Assembly: GCA_019247845.1 (NCBI GenBank)
Contig: JAFBAL010000014.1
Location: 1-58,105, forward strand
Origin: Alphaproteobacteria bacterium
Lineage (GTDB): Bacteria; Pseudomonadota; Alphaproteobacteria; Micropepsales; Micropepsaceae
Length of the DNA: 58,105 bases
Reading direction: 5' to 3'
This document shows, piece after piece, positions 1-58,105 of the stretch; the stretch's first letter is position 1; each line of letters starts with the position of its first letter. The notes beneath the pieces were generated by a model that worked only from the letters and a program-made list of their open reading frames with translations, was not told the origin of the DNA and made no database searches. Position numbers and translations under genes: made by a program.

Positions 1-429
1 CACCGACTTGCGCGGGATGATGCCGGGGGCCTTGACGTCGACTCGGCGGCGCTCGGCGACGTTCTGGATGTCGCCCAGGCCGTCGATCGGGTTGCCCAGC
101 GGGTCGACGACGCGGCCGAGCAGGCCCTTGCCGACGGGCACGTCCACGATGGCACGGGTGCGCTTGACGGTGTCGCCTTCCTTGATGGTGGCGTCGGAAC
201 CGAAGATCACCACGCCGACATTGTCGGCTTCCAGGTTCAGCGCCATGCCCTTGATGCCGCCTGGGAACTCGACCATCTCGCCGGCCTGGACGTTGTCGAG
301 GCCGTAGACGCGCGCGATGCCGTCGCCGACCGAGAGGACCTGGCCGACTTCGCTGACCTCGGCTTCGGCGCCGAAGTTCTGGATCTCGCGCTTGAGGATC
401 GCGGAGATTTCGGCGGGCTGGATATCCAT
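1..429 (-). CDS. atpA: F1F0 ATP synthase alpha subunit, N-terminal part (cut by window edge)
   Basis: The first 143 codons read [13 protein letters not shown] and continue through the beta-barrel domain of the F1 alpha subunit ([20 protein letters not shown], then [18 protein letters not shown]). The alpha subunit forms the F1 hexamer with beta and carries non-catalytic nucleotide sites. The P-loop lies beyond the window. The ATG at 429-427 is 39 bases downstream of the atpH stop, the usual atpH-atpA order of alphaproteobacterial F1 operons. The remaining F1 genes are expected off the left edge. Confidence 0.97.
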
Positions 430-468
430 GTGTTCGTTTCCTTCGGTCGAATTACGGTCGAGTTGGAA

Positions 469-1023
469 CTAGTGGCCGCGCATCGCGGTGCGCATGCCGT
501 TGAGCTTGGTGCGGAGCGACGAGTCGATCATCCGCGAGCCGACCTTGACGATCAGGCCGCCGAGCAGCGACGGGTCGACATGGGTCTCGAGCTTCGGCTC
601 GCGCTGGAGCCTGGCTTTGAGGACCTCCTTGAGCTCGGCGAGCTCGCTGTCCTTCAGCGGCCGGGCCGAGGTGACCTCGGCGCGCATCTCGCCGCGGCGG
701 CGCGCGACCATGGCGTCGAAGGCGGCGACGATGTCGAGGAACGAAAACAGGCGGCGCTTGTCGGCCAGCAGGTCGATGAAGCGGGCGGTGAGCGGCTGGG
801 CGCCCATCTGGGTGAGGATCGCGCCCATGCCCTTCTTCTGATCGTCGCGGCTGAACACCGGCGCCTTGACCAGGCGGGTGAGGTCCGGGCTCGTCTTCAT
901 CATGGCTTTCAGAGCGGCGAAATCGGCGGCCACCCCGCCCAGCACATCGCCCTCGACGGCAAGATCGAAAACCGCGGTCGCATAGCGGCCGGCGATGCTC
1001 GAATGTTGTCCCTGGTCAGCCAC
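469..1023 (-). CDS. atpH: F1F0 ATP synthase delta subunit
   Basis: This 184-residue protein matches the size of the delta (OSCP) subunit, which links the top of F1 to the peripheral stalk. The helical N-terminal domain begins IAGRYATAVFDLA, a typical delta opening. The C-terminal part has the conserved GGLIVKVGSRMIDSSLR stretch. The start is GTG at 1023, with CGGAGCGC just upstream as a possible ribosome site. It is the first gene of the operon in this window. An inverted repeat TTTCAA-GCTA-TTGAAA lies at 1033-1048 in its leader, of unknown meaning. Confidence 0.96.
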   Translation of the reverse strand: MADQGQHSSIAGRYATAVFDLAVEGDVLGGVAADFAALKAMMKTSPDLTRLVKAPVFSRDDQKKGMGAILTQMGAQPLTARFIDLLADKRRLFSFLDIVAAFDAMVARRRGEMRAEVTSARPLKDSELAELKEVLKARLQREPKLETHVDPSLLGGLIVKVGSRMIDSSLRTKLNGMRTAMRGH

Positions 1024-1178
1024 GCGCGCTCCGTTTCAAGCTATTGAAATCGCTGGGAAAAACGTTGGGCGGCGAATCTCTGCCGCGCTCGCGAGGGGCA
1101 TCTAGCATGGGGGAGGGGGCGGCGCAACAATCTTGCAGCGGGCCGCGGTGTCGCGGGCGGACGGGGCTGCGGCAGCGT

Positions 1179-1499
1179 TCAGCGCTTCCGCCGCCGCTTC
1201 ACTGTCTTCTTCAGCTCGTCGTTCATGCGGCCCTGCCAGCCGGGACCGTCTTCCTTGAAGGCGCGCACCACCTCCTCGTCGAGGCGAAGCGTAACCTGGA
1301 CTTTGGGGTGAACCAGCGGCGGGCGGCCACGCTTGCGGGCGCGGAGCTCTTCGGATGCGGCGAGCAGCCGGGCAAGCAGCTCCGGGTTCTCGCGCAGCGG
1401 CCGCATGCGGCGCAGCTCTTCCGCCGTGATCTCCGGATTGTCCGGGTCGTCGATCGGCTTGTTCGTATAACCGCGCAGGTCAATCCGCTTCTTCTTCAT
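1179..1499 (-). CDS. brnA: BrnA-type antitoxin
   Basis: The 106-residue protein starts at the internal ATG (MKKKRIDLRGYTN); a reading extended to 1556 is possible but would overlap the toxin gene more deeply. The second half has the ribbon-helix-helix signature of BrnA (VTLRLDEEVVRAFKEDGPGW), followed by a basic tail (KKTVKRRRKR). BrnA proteins bind operator DNA and neutralise the BrnT RNase. The gene overlaps brnT by 20 bases and follows it, the standard toxin-first order, so the pair is probably translationally coupled and autoregulated. Confidence 0.85.
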   Translation of the reverse strand: MKKKRIDLRGYTNKPIDDPDNPEITAEELRRMRPLRENPELLARLLAASEELRARKRGRPPLVHPKVQVTLRLDEEVVRAFKEDGPGWQGRMNDELKKTVKRRRKR

Positions 1500-1746
1500 A
1501 TTCGCGTATTCTCGCTTCTCCGCTCTTCTGAAACTGATCAGGCGCGTATTTTCCACGCAGCGTGAAGATGACGAGGTGCAGCCGGCCGCGAAAATATGAC
1601 AGCGCTTTGAAACGCTGCTCGTGGTCGATCAGGATATCGTCGCGAAATCGCGCCATCGGCCAATCGAATTCCTCGATGTCGGCGAAGTCGACACCGTGCT
1701 TCTTGAGATTCGAGAGGCGTTTCGACTCGTCCCATTCGTAAGACAT
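1480..1746 (-). CDS. brnT: BrnT-type ribonuclease toxin
   Basis: The 88-residue protein opens with the family hallmark YEWDESKRLSNLKKHGVDF and continues with the beta-strand core ending in EARIREYEEE, where family members carry the arginines and glutamates of the RelE-like RNase fold. It is the upstream gene of a toxin-antitoxin pair with BrnA at 1179-1499. No Shine-Dalgarno sequence precedes the ATG. Instead a TATGAT box sits at -12 to -7, so the mRNA could start at or near the ATG (inference). Confidence 0.88.
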   Translation of the reverse strand: MSYEWDESKRLSNLKKHGVDFADIEEFDWPMARFRDDILIDHEQRFKALSYFRGRLHLVIFTLRGKYAPDQFQKSGEARIREYEEEAD

Positions 1747-1759
1747 ATGTAGATCATAT
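1745..1759. promoter_or_regulatory. Inverted repeat at brnT start, candidate BrnA operator
   Basis: ATATG-TAGAT-CATAT is a 15-base inverted repeat overlapping the brnT start codon and a TATGAT-like -10 box on the minus strand. Ribbon-helix-helix antitoxins usually repress through such sites. A TTGACG lies a few bases further upstream. Operator function is inferred from position and symmetry only. Confidence 0.4.
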
Positions 1760-1902
1760 CCGAAGCCGCGTCAAGAATAAATGCACTACAATAATTCTTG
1801 CCCAACTCGCCGGGGAATTGCGTTCCGCTCTCCCATTCCGGAACCGTTTCGTAACCAGCCTTCTCAGGCGCCCGTTAAGGGCCGGTCGGGCATGCTTGCT
1901 CC

Positions 1903-2307
1903 ATGACCAGGGGCATCGCTCTCTTTCCCGCCTATGCCACGGCCGCGGTCTCGCGCGGCATCCGCGAGGCGTTCGGCGAGGTGGCGGCGCTCCTGTTCGG
2001 CAGCGCGACGTTCTCCCCGCGTCCCGCCGTCGAGAGCGACGTCCATGAACTCGTCGAGCCTCACCTGGCCATCCTCGTGCACAAGCGTTCGCGCTATGCG
2101 CCCGAGCGTTGGGCCGGTGAGCTCGACGGGTTCGTGCGTCGCACGTTCTTCTGGCCCGAGCCCGCCGTGACCGAAGCCTTCGGGCGGCTCGACCGTCATC
2201 AGCTGGCCACGCTCGTCGACCGCATCGTCGCCAACGAGCAGGACCGCCAAGCCGAAGCCGCGGCGCTGCCGCAGACCTCGCGCTTCGATTCAAGCTGGGC
2301 CGACTGA
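1903..2307 (+). CDS. Hypothetical protein
   Basis: A 134-residue acidic protein of unrecognised family beginning MTRGIALFPAYATAAVSRGI. Codons show the strong third-position G/C of neighbouring real genes, which favours this strand over the antisense reading at 1864-2250. No signal peptide, membrane segment or known motif is evident. It is predicted to be largely alpha-helical (REAFGEVAALLFG, LDRHQLATLVDRIVAN). The ribosome site is weak. Its 3' end overlaps the convergent HxlR gene by 18 bases. Confidence 0.6.
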   Translation: MTRGIALFPAYATAAVSRGIREAFGEVAALLFGSATFSPRPAVESDVHELVEPHLAILVHKRSRYAPERWAGELDGFVRRTFFWPEPAVTEAFGRLDRHQLATLVDRIVANEQDRQAEAAALPQTSRFDSSWAD

Positions 2308-2700
2308 CCTGTCGAACTTGACCTGCGCCGCGGCGAGCTTGTCCTTATTGGCGAGCGCCCAGTCGCTCAGCCGGTTCACCGGATCGAGCAGCGAGCGCCC
2401 GAGCGCGGTCAGCGCATAGTCGACGCGCGGCGGCACGGTCGGATAGATCGTGCGCGTCACCAATCCGTCACGCTCCAGCCCGCGCAAGGTCAAGGTCAGC
2501 ATGCGCTGCGAGATATTGCCGATGTCGCGGCGCAGTTCGTTGAAGCGCAGGGTGCGCTGGCCCAGCCGGCTGACCACCAGGATCGACCATTTGTCGCCGA
2601 CGCGGGCGAGCACGCCGCTAATGGCGCGGCAGTCCTCGGTCACGTGCCCGGTTGCATTACCGGCCGCGTGCCCGGTTACATCTTTGTGCTTAGGGCTCAT
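2290..2700 (-). CDS. HxlR-family winged-helix transcriptional regulator
   Basis: The 136-residue protein has the HxlR core: an N-terminal Cys (EDCRAISGVLARVGDKWSIL), then RTLRFNELRRDIGNISQRML as the recognition helix region, and a wing containing YPTVPPRVDYALTALG. HxlR/YodB-type proteins often sense electrophiles or oxidants through that Cys and control a divergent flavin reductase. The divergent NADPH-dependent FMN reductase at 2776 fits this arrangement. The 75-base spacer contains a small TGGT-A-ACCA palindrome at 2757-2765 that could be its binding site. Confidence 0.9.
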   Translation of the reverse strand: MSPKHKDVTGHAAGNATGHVTEDCRAISGVLARVGDKWSILVVSRLGQRTLRFNELRRDIGNISQRMLTLTLRGLERDGLVTRTIYPTVPPRVDYALTALGRSLLDPVNRLSDWALANKDKLAAAQVKFDRSVGPA

Positions 2701-2775
2701 CGCCGTGCCTTCTTGCGCGTTTTCCTGGCAGTCACCAGTTTATCCTCAGTAACAAATGGTAACCAGGAGAATGTA

Positions 2776-3348
2776 ATGCAACTGCACACCGTCGTCGCAA
2801 GCACCCGCCCCGGCCGGGTCGGTCCCGTCATCGCCGACTGGTTCCACGACTTCGCTGGGAAGCATGGCGGCTTCGAGCCGAAGCTGGTGGACATCGCCGA
2901 CTTCAAGCTGCCGGTCTATGACGAGCCGCACCATCCGATGCGCCGCCAATACCAGAACGACCACACCAAGGCCTGGAGCGCCTCGGTCAAGGCCGCCGAC
3001 GCGGTCGTCTTCGTGCTGCCGGAGTACAATTACAGCGCGCCGCCGGCCTTCGTGAACGCGGTCGACTATCTGTTCTGGGAATGGCAGTACAAGCCGGTCG
3101 GCTTCGTGTCCTATGGCGGCGTGTCGGGCGGGTTGCGCTCGGCCCAGACCGCGCGCTCGCTGATGAGCACCCTCAAGATGGTGCCCGTGCCCGAAGGCGT
3201 CGCGCTGCCCAACGTGTTCCAGCAGATCGAGGGCGGAAAATTTATGGCGAACAATCTCAATGAGCAGGGCGCCGCGGCGATGCTGAACGAGATGGCCAAG
3301 TGGGCGAAGGCGCTCGCACCGTTGCGCGAGGAGGTGCGCGCGGCCTAA
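2776..3348 (+). CDS. NADPH-dependent FMN reductase family protein
   Basis: The 190-residue flavodoxin-like protein has the FMN phosphate loop near the N-terminus (VASTRPGRVGPVIADW) and the family motif VFVLPEYNYSAPPAFVNAVD. It is predicted to reduce flavins or quinones with NAD(P)H in the cytoplasm. The ATG at 2776 is preceded by CCAGGAGA at good spacing; a longer in-frame reading from 2644 would run through the divergent regulator's start and is rejected. It is likely regulated by the divergent HxlR protein. Confidence 0.9.
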   Translation: MQLHTVVASTRPGRVGPVIADWFHDFAGKHGGFEPKLVDIADFKLPVYDEPHHPMRRQYQNDHTKAWSASVKAADAVVFVLPEYNYSAPPAFVNAVDYLFWEWQYKPVGFVSYGGVSGGLRSAQTARSLMSTLKMVPVPEGVALPNVFQQIEGGKFMANNLNEQGAAAMLNEMAKWAKALAPLREEVRAA

Positions 3349-3377
3349 CCTCGGTGCGGGCAACCAGGGAGGACGAC

Positions 3378-3911
3378 ATGAGGAAGATCATCATCGCGGC
3401 GGCGCTCTTCGCGCTCGGCACCGCGGGCGCGCATGCGGCGCTGGCGGTCGGCGCCAAGGCGCCGAACTTCGCGCTCAAGGCGGCGCTGGCGGGCAAGGAG
3501 TTCGATTTCTCGCTCGATGCGGCGCTGAAGAAGGGACCTGTCGTCCTCTATTTCTTCCCGGCCGCCTTCACACCCGGCTGCACCATCGAGGCGCATGAGT
3601 TCGCGGAAGCCACCGAGAAGTTCGCGAGCCTCGGCGCCACGGTGATCGGCGTGACCTCGGGCAACCCCGACCGCGTGACGGAGTTCTCCTCGGTCGAATG
3701 CCGCAACAAGTTCGCGGTCGCGGCCGACCCCGACCAGAAGGTGATCAAGGAATACGATGCGGTCTTGAAGCAGAAGCCGGAATATTCCGACCGCACCTCC
3801 TACGTCATCGCGCCGGACCACACCGTGCTGATGACCTATACCGACCTCAACCCCGAGAAGCACGTCGACATGACCATGGACGCGGTGAAGAAGTGGCACG
3901 ACGCCCACTAG
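3378..3911 (+). CDS. Exported peroxiredoxin (AhpC/TSA, Bcp-like)
   Basis: The 177-residue protein has an N-terminal signal peptide ([20 protein letters not shown]) and a thioredoxin fold with the peroxidatic cysteine C68 in [18 protein letters not shown] second cysteine (C108 in SSVECRNKF) may be the resolving residue. Export would make it a periplasmic peroxide reductase. An AGGGAGGA ribosome site precedes the ATG at 3378. It lies 29 bases after the FMN reductase and overlaps the likely start of queF, so these genes probably form one transcript. Confidence 0.9.
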
Positions 3912-4360
3912 CGGGACGCAAGCTTCAGCTCGGACGCGCCGTCGCGCTGCCGCCGTCGCCGGAGGCGGCGGTGCTCGACTCCGTGCCCAACGCGCATCCG
4001 GAAGAGGTCTATGTCGCGCGCTTCGCGGTGCCGGAGTTCACCTGTCTGTGTCCGGTGACGGGCCAGCCCGACTTCGCGCATTTCGTGATCGACACCGTGC
4101 CGGCGAGGCACCTCGTCGAGTCCAAATCGCTGAAGCTGTTCCTGGGAAGCTTCCGCAACCACGCCGCCTTCCACGAGCAGACGACGGTCATGATCGGCAA
4201 GCGCATCGCGCAAGCGATCAAGCCCCGCTACCTGCGCATCGCGGGCTATTGGTATCCGCGCGGCGGCATTCCGATCGACGTGTTCTGGCAGACGGGCAGG
4301 CTGCCCAAGGGCGCATGGCTGCCCGAGACCGGCGTCGCGGCCTATCGCGGCCGCGGCTGA
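3893..4360 (+). CDS. queF: NADPH-dependent preQ0 reductase (QueF, short type)
   Basis: QueF reduces 7-cyano-7-deazaguanine to preQ1 in queuosine biosynthesis. The sequence shows the active site [13 protein letters not shown] (C53 nucleophile, D60), then [15 protein letters not shown] and FHEQTT (substrate and NADPH contacts), and [12 protein letters not shown]. No ATG precedes these motifs in frame. The GTG at 3893, inside the last codons of the peroxiredoxin gene, gives 155 residues, the normal length of the unimodular family. The stop overlaps the next start (TGATG). Confidence 0.9.
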
Positions 4361-4851
4361 TGCGTGCCGAGATCGTGCCCATCGCACCCGCCGACAAGCC
4401 GGCGCTGTGGGCCGAGCTTCAGGACTACATCGCCGAGATGACCGCGCATGTCGACATCGCGCCGGTCAACGGTGCCTATGAATATCCAGGCCTCGATGCC
4501 TATTGGACGGATGCCGGCCGCTGCGCGTTCTGGGCGGTGGCGGAGGGCGAGCGCGCCGGCTTCGCGCTGCTGCGCCGCGACGGCGCCATGGACGGCGAGG
4601 GCACGATGATCATGGCCGAGTTCTACGTCCGGCCGCGCTTCCGCCGCACGGGCCTCGGCCTCGACTTCGCGCGCCGGCTGCTCGCGCGCTTTCCGGCGAC
4701 CTGGATACTCTCCGAGTTCGTCACCAACACGGGCGCCATCGCCTTCTGGCGCCGCGCCATCGAAGGCCATGCCTATTCCGAGCGCAACTATGTCGGCGGC
4801 CAGGGCAAGGAGCGCATCGAGCAGCGCGTCGTAATCACCTCGCCGGCCTGA
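4360..4851 (+). CDS. GNAT-family N-acetyltransferase
   Basis: The 163-residue protein has the GNAT order: a substrate half (PIAPADKPALWAELQDYI), a central strand MIMAEFYVRPRFRRTGLG in which RRTGLG is the acetyl-CoA pyrophosphate loop, and a C-terminal NTGAIAFWRR helix followed by YSERNYVGG. The acceptor substrate cannot be predicted. Its ATG overlaps the queF stop by one base (TGATG). The 3' end overlaps the convergent membrane-protein gene by 17 bases. Confidence 0.85.
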   Translation: MRAEIVPIAPADKPALWAELQDYIAEMTAHVDIAPVNGAYEYPGLDAYWTDAGRCAFWAVAEGERAGFALLRRDGAMDGEGTMIMAEFYVRPRFRRTGLGLDFARRLLARFPATWILSEFVTNTGAIAFWRRAIEGHAYSERNYVGGQGKERIEQRVVITSPA

Positions 4852-5080
4852 CGATCGCGCGCCCCAGACCATAGGCGCTGATCAGCGCCCAGAACCCTTC
4901 CATCACCGCGGCGGGCAGGTTCCAGCTCCACCACAGCGACAAAAGGATCAGCGCGGCACCCATGAAGTTCAGCAGCGAATAGGGCCAGCGGTCTGTGCGC
5001 ACCGCGCCCTGCAGGTTGGCGAAATAGGTCAGCGCGATCGTGAGCGAGCCTGCGAGTCCGAGAAGGTCCGGAAGCGACAC
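4835..5080 (-). CDS. Small inner-membrane protein (CBU_0592-like)
   Basis: An 81-residue protein with about three hydrophobic segments (LLGLAGSLTIALTYF, LLNFMGAALILLSLWW, VMEGFWALISAYGLG). The pattern of a tryptophan-rich middle segment and EGFWALISAYGL matches the small CBU_0592-type membrane domain, whose function is unknown. The start is GTG at 5080: the codon before it is preceded in frame by the stop of tag, so no upstream start is possible. It is the last gene of the ygfZ-VOC-tag cluster, 3 bases after tag. Confidence 0.75.
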   Translation of the reverse strand: MSLPDLLGLAGSLTIALTYFANLQGAVRTDRWPYSLLNFMGAALILLSLWWSWNLPAAVMEGFWALISAYGLGRAIVRPAR

Positions 5081-5083
5081 GCG

Positions 5084-5665
5084 CTATTTCCCGCCGAGCT
5101 GCTTGTGCCGGAAACACGTGGTCAGGTGGTCGTTGACCATGCCGACGGCCTGCGCGAAGGCATAGACGATCACCGGGCCCACGAAGTTGAAGCCGCGCTG
5201 CTTCAATTCCTTCGACAGGCCCTCGCTCATCGCGGTCTTGGCCGGCACTTGCTTTATCGTCTTGAAGCGGTTGGTGACGGGCTTGCCGTCGACATGCTTC
5301 CAGATCAGCTCGCTGAAGCCGCCCGGCTCCTTCTCCTGGATGTCGAGCCAGATCTGCGCGCCCTTGATCGCCGCCTTGATCTTGGCGTTCGAGCGGATGA
5401 TGCCGTCGTTCTTCATCAGCCGCTCGAAATCGCGGGCGCCGTAGCGCGCGATCTTCTCCGGGTCGAAGCCGTGGAAGGCTTTGCGGAAGTTCTCGCGCTT
5501 CCTCAGGATCGTGATCCAGGCGAGCCCCGCCTGGAAGCCGTCGAGGACGAGCTTCTCGTAAAGCGCGCGGGGATCGTATTCCGGCACGCCCCATTCGGTG
5601 TCGTGGTAGCGGACGTAAAGCGGGTCCGTGCCGGGCCAGGCGCAGCGGGTCGGGCCGTTGTTCAT
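5084..5665 (-). CDS. tag: DNA-3-methyladenine glycosylase I
   Basis: Tag excises 3-methyladenine from alkylated DNA. The 193-residue protein carries the full zinc snap: C8 (RCAW), H21 (YHDTEWG), H180 and C184 (NDHLTTC). The catalytic-pocket segment FQAGLAWITILRKRENFR is intact. Length equals the usual 185-195 residues. The ATG overlaps the stop of the upstream VOC gene (ATGA), so the genes are translationally coupled. Confidence 0.96.
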   Translation of the reverse strand: MNNGPTRCAWPGTDPLYVRYHDTEWGVPEYDPRALYEKLVLDGFQAGLAWITILRKRENFRKAFHGFDPEKIARYGARDFERLMKNDGIIRSNAKIKAAIKGAQIWLDIQEKEPGGFSELIWKHVDGKPVTNRFKTIKQVPAKTAMSEGLSKELKQRGFNFVGPVIVYAFAQAVGMVNDHLTTCFRHKQLGGK

Positions 5666-6111
5666 TTCCGCTTTTTCTTCGCCTTCTTCGCAGGTGCCTT
5701 TTTTGCGGCTTTCTTCGGCGCCGCTTTGGGCATGGCGAGATGCACCGCTTCGACCTTGTTGCCGTCGAGGTCGTAGACGAAGGCGCCGTAATAGGCCGGG
5801 CCGTAATCGGGGCGCGGGCCGGGCTCGCCGTTGTTGCTGCCGCCGGCCTTGAGCGCGGCGTCGTGGAACCTGTTCACCGCGGCCTTGCCCTTGGCGGCAA
5901 AGGCGATGTGCGTGCCGTTGCCGCCGTTGGGCAGCTTCTGGTCGTGCGGCAGGCCGACCCAGAACTCAGGTCTGTCCTTGCTCTCGCCGTAAGCCACCGC
6001 ACCGGGCAGGTAGTTGACCACGCGCTTGTAGCCCAGCGCCTTCAGCACCGGATCGTAGAACTTCATCGCGCGCTCGACGTCGCGCACGCCCACGGACACA
6101 TGATGCAGCAT
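5662..6111 (-). CDS. VOC (glyoxalase/bleomycin resistance) family protein
   Basis: The 149-residue protein begins MLHHVSVGVRDVERAMKFYD, the classic first beta-alpha module of the vicinal oxygen chelate fold, with H4 as a possible metal ligand. The second module ends FVYDLDGNKVEAVH, where the glutamate is the usual metal ligand. The last 25 residues form an Ala/Lys-rich basic tail (KKAAKKAPAKKAKKKRK), which is unusual for the family and could bind nucleic acid. It lies 11 bases after ygfZ and overlaps tag by 4 bases. Confidence 0.88.
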   Translation of the reverse strand: MLHHVSVGVRDVERAMKFYDPVLKALGYKRVVNYLPGAVAYGESKDRPEFWVGLPHDQKLPNGGNGTHIAFAAKGKAAVNRFHDAALKAGGSNNGEPGPRPDYGPAYYGAFVYDLDGNKVEAVHLAMPKAAPKKAAKKAPAKKAKKKRK

Positions 6112-6122
6112 CTTCGTCTCCT

Positions 6123-6893
6123 TCAGAGCCAGGATTGTCTCGATACGCGCACGCCATTGGCCTCGGTTGCGTCGCCCAGCTTGTCGAGCCGGACGAGGGC
6201 GAATCCGCGGCCACCATACATCGCCGTCACCTCGCCGATGACAGCATCGTCGAGCTTCAGCTCGGCGCCGGCCGCAACCTCGCCCTCGACGACCAGCAAG
6301 CGCTTGCGCGCCGTGCCGCGGTGCTTCATGCGCGCGGTCAGCTCCTGGCCGACATAGCAGCCCTTTTCGAAATCGATGGCGTGGAGCTCGTCGAGATCGG
6401 CGTCGAGCGCGAACATCCGGTCGCTGCCGAAATCGCCCGCCTCGGGCACGCCGAGCTCCAGGCGGCGCGCATGATAGCTCTCGGCGGTGGCTACCGCGTC
6501 GGGCATCTCGGCGGTCGCGCCGATGGTGCGGGTGCCCAGCGCCATCAGGCGCGGGTCGGGGAAGTGCAGGCCGCGCGGCCACACCTCGCCGGTATAGACC
6601 GAGAGCTGGTCGCGGGGCTCGATGGTCACCTTGGCGCGCAGCCTGTACAGGGTCAGCCGCTTGATCAGCGCGTCGCGGGCGTCGCGCGCGCAGTCGATCA
6701 TCAGGACGCCGTCGCCCTCGCAAAGGATGAAGTCGAACAGGATCTTGCCCTGCGGGGTCAGCAGCGCGGCATAGATCGCCTGGCCCGGCTTCACCTTCTC
6801 GACGTCGTTGGTGATCAGCCCCTGCAGGAAGCCGCGGGCCTCGGGGCCCGAAACGGCGATGATGGCACGGTCGTCCAGGCGGGCATCGGTCAT
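6123..6893 (-). CDS. ygfZ: Folate-binding protein YgfZ/GcvT-like
   Basis: YgfZ is a tetrahydrofolate-binding, GcvT-related protein that supports assembly or repair of certain Fe-S enzymes. The 256-residue protein has the diagnostic motif KGCYVGQE at residues 177-184, including the redox-important C179, and an N-terminal domain with FLQGLITNDV and LTPQGKILFDF. It is the first gene of a four-gene minus-strand cluster. Its start is divergent from the dihydroorotase gene; the 107-base spacer contains repeated TGCCAAGG sites. Confidence 0.93.
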   Translation of the reverse strand: MTDARLDDRAIIAVSGPEARGFLQGLITNDVEKVKPGQAIYAALLTPQGKILFDFILCEGDGVLMIDCARDARDALIKRLTLYRLRAKVTIEPRDQLSVYTGEVWPRGLHFPDPRLMALGTRTIGATAEMPDAVATAESYHARRLELGVPEAGDFGSDRMFALDADLDELHAIDFEKGCYVGQELTARMKHRGTARKRLLVVEGEVAAGAELKLDDAVIGEVTAMYGGRGFALVRLDKLGDATEANGVRVSRQSWL

Positions 6894-6917
6894 GGGAGCG
6901 AAACTATCCTAACTGCG

Positions 6918-6975
6918 GCGATTGCCAAGGCGGCCAGAATTCCGGCCTTGGCATTGCCTGCGCGATTGCCAAGGC
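6918..6975. promoter_or_regulatory. Repeated TGCCAAGG sites in the divergent ygfZ / dihydroorotase spacer
   Basis: The octamer TGCCAAGG occurs forward at 6923-6930, inverted (CCTTGGCA) at 6946-6953 and forward at 6967-6974. Successive copies are 23 and 21 bases apart, near two helical turns. The outer copies extend to an identical GCGATTGCCAAGG. The layout suggests a regulator array or a nested hairpin; no regulator is identified. Confidence 0.4.
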
Positions 6976-7000
6976 TGGCCGGGGGGCCTACTCCTTGGAC

Positions 7001-8332
7001 ATGTCAGAAACGTTCGATCTTCTCATCCGTGGCGGCATGACCGCGACCCCGAACGGGATCGCCCAGGCCGATGTGGGCGTCATAGGCGGACGCATCGCCG
7101 CCATCGGCGCACTGGCCTCGGCCAAGGCGGCCGAGACCATCGAGGCCAAGGGCCTGCACGTGCTTCCCGGCGTGATGGACACCCAGGTCCATTTCCGCGA
7201 GCCCGGCAACGAGCACAAGGAAGACCTCGAGACCGGCAGCCGCGCGGCCATCCTGGGCGGCGTCACGGCGGTGTTCGAGATGCCCAACACCAACCCGCCG
7301 ACCACCACCCGGGCCGCGATCGAGGACAAGCTCGCGCGCGCCGCGAACCGCATGCATTGCGACTACGCCTTCTATGCGGGCGCGACGCCGGCCAATGTCG
7401 GCGCGCTGGGCGAGCTCGAGCGCATCCCCGGCGTCTGCGGGGTGAAGGCGTTCCTGGGCTCCTCGACCGGCACGCTCTTGTTGAGCAAGCCCGAGGACAT
7501 CCTGGCCGCGCTCAAGAGCGGCACCCGCCGCATGGCGGTGCATTCGGAAGACGAAGACCGCCTGGAGATGCGCAAGGAGCTGCGCGTCACCGGCGACCCG
7601 CGCTCGCATCCCTTGTGGCGCGACGTCGAGACCGCGCGCGTCTCGACCGAGCGGGTGCTGCGCCTGGCGCGCGAGGCGGGGCGTCGGCTGCACGTGCTGC
7701 ATGTGACGACGGCCGAGGAACTGCCGCTGCTCGCCGCGGCGCGCGATCTCGCCACCGTCGAGACCACGCCGCAGCATCTGACCCTTGCGGCGCCCGAATG
7801 CTACGAGCGGCTGGGCACCTATGCGCAGATGAACCCGCCGATCCGCGAGAGCCGCCACCGCGACGCGCTCTGGGCGGCGGTGAACGAAGGCCTGATCGAC
7901 GTCATCGGGTCGGACCATGCGCCGCATACCCGCGCGGAGAAGGACAAGCCCTATCCCGATACGCCCTCGGGCATGCCGGGCGTTCAGACGCTGGCGACCA
8001 TCCTGCTCGACCACGTCAATGCCGGGCGGATGAGCCTGGAACGCTTCGTCGACCTGACCAGCGCCGGCGCGGCGCGGATCTTCGGCATCGCGTCCAAGGG
8101 GCGGATCGCGCGGGGCTATGACGGCGACTTCACCATCGTCGACATGGGCAAGAAGCGGCGCATCGAGAATTCCTGGATCGCGTCGCGCTGCGGCTGGACG
8201 CCGTTCGACGGCATGGAGACGACCGGCTGGCCGGTCATGACGATCATCCGTGGGCGGACGGTCATGCGCGACCATTCGGTCGTGGCCGAAGGGCAGGGCG
8301 CCCCCATCCGCTTCGTCGAGACCGGCGCGTGA
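7001..8332 (+). CDS. Dihydroorotase-like amidohydrolase
   Basis: The 443-residue protein is a class I dihydroorotase-type cyclic amidohydrolase, which would close carbamoyl-aspartate to dihydroorotate in pyrimidine synthesis. Visible elements are VHFREPGNEHKED near residue 60, EMPNTNPPTTT, the bridging-lysine segment GVKAFLGSSTG, metal histidines in VHSEDEDR and LHVLHVTTAEE, and the catalytic aspartate in VIGSDHAPHT. The first histidine of the usual HxH metal pair is replaced by Gln (DTQVHF). ATG 7001 is chosen over a TTG at 6995. The stop overlaps the next start (GTGA). Confidence 0.85.
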   Translation: MSETFDLLIRGGMTATPNGIAQADVGVIGGRIAAIGALASAKAAETIEAKGLHVLPGVMDTQVHFREPGNEHKEDLETGSRAAILGGVTAVFEMPNTNPPTTTRAAIEDKLARAANRMHCDYAFYAGATPANVGALGELERIPGVCGVKAFLGSSTGTLLLSKPEDILAALKSGTRRMAVHSEDEDRLEMRKELRVTGDPRSHPLWRDVETARVSTERVLRLAREAGRRLHVLHVTTAEELPLLAAARDLATVETTPQHLTLAAPECYERLGTYAQMNPPIRESRHRDALWAAVNEGLIDVIGSDHAPHTRAEKDKPYPDTPSGMPGVQTLATILLDHVNAGRMSLERFVDLTSAGAARIFGIASKGRIARGYDGDFTIVDMGKKRRIENSWIASRCGWTPFDGMETTGWPVMTIIRGRTVMRDHSVVAEGQGAPIRFVETGA

Positions 8333-9147
8333 GCGAGGTCCCCAGAGCGCAGTCCGTCCCCACGGGCGCCGGCAGCCCCAAGCCGCAACGCGTCATCCGC
8401 GGCACGGTCGCGGTGACCAAGGCGCAGCGCAACGTCTATATCGCGTCGCCCGCCTATGGCGCGACCTTCGCGGCCGACTACGTGCGCAGCCTGTTCATGC
8501 TCCTGCGCTCCAAGCGCGAGGTGCCGACCGAATTCCTGTTCTATTATTTCGACTATGCGGACGTGGTGGTCGCGCGCAACTACCTGATCTCGGATTTCTA
8601 CTTCAACCATCCGCAGTGTTCGCACCTGCTCTTCCTCGACGACGACATGGGCTACGATCCGGCGCTGATCCACGAGATGCTGGACCTGAACGAGCCGCTG
8701 GTCGGCACCATCTACCCCAAGCGCAAGATCGACCTGAAGAAACTGCACGCCGCGGGCGACCAGCCGTTCGAGACGGCGCTGGCGCGCGCGCTCGACTTCA
8801 TCGGCGACGAGCGCCGGCCGCAGGTGAGCAAGTCCGGCTTCATCAGCGTCGCACAATGCGGCACCGGCATCATGCTTATCACGCGCGCCTGTATCGACGA
8901 GATGGTGCGCAAGCTGCCCGACATCGTCGACGAGACGCGCTTCAAGCGCATGCCCTTCGCGCACCGCTTCACGCGCTTCATCACGCCGTTCGACAAGATC
9001 AAGATCGCCGACGTCGAGCTGTCCGAGGATTTCTCGTTCTGCCGGCGCTGGATCGACGGCTGCGACGGCACGATCTGGGCCAAGCCCGACGCCCATATCC
9101 GCCACATCGGCTCGCTCAGCTTCGCGGGCAAGTACACCGATCGCTAG
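8329..9147 (+). CDS. Glycosyltransferase-like protein (GT-A fold)
   Basis: The 272-residue cytosolic protein has features of a nucleotide-sugar transferase: NVYIASPAYGATFAADYVRS at the start, a triple-aspartate sugar-nucleotide motif in HLLFLDDDMGYDP, then GTIYPKR and a late ELSEDFSFCRRW acceptor segment. No membrane segment is present. The GTG start at 8329 overlaps the stop of the dihydroorotase gene by 4 bases, so the two are coupled, although no functional link between them is known. Confidence 0.75.
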   Translation: MSEVPRAQSVPTGAGSPKPQRVIRGTVAVTKAQRNVYIASPAYGATFAADYVRSLFMLLRSKREVPTEFLFYYFDYADVVVARNYLISDFYFNHPQCSHLLFLDDDMGYDPALIHEMLDLNEPLVGTIYPKRKIDLKKLHAAGDQPFETALARALDFIGDERRPQVSKSGFISVAQCGTGIMLITRACIDEMVRKLPDIVDETRFKRMPFAHRFTRFITPFDKIKIADVELSEDFSFCRRWIDGCDGTIWAKPDAHIRHIGSLSFAGKYTDR

Positions 9148-9160
9148 CCAGAAGCTCGCT

Positions 9161-9336
9161 GTCATTCCCGGCGAGGATGGCTCGCACCGCGAGCGATCCG
9201 AGGGGAACGGAATCCATGCGCGCGCATCCGAGAACTCGCGGCCTTGGCTTCCCTTCCCTCGCAACCCGAGAACTCGCGGTCCTGGCCTCCCTTCCCTCGC
9301 ATCGACGCTGTCGCGCCGATGCTCGCCGGGAATGAC
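9161..9336. repeat. Intergenic inverted-repeat element with internal direct repeats
   Basis: The element is bounded by GTCATTCCCGGCGAG (9161-9175) and its inverse complement ending at 9336. Inside are two 36-base direct repeats at 9228-9263 and 9266-9301 differing at three positions. Its right end (9292-9336) recurs inverted at 57922-57966 with one mismatch, so it belongs to a dispersed genomic repeat family. Confidence 0.85.
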
Positions 9337-9347
9337 ACGCTATTGTT

Positions 9348-9611
9348 CTAGTGCAGCGTCAGCTCGTGGCCGGTGAGCTTGAGCTCGGCGGGCGAGATCA
9401 GCCCGCGCGCCGCGACGCGCACCGAATGCAGCTTGCCGTCGAGGCTCGTCTCCCAGAAGCGCAGGAACCTCACAAGCACCGGATAGCGCGGCGCGATGTC
9501 GAGCTCCTGCCAGATGAAGCTCTGCAGCACCGCCGGATGATCGGGCATGTGGTAGAGGATTTCGGCCGTCGTCAGCCGGTAGCCTTTCAGGCGCAGTTCG
9601 AGGTCGCTCAT
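9348..9611 (-). CDS. usg: Usg family protein
   Basis: The 87-residue protein matches the Usg family found almost only in alphaproteobacteria, often near trp genes: LRLKGYRLTTAEILYHMPDH, then SFIWQELDIAPRYPVL, LRFWETSLDGKLHSVRV and the C-terminal LISPAEL. Its molecular role is not established. It stands alone here between a repeat element and a divergent reductase gene, and no trp gene is in the window. Confidence 0.9.
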   Translation of the reverse strand: MSDLELRLKGYRLTTAEILYHMPDHPAVLQSFIWQELDIAPRYPVLVRFLRFWETSLDGKLHSVRVAARGLISPAELKLTGHELTLH

Positions 9612-9760
9612 GACACACCCCTTCGACTCGATACTCCCACCTCCCGCCTTGCGGAAAGCTTGCGCCGGCGGGAAACGCGCTGTCGAGGCTCGACTTGAAC
9701 GAGATCGTGGTTAGCGCATAGTTTCATACCGACATCAGCAATCTCCATCGGAAAGTGCCA

Positions 9761-10750
9761 ATGAAGAGCCCGTTCAAGGCCATCCTGATCACCAAGCAAG
9801 ACAATGCGCAGAAGGTCGAGGACGTCGAGCTCACGACCGCCGACCTCATGGACGGCGACGTCACGGTCGCGGTCACGCATTCGACGGTGAACTACAAGGA
9901 CGGGCTGGTGCTCGGCGGACGTTCGCCGGTCGTGCGGCGCTTCCCGATGATCCCGGGCATCGACTTCGCCGGCGTCGTCGCGGACTCGTCGAACCCGAAC
10001 TTCAAGCCGGGCGATGCGGTGGTGCTCAACGGCTTCGGCTTGAGCGAGACGCATTACGGCGGCTATGCGCAGGCGGCCCGCGTCAAGGGCGACTGGCTGG
10101 TCAAGCTGCCGTCGGCCTTCACACCTGCGCAGGCCATGGCGATCGGCACAGCCGGCTATACCGCCATGCTCGCGGTGCTGGCGCTCGAGGACGCGCATGT
10201 GACGCCGGACAAGGGCGCGGTGGTGGTGACGGGTGCCGCGGGCGGCGTCGGCTCGGTCGCGGTCGCGGTGCTGGCCAAGCTCGGCTTCCGCGTCGTCGCC
10301 TCGACCGGCCGTCCGGAAGAGGAAGCTTACCTCAAGAGCCTCGGCGCGGCCGAGATCATCGCGCGCGCGGAACTCGCCGCCGATCCCAAGCCGCTGGCGA
10401 AGGAGCGCTGGATCGGCGCCGTCGACAGCGTCGGCTCCAGGACGCTGGCCAACGTGCTCGCCTCGACCTCGTACGGCGGGGCGGTGGCGGCCTGCGGGCT
10501 GGCCGGTGGAATGGATTTGCCGACGAGCGTGGCACCGTTCATCCTTCGCGGCGTTTCGCTGTTGGGGATAGATTCGGTGCAAATGCCCATGCCGCGCCGC
10601 CTTCAAGCCTGGGAGCGCCTCGCGCGCGACCTCGACGTCTCCAAGCTCGCCTCCATGACCCGCACGATCCCCTTCGCGGAGGTGCGCCGGGCGGGACAGG
10701 ACATCGTCGCCGGCCGGATCCGCGGCCGCGTCGTCCTGGACATGCGATGA
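9761..10750 (+). CDS. acuI: AcuI/YhdH-type acrylyl-CoA reductase (MDR superfamily)
   Basis: The 329-residue zinc-free medium-chain reductase has the AcuI signatures VNYKDGLVLGG near the N-terminus, FPMIPGIDFAGVV, the NADPH loop VTGAAGGVGSVAVAVLAKLG with STGRPEEEAYLKSLGA after it, and RGVSLLGIDSVQMP. AcuI reduces toxic acryloyl-CoA to propionyl-CoA. That product could feed the methylmalonyl-CoA mutase encoded at 42256 (inference). ATG 9761 has GGAAAG five bases upstream and is preferred to the GTG at 9755. Confidence 0.87.
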   Translation: MKSPFKAILITKQDNAQKVEDVELTTADLMDGDVTVAVTHSTVNYKDGLVLGGRSPVVRRFPMIPGIDFAGVVADSSNPNFKPGDAVVLNGFGLSETHYGGYAQAARVKGDWLVKLPSAFTPAQAMAIGTAGYTAMLAVLALEDAHVTPDKGAVVVTGAAGGVGSVAVAVLAKLGFRVVASTGRPEEEAYLKSLGAAEIIARAELAADPKPLAKERWIGAVDSVGSRTLANVLASTSYGGAVAACGLAGGMDLPTSVAPFILRGVSLLGIDSVQMPMPRRLQAWERLARDLDVSKLASMTRTIPFAEVRRAGQDIVAGRIRGRVVLDMR

Positions 10751-10790
10751 ACCACGCCCGCGTCGTGCCGCACGATCGGGGGATCGCGAG

Positions 10791-11447
10791 ATGAACCTCG
10801 CCCATATCCTCCTCCTCGGTCCGGGCATCGTCATCGGGCTGATCGTCGCCGCGCCGATCGGGCCGGTGAACCTGATCTGCATCCGGCGCACGCTGCAATA
10901 CGGCTTCATCAACGGATTCATCTCCGGACTCGGCGCGGCGCTGGGCGACGGGCTCTTCGCCGTCGTCACCGGGTTCGGGCTGACCGCGATCTCGCAATGG
11001 ATCGAGGGCCTGTCGACGGCGCTGCAGCTCGCGGGCGGCACGCTGCTCGTCTGCTTCGGCCTCTATACCTATTTCTCGCAGCCGCCGAAGCGGCTCGATC
11101 CCAAGACCGAGGACAGCGACAAGCGCGCGCGCACCTTGGTGCGCGCCATGGCCTCGACCTTCGCGCTCACCATCACCAATCCGGCGACGCTGCTGGGCTT
11201 CACCGCGATGTTCACCGGGCTGGGCGGCTTGGCGGGCGACGATCCAAGCTTCTTCGCCGCCGCCTTCATCGTGGGCGGCGTGATCCTGGGCTCGACGCTG
11301 TGGTGGCTGATCCTGTGCACGGTGGTCGGCCTGCTGCACAAGCGCATCGACGACCGCATCATGCTCTTCATCAATCACGGCTCGGGGTTGATCGTGGCGG
11401 CGTTCGGCCTCGTCGTGCTCGGCCATGTCGGGATGAAATTGCTCTAG
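10791..11447 (+). CDS. LysE/RhtB-family amino acid exporter
   Basis: The 218-residue inner-membrane protein has about six hydrophobic segments and the LysE N-terminal signature GLIVAAPIGPVNLICIRRTLQ followed by GFISGLGAALGDGLF. A second-half helix contains ALTITNPATLLGFTAMF, the conserved NP motif of the family. It probably exports an amino acid or small metabolite; the substrate is not predictable. It follows acuI by 40 bases and overlaps the convergent small secreted gene by 4 bases. Confidence 0.9.
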   Translation: MNLAHILLLGPGIVIGLIVAAPIGPVNLICIRRTLQYGFINGFISGLGAALGDGLFAVVTGFGLTAISQWIEGLSTALQLAGGTLLVCFGLYTYFSQPPKRLDPKTEDSDKRARTLVRAMASTFALTITNPATLLGFTAMFTGLGGLAGDDPSFFAAAFIVGGVILGSTLWWLILCTVVGLLHKRIDDRIMLFINHGSGLIVAAFGLVVLGHVGMKLL

Positions 11448-11812
11448 CGGCAGACGACGCTTACCGCTTCGACTTCCTGATCCGACGGCGCGCGGTCGGC
11501 GACGCCCACTTCGGTCCGCGACAATGTCAGCGCGACCTTGCCGTCATGGGCAAGGCCCGCCGGCAGAGGGAAGACGTAGGTCCCCGCGCCGCCGTTTCGC
11601 ACGCCGAAGGGTGCGACGGTGCCGACGATCCTGTCGCCGCTTCGCACCACGACGTTCACGCCGCGCGGCAGCGGACCACTGCGAAGCTGAACCATCGCCG
11701 TGCCGTCGGGACACGGCACGGTGACGGTCTTGGCTGCCGGCGGCAGCGGCGGTGCCGCTGCCTGCGCGGCAAACGGCACCGCCAGTCCAACCAACGCGGC
11801 CAGCCTCACCAC
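11444..11812 (-). CDS. Small secreted protein downstream of tyrosinase
   Basis: About 122 residues from tandem GTG codons at 11812/11809, overlapping the tyrosinase stop. It opens with a signal peptide (RLAALVGLAVPFAAQA) and then a compact beta-rich domain with two cysteines (VTVPCPDGTAMVQL and the terminal VVCR) that could form one disulfide. No family is recognised. Tight coupling to the tyrosinase suggests a shared periplasmic job, possibly as a helper, but this is inference. Confidence 0.65.
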   Translation of the reverse strand: MVRLAALVGLAVPFAAQAAAPPLPPAAKTVTVPCPDGTAMVQLRSGPLPRGVNVVVRSGDRIVGTVAPFGVRNGGAGTYVFPLPAGLAHDGKVALTLSRTEVGVADRAPSDQEVEAVSVVCR

Positions 11813-13347
11813 ACCGTGACGGCGGCCGCGCGCAGCGACGAGGCCTGCGGCACGCGCGGTCCGCCCGGCGCCTGGATCGGCACCGCCTGGATGGTCACGT
11901 TCTTGGCATGGGCCTTGAGAGTCGGCAGCACGCGCGTCAGCGGAACGTTGAAGGTCGTCGGCATCCCCGCCATGTCCGGCATGAAGCCGAAGAACGAGAC
12001 CGTGCCGGCATAGTTCGGGCTCGTCGTCGAGGTGTCCGTGCTTCCCGCGGGCGCGTTGACCAGGATCGCGAAGCTGCGCGGCGCCGACGCGCTCGACGGA
12101 TAGGGGATCGTCACCTGCGCCATCACCGGATGGCCGGCCGGCGGGGCCACCGCTGCGCCCGGCAGGGCCAGCGCCGCCACGCCGCCCTTGATCGCGGCCT
12201 TGACGTTCGGAGCCTGCGCCGCCAGCAGCTTGGTGTTGCATTGGTTGACCGTGTCCTCGCCCGAGCCCGGCTCGTAATCGTAGCCGAACTGCGCCATGTC
12301 GGTGTAGCTGCCCGCCAGGATCTGCGTCACCGGCTTGCCTGCCGAATTCATGTAGAACATGAACTTCTCGGACCCGTACAGCGGGTCGTCGGGCAGGTCG
12401 GGCTGCTTGCAGAACTGCATGCGCCGCGTCCACACGTCCCACAGCCGGTCCATGTTGGCGTGATGCAGGAAGAACAGCGGATCGACCGGCGACAGGTTGT
12501 CGGCCATGAAGCCGTAGTTCGACGTGATGTGGCCGACGCCGCCGACGTTGTTGTGGGTCAGGTTGTGCGGCTGGCTTTCCAAGACGCCGAAGGTCTGGCC
12601 GGTGCCCGAATGTTGCGGGCACTTGCCGCTGTTGAACTTGTCGAAATTTGGCGCCATCAGCCCGACCTTGACCGTGTCGATGCTGACCGCCACCTGCGTC
12701 TTGTCGTCGAGACAGGAATTGCCGGTGCGCAGATAGCGTGCGTTCGGCGTGGTGGCGAACATCTCCTTCTCGACCTGGACCCACAGCGCTTTCAGGTTGT
12801 CCATCTTGCGGATCTTGAGCGCCTGCATCTGGTCCGCCGACAGCGTCGCCCAATAGGCCTCGAGCGCCGGGTTCATGTAGTCGTGGAACTTGCCGAAGCT
12901 CGAGATATAGGGCGCGAACTCCTCGGACAGCGGCGTCAGCACGCCGCTCAGCATCTTGTCGGGGATGCAATAGCCTTTCGTCGTCGCGTTGGTCTCGGAC
13001 CAGTCCCAATAGGGGAAGGCGAAGCTCTGGTTCTGCGACAGCTCGCGCACCGTCTGCTCGAACCAGCCCAGATAGCCGCGATGCCACACGAAGAACCACC
13101 AGTTCATATGCGGGCAGTCGATGGTGTGGACGAAGGCGTTGCGGAACCAGTTGCGCGCGTCGCGCGGGTCCAGCTTCAGCATCGCGCGGACCGCGGTGGC
13201 GTAGGAATCGAGCATCTTGGATCCGTCCGCGCCGGTCGAATTGTAGCGCCGGTACTTCGCCGCCGCGCGTGCCGGCGCGAAAGGAAGAACGCTGGCGCCG
13301 GCCAGCGCCGCGCCGGTACCGATGAAGCGTCTGCGTGTAAAGCTCAT
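11806..13347 (-). CDS. Tat-exported tyrosinase / polyphenol oxidase-type copper protein
   Basis: The 513-residue protein starts with a twin-arginine signal (MSFTRRRFIGTGAALAG) ending near ARAAA. The tyrosinase central domain has CuA histidines H74, H80 (HTIDCPH) and H89 (WHRGYL) and CuB histidines H261 and H265 (PHNLTH) plus H295/H296 (LFFLHHANMDRLWD). The C-terminal part resembles the beta-sandwich of plant-type polyphenol oxidases (FGFMPDMAG, FNVPL). It is predicted to oxidise phenols in the periplasm after folding with copper. An AGGGGG ribosome site precedes the ATG. Confidence 0.93.
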   Translation of the reverse strand: MSFTRRRFIGTGAALAGASVLPFAPARAAAKYRRYNSTGADGSKMLDSYATAVRAMLKLDPRDARNWFRNAFVHTIDCPHMNWWFFVWHRGYLGWFEQTVRELSQNQSFAFPYWDWSETNATTKGYCIPDKMLSGVLTPLSEEFAPYISSFGKFHDYMNPALEAYWATLSADQMQALKIRKMDNLKALWVQVEKEMFATTPNARYLRTGNSCLDDKTQVAVSIDTVKVGLMAPNFDKFNSGKCPQHSGTGQTFGVLESQPHNLTHNNVGGVGHITSNYGFMADNLSPVDPLFFLHHANMDRLWDVWTRRMQFCKQPDLPDDPLYGSEKFMFYMNSAGKPVTQILAGSYTDMAQFGYDYEPGSGEDTVNQCNTKLLAAQAPNVKAAIKGGVAALALPGAAVAPPAGHPVMAQVTIPYPSSASAPRSFAILVNAPAGSTDTSTTSPNYAGTVSFFGFMPDMAGMPTTFNVPLTRVLPTLKAHAKNVTIQAVPIQAPGGPRVPQASSLRAAAVTVW

Positions 13348-13418
13348 GCAAGCCCCCTTGGCTGAATCTACTTAAGGAGGAGTATAGGTCGGTTTCCCGA
13401 GAGATTGAAATGGCAAGC

Positions 13419-13457
13419 GGCGCGCACCGTTCGGGGGACAGAAGAACGGTGCGCGCC
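13419..13457. terminator. Perfect 14-bp stem-loop between tyrosinase and nitronate monooxygenase genes
   Basis: GGCGCGCACCGTTC at 13419-13432 is the exact inverse complement of 13444-13457, leaving an 11-base loop. It lies in the 257-base gap downstream of neither gene's stop on its own strand: the tyrosinase gene starts at 13347 and the upstream minus gene ends at 13605. It may therefore end the upstream minus transcript, but no T-run follows. Confidence 0.5.
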
Positions 13458-13604
13458 TTCGCTGGCCGAAACGCCCGGCCAAGAGGTTCAATCCCTCAAG
13501 GCGTCCGGCTTGAGCGTGCTTACAGTCCTATAAACGAAGAACGAGGCGCGATCCTTCGTACCCGAAGATGAAAATTGAAAAAGAATTCGCGGGAACAAAC
13601 GGAA

Positions 13605-14573
13605 CTAACGTGAAACTTTCGCCATGCGCGCGATCACGGCTTCGGCCTCGGCCACGACGTCGCGCACGATCGCGGCCGCGCTCTTCACATCGTGAATCGC
13701 GCCCGCGCCCTGGCCCATCGCGAAGGCGGAGCGTTCGCGCGAAAGGCCGTCGATCTGTCCGCCGATGCCGCCCATGACGCCGGCCTGGTGCGACAGCATC
13801 GCCTGCATCGGGAACTTCTGGATGTCCTGCGGCCGGCTTTCCCAATCGGCGGTCCATTCGTTCCTGAACACGCGCATCGGCTTTCCGGAATAGGAACGCG
13901 TGACGATGGTGTCCTCGTCGCCGGCCTCGACGATCACCTGGCGATAAAGCCCTCCCGCATGCGCCTCGCGCGACGCGATGAAGCGCGTGCCCATCCACAC
14001 GCCCTGCGCGCCGAGCGCCAGCGCCGCCACCAGCCCGCGGCCGTCGACGATCGAGCCCGCGGCGATCACCGGGATCTTCACCGCGTCCACGATCTGCGGG
14101 ATCAGCGCCAGCCCCGCGACGCGTCCCGTATGGCCGCCGGCCTCGGTGCCTTGCGCCACCACGGCGTCGAGCCCGCCCGCTTCCGCCGAGCGCGCATGCT
14201 TCACCGTGCCGTTGACGTTCATGACCTTCAGGCCCGCGTCGTGGAACTTCTTCACCAGGTGCGGCGGCGGCACGCCGAGGCCCGAGATGAACGCTTTCGC
14301 GCCGCCTTCGATGATGATGTCCGCCGTGCGCTCGAGCGACTCCGGCACCGCGGCCAGAAGGTCGACGCCGAAGGGCTTGTCGGTCAGGTCGCGCGTCTTC
14401 TTGATCTCGTCCCTGATCTCGTCGGGCGAGCGGCCCGCCATGCCCAGGGTGCCGAAGCCGCCCGCGTTCGACACCGCCGCGCAGAGCTCGGCATAAGACA
14501 CGCCGCCCATGCCGGCCAGCAGGATCGGATGCGCGATGCCGAGCATGTCGCAGATCGGCGTGCGGATGGTCAT
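13605..14573 (-). CDS. Nitronate monooxygenase family FMN protein
   Basis: The 322-residue TIM-barrel flavoprotein shows the family order: IAHPILLAGMGGVSYAELCAAVSNAGGFGTLG at the N-terminus, then VVAQGTEAGGHTG, which carries the catalytic-site histidine of class I enzymes, the phosphate-binding IPVIAAGSIVDGRG and GAQGVWMGTRFIAS. It would oxidise alkyl nitronates or serve as a related 2-nitropropane dioxygenase-like oxidase. It is 21 bases downstream of the Hsp70-like gene, on the same strand. Confidence 0.88.
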   Translation of the reverse strand: MTIRTPICDMLGIAHPILLAGMGGVSYAELCAAVSNAGGFGTLGMAGRSPDEIRDEIKKTRDLTDKPFGVDLLAAVPESLERTADIIIEGGAKAFISGLGVPPPHLVKKFHDAGLKVMNVNGTVKHARSAEAGGLDAVVAQGTEAGGHTGRVAGLALIPQIVDAVKIPVIAAGSIVDGRGLVAALALGAQGVWMGTRFIASREAHAGGLYRQVIVEAGDEDTIVTRSYSGKPMRVFRNEWTADWESRPQDIQKFPMQAMLSHQAGVMGGIGGQIDGLSRERSAFAMGQGAGAIHDVKSAAAIVRDVVAEAEAVIARMAKVSR

Positions 14574-14594
14574 GGATGCGTCCTCTTGATCGCC

Positions 14595-15854
14595 TCAACT
14601 ATATCTCCGCTGCGCTTCGCGAGTCAGGCCTGACGCCACGGAAAGGAAGTCCGATCCCGCGGCGATGCGCGCGGACGGCGCCGCCGCGGCAACGGCGTCG
14701 CGCACCGCGGGCGCGCGGCTCGAGCCGCCGGTGAAGAAGATCGTCGAGACCGCATCCGCCGCCAGCCCCGCATCCGCGATGCAGCGCCGGGCGAGGGTGG
14801 TCAGGCGCGTCGTCTTCGCGGCGATGGCGCGGTCGAAGCCCGCGCGCGTCGCCGGTGCGTGCAGCCCGCTTTCCAGGAAGCCGAGCGCGATGTCGGTCGC
14901 AGCGTCGGCGCTGAGCGCGATCTTGGCATCCTCCACCGCGAAGGCGATGCGGTGGCCGAGGCGGCGCTTCAGCGTCGCGAGCAGGCGCGACGTGCGCTGG
15001 GGGCTCAGCGAATCGGCGACCAGCTCGGCCACCTCGCCCTCGTTGCGGCGCGAATAGGCGAAGTTGATCGTCGACCAGGTCGCCAGCTCGTAATAGAGGC
15101 TCTTGGGCATCGGCAGGTTCTTCGAGACCAGATCGCTGCCCAACCCGAGCAGCGGCATCACCGAATCGATGCTCAGCAGCGCGTCGAAATCGGTGCCGCC
15201 GATCCGCCCGCCGTCATTGGCGAGGATGTCGCCGGTCCTGTCGGCGCGGCCGCGGCGCTCGGGCCCGATGCGGATGACGCTGAAGTCCGAGGTGCCGCCG
15301 CCGATGTCGGCGATGAGCACGATCTCCTCTCGCGTCACACCTTCCTCGTAAGCGAAGGCGGCCGCGATCGGCTCGTAGACGAAGCTCACCTCGTGGAAGC
15401 CCGCGCGACGCGCGATATCGGCGAGCACGGACTGCGCCCGCGCATCGGCGACGTTGTCGTCGTCAACAAAGCGCACCGGGCGGCCGTGCACGACGGCGGT
15501 TATCTCTTCTCTTGCAAAGGCTTCGGCTTTGCTTTTCAGGTGCCGCACGAAGATTTCGACGACCTCGGTCAGCGGCACCATGCGGTGGCCCAAAGCCGTC
15601 TTCTCGTCGATCAGGGGCGAGGCCAGGATCGACTTCAGCGCGCGCATCAGCCGCCCCTCGGTCTGGCCGACATAGGCCGCGATCGCCTCCGCCCCGAAGG
15701 CCACGCGCCCGCGCGTCTCGTAGTCGAAGAAGACCGCGCTCGGGATCATCGTCTCGAGGCCCTCGACGGGCGCGAGCACGGGCGCGCCGCCGCGCACGAC
15801 CCCGATGGCCGAGTTGGAGGTGCCGAAATCCAGTCCGCAGGCGGTCATGTCCAT
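14595..15854 (-). CDS. Hsp70-family protein, YegD-like
   Basis: The 419-residue protein begins with the phosphate-1 motif of the actin/Hsp70 ATPase (CGLDFGTSNSAIGVV) and contains VYEPIAAAFAYEEG, phosphate-2 IADIGGGTSDFSVI and adenosine motif FFTGGSSRAPAVRDAV. It ends soon after the ATPase domain and lacks the substrate-binding domain and lid of DnaK, as in the YegD group of unclear function. A short duplicated GTTCGAAAGAGG lies just before its start region (15858-15890). Confidence 0.87.
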   Translation of the reverse strand: MDMTACGLDFGTSNSAIGVVRGGAPVLAPVEGLETMIPSAVFFDYETRGRVAFGAEAIAAYVGQTEGRLMRALKSILASPLIDEKTALGHRMVPLTEVVEIFVRHLKSKAEAFAREEITAVVHGRPVRFVDDDNVADARAQSVLADIARRAGFHEVSFVYEPIAAAFAYEEGVTREEIVLIADIGGGTSDFSVIRIGPERRGRADRTGDILANDGGRIGGTDFDALLSIDSVMPLLGLGSDLVSKNLPMPKSLYYELATWSTINFAYSRRNEGEVAELVADSLSPQRTSRLLATLKRRLGHRIAFAVEDAKIALSADAATDIALGFLESGLHAPATRAGFDRAIAAKTTRLTTLARRCIADAGLAADAVSTIFFTGGSSRAPAVRDAVAAAAPSARIAAGSDFLSVASGLTREAQRRYS

Positions 15855-15955
15855 CCCTGTTCGAAAGAGGGCCCGTTCGAAAGAGGGATGTCATCTATTA
15901 CGACAAAACCCGCCTTGCCAGTCTGTTTCTTTTGTCTTAGGCTGACGCCGCATCG

Positions 15956-15982
15956 TGGGATGCCCGGAAATCGGGCGTCCCA
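15956..15982. terminator. Stem-loop after the LysR gene
   Basis: TGGGATGCCCG (15956-15966) pairs with CGGGCGTCCCA (15972-15982), with one G-T pair and a 5-base loop. A T-rich run follows on the plus strand, not on the minus strand, so it is only a possible terminator for the minus-strand LysR gene that ends at 16004. Confidence 0.4.
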
Positions 15983-16003
15983 TTTTGTCTTTATACGGAC
16001 CAA

Positions 16004-16891
16004 TCACAAAAACCGATCGCGTGCCTCGCGCACCGCTTCCTCGATGAAGCTCGAGGTCTCGCGCACGCGCGCCAGGTCGCGCAGGTCCGCATGCACGGTC
16101 AGCCAGAAGGCGCGCCGCGTGACGATCTCGTCGGCGAGCACCTGGACCAGCTGCACGTGATCGGCGGCGATGAAGGCCGGCAGCATGCAAAGGCCCGCGC
16201 CTGCCACCGTCGACTTCATCTGCGCGATGAGGTTCGAGCTGCGCAACTGCGGCGCCGGCACGCCGGCCTGCGCGAACATGTTCGACAGCTCGCTCGAGAA
16301 CACCAGGTCCTCGATATAGCCGATGATGCGGTGCTGCTTGAGGTCGGCGACCTTCTCGACCGGCGGATGATGATCGAAATAGGTCCGCGCCGCATAGAGG
16401 CCGAGGCGGTAGTCGGTCAGCTTGCGCGAAAAGAGCCGCCCCTGGTCGGGACGCGTCAGCCCCACCGCGATGTCGGCCTCGCGCTTGGACAGGCTGAACA
16501 CCGCGCCCATCGCCACCAGCTCGATCTCCAGGTCGGGATGGCGGTCGCACAGCGCGCCCAGGCGCGGGGCGAGGAAATAGCTGCCGAAACCTTCCGGCGC
16601 GCCGATGCGCACCGCGCCCGAGACCTGCGCCTCGCCGAGCGCAGCCACGCCCGACAGCGCCAGGCTCTCCATGGCCTCGGCTTTTTCCATCAGCATGCGG
16701 CCTTGCTCGGTCAAAACGACGCCGGTCGAACGCCGCTCCAGCAGCTTGGCCTGCAGCGCCTCCTCCAGCGCCGAAATCCGGCGGGAGACGGTCGCGTGAT
16801 CGGCGCGCAACTTTATTGCGGCAGCGGACAGCTTGCCGGTGCGACCGACTGCCAGAAGGACCCTCAGATCGTTCCAATCGAGCTCTGCCAT
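16004..16891 (-). CDS. LysR-family transcriptional regulator
   Basis: The 295-residue protein has the N-terminal winged helix-turn-helix (DWNDLRVLLAVGRTGKLSAA, then ATVSRRISALEEAL) and a periplasmic-binding-type effector domain (VRIGAPEGFGSYFLAPRLG). It is divergent from the small ORF and PHA synthase genes. The spacer contains GCACAAC (16908-16914) and its inverse GTTGTGC (16931-16937), a plausible autoregulatory site. Control of PHA synthesis is possible but not shown. Confidence 0.92.
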   Translation of the reverse strand: MAELDWNDLRVLLAVGRTGKLSAAAIKLRADHATVSRRISALEEALQAKLLERRSTGVVLTEQGRMLMEKAEAMESLALSGVAALGEAQVSGAVRIGAPEGFGSYFLAPRLGALCDRHPDLEIELVAMGAVFSLSKREADIAVGLTRPDQGRLFSRKLTDYRLGLYAARTYFDHHPPVEKVADLKQHRIIGYIEDLVFSSELSNMFAQAGVPAPQLRSSNLIAQMKSTVAGAGLCMLPAFIAADHVQLVQVLADEIVTRRAFWLTVHADLRDLARVRETSSFIEEAVREARDRFL

Positions 16892-17014
16892 GACTCTCTA
16901 AAATTGCACAACGGGCTTGCTAATTTTCTTGTTGTGCTCGGGAAAATGCAAGGGCAAAACGCGCCCGGAACTGAAGACCCGGCGTCACAGCCGCCCAACG
17001 ACGGAACTTCCCCC

Positions 17015-17200
17015 ATGCTCGCCCAGCTCAAGCTCGACATCGCCGACGAGACCGAGGTCCTGGCCGCCCGTCATCTGACCCTTGTCCGCTCCAATCTTTG
17101 GGATCACGCTGAAGCCGTCACTGCCGAATGGGCCGAAGCGAACCCGGAGAAGTCGATGGCCTACCTCATGGTCACCCAGAGCGAAGACCTCCTTGGCTGA
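17015..17200 (+). CDS. Small hypothetical ORF coupled to the PHA synthase gene
   Basis: A 61-residue reading frame (MLAQLKLDIADETEVLAARH) with acidic, helical composition and high third-position G/C. An in-frame ATG at 16946 would extend it to 84 residues and has GGGAAAA just upstream. The stop overlaps the likely TTG start of phaC, so it may be a leader or coupling gene. No family is recognised, and it could instead be a non-coding leader. Confidence 0.45.
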   Translation: MLAQLKLDIADETEVLAARHLTLVRSNLWDHAEAVTAEWAEANPEKSMAYLMVTQSEDLLG

Positions 17201-18989
17201 GCAGCCGGAATATCTGCGCAACCCCGCGGGGTATGCGCTCGAGGTCTCCCGTACGCTGGGCGCCGCGGCGCTGAAAGGCCAGAAGGCCTGGACCAGCGCG
17301 ATGCAGGCCATGTGGCGCGGGCCCATGGAGATGCCCGTCGATCCGCGCGACTTCGGCAAGGCCTTCCTCGAATTCACCCAAGCCTGGGCGACCAGCCCGC
17401 AGAAGCTGTTGGAGCTGAACGCGCGCTGGGCGCAGGATTATTTCGGGCTGTGGACCATGTTCTTCCGCCGCGTCGCCGGCGAAGAGGTCGAGCCGGTGGC
17501 GACGCCCGCCGCGGGCGACCGCCGCTTCCGTTCGGATTCGTGGAACGACCGGCTGGCCTTCGATTTCCTCAAGCAGGCCTATCTCGTCGTCGGCCGCCAG
17601 CTTCAGGATCTCGTCGCGGCGACGCCGGAGATGAATCCCGAGAGCCGCGCCAAGGTCGACTTCTTCGTCCGCCAATACGTCAACGCGGTCTCGCCGTCGA
17701 ACTTCGCCTCGACCAATCCCGACGTCATCGCCAAGACGCTGGCGACCGGCGGCCTCAATCTTCTGACCGGCTTCTCGAACCTGCTCGACGACCTGGCGCG
17801 GGGCGACGGGCTGGTCAAGCACCGCTCGCCGGCCGATTTCGAGCTCGGCCGCAACATCGCCGCCACCCCCGGCGCGGTCGTGTTCCAGAACGAGTTGATG
17901 CAGCTCATCCAATACGATCCGTCTACGGACAAAGTGGCGAAGCGCCCGATCCTGTTCATCCCCCCTGTGGTCAACAAGTTCTATCACTTCGACCTGTCGC
18001 CCCGGACGAGCTTCCTGAAATGGCTGGTCGACCAGGGCTACACCGTGTTCGTGATCTCGTGGGTGAACCCCGACGCCAGGCTCGCATCGATGGGCATCGA
18101 TGACTATGTGGGGCTCGGCCCGCTCGCGGCGATCGACGCGATCCGCGACGCGACCGGCGAAGAGAGCGTCAACGTCGCCTCGTTCTGCATGGGCGGCACG
18201 CTCACCGCGGCGACGCTCGCCTGGCTGGCGGCGAAGGGCCATGGCGACCGTGTCGCTTCGGCGACGATGATCGCGACCTTGCTCGACTTCACCGCGATGG
18301 GCGACTTCTCGGTGTTCGTGTCGGACGCGCATATCCAGGCGATGCGGAAATATCTGGAGAAACGCGGCTTCGTCGACGCCAACGACCTGACGCGGCTGTT
18401 CAGCGTGGTGCGCGCCAACGACCAGATCTGGTCGCCCGCGGTCAGCCACTATCTGATGGGCCAGGAGTCGGCGCCGTCGGATCTGCTCTACTGGTTCGCC
18501 GACGGCGCGCGCATTCCGGAGCGCATGCTCAACGACGTGAACGCGAACTTCGTGCACGGCAACAAGCTGCGCGAGCCCGGCGCGGTGACGGTCGGCGGCG
18601 TGGCGCTCGATCTCACGAAGGTGACGACGCCGGTGTACCTGGTCTCGCTCAAGGACGACCACGTCGCCGAGTGGCGCGGCACCTATCTCGGCACCCAGCT
18701 CTTCGGCGGGGAGACGCATTTCCTGCTCGGCGGCTCCGGCCACAACGCGGGCACCCTGAGCGCGCCGAGCGCCAACAAGCACGGCTACTGGTTCAATGAA
18801 GCGCCGACGCCCGCCGACGCGGACGCCTGGCTTGCAGGCGCCAAGAAATACGAAGGCTCGTGGTGGCCGCGCTGGGAGCAGTGGCTCAAGACGCTCTCCG
18901 GCGGAGAGGTGGCGGCGCGCAAGGTCGGAAGCGGCAAGCTCAAGCCGATCGAGCCGGCGCCGGGCAGCTATGTGAGGATGCGATCGTAG
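17193..18989 (+). CDS. phaC: Class I polyhydroxyalkanoate synthase
   Basis: PhaC polymerises 3-hydroxyacyl-CoA into polyester granules. The 598-residue protein is of class I length, with catalytic C332 in ASFCMGGT, D489 (SLKDDH) and H517 (GGSGHNAG), and the segments FIPPVVNKFYHFDLSP and GYTVFVISWVNPD. The usual lipase box G-x-C-x-G has Ser in place of the first Gly. The start is inferred as TTG 17193: the in-frame upstream reading to 17082 looks like the shadow of the preceding ORF. Confidence 0.92.
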   Translation: MAEQPEYLRNPAGYALEVSRTLGAAALKGQKAWTSAMQAMWRGPMEMPVDPRDFGKAFLEFTQAWATSPQKLLELNARWAQDYFGLWTMFFRRVAGEEVEPVATPAAGDRRFRSDSWNDRLAFDFLKQAYLVVGRQLQDLVAATPEMNPESRAKVDFFVRQYVNAVSPSNFASTNPDVIAKTLATGGLNLLTGFSNLLDDLARGDGLVKHRSPADFELGRNIAATPGAVVFQNELMQLIQYDPSTDKVAKRPILFIPPVVNKFYHFDLSPRTSFLKWLVDQGYTVFVISWVNPDARLASMGIDDYVGLGPLAAIDAIRDATGEESVNVASFCMGGTLTAATLAWLAAKGHGDRVASATMIATLLDFTAMGDFSVFVSDAHIQAMRKYLEKRGFVDANDLTRLFSVVRANDQIWSPAVSHYLMGQESAPSDLLYWFADGARIPERMLNDVNANFVHGNKLREPGAVTVGGVALDLTKVTTPVYLVSLKDDHVAEWRGTYLGTQLFGGETHFLLGGSGHNAGTLSAPSANKHGYWFNEAPTPADADAWLAGAKKYEGSWWPRWEQWLKTLSGGEVAARKVGSGKLKPIEPAPGSYVRMRS

Positions 18990-18995
18990 TGCAGA

Positions 18996-19103
18996 GCCGG
19001 CGAGCATCGCCAAAGGCGATGCTCGGGAACGGCCCGTACGCCGCGTAAGCGGCTCCGCCAAATAGGGCCGTTCCCGAGCGTTGCGTTCGCAACGCTCGCC
19101 GGC
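18996..19103. repeat. Branched palindromic intergenic element
   Basis: An outer stem GCCGGCGAG (18996-19004) / CTCGCCGGC (19095-19103) encloses three nested arms: GAGCATCGCC-AAA-GGCGATGCTC (19002-19024), GGGAACGGCCC (19025-19035) with GGGCCGTTCCC (19065-19075), and GAGCGTTGCG-TT-CGCAACGCTC (19076-19097). The outer stem shares its end bases with the first and third arms. It fills the gap between convergent phaC and SDR genes. Confidence 0.8.
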
Positions 19104-19112
19104 CTTTCCAGC

Positions 19113-19892
19113 TCAAAACTTCGTATACCCGCCGTCGATCACGAAGGTTTCGCCGGTGTGGTAGCTGGATGCGTCGCTTGCGAGATAAACCGCGATGCCG
19201 CCGAAGTCCTTGGGCTCGCCCCAGCGCCGGGCGGGGACTCTCGGGATGACCTTCTCGGCGAAGACGGGGCTCGACTGCGCGCCCGCGGTCATGTCGGTCG
19301 CGATCCAGCCCGGTGCGATCGAGTTGACGCGCACGCCGTAGCGGGCGAGCTCGACGGCCAGCGCGCGGGCCATCGACATGACTGCGCCCTTCGATGCTCC
19401 GTACGCGGAGTTTCGCGCGGCGCCTTCGATGCCGGCCGTCGAAGCGACGACGACGAGCGAGCCGCCGCCGGCGTCGCCCGCCTTGGAGCGGTCGATCATG
19501 TGCCTGGCGGCCTCGCGGAAGGTCCACATCACGCCTTCGGTGTTGACCGCGTTCACCTTGCGGAAAAGCTCGGTCGTCATCTCGGCGATCGGCGAGCCGC
19601 CGCCGATGCCGGCATTGGCGACGACGCAGTCGAGCCGTCCCATTTCCGCGACGGCGGCCTTCATGCCGTCGACGACCTCCTGCTCGTTCGCGACGTCGAC
19701 CTTGCGCGCGGCGACGCGCGTGCCGTGCGCCTTCAGCGCGGCAACGGCCGCGGCGTTCTTCGCTTCGTTGGTGCCCCAGATGACGATGTCGGCGCCCGAC
19801 TGCGCCATGGCTTCGGCCATGCCGAGACCGATGCCGCCATTGCCGCCGGTGACGAGGGCGACTTTTCCCGTGAGGTCGAAGGGTTTGTACAT
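19113..19892 (-). CDS. Short-chain dehydrogenase/reductase
   Basis: The 259-residue Rossmann protein has the cofactor loop TGGNGGIGLGMA near residue 15, NNAG-type VANAGIG, the catalytic serine in VVVASTAGIEG, and YGASK. It ends with SYHTGETFVIDGGYTKF, typical of classical SDRs. The ATG at 19892 has GGGAGAG upstream and is preferred to an in-frame start at 19970. The oxidised substrate cannot be told; adjacency to phaC does not make it a PhaB, from which it differs in motifs. Confidence 0.9.
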   Translation of the reverse strand: MYKPFDLTGKVALVTGGNGGIGLGMAEAMAQSGADIVIWGTNEAKNAAAVAALKAHGTRVAARKVDVANEQEVVDGMKAAVAEMGRLDCVVANAGIGGGSPIAEMTTELFRKVNAVNTEGVMWTFREAARHMIDRSKAGDAGGGSLVVVASTAGIEGAARNSAYGASKGAVMSMARALAVELARYGVRVNSIAPGWIATDMTAGAQSSPVFAEKVIPRVPARRWGEPKDFGGIAVYLASDASSYHTGETFVIDGGYTKF

Positions 19893-20033
19893 GGAACTCT
19901 CCCGATGGCTTGGTCCGCCATAGTAACCATGAATCGGCCGCGCTTCCCAATCGGTGCGCGGTTGTGACATGCTGCGCGAAAGGCGGGTGGGTTAACCGCG
20001 AAGAGGCGGTGGCCCGAAGGTACGGGTAGGGGT

Positions 20034-21278
20034 ATGACGTCCGAAATCGCGGTGATGAACCAGCGCGCGGTGGCGCTTGCGGCCGATTCTGCCGTGACGC
20101 TGATCGACGGCGGCACGGTCGTCGTGCGCAACGACCAGCGCAAGCTCTACAACCTGTTCGAAGGCCGCCCGGTCGGCGTGATGTTCTTCGGCGTCGCCGA
20201 CATCATGGGCCATCCCTGGGAGCACCTGATCGACCACTACCAGAAGAAGATGAAGCCCAAGCCCTTCGCGCATCTGGGCGACTACGCGGCGAGCTTCACC
20301 GGCATGCTCGACCATCTGGACGAGTTCTTCCCCGCCGACCGCCAGAAGGACGACTACAAGCGCCTGCTCGCCTCGGTCTACCGCTACGTCTTCCACCTGG
20401 CGCAGTACCTGCGCGAGACCGGGGACGAGGGCATCTCGGACGCGGCCATCCTGACCGAGGCGATACAGCGCATCTGGCACGACTACCAGTTCAAGGACGA
20501 CAACACGCCGCGCGCCGACCTGGCCTGCTTCCCGCAGGGCTTCGCGGCCAAGGTGACGCGCGAGCACGCCGCCACGATCGACGAGCTGATCGCCTATGGC
20601 TTCTCGGGCTTCGCGCTGGCGCCGGACGTCATCGCCAAGCTCAAGGACATCGCGGTCTTCGCGGTGGTCAAGGACCTGTTCCTGGAGGATGTGACGGGGC
20701 TCGTCTTCGCGGGCTTCGGCACCGGCGACCGCTATCCGGTCTGCGTCACCTATCTGCTCTCGGCCATCGTCTGCGGCATCGTCAAGCGCAGCCAGGCCTC
20801 GGCCGACGTCATCGACACCGAGATCCGTTCGAAGATCCGCATGTTCGCCGACAGTGAGGTCACCCACGCCTTCATCCGCGGCATCGACTACGGGCTGGAG
20901 CGGCGCGTCTATGGCGCGATGCGCATGATGCTGCACACCCTGGTCGACCAGGTGGTCGGCGCCTTCCCGCAGGCGAACGACGGCCAGCGCGAGCAGGTGC
21001 GCAAGCAGTTCCAGGAAGGCCTTGTGCCGCAATATCTGGATGCATTCCGCGGCATGATCGGCGATTATCAGCAGCAGGCCTATATCAACCCCGTGCTGCG
21101 CGTGCTCGAGATCGCAGCGCGCAACGAGCTGGCCGAGACGGCGCGGGAGCTGGTGAGCCTGAACGTGTTCAAGAAGCGGATCATGGCGCAGAAACAGACC
21201 GTGGGCGGTGCGATCGACGTGGCCGTGATCAGCCGCGATCACGGCTTCCAATGGTTCACCAGGCAGGATGGAGCGTGA
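20034..21278 (+). CDS. Predicted proteasome/HslV-like Ntn-hydrolase with long C-terminal extension
   Basis: A 414-residue protein of no named family. If the initiator Met is removed, the N-terminus is Thr1 (TSEIAVMNQRAVALAADSAV), with Asp exactly at position 17 and Lys at 36 in QRKLYN. These align with the Thr1, Asp17 and Lys33 catalytic residues of proteasome beta subunits and HslV. VGVMFFGVADIMG fits the Gly47 strand, and LVFAGFGTGDRYPVCVTY fits a later Ntn strand pair. About 200 further residues have no recognised domain. The ATG has GGGTAGGGG upstream. A small unknown gene follows after 5 bases. The fold is inferred from pattern only. Confidence 0.6.
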   Translation: MTSEIAVMNQRAVALAADSAVTLIDGGTVVVRNDQRKLYNLFEGRPVGVMFFGVADIMGHPWEHLIDHYQKKMKPKPFAHLGDYAASFTGMLDHLDEFFPADRQKDDYKRLLASVYRYVFHLAQYLRETGDEGISDAAILTEAIQRIWHDYQFKDDNTPRADLACFPQGFAAKVTREHAATIDELIAYGFSGFALAPDVIAKLKDIAVFAVVKDLFLEDVTGLVFAGFGTGDRYPVCVTYLLSAIVCGIVKRSQASADVIDTEIRSKIRMFADSEVTHAFIRGIDYGLERRVYGAMRMMLHTLVDQVVGAFPQANDGQREQVRKQFQEGLVPQYLDAFRGMIGDYQQQAYINPVLRVLEIAARNELAETARELVSLNVFKKRIMAQKQTVGGAIDVAVISRDHGFQWFTRQDGA

Positions 21279-21283
21279 GGACG

Positions 21284-21841
21284 ATGTCCGATCCGTTCAA
21301 GTTCGACGTGAAGCCCCGAAGCGGCGCGCTCGCCGACGCCGCCGACCGCCTCGAGCGCGTCGCCAGCGTGGTCAAGGACCAGCAGCTGCAGCGTATCCAG
21401 TCCGGCGGGGTGCGCCGGCCGGAAAGCGAGGCCTATGTCTCCAGCCCCGAGGAAGCCTGGTCCAAGAAGTACATGATCCAATGCGTGGGCCCGGTCTGCA
21501 CGGTGCGGCCGACGGACGAGGGGGCGCTGCTGCTGCCCCGTTTCCAGCCCGAGCCCAAGGCCGAGGCGCAGATGCCGGCCGCCATACAGCAGGCGCCTTC
21601 GGCGTCCGTCTTGCCGTCGATGGCATCGCCCGCTGCCGATCACCCGCCTTTTGTCGGGCCGCAGGTGCCGGCCCATTCCGCACCCGCCGCGCAAATGGCT
21701 GAAATCGTTAGGGTTTTGGCAGAGACGCCGCCGCCCAAGCCGGCCCGGCGCGGTGCCAAGGTCCAAGCCGAGCCGATCGGGCTTGCGATCGGAAAGAATG
21801 TGCGCAAACGCTCCTTGCTCGGACGCATGTTCGGCCGCTAA
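21284..21841 (+). CDS. Unknown protein following the Ntn-hydrolase-like gene
   Basis: A 185-residue protein with no signal peptide. The first 80 residues look folded (ADAADRLERVASVVKDQQLQ, EEAWSKKYMIQCVGPVCTV), the middle is a Pro/Ala-rich linker, and the end is basic (NVRKRSLLGRMFGR). ATG 21284 has GAGG at 21277-21280. It begins 5 bases after the preceding stop, so it is probably a partner or substrate-related protein of that enzyme. No family is recognised. Confidence 0.6.
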   Translation: MSDPFKFDVKPRSGALADAADRLERVASVVKDQQLQRIQSGGVRRPESEAYVSSPEEAWSKKYMIQCVGPVCTVRPTDEGALLLPRFQPEPKAEAQMPAAIQQAPSASVLPSMASPAADHPPFVGPQVPAHSAPAAQMAEIVRVLAETPPPKPARRGAKVQAEPIGLAIGKNVRKRSLLGRMFGR

Positions 21842-21898
21842 GTCGGCGGATTCGCGTTACACTGCCCGACGGATGGGCAGAGCCCTAAGGAGCAATCC

Positions 21899-22420
21899 AT
21901 GAAAGGTATGAAGGCCTTGCTGGCCGCCTTCGTCATTGCGGCGCTCGGCACCCCGGCCGCGGCCGCCAACAGCGCGTTGAGCCCCGAGGCCAATGCCAAG
22001 TTCCTGGCCGACAACGCGCACTTGCCCGGCGTCGTCACCCGTCCGAGCGGGCTTCAATACAAGATCCTGCACAGCGGCTACGGCAAGCGGCCGCAGCCGA
22101 CCGACATCGTCACGGTCTATTACACGGGCTCGCTGATCAACGGCCAGGTCTTCGACGGCACCGAGCAGGGCCTGCCGGCGCAGTTTCCGGCCAACAAGCT
22201 GATCCCCGGCTGGACCGAAGCGCTGCTGTTGATGCGCGAAGGCGACAAGTGGCACATCGTGATCCCCGCCAACCTCGCCTATGGCGCGCGCGGCGCGGGC
22301 GAAGGCGCGATCCCGCCCAACCAGGTGCTGATCTTCGATCTCGAGCTCGTCACGGTCACGACGCCGAAGGAAGAGCCGAAGAAGCCCGAGGACACCTCGA
22401 CCGGCAACCAGGATCTCTAA
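21899..22420 (+). CDS. Exported FKBP-type peptidyl-prolyl isomerase
   Basis: The 173-residue protein has a signal peptide (MKGMKALLAAFVIAALGTPAAA), a short spacer with the FKBP lead-in VVTRPSGLQYKIL, and one FKBP domain (VTVYYTGSLINGQVFDGT, LIPGWTEALLLMREGDKW, IPANLAYGARGAG, LIFDLELV). It is predicted to help fold periplasmic proteins. An AAGGAG ribosome site precedes the ATG. It lies 10 bases upstream of the glucan-synthase gene and probably shares its transcript. Confidence 0.92.
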   Translation: MKGMKALLAAFVIAALGTPAAAANSALSPEANAKFLADNAHLPGVVTRPSGLQYKILHSGYGKRPQPTDIVTVYYTGSLINGQVFDGTEQGLPAQFPANKLIPGWTEALLLMREGDKWHIVIPANLAYGARGAGEGAIPPNQVLIFDLELVTVTTPKEEPKKPEDTSTGNQDL

Positions 22421-22430
22421 GGCTGTCCTG

Positions 22431-25097
22431 GTGGAACGGTTGTTCGAGCGCTTTCGCCGCCTGCTTCCCCAAGGGGAGCGCGGCGGAACCGCGCGCATCG
22501 CCATCGCGCTCGTGCTCGTCGTGGGCGCCAGCGCGATGTTCTGGGCGAGCCGCGACTACAGCGTCTCGGCGCCGGAATGGGACGGGCAGGTGCGCGGCAT
22601 CGCCTACAATCCCAGCCACATCTTCACCAAGCAGGACGCGCTCGAGATCGCGCCCGAGCAGATCGACCGCGACATGGCGCAGCTCGCCCATGTCACAGGC
22701 CGCGTGCGCACCTATACGGTGGCGCACGGCATGGACAAGGTGCCCGAGATCGCCGCGCGCTACGGGCTGACCACCTCGCTCGGCATCTGGATCGGCCCCG
22801 ACGCCGAGCTCAACGAGAAGGAGATCGAGCTCGGCATCGCCACGGCCAAGGCCAACCGGCGCACCATCGACCGCGTCTTCGTCGGCAACGAGGCGATCCT
22901 GTTCAATTTCGTGACGCCCGACCAGCTCAGCGCCTATATCCGCCGCGTGCGCGCCGCGCTTCCCGCGCGCATCAAGATCACCACCGCCGAGCCGTGGTCG
23001 ACCTGGCTGCTGACGCCCGAGCTCGGCAAGAACGTCGACGTCGTCGCGGTGCATCTGCTGCCCTATTGGGAGGGCACATACGTCAACAACTCGCTCGACT
23101 TCCTGCAGCGCGCCTATGGCGACGTGCAGCAGGAGTTCCCCGACAAGCCCATCATCATCGGCGAGGCGGGCTGGCCGTCGGAAGGCCGCACCAAGAACGC
23201 CGCCGAGGCGAGCCGCGCCAACGAGGCCTATTTCATCCGCGGCTTCGTCCAGCTCGCGATGGAGCAGGGCTACGACTATTACATCATGGAGGGCTACGAC
23301 CAGCCCCAGAAGGTCAGCAACGAAGGCGCGGTCGGCGCCTATTGGGGGATGTTCGACGCCAACGGCAATCCCAAGTTCACCTTCACCGGGCTGGTGCGCA
23401 CCTTCCCCGAATGGCGCACCTATGCGCTGGTCGCCGCGGTCCTGACCGCGATGCTGGGCCTGCTCGTGCTCGGACGCATGCCGCGCGTGCGCCAGCCGGG
23501 CTATCTCGTCATGGGCGCGCTGATCGCGATGGTCTCCACCGGGCTGCTCGCGGTGATCGACGCGACCACCCTCGAATATATCGACCGCGGCGACCTCTTG
23601 ATGATCTTCGCGATGTCGCCCCTGGTGCTGCTGGCCTGCGCGGTGATCCTGACCGAGGGGGTGGAGCTCGCGGCGTCGCTGTGGCGCGTCGAGCGCCGGC
23701 GCGTCGCCTCGGCGATCCCGGAAGAGAGCCCGCGCGTCTCGATCCACGTGCCCTGCTACAACGAGCCGCCGCAGATGGTGATCCAGACGCTCGATCACCT
23801 GGCAAAGCTCGACTACGACAATTTCGAGGTCGTCGTCTTCGACAACAACACCGTGGACGACGCGGTGTGGCGCCCGGTCGAGGCGCATTGCGCCAAGCTG
23901 GGCCCGCGCTTCCGCTTCTTCCACGTCGAAGGGCTCAAGGGCTTCAAGGCTGGCGCCTTGAACCGCGCCATCGAGGTCACCGATCCGGACGCGCTCTACG
24001 TCGCCGTCATCGACAGCGACTATCAGGTCGAGCCCTATTGGCTGCGTCGCACCGTGCCGCTGTTCGCCGATCCCAGCATCGCGGTGGTGCAGGGGCCGCA
24101 GGACTATCGCGACTCGAACGACAGCCTGTTCAAGCGCATGGCGTACGAGGAGTATCGCGGCTTCTTCCACATCGGCATGATCGAGCGCAACGAGCACAAC
24201 GCGATCATCCAGCACGGCACCATGACCATCGTGCGCAAGACCGCGCTCGAGGAGGTCGGCGGCTGGGCGGAATGGTGCATCACCGAGGACACCGAGCTCG
24301 GCCTGAAGCTGTTCGAAGCGGGCTACGGCGCCGCCTACGTGCCGCAGAGCATGGGCAGCGGCCTGATCCCCGACACCCTGGAAGCGTTCCAGAGCCAGCG
24401 CTATCGCTGGGTCTATGGCGCGATGCAGATCATGAAACGCCATGCGGGCGCAATCTTCTTCGGCCGCGCCAAGCTCAACTGGGCGCAGCGCTATCAGTTC
24501 CTCTCCGGCTGGCTGCCGTGGATCAGCGACGCGCTCGGCATGATCGTCACGTTCCTGGGCTTGGGCTGGACTGCGGGCATGTATTTCGCGCCCGAGCACG
24601 TCTATGCGCCGATGCCCGCGCTGTCGGCCGCGGCCCTGGCGCTGTTCTGCGCCAAGACCTTCAAGACCTTCCTGCTCTATCCGCCCAAGGTGCGCTCCGG
24701 GATGAAGGGCGCGTTCATGGCCTCGGTCGCGGGACTGGCCTTGACGCATTCCGTCGCCAAGGCGGTGATCGCAGGCCTGTTCACCAAGGGCAAGCCGTTC
24801 CTGCGCACGCCCAAATGCGAGGATCCGGCGCTGCTCAGCCAGGCGCTGCGCGTGGTGTGGCAGGAGACGACCTTGTTCGTGCTCTGCATCCTGGCGGTGA
24901 TCTCGATCGCGGTGACGCATGGCGTCGAGGACACCTCCGCCGTCTTGTGGATGGTAATGCTCGCGGTCCAGAGCGTGCCTTATGCCGCGACCGTGGTGAC
25001 CGCGGTGATGAGCGCGGTCTCGAACAGCGCGCGCTCGGCGCCCCTGGCCAGCGGCACGCCGCCCGCGCCCGAACCCCAGCTGAAGGAAGCCGCATGA
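22431..25097 (+). CDS. GH17-GT2 fusion, predicted beta-glucan synthase
   Basis: The 888-residue membrane protein has an N-terminal anchor, a GH17-like domain (about residues 50-300) with the two glutamates expected of the fold, E154 (VFVGNEAIL) and E245 (IIIGEAGWPS), several membrane helices, and a processive GT2 domain with D528/D530 (VIDSDY), D620 (TEDTELG) and QRYRW at 656-660. This architecture resembles NdvB/NdvC-type synthases of cyclic beta-1,3/1,6-glucans in bradyrhizobia. The GTG start is at 22431. Its stop overlaps the next start (ATGA). Confidence 0.88.
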   Translation: MERLFERFRRLLPQGERGGTARIAIALVLVVGASAMFWASRDYSVSAPEWDGQVRGIAYNPSHIFTKQDALEIAPEQIDRDMAQLAHVTGRVRTYTVAHGMDKVPEIAARYGLTTSLGIWIGPDAELNEKEIELGIATAKANRRTIDRVFVGNEAILFNFVTPDQLSAYIRRVRAALPARIKITTAEPWSTWLLTPELGKNVDVVAVHLLPYWEGTYVNNSLDFLQRAYGDVQQEFPDKPIIIGEAGWPSEGRTKNAAEASRANEAYFIRGFVQLAMEQGYDYYIMEGYDQPQKVSNEGAVGAYWGMFDANGNPKFTFTGLVRTFPEWRTYALVAAVLTAMLGLLVLGRMPRVRQPGYLVMGALIAMVSTGLLAVIDATTLEYIDRGDLLMIFAMSPLVLLACAVILTEGVELAASLWRVERRRVASAIPEESPRVSIHVPCYNEPPQMVIQTLDHLAKLDYDNFEVVVFDNNTVDDAVWRPVEAHCAKLGPRFRFFHVEGLKGFKAGALNRAIEVTDPDALYVAVIDSDYQVEPYWLRRTVPLFADPSIAVVQGPQDYRDSNDSLFKRMAYEEYRGFFHIGMIERNEHNAIIQHGTMTIVRKTALEEVGGWAEWCITEDTELGLKLFEAGYGAAYVPQSMGSGLIPDTLEAFQSQRYRWVYGAMQIMKRHAGAIFFGRAKLNWAQRYQFLSGWLPWISDALGMIVTFLGLGWTAGMYFAPEHVYAPMPALSAAALALFCAKTFKTFLLYPPKVRSGMKGAFMASVAGLALTHSVAKAVIAGLFTKGKPFLRTPKCEDPALLSQALRVVWQETTLFVLCILAVISIAVTHGVEDTSAVLWMVMLAVQSVPYAATVVTAVMSAVSNSARSAPLASGTPPAPEPQLKEAA

Positions 25098-26134
25098 TGA
25101 GAACCTTAGCCATCGCGTTCCTCGCCGCCTTCGCCGCAGCACCCGCGCAGGCCACGCTTGTCGCCTTCGATATCCCCGGCGGCGGCAGCCAGAACGGTCA
25201 CGGCACCTATGTCAACGGCGTCAATATCTCGGGCGACGTGACCGGCAACGTGATCGACGACAGCGGGCAGAGCTCGGGCTTCGTGCGCGATGCCGACGGC
25301 ACGGTCACCGTGTTCACGGGCGCCGCCAATGCCGACACCCATGCCATCGACATCGCGGGCAGCACGGTGAACGGCTACTACACCGGCGCCGACGGCCACA
25401 ATCACGGCTTCATCCATTTTCTGGACGGCACGATCACCACCTTCGACCCCAAGCATTCCACGGGCACGCAGTCGATCGCGACCAACCGCGGCCACGACAT
25501 CGCCGGCCAGTTCACCGATTCGAGCAGGGGCGGGCTGCAGCGCGGCTTCCTGCGGAAGGCGCGCAGCGGCCGCTTCGAGACCTTCGACGGCAATCCGACC
25601 GCCCAGACCTTCGGCACCTTCGTCACCGGCTTGAGCAACACGCCCAACATCGTCGGCTTCTGGTTCGACGCCTCGTCGGCGATGCACGGTTTCTGGCGCG
25701 CCCGCAACGGCTTCATCGTGCCCATCGACATCGACGGGGCCGGGACGGGCGCGCTGCAGGGCACGCAGCCGGAATCCGTCAATCTCGGCGGCGACATCGC
25801 GGGCTTCTATACCGACGGCAGCGGCAAGCGGCACGGCTTCCTGCGCACGCGCACCGGCACGGTCGAGACCTTCGACGCGCCGGGCGCGGTGACGACGGTG
25901 GTGGCGAGCATCAATCGCGACCGCAAGATCGCGGGTTATTTCATCGACGCGTCGGGCATCGCGCATGGATTCGTGCGCAGCAGGCACGGCAACTTCAAGG
26001 TCTTCGACGCGCCGGGCGCGGCGCTCGAACCCAGCCGCGGCACCTTCGTCAGCGACATCAACGAGTTCGGCGCGGTGTCGGGCGAGGTCTACGACCACCA
26101 GTTCGGCGCCCACGGCTTCGAGGGCACGCCGTGA
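25094..26134 (+). CDS. Secreted HAF-repeat protein
   Basis: The 346-residue protein has a signal peptide (MMRTLAIAFLAAFAAAPAQA) followed by six repeats of about 45 residues, each with a GF-[LVIW]-R core and a TxxTFD-like strand (GFVRDADGTVTVF, GFIHFLDGTITTFD, GFLRTRTGTVETFD and others). These match HAF-type extracellular repeats and probably build a beta-propeller. Its ATG overlaps the glucan-synthase stop by 4 bases, so it may bind or process the glucan (inference). Confidence 0.82.
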   Translation: MMRTLAIAFLAAFAAAPAQATLVAFDIPGGGSQNGHGTYVNGVNISGDVTGNVIDDSGQSSGFVRDADGTVTVFTGAANADTHAIDIAGSTVNGYYTGADGHNHGFIHFLDGTITTFDPKHSTGTQSIATNRGHDIAGQFTDSSRGGLQRGFLRKARSGRFETFDGNPTAQTFGTFVTGLSNTPNIVGFWFDASSAMHGFWRARNGFIVPIDIDGAGTGALQGTQPESVNLGGDIAGFYTDGSGKRHGFLRTRTGTVETFDAPGAVTTVVASINRDRKIAGYFIDASGIAHGFVRSRHGNFKVFDAPGAALEPSRGTFVSDINEFGAVSGEVYDHQFGAHGFEGTP

Positions 26135-26511
26135 AATACTCCGTCTCGATCGACGTTCCGAACCTCGATGCGGGCCTGGCGTTCTATCGCGATGCCCTGG
26201 GGCTCGTGGAGGTGGCGCGCCCGATCCCGATCTACGCCGTGCTCAAATGCGGCGACGCCAGGATCGGGCTGATGGAGAAGGCGGCGGGCAGCAAGCCGGC
26301 CCCTGGCAGCGAGGACGTCCGCCGCTACGAGCGGCACTGGACGCCGGTCCATATCGATTTCGACGTCGACGACTTCGAGGCGTTCCTCGCCGGGGCCGTG
26401 GCCGCCGGCGCCACGATCGAGCAGAAGCATCAGGTCAGCGGGCGCCCGCCCATCGCCTTCTGCGCCGATCCGTTCGGCAACGGCTTCTGCGTGCTCGGAA
26501 CTGCTGCCTAG
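26131..26511 (+). CDS. VOC family protein
   Basis: The 126-residue single VOC module reads SIDVPNLDAGLAFYRDALG, then HWTPVHIDFDVDDFEAFL and ends FCADPFGNGFCVLG. It is the size of glyoxalase- or resistance-type monomers that dimerise. The substrate is unknown. The GTG start at 26131 overlaps the HAF gene stop (GTGA), making it the last gene of the FKBP-glucan synthase-HAF string. Its stop overlaps the convergent gene by 4 bases. Confidence 0.85.
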   Translation: MKYSVSIDVPNLDAGLAFYRDALGLVEVARPIPIYAVLKCGDARIGLMEKAAGSKPAPGSEDVRRYERHWTPVHIDFDVDDFEAFLAGAVAAGATIEQKHQVSGRPPIAFCADPFGNGFCVLGTAA

Positions 26512-27257
26512 ATCTTCTCCGGCACGACGTGCAGGTTCAGGGCGTAGAACTTGTCGCCCGGATCGTATAGGAGCTGCCACGACAGCCGCGCGCCGCTTTG
26601 AGCGATCATCTGGTCGAGCACGGCCCGCGCCGTCTCCTTCCGCCCGGCGGTGCCGACCGTGGTGCTCGTATTCCTGAGCAGGGATTGCGGCACGGTGCCG
26701 AGCAAGACCTTCATGCCCGAGGCGCGCGAGACCTTGTTGCACATCTCGTCGAGGAGGTCGTACATCGTGCGCTGCCCGGGCCGGACGGCGATCTTCGCCT
26801 CCAGGATCGAAGGCGCCGCGCGAAGCGCGCCGGACTCGTCGTGCGCCTTGTTCGGCACGACGTGATAGAGCTCGCCTTCCTTGACGAGCCTGAAAGCCTC
26901 CGCACCGGCCAGCTCGTTGTAGCTTGTCAGCATTTGCGCGATCGTCGCGCTTTCCCGGGGCGCGCCGGCAAGGCCCGAGACGGACAGCGAGCCCGCCTTC
27001 GGGACCAGGATGCGTGCGCCTCCTGGGGAACGCGCATACCGGGCGGTGACGTCCTCGATATCGGCGGCGCTGGCATAGGGCGGATCCTCGTAGGTGATCT
27101 GCCAGGAATACCGCGTCTCGAGCTCGAGGATCATGGCGGCGACGGGCCTGGGATCGTGGACGCTCAGTGCCTGCTGCGCGTGCGCCGGCATGGCATAGGC
27201 CGCGCTTGCCGCGCACAGCATCATCGCGAATCGGATTTTGCGGGTGACGTTTTTCAT
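26508..27257 (-). CDS. Secreted protein of unknown function
   Basis: The 249-residue protein has a signal peptide (KIRFAMMLCAASAAYAMPAHA) and no recognised domain. The first third has a segment ILELETRYSWQITYEDPPY, and the end repeats a similar theme (ARLSWQLLYDPGDKFYALNL), suggesting two related halves. ATG 27257 has GGGAGCG upstream. It begins 17 bases downstream of another secreted protein on the same strand, so the two are probably co-expressed. Confidence 0.75.
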   Translation of the reverse strand: MKNVTRKIRFAMMLCAASAAYAMPAHAQQALSVHDPRPVAAMILELETRYSWQITYEDPPYASAADIEDVTARYARSPGGARILVPKAGSLSVSGLAGAPRESATIAQMLTSYNELAGAEAFRLVKEGELYHVVPNKAHDESGALRAAPSILEAKIAVRPGQRTMYDLLDEMCNKVSRASGMKVLLGTVPQSLLRNTSTTVGTAGRKETARAVLDQMIAQSGARLSWQLLYDPGDKFYALNLHVVPEKI

Positions 27258-27274
27258 GGTGTCGCTCCCGAAGG

Positions 27275-28258
27275 TTAGGGCCAGACTATGGACTTGGTGA
27301 TGCCGGCGCGGATCGAAGAGACCTTGCGCTGCTCGATCCGGGCGCCGAGGAGGTTCAGTGCCGGATAGTTGACGTACCCGGTCCCCTTCGCCACATCGAT
27401 GGCCGCCCTGATCGTCATCTGCTGGTGGAAGGTCGTTCCGCAGGGATCGCGATGCTTGGAGCGGTAGTAGGTGACTGCCGTGGTACCGAAGCCCACGAAG
27501 TCGATGCCCCATTTGTTCCCCGAAGCCACGGTCCACGTGCCGCCCGTGATGGCGGTGAAGGGGGCGATCGCCGAACCCGGAAACCAGCACGTGTCGGGGC
27601 CGCCGCCGCCGGGATCCTTCTCCTGCACGCTCTCGCCCGAGAAGTTGGTTCCGGTGGGAGTCAAGGTCTGCTGCCACATGCCGAGCGTTGCGGCCCATCC
27701 TTGGAGCGAGGTCTTTTCCCCCGTCGGGCGTACCGGCGTCACGGTTCCCGAGAGGTTGAAGCCGGCGGGACACATCCGCTGGCGCGTGATCTGCGCGGCG
27801 CTGTGGCCGCGGAAGCCGAGGTCGAACACCTTGATCGTGGTGGTGCCCGCCTTGACCGTCTTGGTGAAGGTTCCTGCGCTCAGCGTGCCGGAATAGTCGC
27901 AGCCCCATGCCCCGGGTTTGGGCGTGTTGCCCATATGGGCGCCGTTGCGGTGCACGGCGTAATAGTCCCCGACGCAGAACCCGTCCGTCGCGGTCACGCT
28001 CATGATGGTCGGATTGGTCAAGACCAGCGACCAGGAATCGTCGGCTTGCAGCGACGCCGCGCCGCTGGCGCAATCCGAGACTTGTGTGTCGCTGGACCAG
28101 TCGTTGTCGTGGACGACGATGACGCTGTGCTTTTGCGCGCCGCCCGGGCCGTTCCCGTGCTGTGGCGCCGCCTGGTCCGCGAGCGCGCCTGCCGGAAGGG
28201 CGGCGAACATCATGCCGGCGAAAAGCTTGGGCGTCCTTTGGAATATCGGTCGAAACAC
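27275..28258 (-). CDS. Secreted cysteine-containing protein of unknown function
   Basis: The 327-residue protein starts at GTG 28258, which has AGGAG six bases upstream; the start gives a good signal peptide ending PAGALADQ. The mature part is Gly/Thr-rich and beta-like, with six cysteines (SDCASG, GFCVGD, WGCDYS, RMCPAG, DTCWFP, DPCGTT) that could form three disulfides. No family is recognised. It is paired with the secreted protein at 26508. Confidence 0.75.
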   Translation of the reverse strand: MFRPIFQRTPKLFAGMMFAALPAGALADQAAPQHGNGPGGAQKHSVIVVHDNDWSSDTQVSDCASGAASLQADDSWSLVLTNPTIMSVTATDGFCVGDYYAVHRNGAHMGNTPKPGAWGCDYSGTLSAGTFTKTVKAGTTTIKVFDLGFRGHSAAQITRQRMCPAGFNLSGTVTPVRPTGEKTSLQGWAATLGMWQQTLTPTGTNFSGESVQEKDPGGGGPDTCWFPGSAIAPFTAITGGTWTVASGNKWGIDFVGFGTTAVTYYRSKHRDPCGTTFHQQMTIRAAIDVAKGTGYVNYPALNLLGARIEQRKVSSIRAGITKSIVWP

Positions 28259-28336
28259 GCGCAGCTCCTGTGTTGCGGTTTCGCCGGACTCCTACAACCA
28301 ATAATTGCTATAGTCGATTATCAATCTCTACGTGCG

Positions 28337-29659
28337 TTATGCGGAAATGAGCTTCCCCGGATTGAGGACGTTTTTCGGATCGAGCGTGCGCTTCAGCGCG
28401 CGCATCAGCTCGATCTCGAGCGGCGATTTGTACCGCACCAGCTCGTCGCGCTTCGTCGTCCCGATGCCGTGCTCGGCGCTCATCGAGCCGCCGAAGTCGC
28501 GCACCATGTCGTGCACGATCCGCGCGACTTCGGCGCGCTTCGAAAGGTCGCCGACGTTGAAGTTGAAGTGCAGGTTGCCGTCGCCCAGGTGACCGAACGA
28601 GATCGGTCGCGCCTCGGGCACCAGCGTCTGGACCGCGGCGACGGCCTTGACGACGAAATCGGGGATGGACGCGATCGGCACCGAGATGTCGTGCTTGAGC
28701 GACGGGCCTTCCTTCTTCTGCGCTTCCGACAGGCTTTCGCGCAGGCGCCACAGCGCGGTGCGCTGCGCTTCGCTCGCGGCCAGCACCGCGTTGTCATCGC
28801 CCAGCATCTCCGGCGTCAGCGGTCCCTCGACCAGCGCGTACCAGGGCGCGGCGAACGGCTCGCGCGTGTCGGGGATATGCTTCAGCACCAGGTCGAGCCC
28901 GGCCCGCGGGATCAGCTCGAAAGCGGTGAGCAGGCCGCCGGTCGCGTCCTGAAGGCGGTCGAGAAGGGCCACCGCCGCCTTCGGATCGTCGACGCCGACG
29001 AACGCGGTGGCCTGGTGCGCGGGTTTCGCGAACAGCTTCAGCGCCGCGGCGGTGACGATGCCCAGCGTCCCTTCGGCGCCGATGAACATCTGCTTGAGGT
29101 CGTAGCCGGTATTGTCCTTGCGCAAGGACCGCAGCAGGTCGAGCACGCGCCCGTCGGCGAGCACGACCTCGAGTCCCAGCACCAGCTCGCGCGCCATGCC
29201 GTAGCGCAGCACGTTCACGCCGCCGGCATTGGTCGAGAGGTTCCCGCCGATGGTCGCCGAGCCTTCGGAAGCGAGGCTCAAGGGGAAGAACCGCCCGGCG
29301 TCGTCCGCGGCTTTTTGCACCTTCGCCAGGATCACCCCCGCTTCGACGACGATGTGATCCGAGGCGACATCGCGCACGCGGTTCAGCCGCGCGGTCGTGA
29401 GCAGCACCTCGTCGTGGAACGGGATCTGCCCGCCGACCAGCCCGGTGTTGCCGCCCTGGGGCACGACCGCGGTGCCGGTCTCGTGACAGATGGCAAGCGC
29501 GCGCGAGACTTCGTCCGTCGTGGACGGCTTGAGCAGCAACGGCGTGCGGCCGTGATAGGAGCCGCGCCATTCTTCGACATGGGGCGCGATCTCGCTCGGG
29601 TCCTCGCTATGCGCACAGACCTGCTTCAGGCGGTCCAGCGCGGTCATCCCAAGGCTCAT
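28337..29659 (-). CDS. FAD-linked oxidase (D-2-hydroxyacid / glycolate dehydrogenase type)
   Basis: The 440-residue protein has a PCMH-type FAD domain (VVPQGGNTGLVGGQIPF, LASEGSATIGGNLSTNAGG, FIGAEGTLGIVT) and a C-terminal oxidase domain with metal-site elements SFGHLGDGNLHFN and MSAEHGIGTTKRDEL. It matches D-lactate or D-2-hydroxyglutarate dehydrogenases of the GlcD group. It would pass electrons to a quinone or flavoprotein. Its ATG overlaps the tsaC stop by 4 bases; an internal ATG at 29647 is the alternative start. Confidence 0.9.
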   Translation of the reverse strand: MSLGMTALDRLKQVCAHSEDPSEIAPHVEEWRGSYHGRTPLLLKPSTTDEVSRALAICHETGTAVVPQGGNTGLVGGQIPFHDEVLLTTARLNRVRDVASDHIVVEAGVILAKVQKAADDAGRFFPLSLASEGSATIGGNLSTNAGGVNVLRYGMARELVLGLEVVLADGRVLDLLRSLRKDNTGYDLKQMFIGAEGTLGIVTAAALKLFAKPAHQATAFVGVDDPKAAVALLDRLQDATGGLLTAFELIPRAGLDLVLKHIPDTREPFAAPWYALVEGPLTPEMLGDDNAVLAASEAQRTALWRLRESLSEAQKKEGPSLKHDISVPIASIPDFVVKAVAAVQTLVPEARPISFGHLGDGNLHFNFNVGDLSKRAEVARIVHDMVRDFGGSMSAEHGIGTTKRDELVRYKSPLEIELMRALKRTLDPKNVLNPGKLISA

Positions 29660-30564
29660 GACTGCCGCGGCGCCGCGGCGCGCCGCAAGCGGTCGTTGAT
29701 CGCCTCGCCCAGGCCGTGTTCCGGGATCGGCGCCACCGCGATGGCATCCGCGCCGGAAGCGTCGAGCTCGCGCAGCATCGCGAAAAGGTTCGCCGCCGCC
29801 TCTTTCAGGTCGCCCGTGGGGCTGAGGTTCGTCATCCCGGCAGTATCGCCGAAGCCGAGCAGGACTTCATCCGCTTCCGCGCGGCGCACGTTCAGGCGCA
29901 GTCGCGCGCGCGGCGCATAGTGGCTTTCGAGCTGGCCGGGCGAGGCGATCCTGCCCGTGTCGGGTGCCGCAAGCGGCGGCAGCTCCTCGCGCGGCACGGC
30001 GCCGGGGCGCAGGAGCACCGGCTTGCCGCCCTCGAATCCGATCACGGTGGATTCGATGCCCAGCGGCACCGCGCCGCCGTCGAGGATGAGGCCGACCTTG
30101 CCGCCCAACTCGTCCGCGACGTGCTGCGCGGTCGTCGCGCTCACGCGGCCGGATGGATTGGCGCTCGGCGCGGCGAGCGGTCCGACCGCGGCGATCAGCC
30201 GTTGGGCGAGCGGATGTGCCGGCGCGCGCAGCGCCACGGTGTCCAGCCCGGCACTGACCAGAAGCGACAGCGCGCAGTCCTCGCGGCGCGGCAGCACGAG
30301 CGTCAGCGGGCCCGGCCAGAACCTGCGCGCCAGATCGCGCGCCGCGTCGTTGAACCGCGCGAATTGCCCGGCATGGGCCAGGTCGCCCACGTGCACGATC
30401 AGCGGGTTGAAGCGCGGCCGGCCCTTGGCGGCGAAGATGCCGGCGACCGCCTCGCCGTTGGTCGCATCCGCACCCAGACCATAGACGGTCTCGGTCGGAA
30501 ACGCGACGAGGCCGCCGCGCTTCAAGATGCGGATGGCGTCCTGGACGGCCTCGTCGATGTTCAC
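29656..30564 (-). CDS. tsaC: L-threonylcarbamoyladenylate synthase (Sua5/TsaC type)
   Basis: The enzyme makes threonylcarbamoyl-AMP for the t6A modification of ANN-decoding tRNAs. The YrdC domain shows LKRGGLVAFPTETVYGLGAD, KGRPRFNPLIVHV, FWPGPLTLVLPR and APSANPSGRVSAT. A Sua5 C-terminal domain follows (SPGQLESHYAPRARL), giving 302 residues, the long form. The start is GTG 30564, overlapping the stop of the YceI gene (GTGA). Confidence 0.94.
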   Translation of the reverse strand: MNIDEAVQDAIRILKRGGLVAFPTETVYGLGADATNGEAVAGIFAAKGRPRFNPLIVHVGDLAHAGQFARFNDAARDLARRFWPGPLTLVLPRREDCALSLLVSAGLDTVALRAPAHPLAQRLIAAVGPLAAPSANPSGRVSATTAQHVADELGGKVGLILDGGAVPLGIESTVIGFEGGKPVLLRPGAVPREELPPLAAPDTGRIASPGQLESHYAPRARLRLNVRRAEADEVLLGFGDTAGMTNLSPTGDLKEAAANLFAMLRELDASGADAIAVAPIPEHGLGEAINDRLRRAAAPRQS

Positions 30565-31190
30565 GGCGCCTTGGTGGCGGTGAGGTCGACCTTGACGGCG
30601 ACCTGATAGGCGACGGGTGCGGGCTTGGAGAAATCGCCGCCCTGGCCAATGCCGAAATCCATGCGCGACACGACGGTCTGGCCCACCATATGCGCGCTGT
30701 TGCCGGCGAAGGTCAGGGTGAAGGGAAGGGTAACCTGCCTGGCGATGCCGCGGATGGTGAGCCTGGCATTGGCGACGTAGTCGTTGCCGGATTTGTGCGC
30801 GATCATGATCGTGGTGAAGCGCGCGGTTGCGAACCGGTTGGTCTGGAAGCCCTGCGCGCCTTTCACGCCGTCGTCGGTCTCCTCGTCGCCCGAGGTCACG
30901 CTCTCCATGTCGATAACGACGTCGGCCGACGAATACTCGAGGTCGTTCGGATCGAATGCGATATTCGCCTTCCACGACTTGAACGTGCCGTTGAACGGCT
31001 GGCCCGACCACTGAACCGTGAAGCCGAGCTTGCTCTTGGCCGCGTCGACGGTCCAATGGGGCGCGCTGCGCGCGGGCGCGTCGCGGCTGGGCGCCGCCGC
31101 GAAAGCGGGCGAGGCGGCCAGCAGCGCCGCCAACACGACGGTGGCTGGGCGAAATGCGCCGCTCATCGCGACCCTCATCGCGTCTCTCAT
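30561..31190 (-). CDS. YceI family periplasmic protein
   Basis: The 209-residue protein has a signal peptide (VVLAALLAASPAFAA) and a lipocalin-like YceI domain (WTVDAAKSKLGFTVQWSGQP, FNGTFKSWKANIAFDP, GFQTNRFATARFTT, IRGIARQVTLPFTLTF). YceI proteins bind polyprenoid lipids. Three close ATGs exist; the one at 31190 overlaps the cytochrome b561 stop (ATGA) and is chosen. It is paired with the b561 gene and a second YceI gene, a recurring arrangement. Confidence 0.9.
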   Translation of the reverse strand: MRDAMRVAMSGAFRPATVVLAALLAASPAFAAAPSRDAPARSAPHWTVDAAKSKLGFTVQWSGQPFNGTFKSWKANIAFDPNDLEYSSADVVIDMESVTSGDEETDDGVKGAQGFQTNRFATARFTTIMIAHKSGNDYVANARLTIRGIARQVTLPFTLTFAGNSAHMVGQTVVSRMDFGIGQGGDFSKPAPVAYQVAVKVDLTATKAP

Positions 31191-31738
31191 CGGGTCCCCG
31201 GCATCATCTGCTTCAAGACGTCGTCGCGGCGGATGAACTGGTGATACAGCGCGCCCGCGATATGGATCGGAACCAGCACGATGGCCGACCAGGCGAGGTA
31301 GACGTGGACGTCCTCCCACATCTCGTGATCGCCGATCTTGGGCAGGTTCGGCCAGTCGAACAGGAAGAAGTACGGCGTCGGCAATCCCAGCCGCGACGCC
31401 GACACCATCAGCCAGCCGCTCAACGGGATCGCCACGATCAGCACGTAGAGCAGGAACTGCGAGGTTCGCGCGACGAGCTTGAGCGCGCCGTTCATGTCGG
31501 CCGGCAGCGGCGGCACCGGGTTGACCAGCCGCCACAGCACGCGCGCGACGCTCAGCACCAGCACGGTCAGCCCGATCGACTTGTGGATCTGCGCCAGCGT
31601 GAACTTGGAGGGATCGGCTCGCGGCAGGTCGGGGAAATAGAGGCCGAGCGCGATATTGACGACGATCAGCGCGGCGATCAGCCAATGCAGGAACATCGCG
31701 ACGCTGCCGTAATGCGTCGCCGTATTGCGGACGGGCAT
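31187..31738 (-). CDS. Cytochrome b561 family protein
   Basis: The 183-residue inner-membrane protein has four helices with candidate haem histidines in AMFLHWLIAALIV, LAQIHKSIGLTVLV, WEDVHVYLAWSAIV and PIHIAGALYHQFI. These di-haem proteins move electrons between the quinone pool and periplasmic partners. Its genes are flanked by two YceI genes. The ATG at 31738 is 3 bases after the YceI stop region at 31742. Confidence 0.92.
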   Translation of the reverse strand: MPVRNTATHYGSVAMFLHWLIAALIVVNIALGLYFPDLPRADPSKFTLAQIHKSIGLTVLVLSVARVLWRLVNPVPPLPADMNGALKLVARTSQFLLYVLIVAIPLSGWLMVSASRLGLPTPYFFLFDWPNLPKIGDHEMWEDVHVYLAWSAIVLVPIHIAGALYHQFIRRDDVLKQMMPGTR

Positions 31739-31741
31739 GGA

Positions 31742-32359
31742 TCAGTCCTTCTTGTGCTGAAACATCGCCTCGATGGTGAGCTTGACCTCGTCGGCGACGA
31801 CGTTCTCCCACACCATGCCGGTGATGCCGAAATCGCTGCGCTTGACGGTGGCGGTGGCATGGAAGCCGATGTCGTCGGCGCCGGAGAAGGGGTCCTGGGT
31901 CACGCCGCCGAAGGTCGCGTCGAGCGTCACGGGCTTGGTCACGCCGTGCAGGGTGAGGTCGCCCGTGATCGTGCCGGTATTGGCGCCGGTTCGCGCCACC
32001 GAGGTCGACTTGAAGGTCGCCGTCGGGAACGAGCCGCTGTTGAAGACGTTCGCGCCCATCAGCTCGCCGATCAACTCGTGGCTCGGCGTGTCGACGCTGG
32101 TCATGTCGATGGTGATCGAGACCGAGCTTTTCTCCGGCGCGCCGGAGTTGAAGTTCAGGCTGCCCGACAGCTTGTCGAAGCGGCCGTAATAGTCGGTGAT
32201 GCCCAGATGCGGGATCGCGAACAGCACCTGGCTGTGGCGGGTCTCGAGCGCATAGGAGCCGGTGGGCGCGTGGCTCGCGTCCCGGCTGGATTCGGCGAGT
32301 GCCGGCACCGCGAGCAAAGCGGCAGCAACGGCAAGAGCGCTACGACTGGCGATACGCAT
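31742..32359 (-). CDS. YceI family periplasmic protein
   Basis: The 205-residue protein has a signal peptide (ASRSALAVAAALLAVPALAE) and a YceI domain (SYALETRHSQVLFAIPHLG, YYGRFDKLSGSLNFN, FPTATFKSTSV, LTLHGVTKPVTLDATF). ATG 32359 has GGGAGGA upstream; the in-frame extension to 32413 lacks support. It is the first gene of the YceI-b561-YceI-tsaC-oxidase string on the minus strand. Confidence 0.92.
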   Translation of the reverse strand: MRIASRSALAVAAALLAVPALAESSRDASHAPTGSYALETRHSQVLFAIPHLGITDYYGRFDKLSGSLNFNSGAPEKSSVSITIDMTSVDTPSHELIGELMGANVFNSGSFPTATFKSTSVARTGANTGTITGDLTLHGVTKPVTLDATFGGVTQDPFSGADDIGFHATATVKRSDFGITGMVWENVVADEVKLTIEAMFQHKKD

Positions 32360-32469
32360 AGGTCCTCCCAAGGGCTCGAAGCCTACTCCAATCCCGCCGA
32401 TTACTGCGACCAAATTGTGGCGCCCACAACCCAGTTGACGGGGAAGCGCCGGCTTTACAAAGTCAATGC

Positions 32470-33525
32470 ATGAACGATGTCGAGCGGTCGCGGCCGGGCC
32501 GCAATCTCACCTATCCCTTCGAGGCGCGGCCGGAGCTCGGCCAGTCGATCGAGGTGGCGCCGGGCGTGCATTGGGTGCGCATGCGCCTGCCCATGCAGCT
32601 CAACCACATCAATCTGTGGCTGCTCGAGGACGGCGACGGCTGGACCGTCGTCGACAGCGGCATCCGCAACTCCGAGACCGCCGACGCCTGGAAGGCCTTG
32701 TTCGCGGGGCCGATGGGCGACCGCCCGGTCAAGCGGGTGATCGTCACCCATATGCATCCCGACCACATCGGGCTCGCCGGCTGGCTGGTGCGCAGGTTCG
32801 ACGTCGAGCTGTGGATCACGCGCACCGAGTTCCTGATGTGCCGCAACCTCGTCGCCGACACCGGGCAGGAGGCGCCGCAGGAAGGCGTGCGCTTCTATCG
32901 CGCCGCCGGCTGGGGCGACGAGCTGATCGAAGGCTACAAGGCGCGCTTCGGCGGCTTCGGCCACGGCGTCTACAAGCTGCCGAATTCCTATCGCCGCATC
33001 GGCGAGGGTACCGAGATCGAGATCGGCGGACGCACTTGGCGCGTCGTCACCGGCAACGGCCATTCGCCGGAGCATGCGTGCCTTTGGTGCCCGGAGGCGA
33101 ACATCGTGATCTCGGGCGACCAGCTCCTGCCGCGCATCTCGTCGAACGTCTCGGTGCATCCGACCGAGCCCGAGGCGAATCCGCTGCAGGACTGGCTGGA
33201 CAGTTGCAACAAGCTCAAAGCCGTGCTGCCCGCGGACGTGCTGGTGCTGCCGTCGCACAACGAGCCGTTCCGCGGCGCGCATGAGCGCCTTTCCGAGCTC
33301 ATCGACGGCCACGAGGGCAACATGGAGGCGCTGGTCGCGCTCTGCGCGGAGCCCAAGCGCGCCATCGACGTGTTCCCGGCGCTGTTCCGCGCCAAGATCA
33401 CGACCGGCGTCTACGGCATGGCGACGGGCGAGAGCATCGCGCATCTGAACTGCCTGAAGTTCCGCGGCCGCATCGCGCGCGAGGCGGACAAGGACAAGGT
33501 CGAGTGGTATACCAGCGCGACCTGA
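32470..33525 (+). CDS. Metallo-beta-lactamase-fold hydrolase
   Basis: The 351-residue protein has the zinc motif THMHPDHIG (H94, H96, D98, H99), followed by GHSPEHACL and VISGDQLLP, and a late LPSHNEPF histidine. The C-terminal winged-helix-like region fits the long MBL hydrolases related to glyoxalase II or LACTB2. Substrate is unknown. It is divergent from the YceI cluster and is followed after 16 bases by an MbtH gene. Confidence 0.9.
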
Positions 33526-33541
33526 CCTAAGGGGGAGCGCC

Positions 33542-33769
33542 ATGCCGGACAACGACGACGAGTATCTGGTGATCCTGGACGCGGAAGAGATGTACTCGGT
33601 CTGGCCCGCGCACAGCAATATTCCGCTCGGCTGGCGTGCGGAAGGCAAGGCCGGCACCAAGCAGGACTGCCTCGCCTATATCAGCGAGGTGTGGACCGAC
33701 ATGCGGCCGCTGTCGCAGCGCAAGACGATGGAAGAGGCGAGGCGGAAGTACCTGCAGGAGCAGGGTTGA
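33542..33769 (+). CDS. MbtH-like protein without a nearby NRPS
   Basis: MbtH proteins bind and activate adenylation domains of nonribosomal peptide synthetases. This 75-residue protein keeps the family signature: [19 protein letters not shown], then [16 protein letters not shown], with all three conserved tryptophans. GGGGGAGCG precedes the ATG. No adenylation-domain gene lies in the window; the nearest neighbour on the strand is the MBL hydrolase. Confidence 0.9.
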
Positions 33770-33770
33770 C

Positions 33771-34676
33771 CTACCCCGCCGCCTGCGCCGGCGGCTGATC
33801 CTCCGGTTCGGGCCGTTCTTCCGGCGCGGGCTTGATCCGCGTCCATTTCGTGTCGGGCTCGTTGCGCACCACCGGCGCCTGACGCGTGACGGCGGTGAGC
33901 ACGCCCGCCTTGATCACAGACGTGACGACCGAGCGCTGCAGCGAGGCGCGCGCGCGCCAATAGTCCTCGCTCTTGACGTAGCAGCGTACGCGCATCTGTA
34001 CGGTGTATTCCTGGAGCTCCTCGACGCCGACCCAGGGTTTGGGGGTTTCGAGCGCGTGACTGTCGGCCGCGATGCCCGCCATGATCGCCGCGTCGACCTT
34101 GTCCATGTCGTTGACGATGTCCACCGGCACGCAGAACGTCACGCGGCGCAGCGGCTCGCGGGTATAGTTGACGATGGTGCCGGAGAAGATCGCCGAGTTC
34201 GGCACCGACACATAGACCAGGTCGCGCGTCGTCATCAGCGTGGTGAAGAGCCCGATCTCGCGCACCGTGCCGCTCTGGCCGCCGGCCTGGACATAGTGGC
34301 CGACGCGGAACGGCCTGAGCACCAGCAGCATCACCCCCGCGGCGACGTTGGAGAGCGTGCCCTGCAGCGCGAGGCCTATGGCGATGCCGGCCGCGCCCAG
34401 GACCGCGATCAGGCTCGTCGTCTGCACGCCGAACTGGCCGAGCACCAGGATGACGGTGACGATCAGGATGGCGTAGCGCACCAGCGAGGCGATCAGCGGC
34501 TTCAAGGTCAGGTCGAGCGGCAGATGCGCGAGCGCCCGCGCCGTCAGCTGCTTGGCCCAGGTCGCGGCGATCCAGCCTATGACCAGGATCAGCGTGCCGG
34601 CGACGACGCTGAGGCCCTCGTTCACCAAAAGAACGTTCACACTGGACAGGGTGGTGGCGGGGTCGGGAAGTTTCAT
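33771..34676 (-). CDS. MscS-family mechanosensitive channel
   Basis: The 301-residue protein has three membrane helices; the pore helix and beta domain read GAAGIAIGLALQGTLSNVAAG, FRVGHYVQAGGQSGTVREIG and VSVPNSAIFSGTIVNYTREP. MscS channels open on hypo-osmotic shock. The C-terminus is Pro/Glu-rich. The start is uncertain: ATG 34676 is listed, and ATG 34709 would overlap the divergent gene's start codon. Neither has a clear ribosome site. Confidence 0.9.
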   Translation of the reverse strand: MKLPDPATTLSSVNVLLVNEGLSVVAGTLILVIGWIAATWAKQLTARALAHLPLDLTLKPLIASLVRYAILIVTVILVLGQFGVQTTSLIAVLGAAGIAIGLALQGTLSNVAAGVMLLVLRPFRVGHYVQAGGQSGTVREIGLFTTLMTTRDLVYVSVPNSAIFSGTIVNYTREPLRRVTFCVPVDIVNDMDKVDAAIMAGIAADSHALETPKPWVGVEELQEYTVQMRVRCYVKSEDYWRARASLQRSVVTSVIKAGVLTAVTRQAPVVRNEPDTKWTRIKPAPEERPEPEDQPPAQAAG

Positions 34677-34707
34677 GGCAAAATCGGTCAAGGTATCGGG
34701 GGGTGTC

Positions 34708-35508
34708 ATGCGTAAACGCTTGGTTTTGCTGGGGGTTGCCTCGGTGTTGGCGGTGCCCGGCGCCACCCTGCCGGGCGCCGAAGCCAAGTCCGCGCCCATC
34801 GCCGATTGCGCCGGTCCGGTCGAGATCGCCGACGCCCCCATCGCCCGCGTCGAGCGCGCCAATGACGTGCTGGTGCTGCACGACGGCCGGGCGGTGCATC
34901 TCGAAGGCATCCGCATTCCGCATGCGGGCCAGGACCGCGCGCCGGGCTTCGTCGCCGACCAGGCCTTCGACGCCGTCACCGCAATGGTGAAGGGCCGCGA
35001 CGTCACGGTCACCGCCGTGGTTCCGAAGGAAGACCGCTATGACCGCGTGCGCGGACAGGCGTTCGGCGACGACTGGATCCAGCGCGCGCTGCTTCAGGCG
35101 GGGATGGCGCGCGTCGACATCGCGCCCGACCGCACCGAATGCGCGGCCGATCTCTATGCCGCCGAGGGCGAGGCGCGCGCGGCGGGGCGCGGGCTGTGGG
35201 CCGTGCCGGCCTATGCCGTGCGCACGCCCGACACGCTGGGCGCCGACACCGGCACGTTCCAGATCGTGCAGGGCACGGTGGTGAGCGCCGACGTCAAGGA
35301 CGGCCGCGCCTATCTCGATTTCGGCGCCGACTACAAGACCGACTTCACCGTCACCGTCTCGCCGCAGGACATGGCGAACTTCCGCAACCAGAGCGTCGAT
35401 CCGCGCCTCTATGCCGGCAAGACCATCCGCGTGCGCGGTATCGTGCAGCAGCTGAACGGCCCGGAGATCGAGATCGCCAATCCGGAGCAGGTGGAAGTGT
35501 TGCCGTAG
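34708..35508 (+). CDS. Exported SNase-like (thermonuclease-fold) protein
   Basis: The 266-residue protein has a signal peptide (KRLVLLGVASVLAVPGATLPGAEA) and a staphylococcal-nuclease-like OB fold (VHLEGIRIPHAGQ, VVPKEDRYDRVRGQAFG, LLQAGMARVDIAP, GEARAAGRGLWA). A second OB-like region follows (IVQGTVVSADVKDGRAYLDF). An arginine of the DRYDR segment is kept, but the glutamate usually following the first strand is not evident. Nuclease activity is therefore uncertain. The GGGGGG run upstream may serve as the ribosome site. Confidence 0.8.
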   Translation: MRKRLVLLGVASVLAVPGATLPGAEAKSAPIADCAGPVEIADAPIARVERANDVLVLHDGRAVHLEGIRIPHAGQDRAPGFVADQAFDAVTAMVKGRDVTVTAVVPKEDRYDRVRGQAFGDDWIQRALLQAGMARVDIAPDRTECAADLYAAEGEARAAGRGLWAVPAYAVRTPDTLGADTGTFQIVQGTVVSADVKDGRAYLDFGADYKTDFTVTVSPQDMANFRNQSVDPRLYAGKTIRVRGIVQQLNGPEIEIANPEQVEVLP

Positions 35509-35641
35509 CGCGCGGCGATCTTCGTCAGCGATCATACGCTTACGCGCCCCGTGTCGACGATGACGCAGGCGTGGGGTTTCCTGCGCCAATTTTTCGCCCC
35601 AATGCGATGGCGTTACAGGCGGGCAATCGCGGGGAAATGTC

Positions 35642-36844
35642 ATGCGCATGATGAAAGCTTTTTCGCTCGCCTTCGCGGCGGGCATCGCGGTCGCGCACGC
35701 CGCACCGGCCGACGTCACCGTGCTGCATCGCTTCACGGGCGATGACGGCACCAATTCCCAGACTGCCCTGACCGTGGGCCCCGACGGCCGGCTCTACGGT
35801 ACGCAGCTCGAGGGCGGTGCGTTCAACCGCGGCACGGTGTTCGCGATCGATCCTGCGACCGGCACCCTCACGACACTGCACGATTTCGCCAACGACGAAG
35901 GGCTCGATCCTTTCGGTCAACTGCTGTTGGCGTCGGACGGCATTTTCTACGGCACGACGCGCTATGGCGGGGATCCGAACTGCCCGTCCGGCTGCGGCAC
36001 GATCTACCGCATCTCGCCCAGCGGGGCTTTCGCCCAGCTGCATCAGATGCATTTCCTCGAGGGCACGACCTTGCAGGGCGGCTTGATCGAGGGGCCCGAC
36101 GGGCGGCTCTACGGCACCGCCACGCTCGGCGGGCAGAACGGTTGTCGCGGCGTGGGCGGCGGCTGCGGCAGCGTCTATGCCTTCACGCCTGCGACGGCGA
36201 AGGTGAAGGTGCTGCACCTGTTCCAGAACACCGATGGGCGCTTTCCATACGGACGTCTGCTGCTCGGCGACGATGGGCTGCTCTACGGCACGACCAGCAG
36301 CGGCGCGGCCGGCGAGGCGGGCACGGTCTATCGCGTTTCCACACGCGGCACGAAGTTCAAGACGCTGGCCGAGTTCGCGGGCAGCGACGCGGGCTGCCAG
36401 CCTAAAGCCGGCTTGATCCAGGTCGGTCACCGCTATTACGGCGCGGCGGAGGATTGCGGCAGCAACGGCGCCGGCGCGGTCTATTCGATCAGCCGCAAGG
36501 GCGATCTCCGCGCGCTCTATCGCTTCGATTTCGACGGCTATGCGCGCACCGGAAAGAACTCGCTGGCCGAGCTTGTGCAGGGTCCCGGCGGCGATCTGTT
36601 CGGCACGGCGCGGCTCGGCGGCAAGCCGGTCGACGATCCCGACCGCGCGGGTGTCGTTTTCCGCCTCAGCCTGAAGGGCAAGATCGACGTGATGCACACC
36701 TTCATGGGAGCTCCCGACGGTGCGCAGCCGACCAGCGGCCTGACCGTTGCGCCGGACGGCAATCTCTACGGCGTCACGCCGGTCGGCGGGTCCGACGGCT
36801 TCCCCGGACACGGCGTGGTCTATCGTTTGACAGCGGCGCAATGA
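35642..36844 (+). CDS. Secreted GloVer-repeat protein
   Basis: The 400-residue protein has a signal peptide (MKAFSLAFAAGIAVAHA) and about eight repeats with the core GRLYGT-xxGG-xxxxGTVFxI (DGRLYGTQLEGG, DGIFYGTTRYGG, DGLLYGTTSSG, GDLFGTARLGG, DGNLYGVTPVGG), each followed by an LHxF strand. This is the GloVer-type tandem repeat and probably folds as a beta-propeller. Function is unknown. A strong hairpin terminator follows its stop. Confidence 0.85.
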   Translation: MRMMKAFSLAFAAGIAVAHAAPADVTVLHRFTGDDGTNSQTALTVGPDGRLYGTQLEGGAFNRGTVFAIDPATGTLTTLHDFANDEGLDPFGQLLLASDGIFYGTTRYGGDPNCPSGCGTIYRISPSGAFAQLHQMHFLEGTTLQGGLIEGPDGRLYGTATLGGQNGCRGVGGGCGSVYAFTPATAKVKVLHLFQNTDGRFPYGRLLLGDDGLLYGTTSSGAAGEAGTVYRVSTRGTKFKTLAEFAGSDAGCQPKAGLIQVGHRYYGAAEDCGSNGAGAVYSISRKGDLRALYRFDFDGYARTGKNSLAELVQGPGGDLFGTARLGGKPVDDPDRAGVVFRLSLKGKIDVMHTFMGAPDGAQPTSGLTVAPDGNLYGVTPVGGSDGFPGHGVVYRLTAAQ

Positions 36845-36846
36845 CA

Positions 36847-36874
36847 AAAGGCCCGGCATCGCTGCCGGGCCTTT
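36847..36874. terminator. Bidirectional rho-independent terminator
   Basis: AAAGGCCCGGCA (36847-36858) pairs perfectly with TGCCGGGCCTTT (36863-36874) around a TCGC loop. A-run and T-run flanks serve both strands, between the GloVer gene (ending 36844) and the convergent carD gene (ending 36899). Confidence 0.85.
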
Positions 36875-36898
36875 CGCCGTTCGTCGGGGAAGAAGCGC

Positions 36899-37456
36899 TT
36901 ACGCCGCCTTCTTCATCAGCATGCCTTCGACGCGCTTGACGGCGGTCGGTTCGTCGGTCTTCTCGACGACCGCGACCTCGCGCGCCATGCGGGCGAGCGC
37001 GGCTTCATAGAGCTGGCGCTCGGAATAGGACTGCTCGGGCTGGCCGCTGGCGCGGTGCAGGTCGCGCACGACCTCGGCGATCGACACCAGGTCGCCCGAA
37101 TTGATCTTGGCCTCGTATTCCTGCGCGCGGCGCGACCACATGGTGCGCTTGATGCGGGCCCGGCCCTTCAAGGTGTTGAGCGCCGTCGCCACCGTGTCGG
37201 GCGAGGACAGCTTGCGCATGCCGACCGACTTCGCCTTGGCGACGGGCACGCGCAGGGTCATCTTGTCCTTGTCGAAGGTGATGACGAAGAGCTCGAGCTT
37301 CATGCCCGCGACTTCCTGCTCCTCGACCTTCACGATCTTGCCCACGCCGTGGGTGGGGTAAACGACATGGTCGTTGGCCTTGAACTCCAGCTTCTTGTTG
37401 GAGTTGGCCGGGACCTTCTTGGGGGTGGTTGCCGTTGCTGCCTTCGCTGCCGTCAT
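36899..37456 (-). CDS. carD: CarD family transcriptional regulator
   Basis: CarD/CdnL proteins bind the RNA polymerase beta subunit and stabilise open complexes at rRNA and other promoters. The 185-residue protein has the Tudor-like RNAP-interaction domain (FKANDHVVYPTHGVGKIVKV, LRVPVAKAKSVGMRKL) and a helical DNA-contacting half (RRAQEYEAKINSGDLVSIAEVVRDL). ATG 37456 with GGAAAC upstream is chosen; 37468 is possible. A palindrome lies upstream at 37504-37516. Confidence 0.92.
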   Translation of the reverse strand: MTAAKAATATTPKKVPANSNKKLEFKANDHVVYPTHGVGKIVKVEEQEVAGMKLELFVITFDKDKMTLRVPVAKAKSVGMRKLSSPDTVATALNTLKGRARIKRTMWSRRAQEYEAKINSGDLVSIAEVVRDLHRASGQPEQSYSERQLYEAALARMAREVAVVEKTDEPTAVKRVEGMLMKKAA

Positions 37457-37747
37457 TTCCGTTTCCATTTCGCGCGCGCGCCTGCCGGGGCGGCCGTCAC
37501 AACATTGCATTGCAATAGGATGTTGCGCCGGCCGGATTGGGCTGATCCGGGTGGGGGAGCGCCTTTCGAACCAATTTAGATCGTCGTTTATATAACATGC
37601 GGACGGCGGAAATGGAAGCCGCGAATCATTAAGTTGTTGACTTGATGGCGTTTATTTCAAATTCCGTGAGAAAAAGTCAGGATATTTCTATCTTATGACA
37701 CCGCTCGCAGCCTTATTTCACGTCGAGCTTATGTGGAACGCCTGAAA
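37457..37747. other. carD leader / fdxA-carD intergenic region
   Basis: This 291-base gap is locally A/T-richer than its surroundings (37570-37700). It contains the perfect palindrome ATTGCA-T-TGCAAT at 37504-37516, enclosed by CAACAT (37500-37505) and ATGTTG (37520-37525), about 50 bases upstream of the carD start on the minus strand. It probably holds the carD promoter; no clear -35/-10 pair or fdxA terminator was identified. Confidence 0.45.
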
Positions 37748-38086
37748 CTACGATCCGCTGCCGGGCTTGTCGCTGAAATACTTCTCGAACTTGTTTTCCA
37801 CGCCGTCGAACTCCTTGCCGTCCGCCGGCGGGGTGCCCTTGACGGTGATATTGGGCCATTTCTTGGCGTAGTCGGCGTTCAGCGCCAGCCATTTCTCCAG
37901 CCCCGGCTCGGTATCGGCCTTGATCGCCTCGGCCGGGCATTCGGGCTCGCAGACGCCGCAATCGATGCACTCGTCGGGATGGATGACGAGCATGTTCTCG
38001 CCCTCATAGAAGCAGTCGACCGGGCAGACCTCGACGCAGTCCAGGTACTTGCACTTGATGCAGGCTTCGACGACGACATAGGTCAT
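37748..38086 (-). CDS. fdxA: Seven-iron ferredoxin FdxA
   Basis: The 112-residue ferredoxin has nine cysteines in the alphaproteobacterial FdxA pattern: C9, C12, C17, C21, C25 in the first cluster region ([20 protein letters not shown]) and C40, C43, C46, C50 ([14 protein letters not shown]). This predicts one [3Fe-4S] and one [4Fe-4S] cluster. The long C-terminal extension ([19 protein letters not shown]) is normal for the family. It is a cytosolic electron carrier. Confidence 0.96.
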
Positions 38087-38145
38087 GCGGCACGCGGCTC
38101 CGGCTGGGCGGGAAGTCTATAGCGGGGAGTCTCTTACGGCGGCGC

Positions 38146-38442
38146 CTAATCCCGATCAAGCGCCGTGTCCTCCACCGCCTCGTAGAGCAGCCGCGCCTCG
38201 GGCGCAGGGCCGCGGCGGATTCCACATGCCCGCACGCGGACAACCGCGACCGTGCGGCCCTGTCCGGCCCCGAGAGAGAGCGTGAGCACGTCGCCGATCT
38301 TCACCTCCAGCCCCGCCTTCTCGACGCGTGCGCCGTTGCGGCGGATGCGCCCCGACTGCGCCGCCGCCGCCGCCAGCGCGCGCGTCTTGTAGAAGCGCGC
38401 ATGCCACAGCCACTTGTCGATGCGGATGCGGTCGGTGCTCAT
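38146..38442 (-). CDS. S4-domain RNA-binding protein (Hsp15-like)
   Basis: The 98-residue protein has an S4 domain (RIRIDKWLWHARFYKTRALA, GRIRRNGARVEKAGLEVKIG, DVLTLSL), as in Hsp15/HslR-type proteins that bind stalled 50S subunits or structured RNA. Its ATG overlaps the stop of the SUV3-like helicase gene (ATGA), so the RNA-binding protein and helicase are translationally coupled. Confidence 0.9.
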   Translation of the reverse strand: MSTDRIRIDKWLWHARFYKTRALAAAAAQSGRIRRNGARVEKAGLEVKIGDVLTLSLGAGQGRTVAVVRVRACGIRRGPAPEARLLYEAVEDTALDRD

Positions 38443-41054
38443 CGCCCTTTGAACTTCGCGGCCAGCGCCTCCAGCGACGCCGCGCTCGGCGGGCCGCGCT
38501 TGACCTGGAGCGGCGCGGGCTGGCCGTGCTTGCCGTGTTCGTGCTTGCCCTTGCCTTTGCGCTCCCGCCCGCGTTCGCGCGTGCGCACCGGTGCATGCCG
38601 CCACACGCTGCGCACGCCGGCGCCGGCATCGGCGACCTCGACGATGCGCCAGCCGAGCGCGTCCAGGATCGCGCGCAGCTCGTCGTTGCCGATGCCGAGC
38701 AGCGAGACGAGCTTGGGCATCAGCACGTCGGCGGTGGCGCCTTCGGCGGCGCCTTTCTCCAGCGTGTCTTCGAGGCGCTCGAGCATGTCGAAGCGGATCG
38801 CGCGGCCCGCCACGACGCGGAAGCCTGTGGCGGCGAGGAATTCGCGGTTCGGGCTGCCGTCCGTCTCGAACGAGGTCAGACCCGCCTGCGGCGGCGCGGG
38901 AAGCTTGTCGAGCTGCTTCTGCACGCCCCACAGCAAGCCGAGCAGCGAGGCGGCCTCGGGCTTGAGCAGCTTGGGCAGGTAGATCGTGCGCTTGCCGATC
39001 CACACGCCGAACGATTTGAGCGCGCCGATCAGCTCGCCGAGCTTGTCGGGCAAGGCCACGTTCGCGCGGTCGAGCGAGCCGAGCCCTTCGCAGAGCTGGT
39101 GCGCGATGCCGCGCGCGAAGCCGCCGATCGCGCCCGGCGTGCCGGGCTTGGCGTCGGCGGCATTGCGCAGTGCGATGAGCGGCGCCAGCCGCGTCGCGAT
39201 GCGCGCCTCGAGCCAGGCGTCGAGGCGCCGCTGCACGCTCTCGCGCTGCTCGCCCTTCAGGTTCTCGTCCGCGACGAGGGCCACGCCCGGCGCAAGCGCC
39301 GAGGCGCCCGCGGTCAGCCGCGCCACGATCGCGCCGTCCCACCAGATGCGGCCGTGCTCGCTCAAGGAGAACGCCTTGTCGTCGGCCGCGGCCAGCCGTC
39401 CGGCGCGCGCGACGTATTCGCCTTCGAGGCCTTTGAGCGCGGCGGCGCGCAAGGTGCGGCCGTGCACGCCTCCCATGTCCTTGTCGTCGACGCGCGGATC
39501 GGGCGCGAAGCGGAAGCCCTCGAGCTTGCCCACCGCCTCGCCGCCGATGACGACGCCGCCGGAATCGTCGAGGCGCAGGGCCACGATCTGGTCCTCGCGC
39601 AGGTGTTTCATCAGCACCGAGGTGCGCCGGTCGATGAAGCGTTGCGTGAGCTGCTCGTGCAGCGCGTCCGACAAACGGTCCTCGACCGCGCGCGTCACCT
39701 CCTGCCAATGGCCGCTATCGCGCATCCAGCTCGCGCGATGCGTCGCATAGGTCCAGGTGCGGATCTGCGCCAGCCGTCCCGACAAGGTCGCGACGTCGCC
39801 TTCGGTGACGTCGAGTCGGCCGATCTGCCGGGCCAGCCAGTCGTCGGGCAAGACGCCGTCGTCGCTCATCAGGAACATGAAGATGGTATGGACCAGGCGC
39901 GCATGCTCCTCGTCGTTGAGCTTGCGGAAATCGGGCAGCTGGCATACCTCCCACAGCCGCCGCACGCCGGCCGGCGCGCGCGTCAGCTCGCGCACCTCGT
40001 CCATGCCGCTCAAATGGCGCAGCGCGATCAGGTCGCTCGCGGGCCGCGCCTTGACCAGGCCGCGCGCCGGCGGCGGCTCGTCGAGGCTGGCGATCAATCC
40101 GTCGAGCGAATGGAAGTCGAGCGCGGCATTGCGCCATTGCAGCACGCGCACGGGATCGTAGCGGTGGCCCTCGACGCGGGCGACGACGTCTTCGTCGAGC
40201 GGCTCGGCTTCGGCGGTGACGCCGAAGGTGCCGTCGTTCATGTGCCGCCCGGCGCGGCCCGCGATCTGCCCGATCTCTTCCGGCTTCAAGGGACGGACGC
40301 CGACGCCGTCGAACTTGTCGAGCGCCGCGAACGCGACGTGGTCGACGTCCATGTTCAGGCCCATGCCGATGGCGTCGGTCGCGACCAGGAAGTCGACGTC
40401 GCCGTTCTGGTAGAGCTGCACTTGCGCGTTGCGCGTGCGCGGGCTGAGCGCGCCCAGCACCACCGCGGCGCCGCCGCGCTGGCGGCGGATCAGCTCGGCG
40501 ATGCCATAGACGTCCTCGGCCGAGAAGCCGACCACGGCCGAGCGTCGCGGCAGGCGCGTCAGCTTCTTCTGTCCGGTATAGGCGAGGTCGGAGAAACGCG
40601 AGCGCGAGATGAAGTAGGTCCGCGGGACGAACTTCTGGATCGCGCCCCGCATCGTGTCGGCGCCCAGGAACACCGTTTCCTCCTCGCCGCGCGCGTTCAG
40701 CAGCCGGTCGGTGAAGACGTGGCCGCGCTCGGGATCGGCGCAGAGCTGGATCTCGTCGATGGCCAGGAACGCGGTGCCGAGGTCGAGCGGCATCGCCTCG
40801 ACGGTGCAGACGAAATACTTCGCCTCGGGCGGGACGATCTTCTCCTCGCCGGTGATCAGGGCGGCGTGAGCCGCGCCCTTGATCCTGACGATCTTGTCGT
40901 AAACCTCGCGCGCCAGAAGGCGCAGCGGCAGGCCGATCATGCCCGAGCGGTGCGCCAGCATGCGCTCGATGGCGAAATGGGTCTTGCCGGTGTTGGTGGG
41001 GCCGAGGACCGCGGTGACGCGGGACGTCGCGAATGCGTGCGGCGCAGTTGGCAT
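38439..41054 (-). CDS. SUV3-like DExH-box RNA helicase
   Basis: The 871-residue protein starts with Walker A GPTNTGKT (residues 18-25) and continues with motif II LAIDEIQL, a helicase C domain with FLVATDAIGMGLNMDVD and EIGQIAGRAGRH, and the SUV3 C-terminal helical regions. The last 80 residues are basic and Lys/Arg-rich (RERGRERKGKGKHEHGKHG). Homologues (mitochondrial SUV3) unwind RNA in degradation complexes; the alphaproteobacterial role is less known. It is followed by the coupled S4 gene. Confidence 0.92.
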   Translation of the reverse strand: MPTAPHAFATSRVTAVLGPTNTGKTHFAIERMLAHRSGMIGLPLRLLAREVYDKIVRIKGAAHAALITGEEKIVPPEAKYFVCTVEAMPLDLGTAFLAIDEIQLCADPERGHVFTDRLLNARGEEETVFLGADTMRGAIQKFVPRTYFISRSRFSDLAYTGQKKLTRLPRRSAVVGFSAEDVYGIAELIRRQRGGAAVVLGALSPRTRNAQVQLYQNGDVDFLVATDAIGMGLNMDVDHVAFAALDKFDGVGVRPLKPEEIGQIAGRAGRHMNDGTFGVTAEAEPLDEDVVARVEGHRYDPVRVLQWRNAALDFHSLDGLIASLDEPPPARGLVKARPASDLIALRHLSGMDEVRELTRAPAGVRRLWEVCQLPDFRKLNDEEHARLVHTIFMFLMSDDGVLPDDWLARQIGRLDVTEGDVATLSGRLAQIRTWTYATHRASWMRDSGHWQEVTRAVEDRLSDALHEQLTQRFIDRRTSVLMKHLREDQIVALRLDDSGGVVIGGEAVGKLEGFRFAPDPRVDDKDMGGVHGRTLRAAALKGLEGEYVARAGRLAAADDKAFSLSEHGRIWWDGAIVARLTAGASALAPGVALVADENLKGEQRESVQRRLDAWLEARIATRLAPLIALRNAADAKPGTPGAIGGFARGIAHQLCEGLGSLDRANVALPDKLGELIGALKSFGVWIGKRTIYLPKLLKPEAASLLGLLWGVQKQLDKLPAPPQAGLTSFETDGSPNREFLAATGFRVVAGRAIRFDMLERLEDTLEKGAAEGATADVLMPKLVSLLGIGNDELRAILDALGWRIVEVADAGAGVRSVWRHAPVRTRERGRERKGKGKHEHGKHGQPAPLQVKRGPPSAASLEALAAKFKGR

Positions 41055-41067
41055 TGTGCTTATGAAC

Positions 41068-41649
41068 TCAGCGCTTGCTCTTCAGATATTGATCGAGGCT
41101 CTCGAAGCCTTCACGCTCTAGAAGCGTGCCGAGCTTTGTATCGCTACGGACACCTTCGGCGAAGCCATCCCCATAAGTCTTGCGAAGGGTCTTCACGAGA
41201 GTGTCGCTTCGCTTCTGGCGAATCTCTCCGTTGGAATCGCGAGCACGTCCGTCGAGGCCTTTGGCGGGAGTCTTTCTCGTCATGACAAGCTTCACCTCTT
41301 GAGGCTCCAATGCGATCGGCTTTCTCAGAGCCGTTTCGACACCCTTGGGATCGTGCGCGATCGCAATCAGATAGGCCCGCGTCGGTTGGTCCGGCTCGCT
41401 GCGACATTGCTCCCAATCCCGTAACGTCCCGAGCGGAATGAGATAGCGGGTGGAAAACTCCTCCTGCGTCAGTCCGAGAGCCCGACGCAGCGTCTTGACC
41501 CTCGGCACACGAGGCATCACGCGCAAATCTTCCTCGCTCAGGGGAGGGTTGTCGGCATCGTCGCGCGCGGCCTTTTCGACTTCGTCGTCGGACATCGGCC
41601 GCACGTCGGCCGGCGTTTCAACCCGCTGAATTTTCACGGTAGAACTCAT
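41068..41649 (-). CDS. XRE-family antitoxin with extra C-terminal domain
   Basis: The 193-residue protein has a disordered acidic N-terminus, a helix-turn-helix (VKTLRRALGLTQEEFSTRY, IPLGTLRDWEQCRSEPDQPT) like antitoxins paired with BrnT toxins, and then about 75 further residues (GEIRQKRSDTLVKTLRKTYG, SDTKLGTLLEREGFESLDQY). That tail resembles small proteins usually encoded separately beside such loci. It overlaps the BrnT gene by 32 bases, and ATG 41649 has GGAG upstream. It should repress its own operon. Confidence 0.8.
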   Translation of the reverse strand: MSSTVKIQRVETPADVRPMSDDEVEKAARDDADNPPLSEEDLRVMPRVPRVKTLRRALGLTQEEFSTRYLIPLGTLRDWEQCRSEPDQPTRAYLIAIAHDPKGVETALRKPIALEPQEVKLVMTRKTPAKGLDGRARDSNGEIRQKRSDTLVKTLRKTYGDGFAEGVRSDTKLGTLLEREGFESLDQYLKSKR

Positions 41650-41899
41650 CGCGCTCCGATCTTGTCGCTCGGCGGGCGGAAACAATCCGTACAACCTCGC
41701 CGTGTTCCGCATACGCGACCGTCAACAGGGATGTCCCGGCCCGAGCAATTCGGACAATCCTGTCCTCGCCGGGATGGGCGGTATCCACGCGCTCTACGGC
41801 GAAAGGGTCCGCGAAAGCTTGTCTGGCCAATTCGAAGGCCACGCCATGCTTTGCAAAATTGCTGACGGCCTTGGCCGTGTCCCATTCAAACTTGGACAT
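41618..41899 (-). CDS. BrnT-type ribonuclease toxin, second locus
   Basis: The 93-residue protein begins KFEWDTAKAVSNFAKHGVAF, the BrnT hallmark, and ends RIVSARRATRSERDEFY, with the Arg/Glu-rich active-site region expected for the RelE-like fold. Unlike the pair at 1179-1746, the downstream antitoxin is of XRE rather than BrnA type. No ribosome site is visible; a palindrome lies directly upstream of the ATG. Confidence 0.88.
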   Translation of the reverse strand: MSKFEWDTAKAVSNFAKHGVAFELARQAFADPFAVERVDTAHPGEDRIVRIARAGTSLLTVAYAEHGEVVRIVSARRATRSERDEFYRENSAG

Positions 41900-42255
41900 A
41901 GGTACTGATTATCAGTAGTTCGGTCAAGGTCTTGCCGAACCCGCTCCGAGGACATTGTAGGGCTGGAACAGAGAGAATACGAATCGCGGCCGAATCACTA
42001 ACCGAATCAATATCAGCCTTTGTTCTCATACTATTAGCTGTTTGTCAAGAATGTGTGGTCACCAGATGTTGGGGGTAAGCCGATCCATGGAGTCCGGCGG
42101 GGTTATCCACGGAATACTCCGTACCCGGATCATATGATGGTTCGTTGACGGTCTCTGCGGTTGCGTGCGGGGCGCCGCCGCAGGCGGAGGTTGTTCCAAG
42201 CGGCGTTTGACCCGCATTTCGCACCTGCGATACTCCCCGTCCCCTGGAGGACGCG
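41900..42255. other. Intergenic region between toxin-antitoxin locus and mutase gene
   Basis: This 356-base gap holds the toxin operator at 41904-41916 and then an A/T-richer stretch (about 41950-42060) unlike the surrounding genes, which may mark the edge of an acquired toxin-antitoxin island. The right part should contain the mutase promoter; a CCTGGAGGA ribosome site at 42243-42251 precedes the mutase ATG. No gene is visible. Confidence 0.5.
41904..41916. promoter_or_regulatory. Palindrome upstream of the second BrnT gene, candidate operator
   Basis: ACTGAT-T-ATCAGT is a perfect 13-base palindrome 5 bases upstream of the toxin start codon. On the minus strand it contains GATAAT, a possible -10 box, at -14 to -9 from the ATG. 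It is a likely binding site for the XRE antitoxin and mirrors the site at the first BrnT locus. Confidence 0.5.
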
Positions 42256-44412
<2,157 letters not shown>

Positions 44413-44428
44413 ACCTCGTTTTCCCCGT

Positions 44429-44629
44429 TTAGGGGGACGTGGCGCGTAGCGCGAGAGCGGGCCCACACTCACGGCACCTCAAGCACGCGCAGCAAGCGCC
44501 GGCTCTATCAAGGCTGCGTGCCGCGAATTCCAGGACGGCCTGTATCTGCTCGCGAGTCGCCGGGAACTGCGCCATCACCTCGGCGATGGTCAGTCGCCGG
44601 ATCATGCGGTTCCCGACGATGCCGTGTCA
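44429..44629 (-). pseudogene. DUF433-like antitoxin remnant
   Basis: The minus strand carries a short frame (ATG 44605, 58 residues) reading RRLTIAEVMAQFPATREQIQ and AVLEFAARSL, like the C-terminal half of DUF433 antitoxins. In-frame residues upstream of the ATG (HGIVGNR) resemble the family's GTR motif, but a stop at 44627-44629 cuts off the N-terminus. Beyond AARSL the frame becomes Cys-rich and unrelated. It is best read as a decayed fragment. Confidence 0.4.
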
Positions 44630-44644
44630 CGGCCGCGCGGCGGC

Positions 44645-45967
44645 TTAGGGCGTCACCTCGAAGACGTTGCCTGCGCCATGCTTGCCGCCCGCCGTGGTCG
44701 TGCCGAACAGGTTTCCTTTCGCGTCGCGGAACAGGCCGGTCTGCGGATATTCGCCGTCGGCGCAATTGCTCTGGACGCAGAAGCTGTAGAGCCTGCGGAG
44801 CGTGCCCTTCTTGAACTGGAAGACCGTGCCGCCGCCGACGCCCTTCGCATCGGTCTTGTGCAGGCCGCCCTCCGCGGTCGTGCCGTAGAGAACGCCTTTG
44901 GCATCCATCGCCAATGTCCCATAGGGCCTGGCGCCGTCGTTGCAATCCGGCTGCGGACAAAACGCATAGAGCACGCTGAGCTGCGACGCGCCTGCGTTGG
45001 GGATCAGCTTGAAGATCGCGCCGCGGCGATTTGCGCCGCCGTCGGTCGTCGTGCCCAGAAGCTCGCCCGCCGCGTTCAGCGTCAGACCGCCCTTGGGGAA
45101 CGCGCCGTCGGCGCAATTCTCGCTCGAGCAGAACTGGTGCAGGATCGTGAAGCTGTCGCCTTGCCCGGCGGTGTCGAACTGGTAGACGAGACCGGCGTCG
45201 TGCAAGCCGTATTGCGCGAAGCCGAAGAGCCGCCCGTTCGCGTCCATCGTCAACGGATATTGCGGCTCGCCGCCGTCGAGGCACTGCGAACCGCTGGGCT
45301 GGGCGCAGAAATCGTGCAGCACGGTCTCGGTCCACAGCTTGCTGCCGGCCTGCGGCGCCAGCTTGAACAGCACGCCCTTGTCGTTCGCGCCGCCCCAATC
45401 GGTGGTGCCGTAGAGGGGCGATTGGCCGTCGTAAGGCGCGCCGCTGGCCTGGCCCGCATAGATCAGCCCGCCATATTGCGGCCATTTGCCGGCAGGGCAG
45501 CTGTCCGCATTGGGGCAGAAGACATAGAGGAGCTTGGCGCTCCACTTGCTGCGATCGGCGCTCGGGCTGAGCTCGAACACGGTTCCGGTGCCGAAGCCTC
45601 CGGTTCCGCCGAGCCTGGCGACGCCGTACAGATTGCCCTTCGTGTCGACGATCAGCGGGCCGCCGGGATTGGCGCCGTACTTGAAGGTGCCGGTGAAGCT
45701 GAAAAGGCTCGCATAGGACCATTTGCCCTGCGCGGAATCGAACGAGAGCGCGAAGATCGTCCCGACGTTGGATTTGCCGCCCTGGGTGGTCATTCCATAG
45801 AGCGTGCCCCGGGCGTCGCTCACCAGCGGCGAGGTGATCATGTTGCCCGATCCGTCGATGCAGCCGGACTTGGCGCAGAAGTCGTAGAGCGTGCTCGTCG
45901 TCGCCGCTTTGGCCGGCGCCCACGCGGCCACCGCCATCGCGGCAGCCAGGATCGATGTTCTCAGCAT
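44645..45967 (-). CDS. Secreted GloVer-repeat protein, cysteine-rich
   Basis: The 440-residue protein has a signal peptide (LRTSILAAAMAVAAWAPAKA) and about eight GloVer repeats (GTLYGMTTQGG, GNLYGVARLGG, SPLYGTTDWGG, GVLYGTTAEGG, GNLFGTTTAGG). Between repeats lie paired cysteines (YDFCAKSGCIDG, YAFCPQPDCNDG, YSFCVQSNCADG), which the paralogue at 35642 mostly lacks; these suggest one disulfide per blade. It follows the S9 peptidase gene on the same strand by 13 bases. Confidence 0.85.
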   Translation of the reverse strand: MLRTSILAAAMAVAAWAPAKAATTSTLYDFCAKSGCIDGSGNMITSPLVSDARGTLYGMTTQGGKSNVGTIFALSFDSAQGKWSYASLFSFTGTFKYGANPGGPLIVDTKGNLYGVARLGGTGGFGTGTVFELSPSADRSKWSAKLLYVFCPNADSCPAGKWPQYGGLIYAGQASGAPYDGQSPLYGTTDWGGANDKGVLFKLAPQAGSKLWTETVLHDFCAQPSGSQCLDGGEPQYPLTMDANGRLFGFAQYGLHDAGLVYQFDTAGQGDSFTILHQFCSSENCADGAFPKGGLTLNAAGELLGTTTDGGANRRGAIFKLIPNAGASQLSVLYAFCPQPDCNDGARPYGTLAMDAKGVLYGTTAEGGLHKTDAKGVGGGTVFQFKKGTLRRLYSFCVQSNCADGEYPQTGLFRDAKGNLFGTTTAGGKHGAGNVFEVTP

Positions 45968-45980
45968 TGGTCTTTCCCCC

Positions 45981-47924
45981 TCAATTTCCGATGCTTTTCT
46001 TCAGGAACTTCTCGGTCTCGCTCAAGAAGCGGATGCGGCTGTCGGCGAGCTGAAGATAGTGCGTTTCGCCGTCGAAGCGCACATAGTCGACCTTCCTGCC
46101 GGCATGGACGAGCGCGTTGCGCATCTCCTCGCTCTGCTCGATGGGCACGGTGGTGTCGCCCGAGCCGTGCATCAGCAGCACGGGGCAGGCGATCTTCGCC
46201 GCGGCCAGCGCGGGCGAGGCGGCGTCGAGCTTGTCGGCGTCGTCGAAGCGGCTGCCGATGAAGCGGCTCCAGGTCGACATCAGCCAGCTGTCGCCGCCGC
46301 TGTCCTTGGCGCGGCCGCGCAGGAAGGCGCGCAGGTCGTAGACGCCCGCGAAGCCCACCGCGCAGGCATAGAGGTCGGGCGTCGAGGCCGCGCCCGCCAG
46401 CGCCGCGTAGCCGCCATAGCTCGCGCCCACGATGCAGATGCGCTTGGGATCGGCGATGCCGTCGGCGACGAGCTTCTTCACGCCGTCGGTCACGTCGTCC
46501 TGCATCTTCAGGCCCCACTCGCCATAGCCCGCTTCCTGGAACTTCGCGCCATAGCCGAACGAGCCGCGGAAGTTCGGCTGCAGGACCGCATAGCCGCGAT
46601 TGGCGAAGAACGCCGCCATCCAGTCGAAGCCGAGCTGATCGCGCGCCACCGGTCCGCCATGCGGCAGGATGACGGTGGGAAGGTTCTTCGGGAGCTTGCC
46701 CGGCGGCAGCGTGAGATAGGCGGGGATGTCGAGGCCGTCGCGCGCCTTGTACGGATAGGGCTTCATCTCGCCCAGGTCGTCTTCGTTCAGGTCGGGATAG
46801 CTCGACGCGATCCTGGTGGCGGCGTGCGTGGTGCGGTCGAGGAAGTAAAAGGCGGGCGGCTGGCGCGGCGCGTCGACCTCGACGATGAGGCGGTCCTTCG
46901 CGCTGTTCCACGACACCGCATGCACGGAGGTGCCGGGAAAGGCGGCCTCGAGCCCGCGCTGCAGGTTCTCGGTCGCGGTGTCGAAATAGACGTATTCCTC
47001 GCGGTCCGCCACGTAGCGGGCACCGATGACGCGCCCGGTCCATTCGTCGGTCAGCGCGTCGTCGACGTCGTAGCCGTTCGGAAAATAGAGATCCTTCTCG
47101 GGCCCGCCGGCGCGGTCGAGGCTCGCCAGCCCGGCGATGCCGGTCTTGCCGTCGCGCACGCGGCGGACGAAGGACTTGCCGTCCTCGCTCAGGCCCGCGA
47201 TCGCGGCGCCGCGTCCGCCCGTCGCGTCATAGCGGCCCACCGACTTCCAGGCGTCGCCGTCGAGCACGCTCAGCTGATCGGTCAGCGGATGCTCGAAGCG
47301 TTCCAGGCGGCCCACAACGTGGCCCTGGCCGTCCATGATCCAGCTCGCGGTGTTGGGCGTGCCGTTCATCAGCCGCTCCTGCGCGCCGGTGCGCACGTCG
47401 ACGCGATAGAGCTGGTTTTGAACGTTGTATTCGGTCGCGATCCACAGCGGCATGTAGACGTGGGTCGGATCGTCGAGGTCCAGGTCCGACACGACCGAAG
47501 TCGACGTGTTGACGTCGCGCCACACCGAGTTCGCGAACATCATCGCCGGGTTGTCGCCGTCGGCGTCGACCGAGAGCGTGCGGTACCACTGCGTCGCGCG
47601 GCTCGAGCCCTGCACGTTGCTGCCGTTGACGGTGATGAGAAGGCGGTCGTTCTTCGCCCAGGCGATCGACCAGATCGTGTCCTTGCTGTTGGAGACGACC
47701 TTGGGCTGCGTGCCCTTCGGCGCGTCGGTGGCATAGATCACCGCGGCCGGGCGGCCGTTGAACGACTGGATCACCGCCAGGTGCGTGCCGTCGGGCGAGA
47801 GGTGGGGCTGGCTCACCATCGGCAGGCTGCCGAACGCCGCGACGTCGGGCGTTCCCGCCGCCGCGCCGCACGCGATCGCACAGCCAATCGTGCAGGCGCC
47901 CGCGAGCGCCAGAGGTTTCAGCAT
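45981..47924 (-). CDS. S9 family (prolyl oligopeptidase-like) serine peptidase
   Basis: The 647-residue exported enzyme has a signal peptide (MLKPLALAGACTIGCAIACG), an N-terminal beta-propeller and a C-terminal alpha/beta hydrolase. The triad is S502 (GASYGG), D590 (GSGDTTVP) and H622 (GETHYL), and the HGGP loop for the oxyanion hole is present. It probably cleaves peptides in the periplasm. It is upstream of, and probably co-transcribed with, the GloVer-repeat gene. Confidence 0.93.
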   Translation of the reverse strand: MLKPLALAGACTIGCAIACGAAAGTPDVAAFGSLPMVSQPHLSPDGTHLAVIQSFNGRPAAVIYATDAPKGTQPKVVSNSKDTIWSIAWAKNDRLLITVNGSNVQGSSRATQWYRTLSVDADGDNPAMMFANSVWRDVNTSTSVVSDLDLDDPTHVYMPLWIATEYNVQNQLYRVDVRTGAQERLMNGTPNTASWIMDGQGHVVGRLERFEHPLTDQLSVLDGDAWKSVGRYDATGGRGAAIAGLSEDGKSFVRRVRDGKTGIAGLASLDRAGGPEKDLYFPNGYDVDDALTDEWTGRVIGARYVADREEYVYFDTATENLQRGLEAAFPGTSVHAVSWNSAKDRLIVEVDAPRQPPAFYFLDRTTHAATRIASSYPDLNEDDLGEMKPYPYKARDGLDIPAYLTLPPGKLPKNLPTVILPHGGPVARDQLGFDWMAAFFANRGYAVLQPNFRGSFGYGAKFQEAGYGEWGLKMQDDVTDGVKKLVADGIADPKRICIVGASYGGYAALAGAASTPDLYACAVGFAGVYDLRAFLRGRAKDSGGDSWLMSTWSRFIGSRFDDADKLDAASPALAAAKIACPVLLMHGSGDTTVPIEQSEEMRNALVHAGRKVDYVRFDGETHYLQLADSRIRFLSETEKFLKKSIGN

Positions 47925-47990
47925 GCACCGTGCCCCTTCGAAAGCACGGCCCGTGTATACGGCAAAACCGATGCCTATGCGCGGGGCGGA

Positions 47991-48830
47991 TCAGTGTGAC
48001 GCAGGTGTCGCGCCGTCGATCTTCAGGCTGGTCGCGACGGCCGCAACCACGCCGTATTGCGTCTCCGCCCACACCCTAAGCGGGATCACATACGAGCGGC
48101 CCGGAAGCGCGCTCGGGAAGGTCGCGACCCAGGCGTTGATCTTCGGGAAGCTCTCGTTCTCCTTGATGATCTTGGGCTTGAAGCCGGCGAGCTGGCGGTA
48201 CTTGATCTCGCATTGCAGGCCTTTGCCCTTGTAGAGACCGTTGTCCAGCTTGATGACGGTCTCTTTGACCTTGGTGATCTCGATGTTGTAGCGCCGCCGT
48301 CCGTCGAATACGGGCGCCGTGACGCCGCAAGGGTTGTCGGCCGCGGCACCCGCGCCGGTCGTGATCAAGACCACCGCGCTCAACGGATCGACGGTGGCCT
48401 TCTGCTGCTCGGGCTTCACCTCATAGCCGTTGGTCGGGAATTTCGGGTTCGCGTACATGCGCGGCGGCTGATCGCCCTCATAGGTGAGCGAGACCTCCTG
48501 CCGCTTGCCGGAATGGTTGGTGTCGAAGCTGTCGTAGAGCGCGGGCTTCAGGCCCTTGGGCTCGACCTTGCCGTTCGAGGTCGCCTGGATCTGCGCCTGC
48601 CAGAAGGCGTTGACCACGCCCGAGGTCTCGAGGTTCGACACCACGTGGTACTCGTCGCCGCGCAGGGTCGCGTCCATGTCGACCTTGCCGAGCTCTATCC
48701 CGCCCGCATAGAGCTTCATCGCCAAGGTCAGCTTGGACTGCGGACCGGCCTGCTCGTCCTGGCTCTGTCCGCCGGCAGCGAAAGCGGCGGTCGGGATCAA
48801 CAATGCAAGCAAGGCGAAACGCGAGACCAT
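47991..48830 (-). CDS. DUF3108 domain protein
   Basis: The 279-residue protein has a signal peptide (RFALLALLIPTAAFAA) and the DUF3108 beta-barrel pattern (LTLAMKLYAGGIELGKVDMD, YHVVSNLETSGVVNAFW, GLQCEIKYRQLAGF, VPLRVWAETQYGVVAA-like end). Members are periplasmic and of unknown role. ATG 48830 is chosen over an upstream in-frame start at 48860. It is divergent from meaB, with a 56-base spacer. Confidence 0.85.
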   Translation of the reverse strand: MVSRFALLALLIPTAAFAAGGQSQDEQAGPQSKLTLAMKLYAGGIELGKVDMDATLRGDEYHVVSNLETSGVVNAFWQAQIQATSNGKVEPKGLKPALYDSFDTNHSGKRQEVSLTYEGDQPPRMYANPKFPTNGYEVKPEQQKATVDPLSAVVLITTGAGAAADNPCGVTAPVFDGRRRYNIEITKVKETVIKLDNGLYKGKGLQCEIKYRQLAGFKPKIIKENESFPKINAWVATFPSALPGRSYVIPLRVWAETQYGVVAAVATSLKIDGATPASH

Positions 48831-48886
48831 GACGTGCTCCGGGTGAGGGCTGGCGAGCATAGTGGGGCGCGCACTATGGTGCCAAT

Positions 48887-49882
48887 ATGACGCCGGTTAA
48901 TGAGTTAAAGGACCGCCGAAGCCTCGCGCGCGCCATCACGCTGGTGGAATCCACGCGCGATGACGACCGGCGGCAATCCGAGAAGCTCCTGGAGCGTCTG
49001 CTGCCGCACACCGGCGGCGCGGTACGCATCGGCATCTCCGGCGCGCCGGGCGTCGGCAAGTCGACCTTCATCGAGGCCTTCGGGCTGCACCTGACGGGGC
49101 AAGGCAAGAGTGTCGCGGTGTTCGCGGTCGATCCTTCGTCGCGGCGCGGCGGCGGCTCGATCCTGGGCGACAAGACGCGGATGGAGAAGCTTTCACGCGA
49201 TCCGAACGCGTATATCCGTCCGTCGCCGGCGGGGACGACGCTCGGCGGCGTGTCGCGGCGCACGCGCGAATGTCTTTTGCTGGCCGAGGCGGCGGGCTTC
49301 GACGTGGTGCTGGTCGAGACCGTCGGCGTCGGCCAGTCCGAGACCGCGGTCGCCGACATGACCGACCTGTTCGTCCTGCTTGCCAGTCCCGGCGGCGGCG
49401 ACGACCTGCAAGGCATCAAGCGCGGCGTGATGGAGCTCGCCGATCTCGTGATCGTGACCAAGGCGGATGGCGATCTCTTGCCCGCGTCGCGCCGAGCGGT
49501 CGCGGACTACCGCGCGGCGCTGCATTTGATGCGGCCGAAGCATCCGGGACTCGCGCCCAAGGTGATGGCGGTGTCGTCGCTGGAAGGCTTTGGGATAGCG
49601 CTGGCCTGGGACGAGATGACGAAGATGCGCGCGGGCATCGATCTCGGCCGCCTGCGCGCCGAGCAGTCGCGCCGCTGGTTCTGGAGCGAAGTGCAGATGC
49701 TGATCGGCGAGGCCGTGGCGCGCGAGGCGGCGGGGCTCGAAGACGCGGTCGCGCGCGGTGCTGCGCTGCCCTACGCGGCGGCGCGGGAGGTGGTGGAGAG
49801 ACTTGTCCTCCCCCGCGACGTGTTCAGCCCGGACGCGGGGGAAGGGGACCGCGACGCGGCCCCCTCCGTCACGCGCGACTGA
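48887..49882 (+). CDS. meaB: Methylmalonyl-CoA mutase-associated GTPase MeaB
   Basis: MeaB is a G3E GTPase that protects and loads methylmalonyl-CoA mutase with cofactor. The 331-residue protein has Walker A SGAPGVGKST (51-60), VFAVDPSSRRGGGSILGDK, the switch region VVLVETVGVGQSE and the base motif IVTKADG. The conserved family ends near VARGAALPYAAAREVVERLV. About 26 further codons lie inside a palindromic repeat (49802-49915), so the natural C-terminus may be repeat-derived. Confidence 0.93.
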   Translation: MTPVNELKDRRSLARAITLVESTRDDDRRQSEKLLERLLPHTGGAVRIGISGAPGVGKSTFIEAFGLHLTGQGKSVAVFAVDPSSRRGGGSILGDKTRMEKLSRDPNAYIRPSPAGTTLGGVSRRTRECLLLAEAAGFDVVLVETVGVGQSETAVADMTDLFVLLASPGGGDDLQGIKRGVMELADLVIVTKADGDLLPASRRAVADYRAALHLMRPKHPGLAPKVMAVSSLEGFGIALAWDEMTKMRAGIDLGRLRAEQSRRWFWSEVQMLIGEAVAREAAGLEDAVARGAALPYAAAREVVERLVLPRDVFSPDAGEGDRDAAPSVTRD

Positions 49883-49915
49883 TGTCGCGCGCGCTACCAA
49901 GCGGGGGAGGTCAAG
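49802..49915. repeat. Inverted-repeat element overlapping the meaB 3' end
   Basis: CTTGTCCTCCCCCGC (49802-49816) is matched by the inverse GCGGGGGAGGTCAAG (49901-49915), 14 of 15 paired. Further G/C-rich palindromes (GGGGACCGCG with CGCGGCCCC) lie inside. The element contains the last codons and the stop of meaB. Confidence 0.6.
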
Positions 49916-50383
49916 TCACTCCGACGGCCGCTTCTTCCCCGCCATCACCATCCTGAGCGCCTTCGCCGAGCGGTCGACGCGCGTCCCTTCGCGCTTGGCC
50001 GACACGATCCAGGCGATGTATTCGCGCCGGCCGGCGGGGGTGAGGGCCTTGAACCTGGCGGCGGCGTCCTTGTCGGATTTGAGCGCGGCCAGGAGGGCTG
50101 CGGGAATTTCGGGCTCGGTGCCTTCGTCGCGCTCCAGCGACATCGTCACCGTGTCGCCGGCCTTGGCGCCGGAGGCCTTCTGCATCGCCTTGTTGAACAT
50201 CATGTGGTGGCCGCCGTTGCCGGTCGGGAAGATCGAGGTATGGAAGGTCTCTCCGGACAGCACGACCTTGACCGAGACGCGGCCCCTGCTGCCGAACACC
50301 TTTTCGACGTCGAAGGGGATGTCGAGGGCCAGCCACGCGTCGCCGGGCCCCTGGGCCCAGATCGTGGCCTTGAAGGTCTTCAT
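49916..50383 (-). CDS. DUF1905 / YdeI-OmdA domain protein
   Basis: The 155-residue protein has an N-terminal DUF1905 beta-barrel (TFKATIWAQGPGDAWLALD, VSVKVVLSGETFHTSIFPTG) and a C-terminal YdeI/OmpD-associated helical domain (FKALTPAGRREYIAWIVSA). Functions of these domains are poorly known; YdeI-type proteins have been linked to bacteriocin protection. ATG 50383 has AAGGGG upstream. It is convergent to meaB. Confidence 0.87.
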   Translation of the reverse strand: MKTFKATIWAQGPGDAWLALDIPFDVEKVFGSRGRVSVKVVLSGETFHTSIFPTGNGGHHMMFNKAMQKASGAKAGDTVTMSLERDEGTEPEIPAALLAALKSDKDAAARFKALTPAGRREYIAWIVSAKREGTRVDRSAKALRMVMAGKKRPSE

Positions 50384-50501
50384 GCCAAGCCCCTTCCCCT
50401 GATAGGGTCTTTCCCGGATCGGTTCGTGGCTGGCGGCTTGACCCGGGCGAAGCACCCCCTTATGAGAGCCCCCTTCGAGTCCGCACTATACGAGAAACGC
50501 C

Positions 50502-50804
50502 ATGTCGCGCCGCTGCGAATTGACCGGTAAGGGCCTGTTGGTCGGGCACAATGTCAGCCACGCCAACAACAAGACCAAGCGGGTCTATCGCCCGAACCTA
50601 CAAACCCTGTCGCTGGCCAGCGAGGCGCTGGGCAATTCCTACAAGCTCAAGATCAGCATGAACGCGCTGCGCTCGCTGGACCGCCAGGGCGGCCTGGATC
50701 CCTTCCTGATGAAGGCCAAGGACAGCGTGCTGTCCGACCGCGCCCTCAAGCTGAAGCGCGCCATCGCCAAGAAGCTGGCCAAGACCGCCGAAGCCGCGGC
50801 CTGA
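50502..50804 (+). CDS. rpmB: 50S ribosomal protein bL28
   Basis: The 100-residue protein begins [20 protein letters not shown] and continues [17 protein letters not shown], the bL28 signature, with an alphaproteobacterial C-terminal extension rich in Lys and Ala. It is a component of the large ribosomal subunit. It stands alone, divergent from the DUF1905 protein gene. Confidence 0.97.
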
Positions 50805-50961
50805 AGCGCGGGCGCGGGCCCGAAGCCGTCGCCTGAAATGGTTACTTCGCGATTTACCATGAAAACGTCATGCTTTCGGCATGGCGCCTGCATCGCTTTT
50901 GCCGTAGTGTTTCAAAACGTACCAAGTCGCCGGGCTGAGCGACGGTACAAGGTGGGGCAAA

Positions 50962-51720
50962 GTGCGGGCGTTTGGTTTTGGGGATCCCGCTGGTGGGCGT
51001 GAGAACGTCACCACGCGGATGGCGGCAGGAAACCTCGAAGGACCTGCCTATCGGATGCGCAGCGCAGCGGATGCGTCGTGGCCGGGCATGGCCTATGGCC
51101 GCCGCGAAAGCGCGTGGTCGCGGATCGGCGACGGCCTGCGCGCGGCGGCGCGGCTGATCGTGCCGGTGGCGGTGCTGCTCATGGCCTTCGTCGCGGTCTA
51201 TCTCTATCTCGACACGCCGGTGCCCGCGCTGGGCAGCAGCTGGCTGAGCCTCGGCCATCTGCTGGTCCCGTGCTGTTTCCTGAGCGTGCATCTGACCAAC
51301 CGCCGCTATGGGCCGTCCTATGCCTTCGCGCAGGTGGTGCTCGCGCTCGCCGCGGCCGTCGCCTTCATCATGTTCGCCGTGCCCAGGCTCGGCGACGTCG
51401 TGCCCTTCAGGATCGTGCCCGAGCTGCGCATCGCGTTCGCGTTCGGCGGCGCCTTCCTGGGCGCGAGCTTTCTTTCCATCGTCGTGTTCGACGGCGCGCG
51501 GGGACCGCGCTGGTGGACGGCACCGCTGTTCGGCCTGTTGTCGGGCGTGGTGCTGTTCTGCCTGATCTACTACCCGGCAGCCTATGCGGGCGCAGCCGAG
51601 TGGACGGCTAAGATGCTCACCCACATGGAGTGGCTCTCGGGCATCGCGATCCTGCTGCTCATCCCTTACTGGTCGCTGCGCGCCATCGTGCGGCCGATGC
51701 CGGGTTTCGGTGGATACTGA
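50962..51720 (+). CDS. VUT-like (YhhQ) family membrane protein, possible queuosine precursor transporter
   Basis: The protein has about six membrane segments. LVPCCFLSVHLTNRRYGPSY and LRIAFAFGGAFLGASFLSIVVFD, with WWTAPLFGLLSG after it, resemble the VUT/YhhQ family that imports queuosine precursors. The assignment is by pattern and moderate. GTG 50962 has AAGGTGG upstream and gives 252 residues; ATGs at 51019, 51055 and 51090 are alternatives, because the first 45 residues are not conserved-looking. QueF in this window would fit a queuosine link. Confidence 0.6.
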   Translation: MRAFGFGDPAGGRENVTTRMAAGNLEGPAYRMRSAADASWPGMAYGRRESAWSRIGDGLRAAARLIVPVAVLLMAFVAVYLYLDTPVPALGSSWLSLGHLLVPCCFLSVHLTNRRYGPSYAFAQVVLALAAAVAFIMFAVPRLGDVVPFRIVPELRIAFAFGGAFLGASFLSIVVFDGARGPRWWTAPLFGLLSGVVLFCLIYYPAAYAGAAEWTAKMLTHMEWLSGIAILLLIPYWSLRAIVRPMPGFGGY

Positions 51721-51732
51721 TAGGTCGAAGGT

Positions 51733-51942
51733 CTAGTCCGACACAGGGAAATATTGCGCAATAGCGACAAAATCGTGCGCAGTGACGGTCACTACTTTCA
51801 AACCGACGCCCTTCGCCGCTCTGGCGAGGTCAAACAGCAGCTTGATATCGCTGGAATGGGGTTGAACGGCAAGCGCCGCTCGGCAGGCAAAAATCACGCG
51901 GTCAACTGGAAAGTCGACTGAGCTCGCCCCGAATGCCGGCAT
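51733..51942 (-). CDS. Small hypothetical protein
   Basis: A 69-residue frame (MPAFGASSVDFPVDRVIFAC) with a good GGGAG ribosome site before ATG 51942 and lower third-position G/C than its neighbours. The end reads VGLKVVTVTAHDFVAIAQYF. A longer GTG reading begins at 51954. No family is recognised; base composition hints at recent arrival. It is convergent to the VUT-like gene. Confidence 0.45.
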   Translation of the reverse strand: MPAFGASSVDFPVDRVIFACRAALAVQPHSSDIKLLFDLARAAKGVGLKVVTVTAHDFVAIAQYFPVSD

Positions 51943-52019
51943 GATTGCTCCCACGACGTAGATCGTGAGCGAGGATATCGGATATACCGGCCGAAGAAAA
52001 ATGAGTCAGGCAGTCTTTT

Positions 52020-53909
52020 CTACCGCGCCCCCACGTGCGGGTGCCTCTCGTGGCGCACGCGGGCGAGGCGCGTCGGCGTGCCCTTGCGGCCGTGATCGCG
52101 CTCCTCGGCGAAGAGGCCGATGAGCTGCTCGGTCATCGCGCCGCCGAGCTGCTCGGCGTCGACGATGGTCACCGCCTTGCGGTAGTAGCGCGTGACGTCG
52201 TGACCGATGCCGATGGCGCTGAGCTCGACGTTGGACTTGTCCTCGATCTCCTCGATGACGTGGCGCAGGTGGCGCTCGAGATAGTTGCCGGCATTGACCG
52301 ACACCGTGGAATCGTCGACCGGCGCGCCGTCGCTGATCACCATCAGGATCTTGCGCTGCTCGGGCCGGCCGATGAGGCGGTTGTGCGCCCACATCAGCGC
52401 CTCGCCGTCGATGTTCTCCTTCAGCAGGCCCTCGCGCATCATCAGGCCCAGGCTGCGGCGCGCGCGGCGCCACGGCTCGTCGGCTGCCTTGTAGACGATG
52501 TGGCGCAGGTCGTTGAGGCGGCCGGGATGGGCGGGCTTGCCGTCGGCGATCCACTTCTCGCGCGACTGGCCGCCTTTCCAGGCGCGCGTGGTGAAGCCCA
52601 GGATCTCGGTCTTGACCGCGCAGCGCTCGAGCGTGCGCGCCAGGATGTCGGCGCACATCGCCGCCACCATGATCGGCCGGCCGCGCATCGAGCCCGAATT
52701 GTCGAGCAGCAAGGTCACGACCGTGTCGCGGAAGGTCATGTCCTTTTCGCGCTTGAACGACAGCGGATACATCGGGTCGATGATGATGCGGGGCAGGCGC
52801 GAGGTGTCGAGGATGCCCTCCTCGAGGTCGAACTCCCACGAGCGGTTCTGCTGCGCCATCAACAGGCGCTGCAGCTTGTTGGCGAGGCGCGAGACGACGC
52901 CCTGCATCGCGGCGAGCTGCTGGTCGAGGAAGGCGCGCAGCCGCGCCAGCTCTTCCGCGTCGCACAGCTCCGCCGCCTCGATGGTCTCGTCGAACTGGGT
53001 GGTGTGGACCTTGTAGCCCCACTCGTCCTGATGCGCGAAAGGCGCCTCGGGCCGCCAGGGCTTCATCGCGTCCTCGGGCTCGGTCGCGTCGCCCATCTCT
53101 TCGGTTTGCTCGGCGCGCATCTCCGCGTCGGCATCCTGGGTCTCGTCGCCTTCGCTCTCTTGCAGATCGGCTTCCGACGTCTCGCCTTCCGCCGACGCGT
53201 CCTCGTCGGACTCGCCTTCCTGGTTCTCGGCCGAGTTCTCGGCGTCCTCGGCGCTGTCGTCGGCCTCGGAGTCGAGGTCGCTGTCGTCGCCGAAATTCAG
53301 GTCCTTCAGGATCGTGCGCGTCAGCTTGGCGAAGGCCTTCTGGTCGCGGATCGAGGCGCCCAGCCTGTCGAGGTCCTTGCCGGCGCGTTGCTCGATCCAG
53401 TCGCGCCACAGCTCGACCGCGGTCCTGGCGCAGTCGGGCGGCGCAGCGCCGGTCAGCTTCTCGCGCACGATGAGGCCGAGCGCTTCGGCGATCGGCACGT
53501 CGGCACGCACGCGCGCTTTGGCCAAGCCGCGCTGGTTGCAGCGCTGCTCGAGCCCGGCCGCCAGGTTCTGCGCCACGCCCGCCATCGCGAGCGAGCCGAT
53601 GGCCTCGACTCTCGCCTGCTCGGCTGCCTCGAACATCGAAGCGCCTTCCGCCGATTGCGGACGGTACTGGTCGTGCAGCTTGTCTTCGTGATAGGCGCGG
53701 CGCAGCGCGTAGGCGTCGCCGGCGCCGCGCACCACCGCCACTTCGCCGGGCGGCAGGTTGCGCGAGGGCAAAGGCAGCTTGGCCTTCAGCCCTTTGAGCG
53801 ACGGCGGCTCGGCGCTGAAATTGACCTCGAGCTCGGGCTCGCCCGCGAGGCTGCGCACCGCGATGGCCACGGCGCGCTTGAACGGCTCGGAGGGGTTTTC
53901 GGGTTTCAT
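52020..53909 (-). CDS. cobT: Cobaltochelatase subunit CobT
   Basis: CobT works with CobS and CobN to insert cobalt into hydrogenobyrinate a,c-diamide in aerobic cobalamin synthesis. The 629-residue protein has an N-terminal domain, a very acidic linker (about residues 205-285), and a C-terminal von Willebrand A domain with MIDAS motif DNSGSM (D403) and [12 protein letters not shown]. It lies 121 bases downstream of cobS; CobN is not in the window. Confidence 0.96.
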
Positions 53910-53996
53910 ATCCGCTCACCCAAACCCAGATCGTCACCGCCCGCAACTGCGGGCCGCCCAGATGAAACCCGCAAGGTCTCGCAAGGGTCAGCTGGG

Positions 53997-54016
53997 TGGC
54001 CCGCCTTAGCGGGCCA
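53997..54016. repeat. Short palindromic repeat between cobS and cobT
   Basis: TGGCCCGC-CTTA-GCGGGCCA is a perfect 8-bp stem in the 121-base gap, followed by TGACAGCGAG. A second small palindrome (GCCCGC-AACT-type) lies at about 53938-53954. These resemble common alphaproteobacterial intergenic palindromes and could also slow transcription between cobS and cobT. Confidence 0.55.
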
Positions 54017-54030
54017 TGACAGCGAGAGGT

Positions 54031-55023
54031 TCACGCCACCAGCACCTTCGCCGCGCTTTCGGGCAGCTCCTCGCCGAAGGCGCGCTGGTAGAACTCGGCG
54101 ACGCTGGCGCGTTCCAGCTCGTCGCACTTGTTCAGGAAGGTGAGGCGGAAGGCGAAGCCGACGTTCTGGTAGATCTCGGCGTTCTCGGCCCAGGTGATCA
54201 CGGTGCGCGGGCTCATCACCGTCGACAGGTCGCCGTTCATGAAGGCGTTGCGCGTCATGTCGGCGACGCGGACCATCGCCGAGATCTGCTTCTTCTTCTC
54301 GGGCGTGTCGTAGGACGGCACCTTGGCGGTGACGATCTCGACTTCGTTGTCGTGCGGCAGGTAGTTGAGCGTGGCCACGATGCTCCAGCGGTCCATCTGG
54401 CCCTGGTTGATCTGCTGCGTGCCGTGATAGAGGCCGGTCGTGTCGCCCAGGCCGATGGTGTTCGTGGTCGAGAACAGGCGGAACGCCGGATGGGCGCGGA
54501 TGACGCGGTTCTGGTCGAGCAGCGTGAGCTTGCCCGAGGCCTCGAGCACGCGCTGGATCACGAACATCACGTCGGGCCGGCCGGCGTCGTATTCGTCGAA
54601 CACCAGCGCCACGGGACGCTGCAGCGCCCAGGGCAAGAGGCCTTCGCGGAACTCGGTCACCTGCTGGCCGTCCTTCACGACGATCGCGTCCTTGCCGATC
54701 AGGTCGATGCGGCTGATATGGCTGTCCAGGTTGATGCGGATCAGCGGCCAGTTGAGGCGCGAGGCGACCTGCTCGATATGCGTCGACTTGCCGGTGCCGT
54801 GATAGCCCTGGACCATGACGCGGCGGTTGTGCGCGAAGCCGGCCAGGATCGCCAAGGTCGTCTCGCGGTCGAAGCGATAGGCCTCGTCGCGGTCGGGCAC
54901 GTATTCGTTCGGGCTTTTGAAGGCCGGCACTTTCATCTTCGCGTCGATGCCGAACACGGTCTTCACGTCGACGGTCGTGTCGGGCAGCAACGCGGGATCG
55001 AGGCCCTCTTTCTCAACGCTCAT
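54031..55023 (-). CDS. cobS: Cobaltochelatase subunit CobS (AAA+ ATPase)
   Basis: CobS is the MoxR-like AAA+ ATPase of the aerobic cobaltochelatase. The 330-residue protein has Walker [10 protein letters not shown] (73-81), Walker [10 protein letters not shown], the sensor region [11 protein letters not shown] and the arginine-rich C-terminal part. Length fits the family (about 330). It precedes cobT on the same strand. Confidence 0.97.
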
Positions 55024-55101
55024 GATGTCTGGGTCCGGCTCAAAAGGTGTCGGGCGGGAAGCCGATGCGTCGGGCGCAAGGCGCTTCGGGAGAGCGCCTG
55101 A

Positions 55102-55710
55102 TTAGGTCAGCCCGGAGGCGCGCAACACGCCATAGGCCTTGATAACCTGCTTCAACCGCTCCTCGGCGCCCCGGTCGCCGCCGTTGGCGTCGGGATGGAA
55201 CCGCTTCACGAGTTCCTTATACCGCGCCTTGATCTCGTTCAAGGTGGCGGAAGGCTCCAGGTTGAGCGTGTCGAAGGCGGTCTGCTGCAGCCGGGTGACC
55301 TGACGCTCCGGACGGCGCGGCGAGGGCGGGTCCTGGCGCTCTTTTGCTACCCCGAAGGCATTGTCGAAGTCGAAGTCCCTCAGCGTATTGTGCAGACGTG
55401 CCGCGCGTTTTCCGAGCGGCCAGGTCGGGCGGTGGCCGGTTATGGCGTCGTTGCGGAAGCTTTCGATCTGCTGCTCGCTCATGCCCTTGAAGTAGTCCCA
55501 GGACTCGTTGTGCGCGCGGGCATGGGCGAGGCAGAGCCAGACGTACTTGCCCAGCTCCTCGCGGCTCTTGGTCACCCGATAGGCGCCTTCCTCCTTGCAG
55601 CCCGGCGCCGCGCAGGAGCGCACTTCGACGGCGGTCGCGGCCGTCTGCGGCACATCCGGCTTGATGCGGATGCGCTCGCGGAACGCCGAACCGTTGCGCG
55701 CTTTGGCCAT
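55102..55710 (-). CDS. J-domain protein with N-terminal zinc-like motif
   Basis: The 202-residue protein has an N-terminal cysteine/histidine set (CAAPGC, then WLCLAHARAHNESWDYFKGM) that could bind zinc, a linker, and a C-terminal J domain (DTLNLEPSATLNEIKARYKE, KRFHPDANGGD) with intact HPD. It would stimulate a DnaK-type chaperone. ATG 55710 is used. It is divergent from bolA; TTGTTT and CATAAT, 16 bases apart, form a possible promoter upstream. Confidence 0.9.
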   Translation of the reverse strand: MAKARNGSAFRERIRIKPDVPQTAATAVEVRSCAAPGCKEEGAYRVTKSREELGKYVWLCLAHARAHNESWDYFKGMSEQQIESFRNDAITGHRPTWPLGKRAARLHNTLRDFDFDNAFGVAKERQDPPSPRRPERQVTRLQQTAFDTLNLEPSATLNEIKARYKELVKRFHPDANGGDRGAEERLKQVIKAYGVLRASGLT

Positions 55711-55792
55711 CGCACGATTATGGGGTCGAGGCGTGAAAAAACAAGAAAACGTATCGCTTGACACGCCGTCCAAACGCGCCGATGCCTGAGAA

Positions 55793-56074
55793 ATGACGAT
55801 GGTGGAAACCATACGCGATAAATTGACCGCGGCCTTCGCGCCGGCCGCGCTCGACGTCGTCGACGAGAGCGCGCGCCACGAGGGCCATGCGGGCGCAAGA
55901 CCGGGCGGCGAGACGCACTTCGCCGTGAGAATTGTCTCAAATGCCTTCGAAGGCTTAAGCCGCGTCGAGCGCCAGCGCCGCGTCTATGCCTGCCTGGCCG
56001 ACGAGCTGAAGGCACGTGTGCACGCGCTGTCGCTCACCGTGCTGACGCCGGCCGAGGTGTGGAACGAGCATTAG
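55793..56074 (+). CDS. bolA: BolA family protein
   Basis: The 93-residue protein has the BolA helix-turn-helix-like fold: VETIRDKLTAAFAPAALDVV, HEGHAGARPGGETHFAVRIV with the conserved His residues, and FEGLSRVERQRRVYACLADE. BolA proteins partner with monothiol glutaredoxins in Fe-S and iron handling. It is divergent from the J-domain gene, and the last bases approach the convergent CNNM gene. Confidence 0.93.
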   Translation: MTMVETIRDKLTAAFAPAALDVVDESARHEGHAGARPGGETHFAVRIVSNAFEGLSRVERQRRVYACLADELKARVHALSLTVLTPAEVWNEH

Positions 56075-56083
56075 GACGGCGGT

Positions 56084-57382
56084 TTAACCCGGCGGGATGC
56101 TGTCGGCGCTGTCGTTGGCCGGCCAGACGCGCAGCGCGGTGATCTGGTTGCGCTGCCGCCGCAGGATCTCGAACTTGCAGCCGAAGAAGGCGAAGCGCTG
56201 GCCGACCTCGGGGATGGTGCGTGCCTCGTGGATGACGAGGCCGGCGATGGTCGTCGCCTCGTCGACCGGCAGGTTCCAGTCGAGGTCGCGGTTCAGGTCG
56301 CGCACCGGCACCTTGCCGTCGATGAGATAGGAGCCGTCGGCCTGCCTGCGCACGTCGGGCCGGGCCTGGACCTCGAGCTCGTCCGGGAGGTCGCCGAAGA
56401 TCTCGTCGAAGATGTCCTCCACCGTGACCAGGCCCTGCAGTGCGCCGTATTCGTCGACCACCAGCGCGAAGCGGGCGCGCTTCTCGCGAAAGGCTTCGAG
56501 CTGCTCCTCCGCCGTCGTGGTGTCGGGCACGAACCAGGCCGGCGTCGCGAGGCCTGCGATGTCGAGCCCTGCATAGGAGCCGCCGTTGCGCATCGCCGCC
56601 TGGACGATGGCCTTCAGGTTCAGGACGCCCACGATGTTCTCGGGCTGGTCGCGCCACAGCGGCACGCGCGAATGTCCCGACTCCATCACCGCCTTCAGAA
56701 GCTGGTCGGGCGGCAGGTCGGCGTCGGCCGCGTCGATGTTCTTGCGGTGGATCATCACGTCGCCCACGGTCAGCTCGCGCAGGTCCAATATGCCGCCGAT
56801 CATGTCGCGGTGCTCGCGCTCGACGCCGCCTTCCTTGTGGTGGAGCTCGACGGTGCCGCGGATCTCCTCATGCGCGGGCAGGACCTCTTCGCCCTCCTGC
56901 TGCTTGACGCCGAACAGGCCCAGCACCTTCCACACCACGTACTGCACGCCGTCGACGATGGGGCCCAGGACCGCGACCGCCTTCTTGACCGGCCAGGCGA
57001 CGGTGAGCGCGAAGCGGTCGGTGCGCGCGATGGCGAGCGTCTTGGGCAGCACCTCGGCGAAGATCAAGATGATGGCGGTCATCAGGACGGTCGCGACCGC
57101 GACGGCGCGGGGCCCGAGCGTCGTCTCGAGCAGGGTGGTGGCGAGCGACGAGGACAGGATGTTGACGAAGGTGTTGCCGAGCAGCAGCGCGCCGATCAGC
57201 CGCTCGCGGTCGAGGACGAGCGCGTTGACGTTGGCGGCGGGCTTGCTGCCGTCCTTCTCCAGCTGATGCATCTTGCCGCGCGAGACCGCGGTCAGCGCCG
57301 TCTCGGAGCCGGCGAAGAACGCGGACGTGACCAGAAGCACGAATATCGCGCCGATCCAAAGGAAAACCGATGACGGGGCCAT
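56084..57382 (-). CDS. CNNM/CorC family transporter (hemolysin C-like)
   Basis: The 432-residue inner-membrane protein has a CNNM domain of about four helices (FFAGSETALTAVSRGKMHQL, FAEVLPKTLAIARTD), a CBS pair (VGDVMIHRKNIDAADADLPP, RVPLWRDQPENIVGVLNLK) and a CorC_HlyC domain (DEYGALQGLVTVEDIFDEIF). It probably takes part in magnesium or other divalent cation handling. ATG 57382 is chosen with AGGA upstream; an upstream frame to 57463 overlaps the divergent gene. Confidence 0.93.
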   Translation of the reverse strand: MAPSSVFLWIGAIFVLLVTSAFFAGSETALTAVSRGKMHQLEKDGSKPAANVNALVLDRERLIGALLLGNTFVNILSSSLATTLLETTLGPRAVAVATVLMTAIILIFAEVLPKTLAIARTDRFALTVAWPVKKAVAVLGPIVDGVQYVVWKVLGLFGVKQQEGEEVLPAHEEIRGTVELHHKEGGVEREHRDMIGGILDLRELTVGDVMIHRKNIDAADADLPPDQLLKAVMESGHSRVPLWRDQPENIVGVLNLKAIVQAAMRNGGSYAGLDIAGLATPAWFVPDTTTAEEQLEAFREKRARFALVVDEYGALQGLVTVEDIFDEIFGDLPDELEVQARPDVRRQADGSYLIDGKVPVRDLNRDLDWNLPVDEATTIAGLVIHEARTIPEVGQRFAFFGCKFEILRRQRNQITALRVWPANDSADSIPPG

Positions 57383-57461
57383 GAGAGTCCTCGAAAGTTG
57401 CGGCCAGTATAGCGCAGCAATGGTTTTGGTGTAGGCTCCCGGCCGGATCGGCAGGGACTGC

Positions 57462-57911
57462 ATGCGAAAGACAATCTGGTTGGTCGGCGCGCTCGCGCTG
57501 CTGGCGTCGGGCGCCGCAAACGCGGAAGCCTATTATCCGTTCAACGCGGCGGACTTCGTCGTGCCCGCGGACGAGCTCGACGCCTCGGCGGTCGGCCAGG
57601 CGGCGGTCCATTCCGGCTTCTTTCCGCTGTCGGAGTCCGATCCCAGGATCGTCAGGGGACGCGAAGCGGCCGACAAGATCTACGAGATCTGGGAGCCGAG
57701 CTCGCACAAGATCGCCACCATCACGCTGACGCGCCTTCAGAAGGGCCGCGCCTTCCAGGTGATGTTCGTGGCCAAGGATCCCGCCCGCCACAACGAGCCG
57801 CTGGGCGGCGAGGCGTGCAAGAAGTGGCTCAAGTTCTCCGGCGCCATGCGTCTGGCCTTCCAGGGCCAGAGGTTGAAATACAAGTTCCGCTTCCCGCAAT
57901 GCACGCCTTGA
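57462..57911 (+). CDS. Small secreted protein of unknown function
   Basis: The 149-residue protein has a signal peptide (RKTIWLVGALALLASGAANA) and a mature part with WEPSSHKIATITLTRLQKGR, FQVMFVAKDPARHNEPLGGE and two cysteines (EACKKW, FPQC) that may pair. No family is recognised. It is divergent from the CNNM gene and ends 10 bases before a dispersed repeat. Confidence 0.75.
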   Translation: MRKTIWLVGALALLASGAANAEAYYPFNAADFVVPADELDASAVGQAAVHSGFFPLSESDPRIVRGREAADKIYEIWEPSSHKIATITLTRLQKGRAFQVMFVAKDPARHNEPLGGEACKKWLKFSGAMRLAFQGQRLKYKFRFPQCTP

Positions 57912-57921
57912 GAGCTGGATT

Positions 57922-57966
57922 TCATTCCCGGCGAGCATCGGCGCGGCAGCGTCGATGCGAGGGAAG
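57922..57966. repeat. Second copy of the dispersed repeat of 9161-9336, joined to an IS110-type end
   Basis: These 45 bases match the inverse complement of 9292-9336 with a single mismatch (44/45). The match stops at 57966, where the 9-kb copy continues with GGAGGCC but this one goes on with CGACTGTC. The break lies 15 bases before the stop codon of a transposase, as expected for an insertion junction. Confidence 0.8.
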
Positions 57967-57981
57967 CGACTGTCTTCGACG

Positions 57982-58105
57982 TCAAGCGGTTTGCCATGGG
58001 TTTTTGTCTCTGAGGATAGCGTTGAGGATGGTCAGGAGCTTTCTGGCCACGGCGATGATTGCGACCATCTTTGGCTTTCCGGCGGTGATGAGGCGCTCGT
58101 AGAAG
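57982..58105 (-). mobile_element. IS110-family transposase, C-terminal end (cut by window edge)
   Basis: The minus strand reads FYERLITAGKPKMVAIIAV, then RKLLTILNAILRDKNPWQTA and a stop at 57984-57982. This is the typical C-terminus of IS110-family (transposase_20) DEDD recombinases. The rest lies beyond the window. Only about 15 bases separate the stop from the repeat at 57922-57966, so the element's 3' flank is short and any guide RNA would have to be on the other, 5' side. Confidence 0.85.

What the first reader, a model, noticed from the sequence alone, without database searches (positions are those of the whole stretch)
20034..21841. Possible new proteasome/HslV-like Ntn-hydrolase with an unknown partner gene
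After removal of the initiator Met, the 413-residue protein has Thr at position 1, Asp at exactly 17 and a Lys at 36 in RKLY, matching the catalytic Thr1/Asp17/Lys33 geometry of proteasome beta subunits and HslV, with a Gly-containing strand (VMFFGVADIMG) where Gly47 is expected. Unlike HslV (about 175 residues) it has a roughly 200-residue extension, and no ATPase (HslU, Mpa) is adjacent. A 185-residue protein with a Pro-rich linker and basic tail follows 5 bases later. The pattern is seen in the sequence; the fold and activity are inferred.
Basis: partly seen in the sequence, partly recalled or inferred. Interest (0 to 1): 0.88.

Follow-up and report, generated by a model that had tools for sequence, protein, structure and literature searches.

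The report
Proteasome-like enzyme with small partner gene
A bacterial gene predicted to make a proteasome-like enzyme sits directly before a small gene, and a small gene also follows this kind of enzyme in most of the bacterial, archaeal and phage relatives sampled, so the small protein likely helps or controls the enzyme.

The parts
20034..21278 (+). Predicted proteasome-fold Ntn hydrolase, 414 aa (stop included in coordinates)
   Evidence: PHROG 5990 E 1.4e-68 over residues 1-411
20037..20039 (+). Thr2, predicted nucleophile after Met removal (proteasome Thr1)
   Evidence: Thr 112, Ser 1 of 113; structural alignment of model 2..411 to beta5 chain 1..191
20085..20087 (+). Asp18 (proteasome Asp17)
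   Evidence: 113 of 113 (partly selected by the search pattern); 13 of 13 in A2
20142..20144 (+). Lys37 (proteasome Lys33)
   Evidence: 113 of 113; 13 of 13
20190..20192 (+). Gly53, probable Gly47 (oxyanion) equivalent
   Evidence: Gly in 94 of 113; equivalence inferred from sequence register
20307..20693 (+). Insertion 1, residues about 92-220, helices 101-212, after H1/H2
   Evidence: AlphaFold2 secondary structure
20961..21119 (+). Insertion 2, residues about 310-362 (helix 316-359), between H3 and H4
   Evidence: AlphaFold2 secondary structure; H3/H4 assigned by order
21213..21275 (+). Last strands and C-terminus; the IKRKHYFxPELN tail of other relatives is absent
   Evidence: tail regex 0 of 22 in window clade, 0 of 7 Maricaulaceae type, 41 of 45 other cellular, 38 of 39 viral
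21284..21841 (+). Partner gene, 185 aa, starts 5 nt after the enzyme stop
   Evidence: 102 database proteins, itself and one probable chimera included; homolog behind the enzyme in 20 of 20 loci L011-L030 and 27 of 27 same-genus loci L177-L203, of which 20 have the same scores as L011-L030 and seem to be the same loci, 7 being further ones; dN/dS 0.28 and 0.24 against L011 and L012
21326..21400 (+). Partner N-terminal helix, residues 15-39
   Evidence: only confident part of the model (10-residue blocks 11-40: pLDDT 76, 94, 87)
21443..21493 (+). Partner block SPEEAWSKKYMIQCVGP, residues 54-70
   Evidence: S54, P55, W59, G69 and P70 invariant in 57 rows
21773..21838 (+). Partner basic-hydrophobic C-terminal block PIGLAIGKNVRKRSLLGRMFGR
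   Evidence: I165, G166, K171, R174 and R181 invariant in 57 rows; mean net charge of last 15 residues +5.9 in 121 rows
21899..22420 (+). FKBP-type peptidyl-prolyl isomerase-like gene downstream (named from recall of the motif)
   Evidence: ORF; FKBP-like motif within 1.4 kb downstream in 13 of 20 relatives by regex, plus L024 seen

Best explanation
The 414-residue protein is predicted to be a proteasome-fold threonine hydrolase, very probably of the PMI-4 group, and it is encoded directly before a small gene whose product likely binds the enzyme and acts as its dedicated regulatory or docking subunit. Proposed working: (1) inferred: methionine aminopeptidase removes Met, exposing Thr2 without any propeptide; (2) predicted from fold and conservation: Thr2, Asp18 and Lys37 form the catalytic centre, used for peptide-bond cleavage or transfer; (3) inferred: the two helical insertions prevent an HslV-style closed double ring, so the enzyme works without an ATPase; (4) shown: a small same-strand ORF follows the enzyme gene in most sampled relatives, and in the two clades tested it is under purifying selection; (5) inferred: the partner docks through its conserved helix and aromatic block and controls access to Thr2 or brings the enzyme to its site, and in the window's clade its basic-hydrophobic C-tail stands in for the tail that the enzyme lacks.
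For: Fold. Catalytic residues. Weak sequence link: a profile of 113 relatives meets archaeal proteasome beta 1pma_B at E 0.0085 at both ends (a designed helical protein ranks above it at 0.0039), and 7 of 113 members meet PF00227 on their own at E up to 0.1, best 2.4e-4. Partner in the window's clade: 20 of 20 loci and 7 of 7 further same-genus loci; in 96 genomes of the family the partner was found in 19, always beside the enzyme and never without it, by a single-sequence search that misses diverged partners; 28 of the 120 listed enzyme relatives share their longest-contig length with a partner relative (my comparison). Other clades: 14 of 14 Maricaulaceae-type loci have a same-strand gene there, 13 ending in a basic-hydrophobic tail such as KKRKKFLGIF, L060 missed by the regex; an HMM of the 60-aa type against 31,320 six-frame segments of 160 loci gave 30 hits at E < 0.05 in its first round, 17 not in the seed, all behind an enzyme, first hit elsewhere at E 2.3. 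Small ATG ORF within 40 nt: 105 of 118 enzyme loci against 125 of 445 control genes, Fisher p 2e-34; with GTG and TTG allowed, 112 of 118 against 209 of 445. dN/dS of partners 0.10-0.48 over 12 pairs. Tail loss; the two tail-less clades form one group, SH-aLRT 99.
Against: No complex was modelled and no activity is known. The partner types are not detectably homologous (hhalign probabilities 0.7%, 0.7% and 1.6%), so a common docking mode is inferred from position only. The partner model is poor (pLDDT 62, pTM 0.28). The aromatic motif of the 60-aa type occurs in 7 of 29 other cellular, 3 of 47 viral and 0 of 17 window-clade partners, so it is no general signature. 13 of 118 loci lack a small ATG ORF in the slot, and for the Maricaulaceae type alone the contrast is weak (9 of 10 against 19 of 42, p 0.011). 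Control genes came from a simple greedy ORF caller. Selection was tested only in the window's clade and the Maricaulaceae type. Proteasome Ser169 is Val in 112 of 113, so the active site is not fully proteasome-like. Position 53 (Gly47) is not Gly in 19 of 113.
Confidence: 0.5

Rival explanations
1. The pair is a mobile inhibitor-enzyme module: the small protein holds a harmful protease in check, and prophages and satellites carry the pair as an anti-phage or lysogen-maintenance function.
For: In 8 of 13 INPHARED records, several of them near copies, the gene ends within about 200 nt of the record's end (annotated regions); in a Providencia phage it lies between a DNA adenine methylase and the holin; 9 of 5426 E. 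coli genomes have a full-length copy and the features under the match include antiterminator Q, and in strain H3 it is on the opposite strand to its neighbours; viral rows need 11 label changes on a quick tree, at least 3 forced. Small, fast-changing partners fit an inhibitor. Some cellular neighbours match PADLOC families.
Against: In the window's clade the genes often keep the FKBP-like neighbour (13 of 20) and are under purifying selection. No PADLOC match of the enzyme or partner itself. The PADLOC neighbour scan had no control, so it shows no enrichment. In a Porphyromonas phage the gene lies among head and neck genes. Enzyme-first gene order is unusual for toxin-antitoxin pairs (recalled).
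Confidence: 0.2
2. The partner is the enzyme's dedicated substrate or tag: the enzyme cuts or ligates it, as connectase (a related protein ligase) does with its recognition sequence or as Pup is attached in Actinobacteria (recalled).
For: A relative of this fold, connectase, is a specific protein ligase (PMC8665760). The window's partner is largely disordered and carries short conserved blocks between variable linkers; partners are closely co-encoded.
Against: Connectase's S3/S4 two-helix insertion is absent here (strands 21-25 and 28-32 are adjacent). I found no motif shared by the partner types that could be a common cleavage site.
Confidence: 0.15
3. The small gene is only a neighbour in the transcript with no joint function.
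For: Partner types show no detectable homology; small ATG ORFs follow 28% of control genes too.
Against: 105 of 118 against 125 of 445; two independently built partner profiles hit significantly only beside the enzyme; partner never found without enzyme in 96 genomes.
Confidence: 0.15

Closest known systems
PMI-4, proteasome homolog with multiple insertions (Fuchs, Alva, Lupas 2021, PMC8665760)
   Same: Catalytic Thr/Asp/Lys, proteasome core, insertions after H1/H2 and between H3/H4, no propeptide, presence in many bacterial phyla, archaea and phages
   Different: That paper reports no telling genomic context; here a partner gene is described. The window's clade lacks the C-terminal tail common in other relatives. 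Direct comparison with the representative HDY66466.1 was not possible.
PHROG 5990 (phage protein family, unknown function)
   Same: Match over residues 1-411 at E 1.4e-68
   Different: No function or partner is given there; the window copy shows no phage gene beside it among the ORFs I read
Anbu
   Different: Anbu chains are 228-241 residues in the rows and have a C-terminal helix H5 (PMC8665760), absent here; no such large insertions
HslV/HslU
   Same: Met-Thr start, Thr/Asp/Lys
   Different: HslV is about 175 aa (recalled) and paired with HslU; this genome has HslVU elsewhere
20S proteasome beta subunit
   Different: No propeptide, large insertions, Ser169 replaced by Val in 112 of 113
Connectase
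   Same: Related fold; may work without a ring
   Different: S3/S4 helical insertion absent, H1/H2 present

Membership tests
PMI-4 (Fuchs et al. 2021) | Thr/Ser1, Asp17, Lys33 | tested here: met
PMI-4 (Fuchs et al. 2021) | Proteasome core fold with H1-H4 | tested here: met
   AlphaFold2 model and structure searches; predicted, not solved
PMI-4 (Fuchs et al. 2021) | Helical insertion after H1/H2 (site 3) | tested here: met
   helices 101-212 between H81-91 and strand 221-227
PMI-4 (Fuchs et al. 2021) | Insertion between H3 and H4 (site 4) | tested here: met
   helix 316-359 between 286-309 and 363-383; assignment of H3/H4 by order
PMI-4 (Fuchs et al. 2021) | No propeptide | tested here: met
   no upstream ATG/GTG/TTG in frame
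PMI-4 (Fuchs et al. 2021) | Broad range incl. Firmicutes, Cyanobacteria, Euryarchaeota and phages (PMI-3, the other class with both insertions, is narrower) | tested here: met
   record titles, viral loci, phages; Table 1
PMI-4 (Fuchs et al. 2021) | Sequence cluster with HDY66466.1 | not testable with these tools
   the authors' alignments and the record were not available
HslV | Pfam PF00227 match and about 175-residue subunit | tested here: not met
   no PF00227 match up to E 1 for this protein; 414 aa; PF00227 in this genome finds only the separate HslV
20S proteasome beta subunit | Ser169 beside Thr1 | tested here: not met
   Val at the position aligned with 1pma_B Ser169 in 112 of 113; number and role of Ser169 recalled
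Anbu | C-terminal helical extension H5 | tested here: not met
   model ends with strand 404-409 plus 5 residues
Connectase | Two-helix insertion between S3 and S4, H1/H2 missing | tested here: not met
   strands 21-25 and 28-32 adjacent; helices 62-72 and 81-91 present
Threonine hydrolase (activity) | Thr2-dependent catalysis | not testable with these tools
   needs purified protein

The most novel reading that the evidence does not exclude
A widespread two-component system, not found in print by my searches, in which a barrel-less proteasome-like threonine enzyme is run by a tiny, rapidly exchanged partner protein encoded right behind it; phages and their satellites spread it as an anti-phage or host-control weapon, and one alphaproteobacterial lineage domesticated it by moving the docking tail from the enzyme to the partner.
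Probability: 0.2. Interest if true: 0.9.

Novelty: new variant of a known kind. Interest (0 to 1): 0.62.

Why it matters
PMI-4 is the largest of the 22 uncharacterised proteasome-homolog classes by number of sequences in Table 1 of Fuchs et al., it spans bacteria, archaea and phages, and its describers found no context that hinted at function. A dedicated small partner gene gives a handle: something to co-express, pull down and delete. If the partner proves to be an activator, inhibitor or substrate, it would show how a proteasome-like enzyme can work with neither ring nor ATPase, and why phages carry it.

Tried and rejected
HslV-like or Anbu membership: rejected on size, insertions, missing C-terminal helix and the separate HslVU of this genome. 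Common origin of the partner types: not supported (hhalign); I had thought the window's SPEEAWSKKYM block matched the S..EYEKKYFP motif of the 60-aa type, but the profile match is 7 columns at 0.7% probability. A general aromatic motif across partners: only partly (10 of 13 seed partners, 7 of 29 other cellular, 3 of 47 viral, 0 of 17 window clade; shuffles average under 0.1). A constant third gene: none seen; no Pfam or PADLOC family was matched by more than 2 of 133 neighbours of 46 loci. PADLOC matches among those neighbours exist but had no control set, so enrichment is undecided. The partner matches no Pfam, NCBIfam or PADLOC family up to E 1 and PHROG 14748 only at E 0.22; the enzyme's only NCBIfam match, FcpA at E 0.023 (13.8 bits against a cut-off of 400), is chance. 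No RNA family above its threshold and no tRNA in the window. A small downstream gene is not annotated in two of the six phage regions I opened: L172, where the record ends at the enzyme, and L175; nor in E. coli H3. Papers: beyond Fuchs et al., the searches listed nothing that I recognised as a PMI partner or a study of phage-borne PMI proteins; only open-licence PMC text is searchable and one search showed 20 of 88, so absence from print is not proved. Of Fuchs et al. I read five of six parts of the main text, without figures or supplement; other papers were seen in listings only.

Full report
Observation. The ORF at 20034-21278 encodes 414 residues starting MTSEIAVMNQRAVALAADSAVTL; with Met removed, Thr is 1, Asp 17 and Lys 36, and a 185-residue ORF starts five bases after the stop. 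No usual start codon lies upstream in frame, so Thr2 would be exposed by Met removal alone (inferred).

Conservation. T2, D18 and K37 are invariant in 13 of 13 rows of an alignment with eight distant members found by whole-sequence search. In 113 rows T2 is Thr 112 and Ser 1, K37 is 113 of 113, D18 is 113 of 113 (partly imposed by the search pattern) and G53 is 94 of 113. Ser169 of the proteasome is Val in 112 of 113, read from the register of the 1pma_B match. The absence of a propeptide to cleave may explain this tolerance (inference).

Family. Fuchs, Alva and Lupas 2021 (PMC8665760; main text parts 1-5 of 6 read, passages) define 22 proteasome homologs. Two classes carry insertions at both sites seen here, PMI-3 and PMI-4; PMI-4 is the large class that also occurs in Firmicutes, Cyanobacteria and phages (Table 1). 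My searches show a like spread: 356 of 418 pattern hits in genome contigs encode relatives, the 80 kept running from Alphaproteobacteria to ANME archaea, Bacillota and cyanobacteria, 125 of 302 in viral contigs, 13 phage records and 10 plasmid records. Among 299 genomes of the phylum, 8, this one included, match the single sequence. I therefore file the enzyme as very probably PMI-4; the authors' sequences could not be compared directly.

Partner in the window's clade. All 20 loci L011-L030 carry a homologous small gene whose earliest start lies between 59 nt before and 4 nt after the enzyme stop. A profile that includes those 20 was searched against 24,565 six-frame segments of 205 loci: it also hits L001 and 27 of 27 same-genus loci L177-L203, always beside the enzyme; by their scores 20 of the 27 are the same loci as L011-L030 and 7 are further ones; other hits start at E 0.23, and the two more distant family members fetched, L204 and L205, have none. 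In 96 genomes of the family the enzyme is found in 40 and the partner, by single sequence, in 19; each of the 19 has it beside the enzyme and none has it alone. dN/dS is 0.10-0.48 for partners and 0.03-0.25 for enzymes over 12 pairs, four of them of the Maricaulaceae type: a real, faster-changing gene. The window partner's model has one confident helix (15-39) and is otherwise low in confidence with little structure. Three blocks are conserved: that helix, SPEEAWSKKYM.QC.GP, and the C-terminal PIG..IGKP.RKRS.LGRLF.

Partner elsewhere. All 14 Maricaulaceae-type loci (12 named as Maricaulaceae or genera of it, 2 unnamed alphaproteobacteria) have a same-strand gene in the slot, 13 of them ending in a basic-hydrophobic tail such as KKRKKFLGIF. 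In many other phyla a gene of about 60 codons follows, often with a Lys-rich start, S..E[FYW]..K[FY][FY]P and DP..[FL]G..LA. A profile from 13 seeds gave 30 hits at E < 0.05 among 31,320 segments of 160 loci; 17 were not seeds and all 30 lie directly behind an enzyme gene, counting L062, whose enzyme frame is broken. A profile search of the database lists 82 proteins of this type, seeds included, all without a Pfam domain and, where named at all, called hypothetical. In non-redundant viral loci the ORF in the slot has 35-74 codons (sequences), mostly of other types, and four of six phage regions opened carry a separately annotated 55-58-codon gene at that place. Taking small ATG ORFs that start within 40 nt of the stop, enzyme loci score 16 of 17 (window clade), 9 of 10 (Maricaulaceae type), 37 of 45 (other cellular) and 43 of 46 (viral), against 18 of 91, 19 of 42, 31 of 175 and 57 of 137 for other long predicted genes in the same loci; with GTG and TTG starts the totals are 112 of 118 and 209 of 445. 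Profile comparison finds no homology between the window, Maricaulaceae and 60-aa types, so what is conserved is the slot, not one sequence family.

Tail. Most relatives end in IKRKHYF.PELN or alike: 41 of 45 other cellular and 38 of 39 viral rows by regex; three of the five misses show nearly the same motif. It is absent from 22 of 22 rows of the window's clade and 7 of 7 of the Maricaulaceae type. These two clades form one group (SH-aLRT 99 in a quick tree with many open forks), and both have partners with a basic-hydrophobic C-terminus. That the partner's tail replaces the enzyme's tail is a conjecture.

Mobile copies. In Streptococcus phages and satellites the gene mostly lies at the end of the record (8 of 13 phage records end within about 200 nt of it, several being near copies), in a Providencia phage just before the holin, in a Stenotrophomonas phage beside the holin and against the direction of its neighbours, in a Porphyromonas phage among head genes, and in E. 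coli strain H3 beside antiterminator Q, reversed. Several of these are usual places for independently expressed cargo genes (recalled). They make a phage-related role possible but do not show it.

Mechanism. I commit to a threonine enzyme with a dedicated regulatory or docking partner at 0.5. The fold and the gene pairing are well supported; catalysis, binding and role are inferred. Inhibitor (0.2), substrate (0.15) and mere neighbour (0.15) remain.

Noticed in passing
window 14595-15854 (-): ORF that reads like an Hsp70-family (YegD-like) protein, named from recall, about 4 kb from the enzyme; Fuchs et al. mention Hsp70 with the uncapped proteasome, but linkage here was not tested.
   Followed up: no
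window 17082-18989 (+): ORF that looks like a class I polyhydroxyalkanoate synthase (recalled).
   Followed up: no
window 22431-25097 (+): Large ORF resembling a glycoside hydrolase fused to a membrane glycosyltransferase (recalled), downstream of the FKBP-like gene.
   Followed up: no
L206, open frame 1582-3072 (+): Next to the genome's HslVU, on the opposite strand, an ORF with an NLCFEWGCTGG stretch that looks like another Ntn hydrolase of the choloylglycine/ceramidase kind (recalled).
   Followed up: no
L062, 3657-5130: A Methanosarcinales copy of the enzyme has a broken reading frame (a sequencing error is possible) while the small partner ORF behind it is open.
   Followed up: no
P0222: A 221-aa database protein joins a DinB-like domain (PF12867) to the partner's PEEAWSKKYMIQCVGP block; probably an assembly chimera.
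   Followed up: no
96 genomes of the family: The enzyme is patchy even within the genus and family (29 of 60 good-quality genomes of the family); 15 of the 16 genomes G366-G381 of the same genus have no match.
   Followed up: partly
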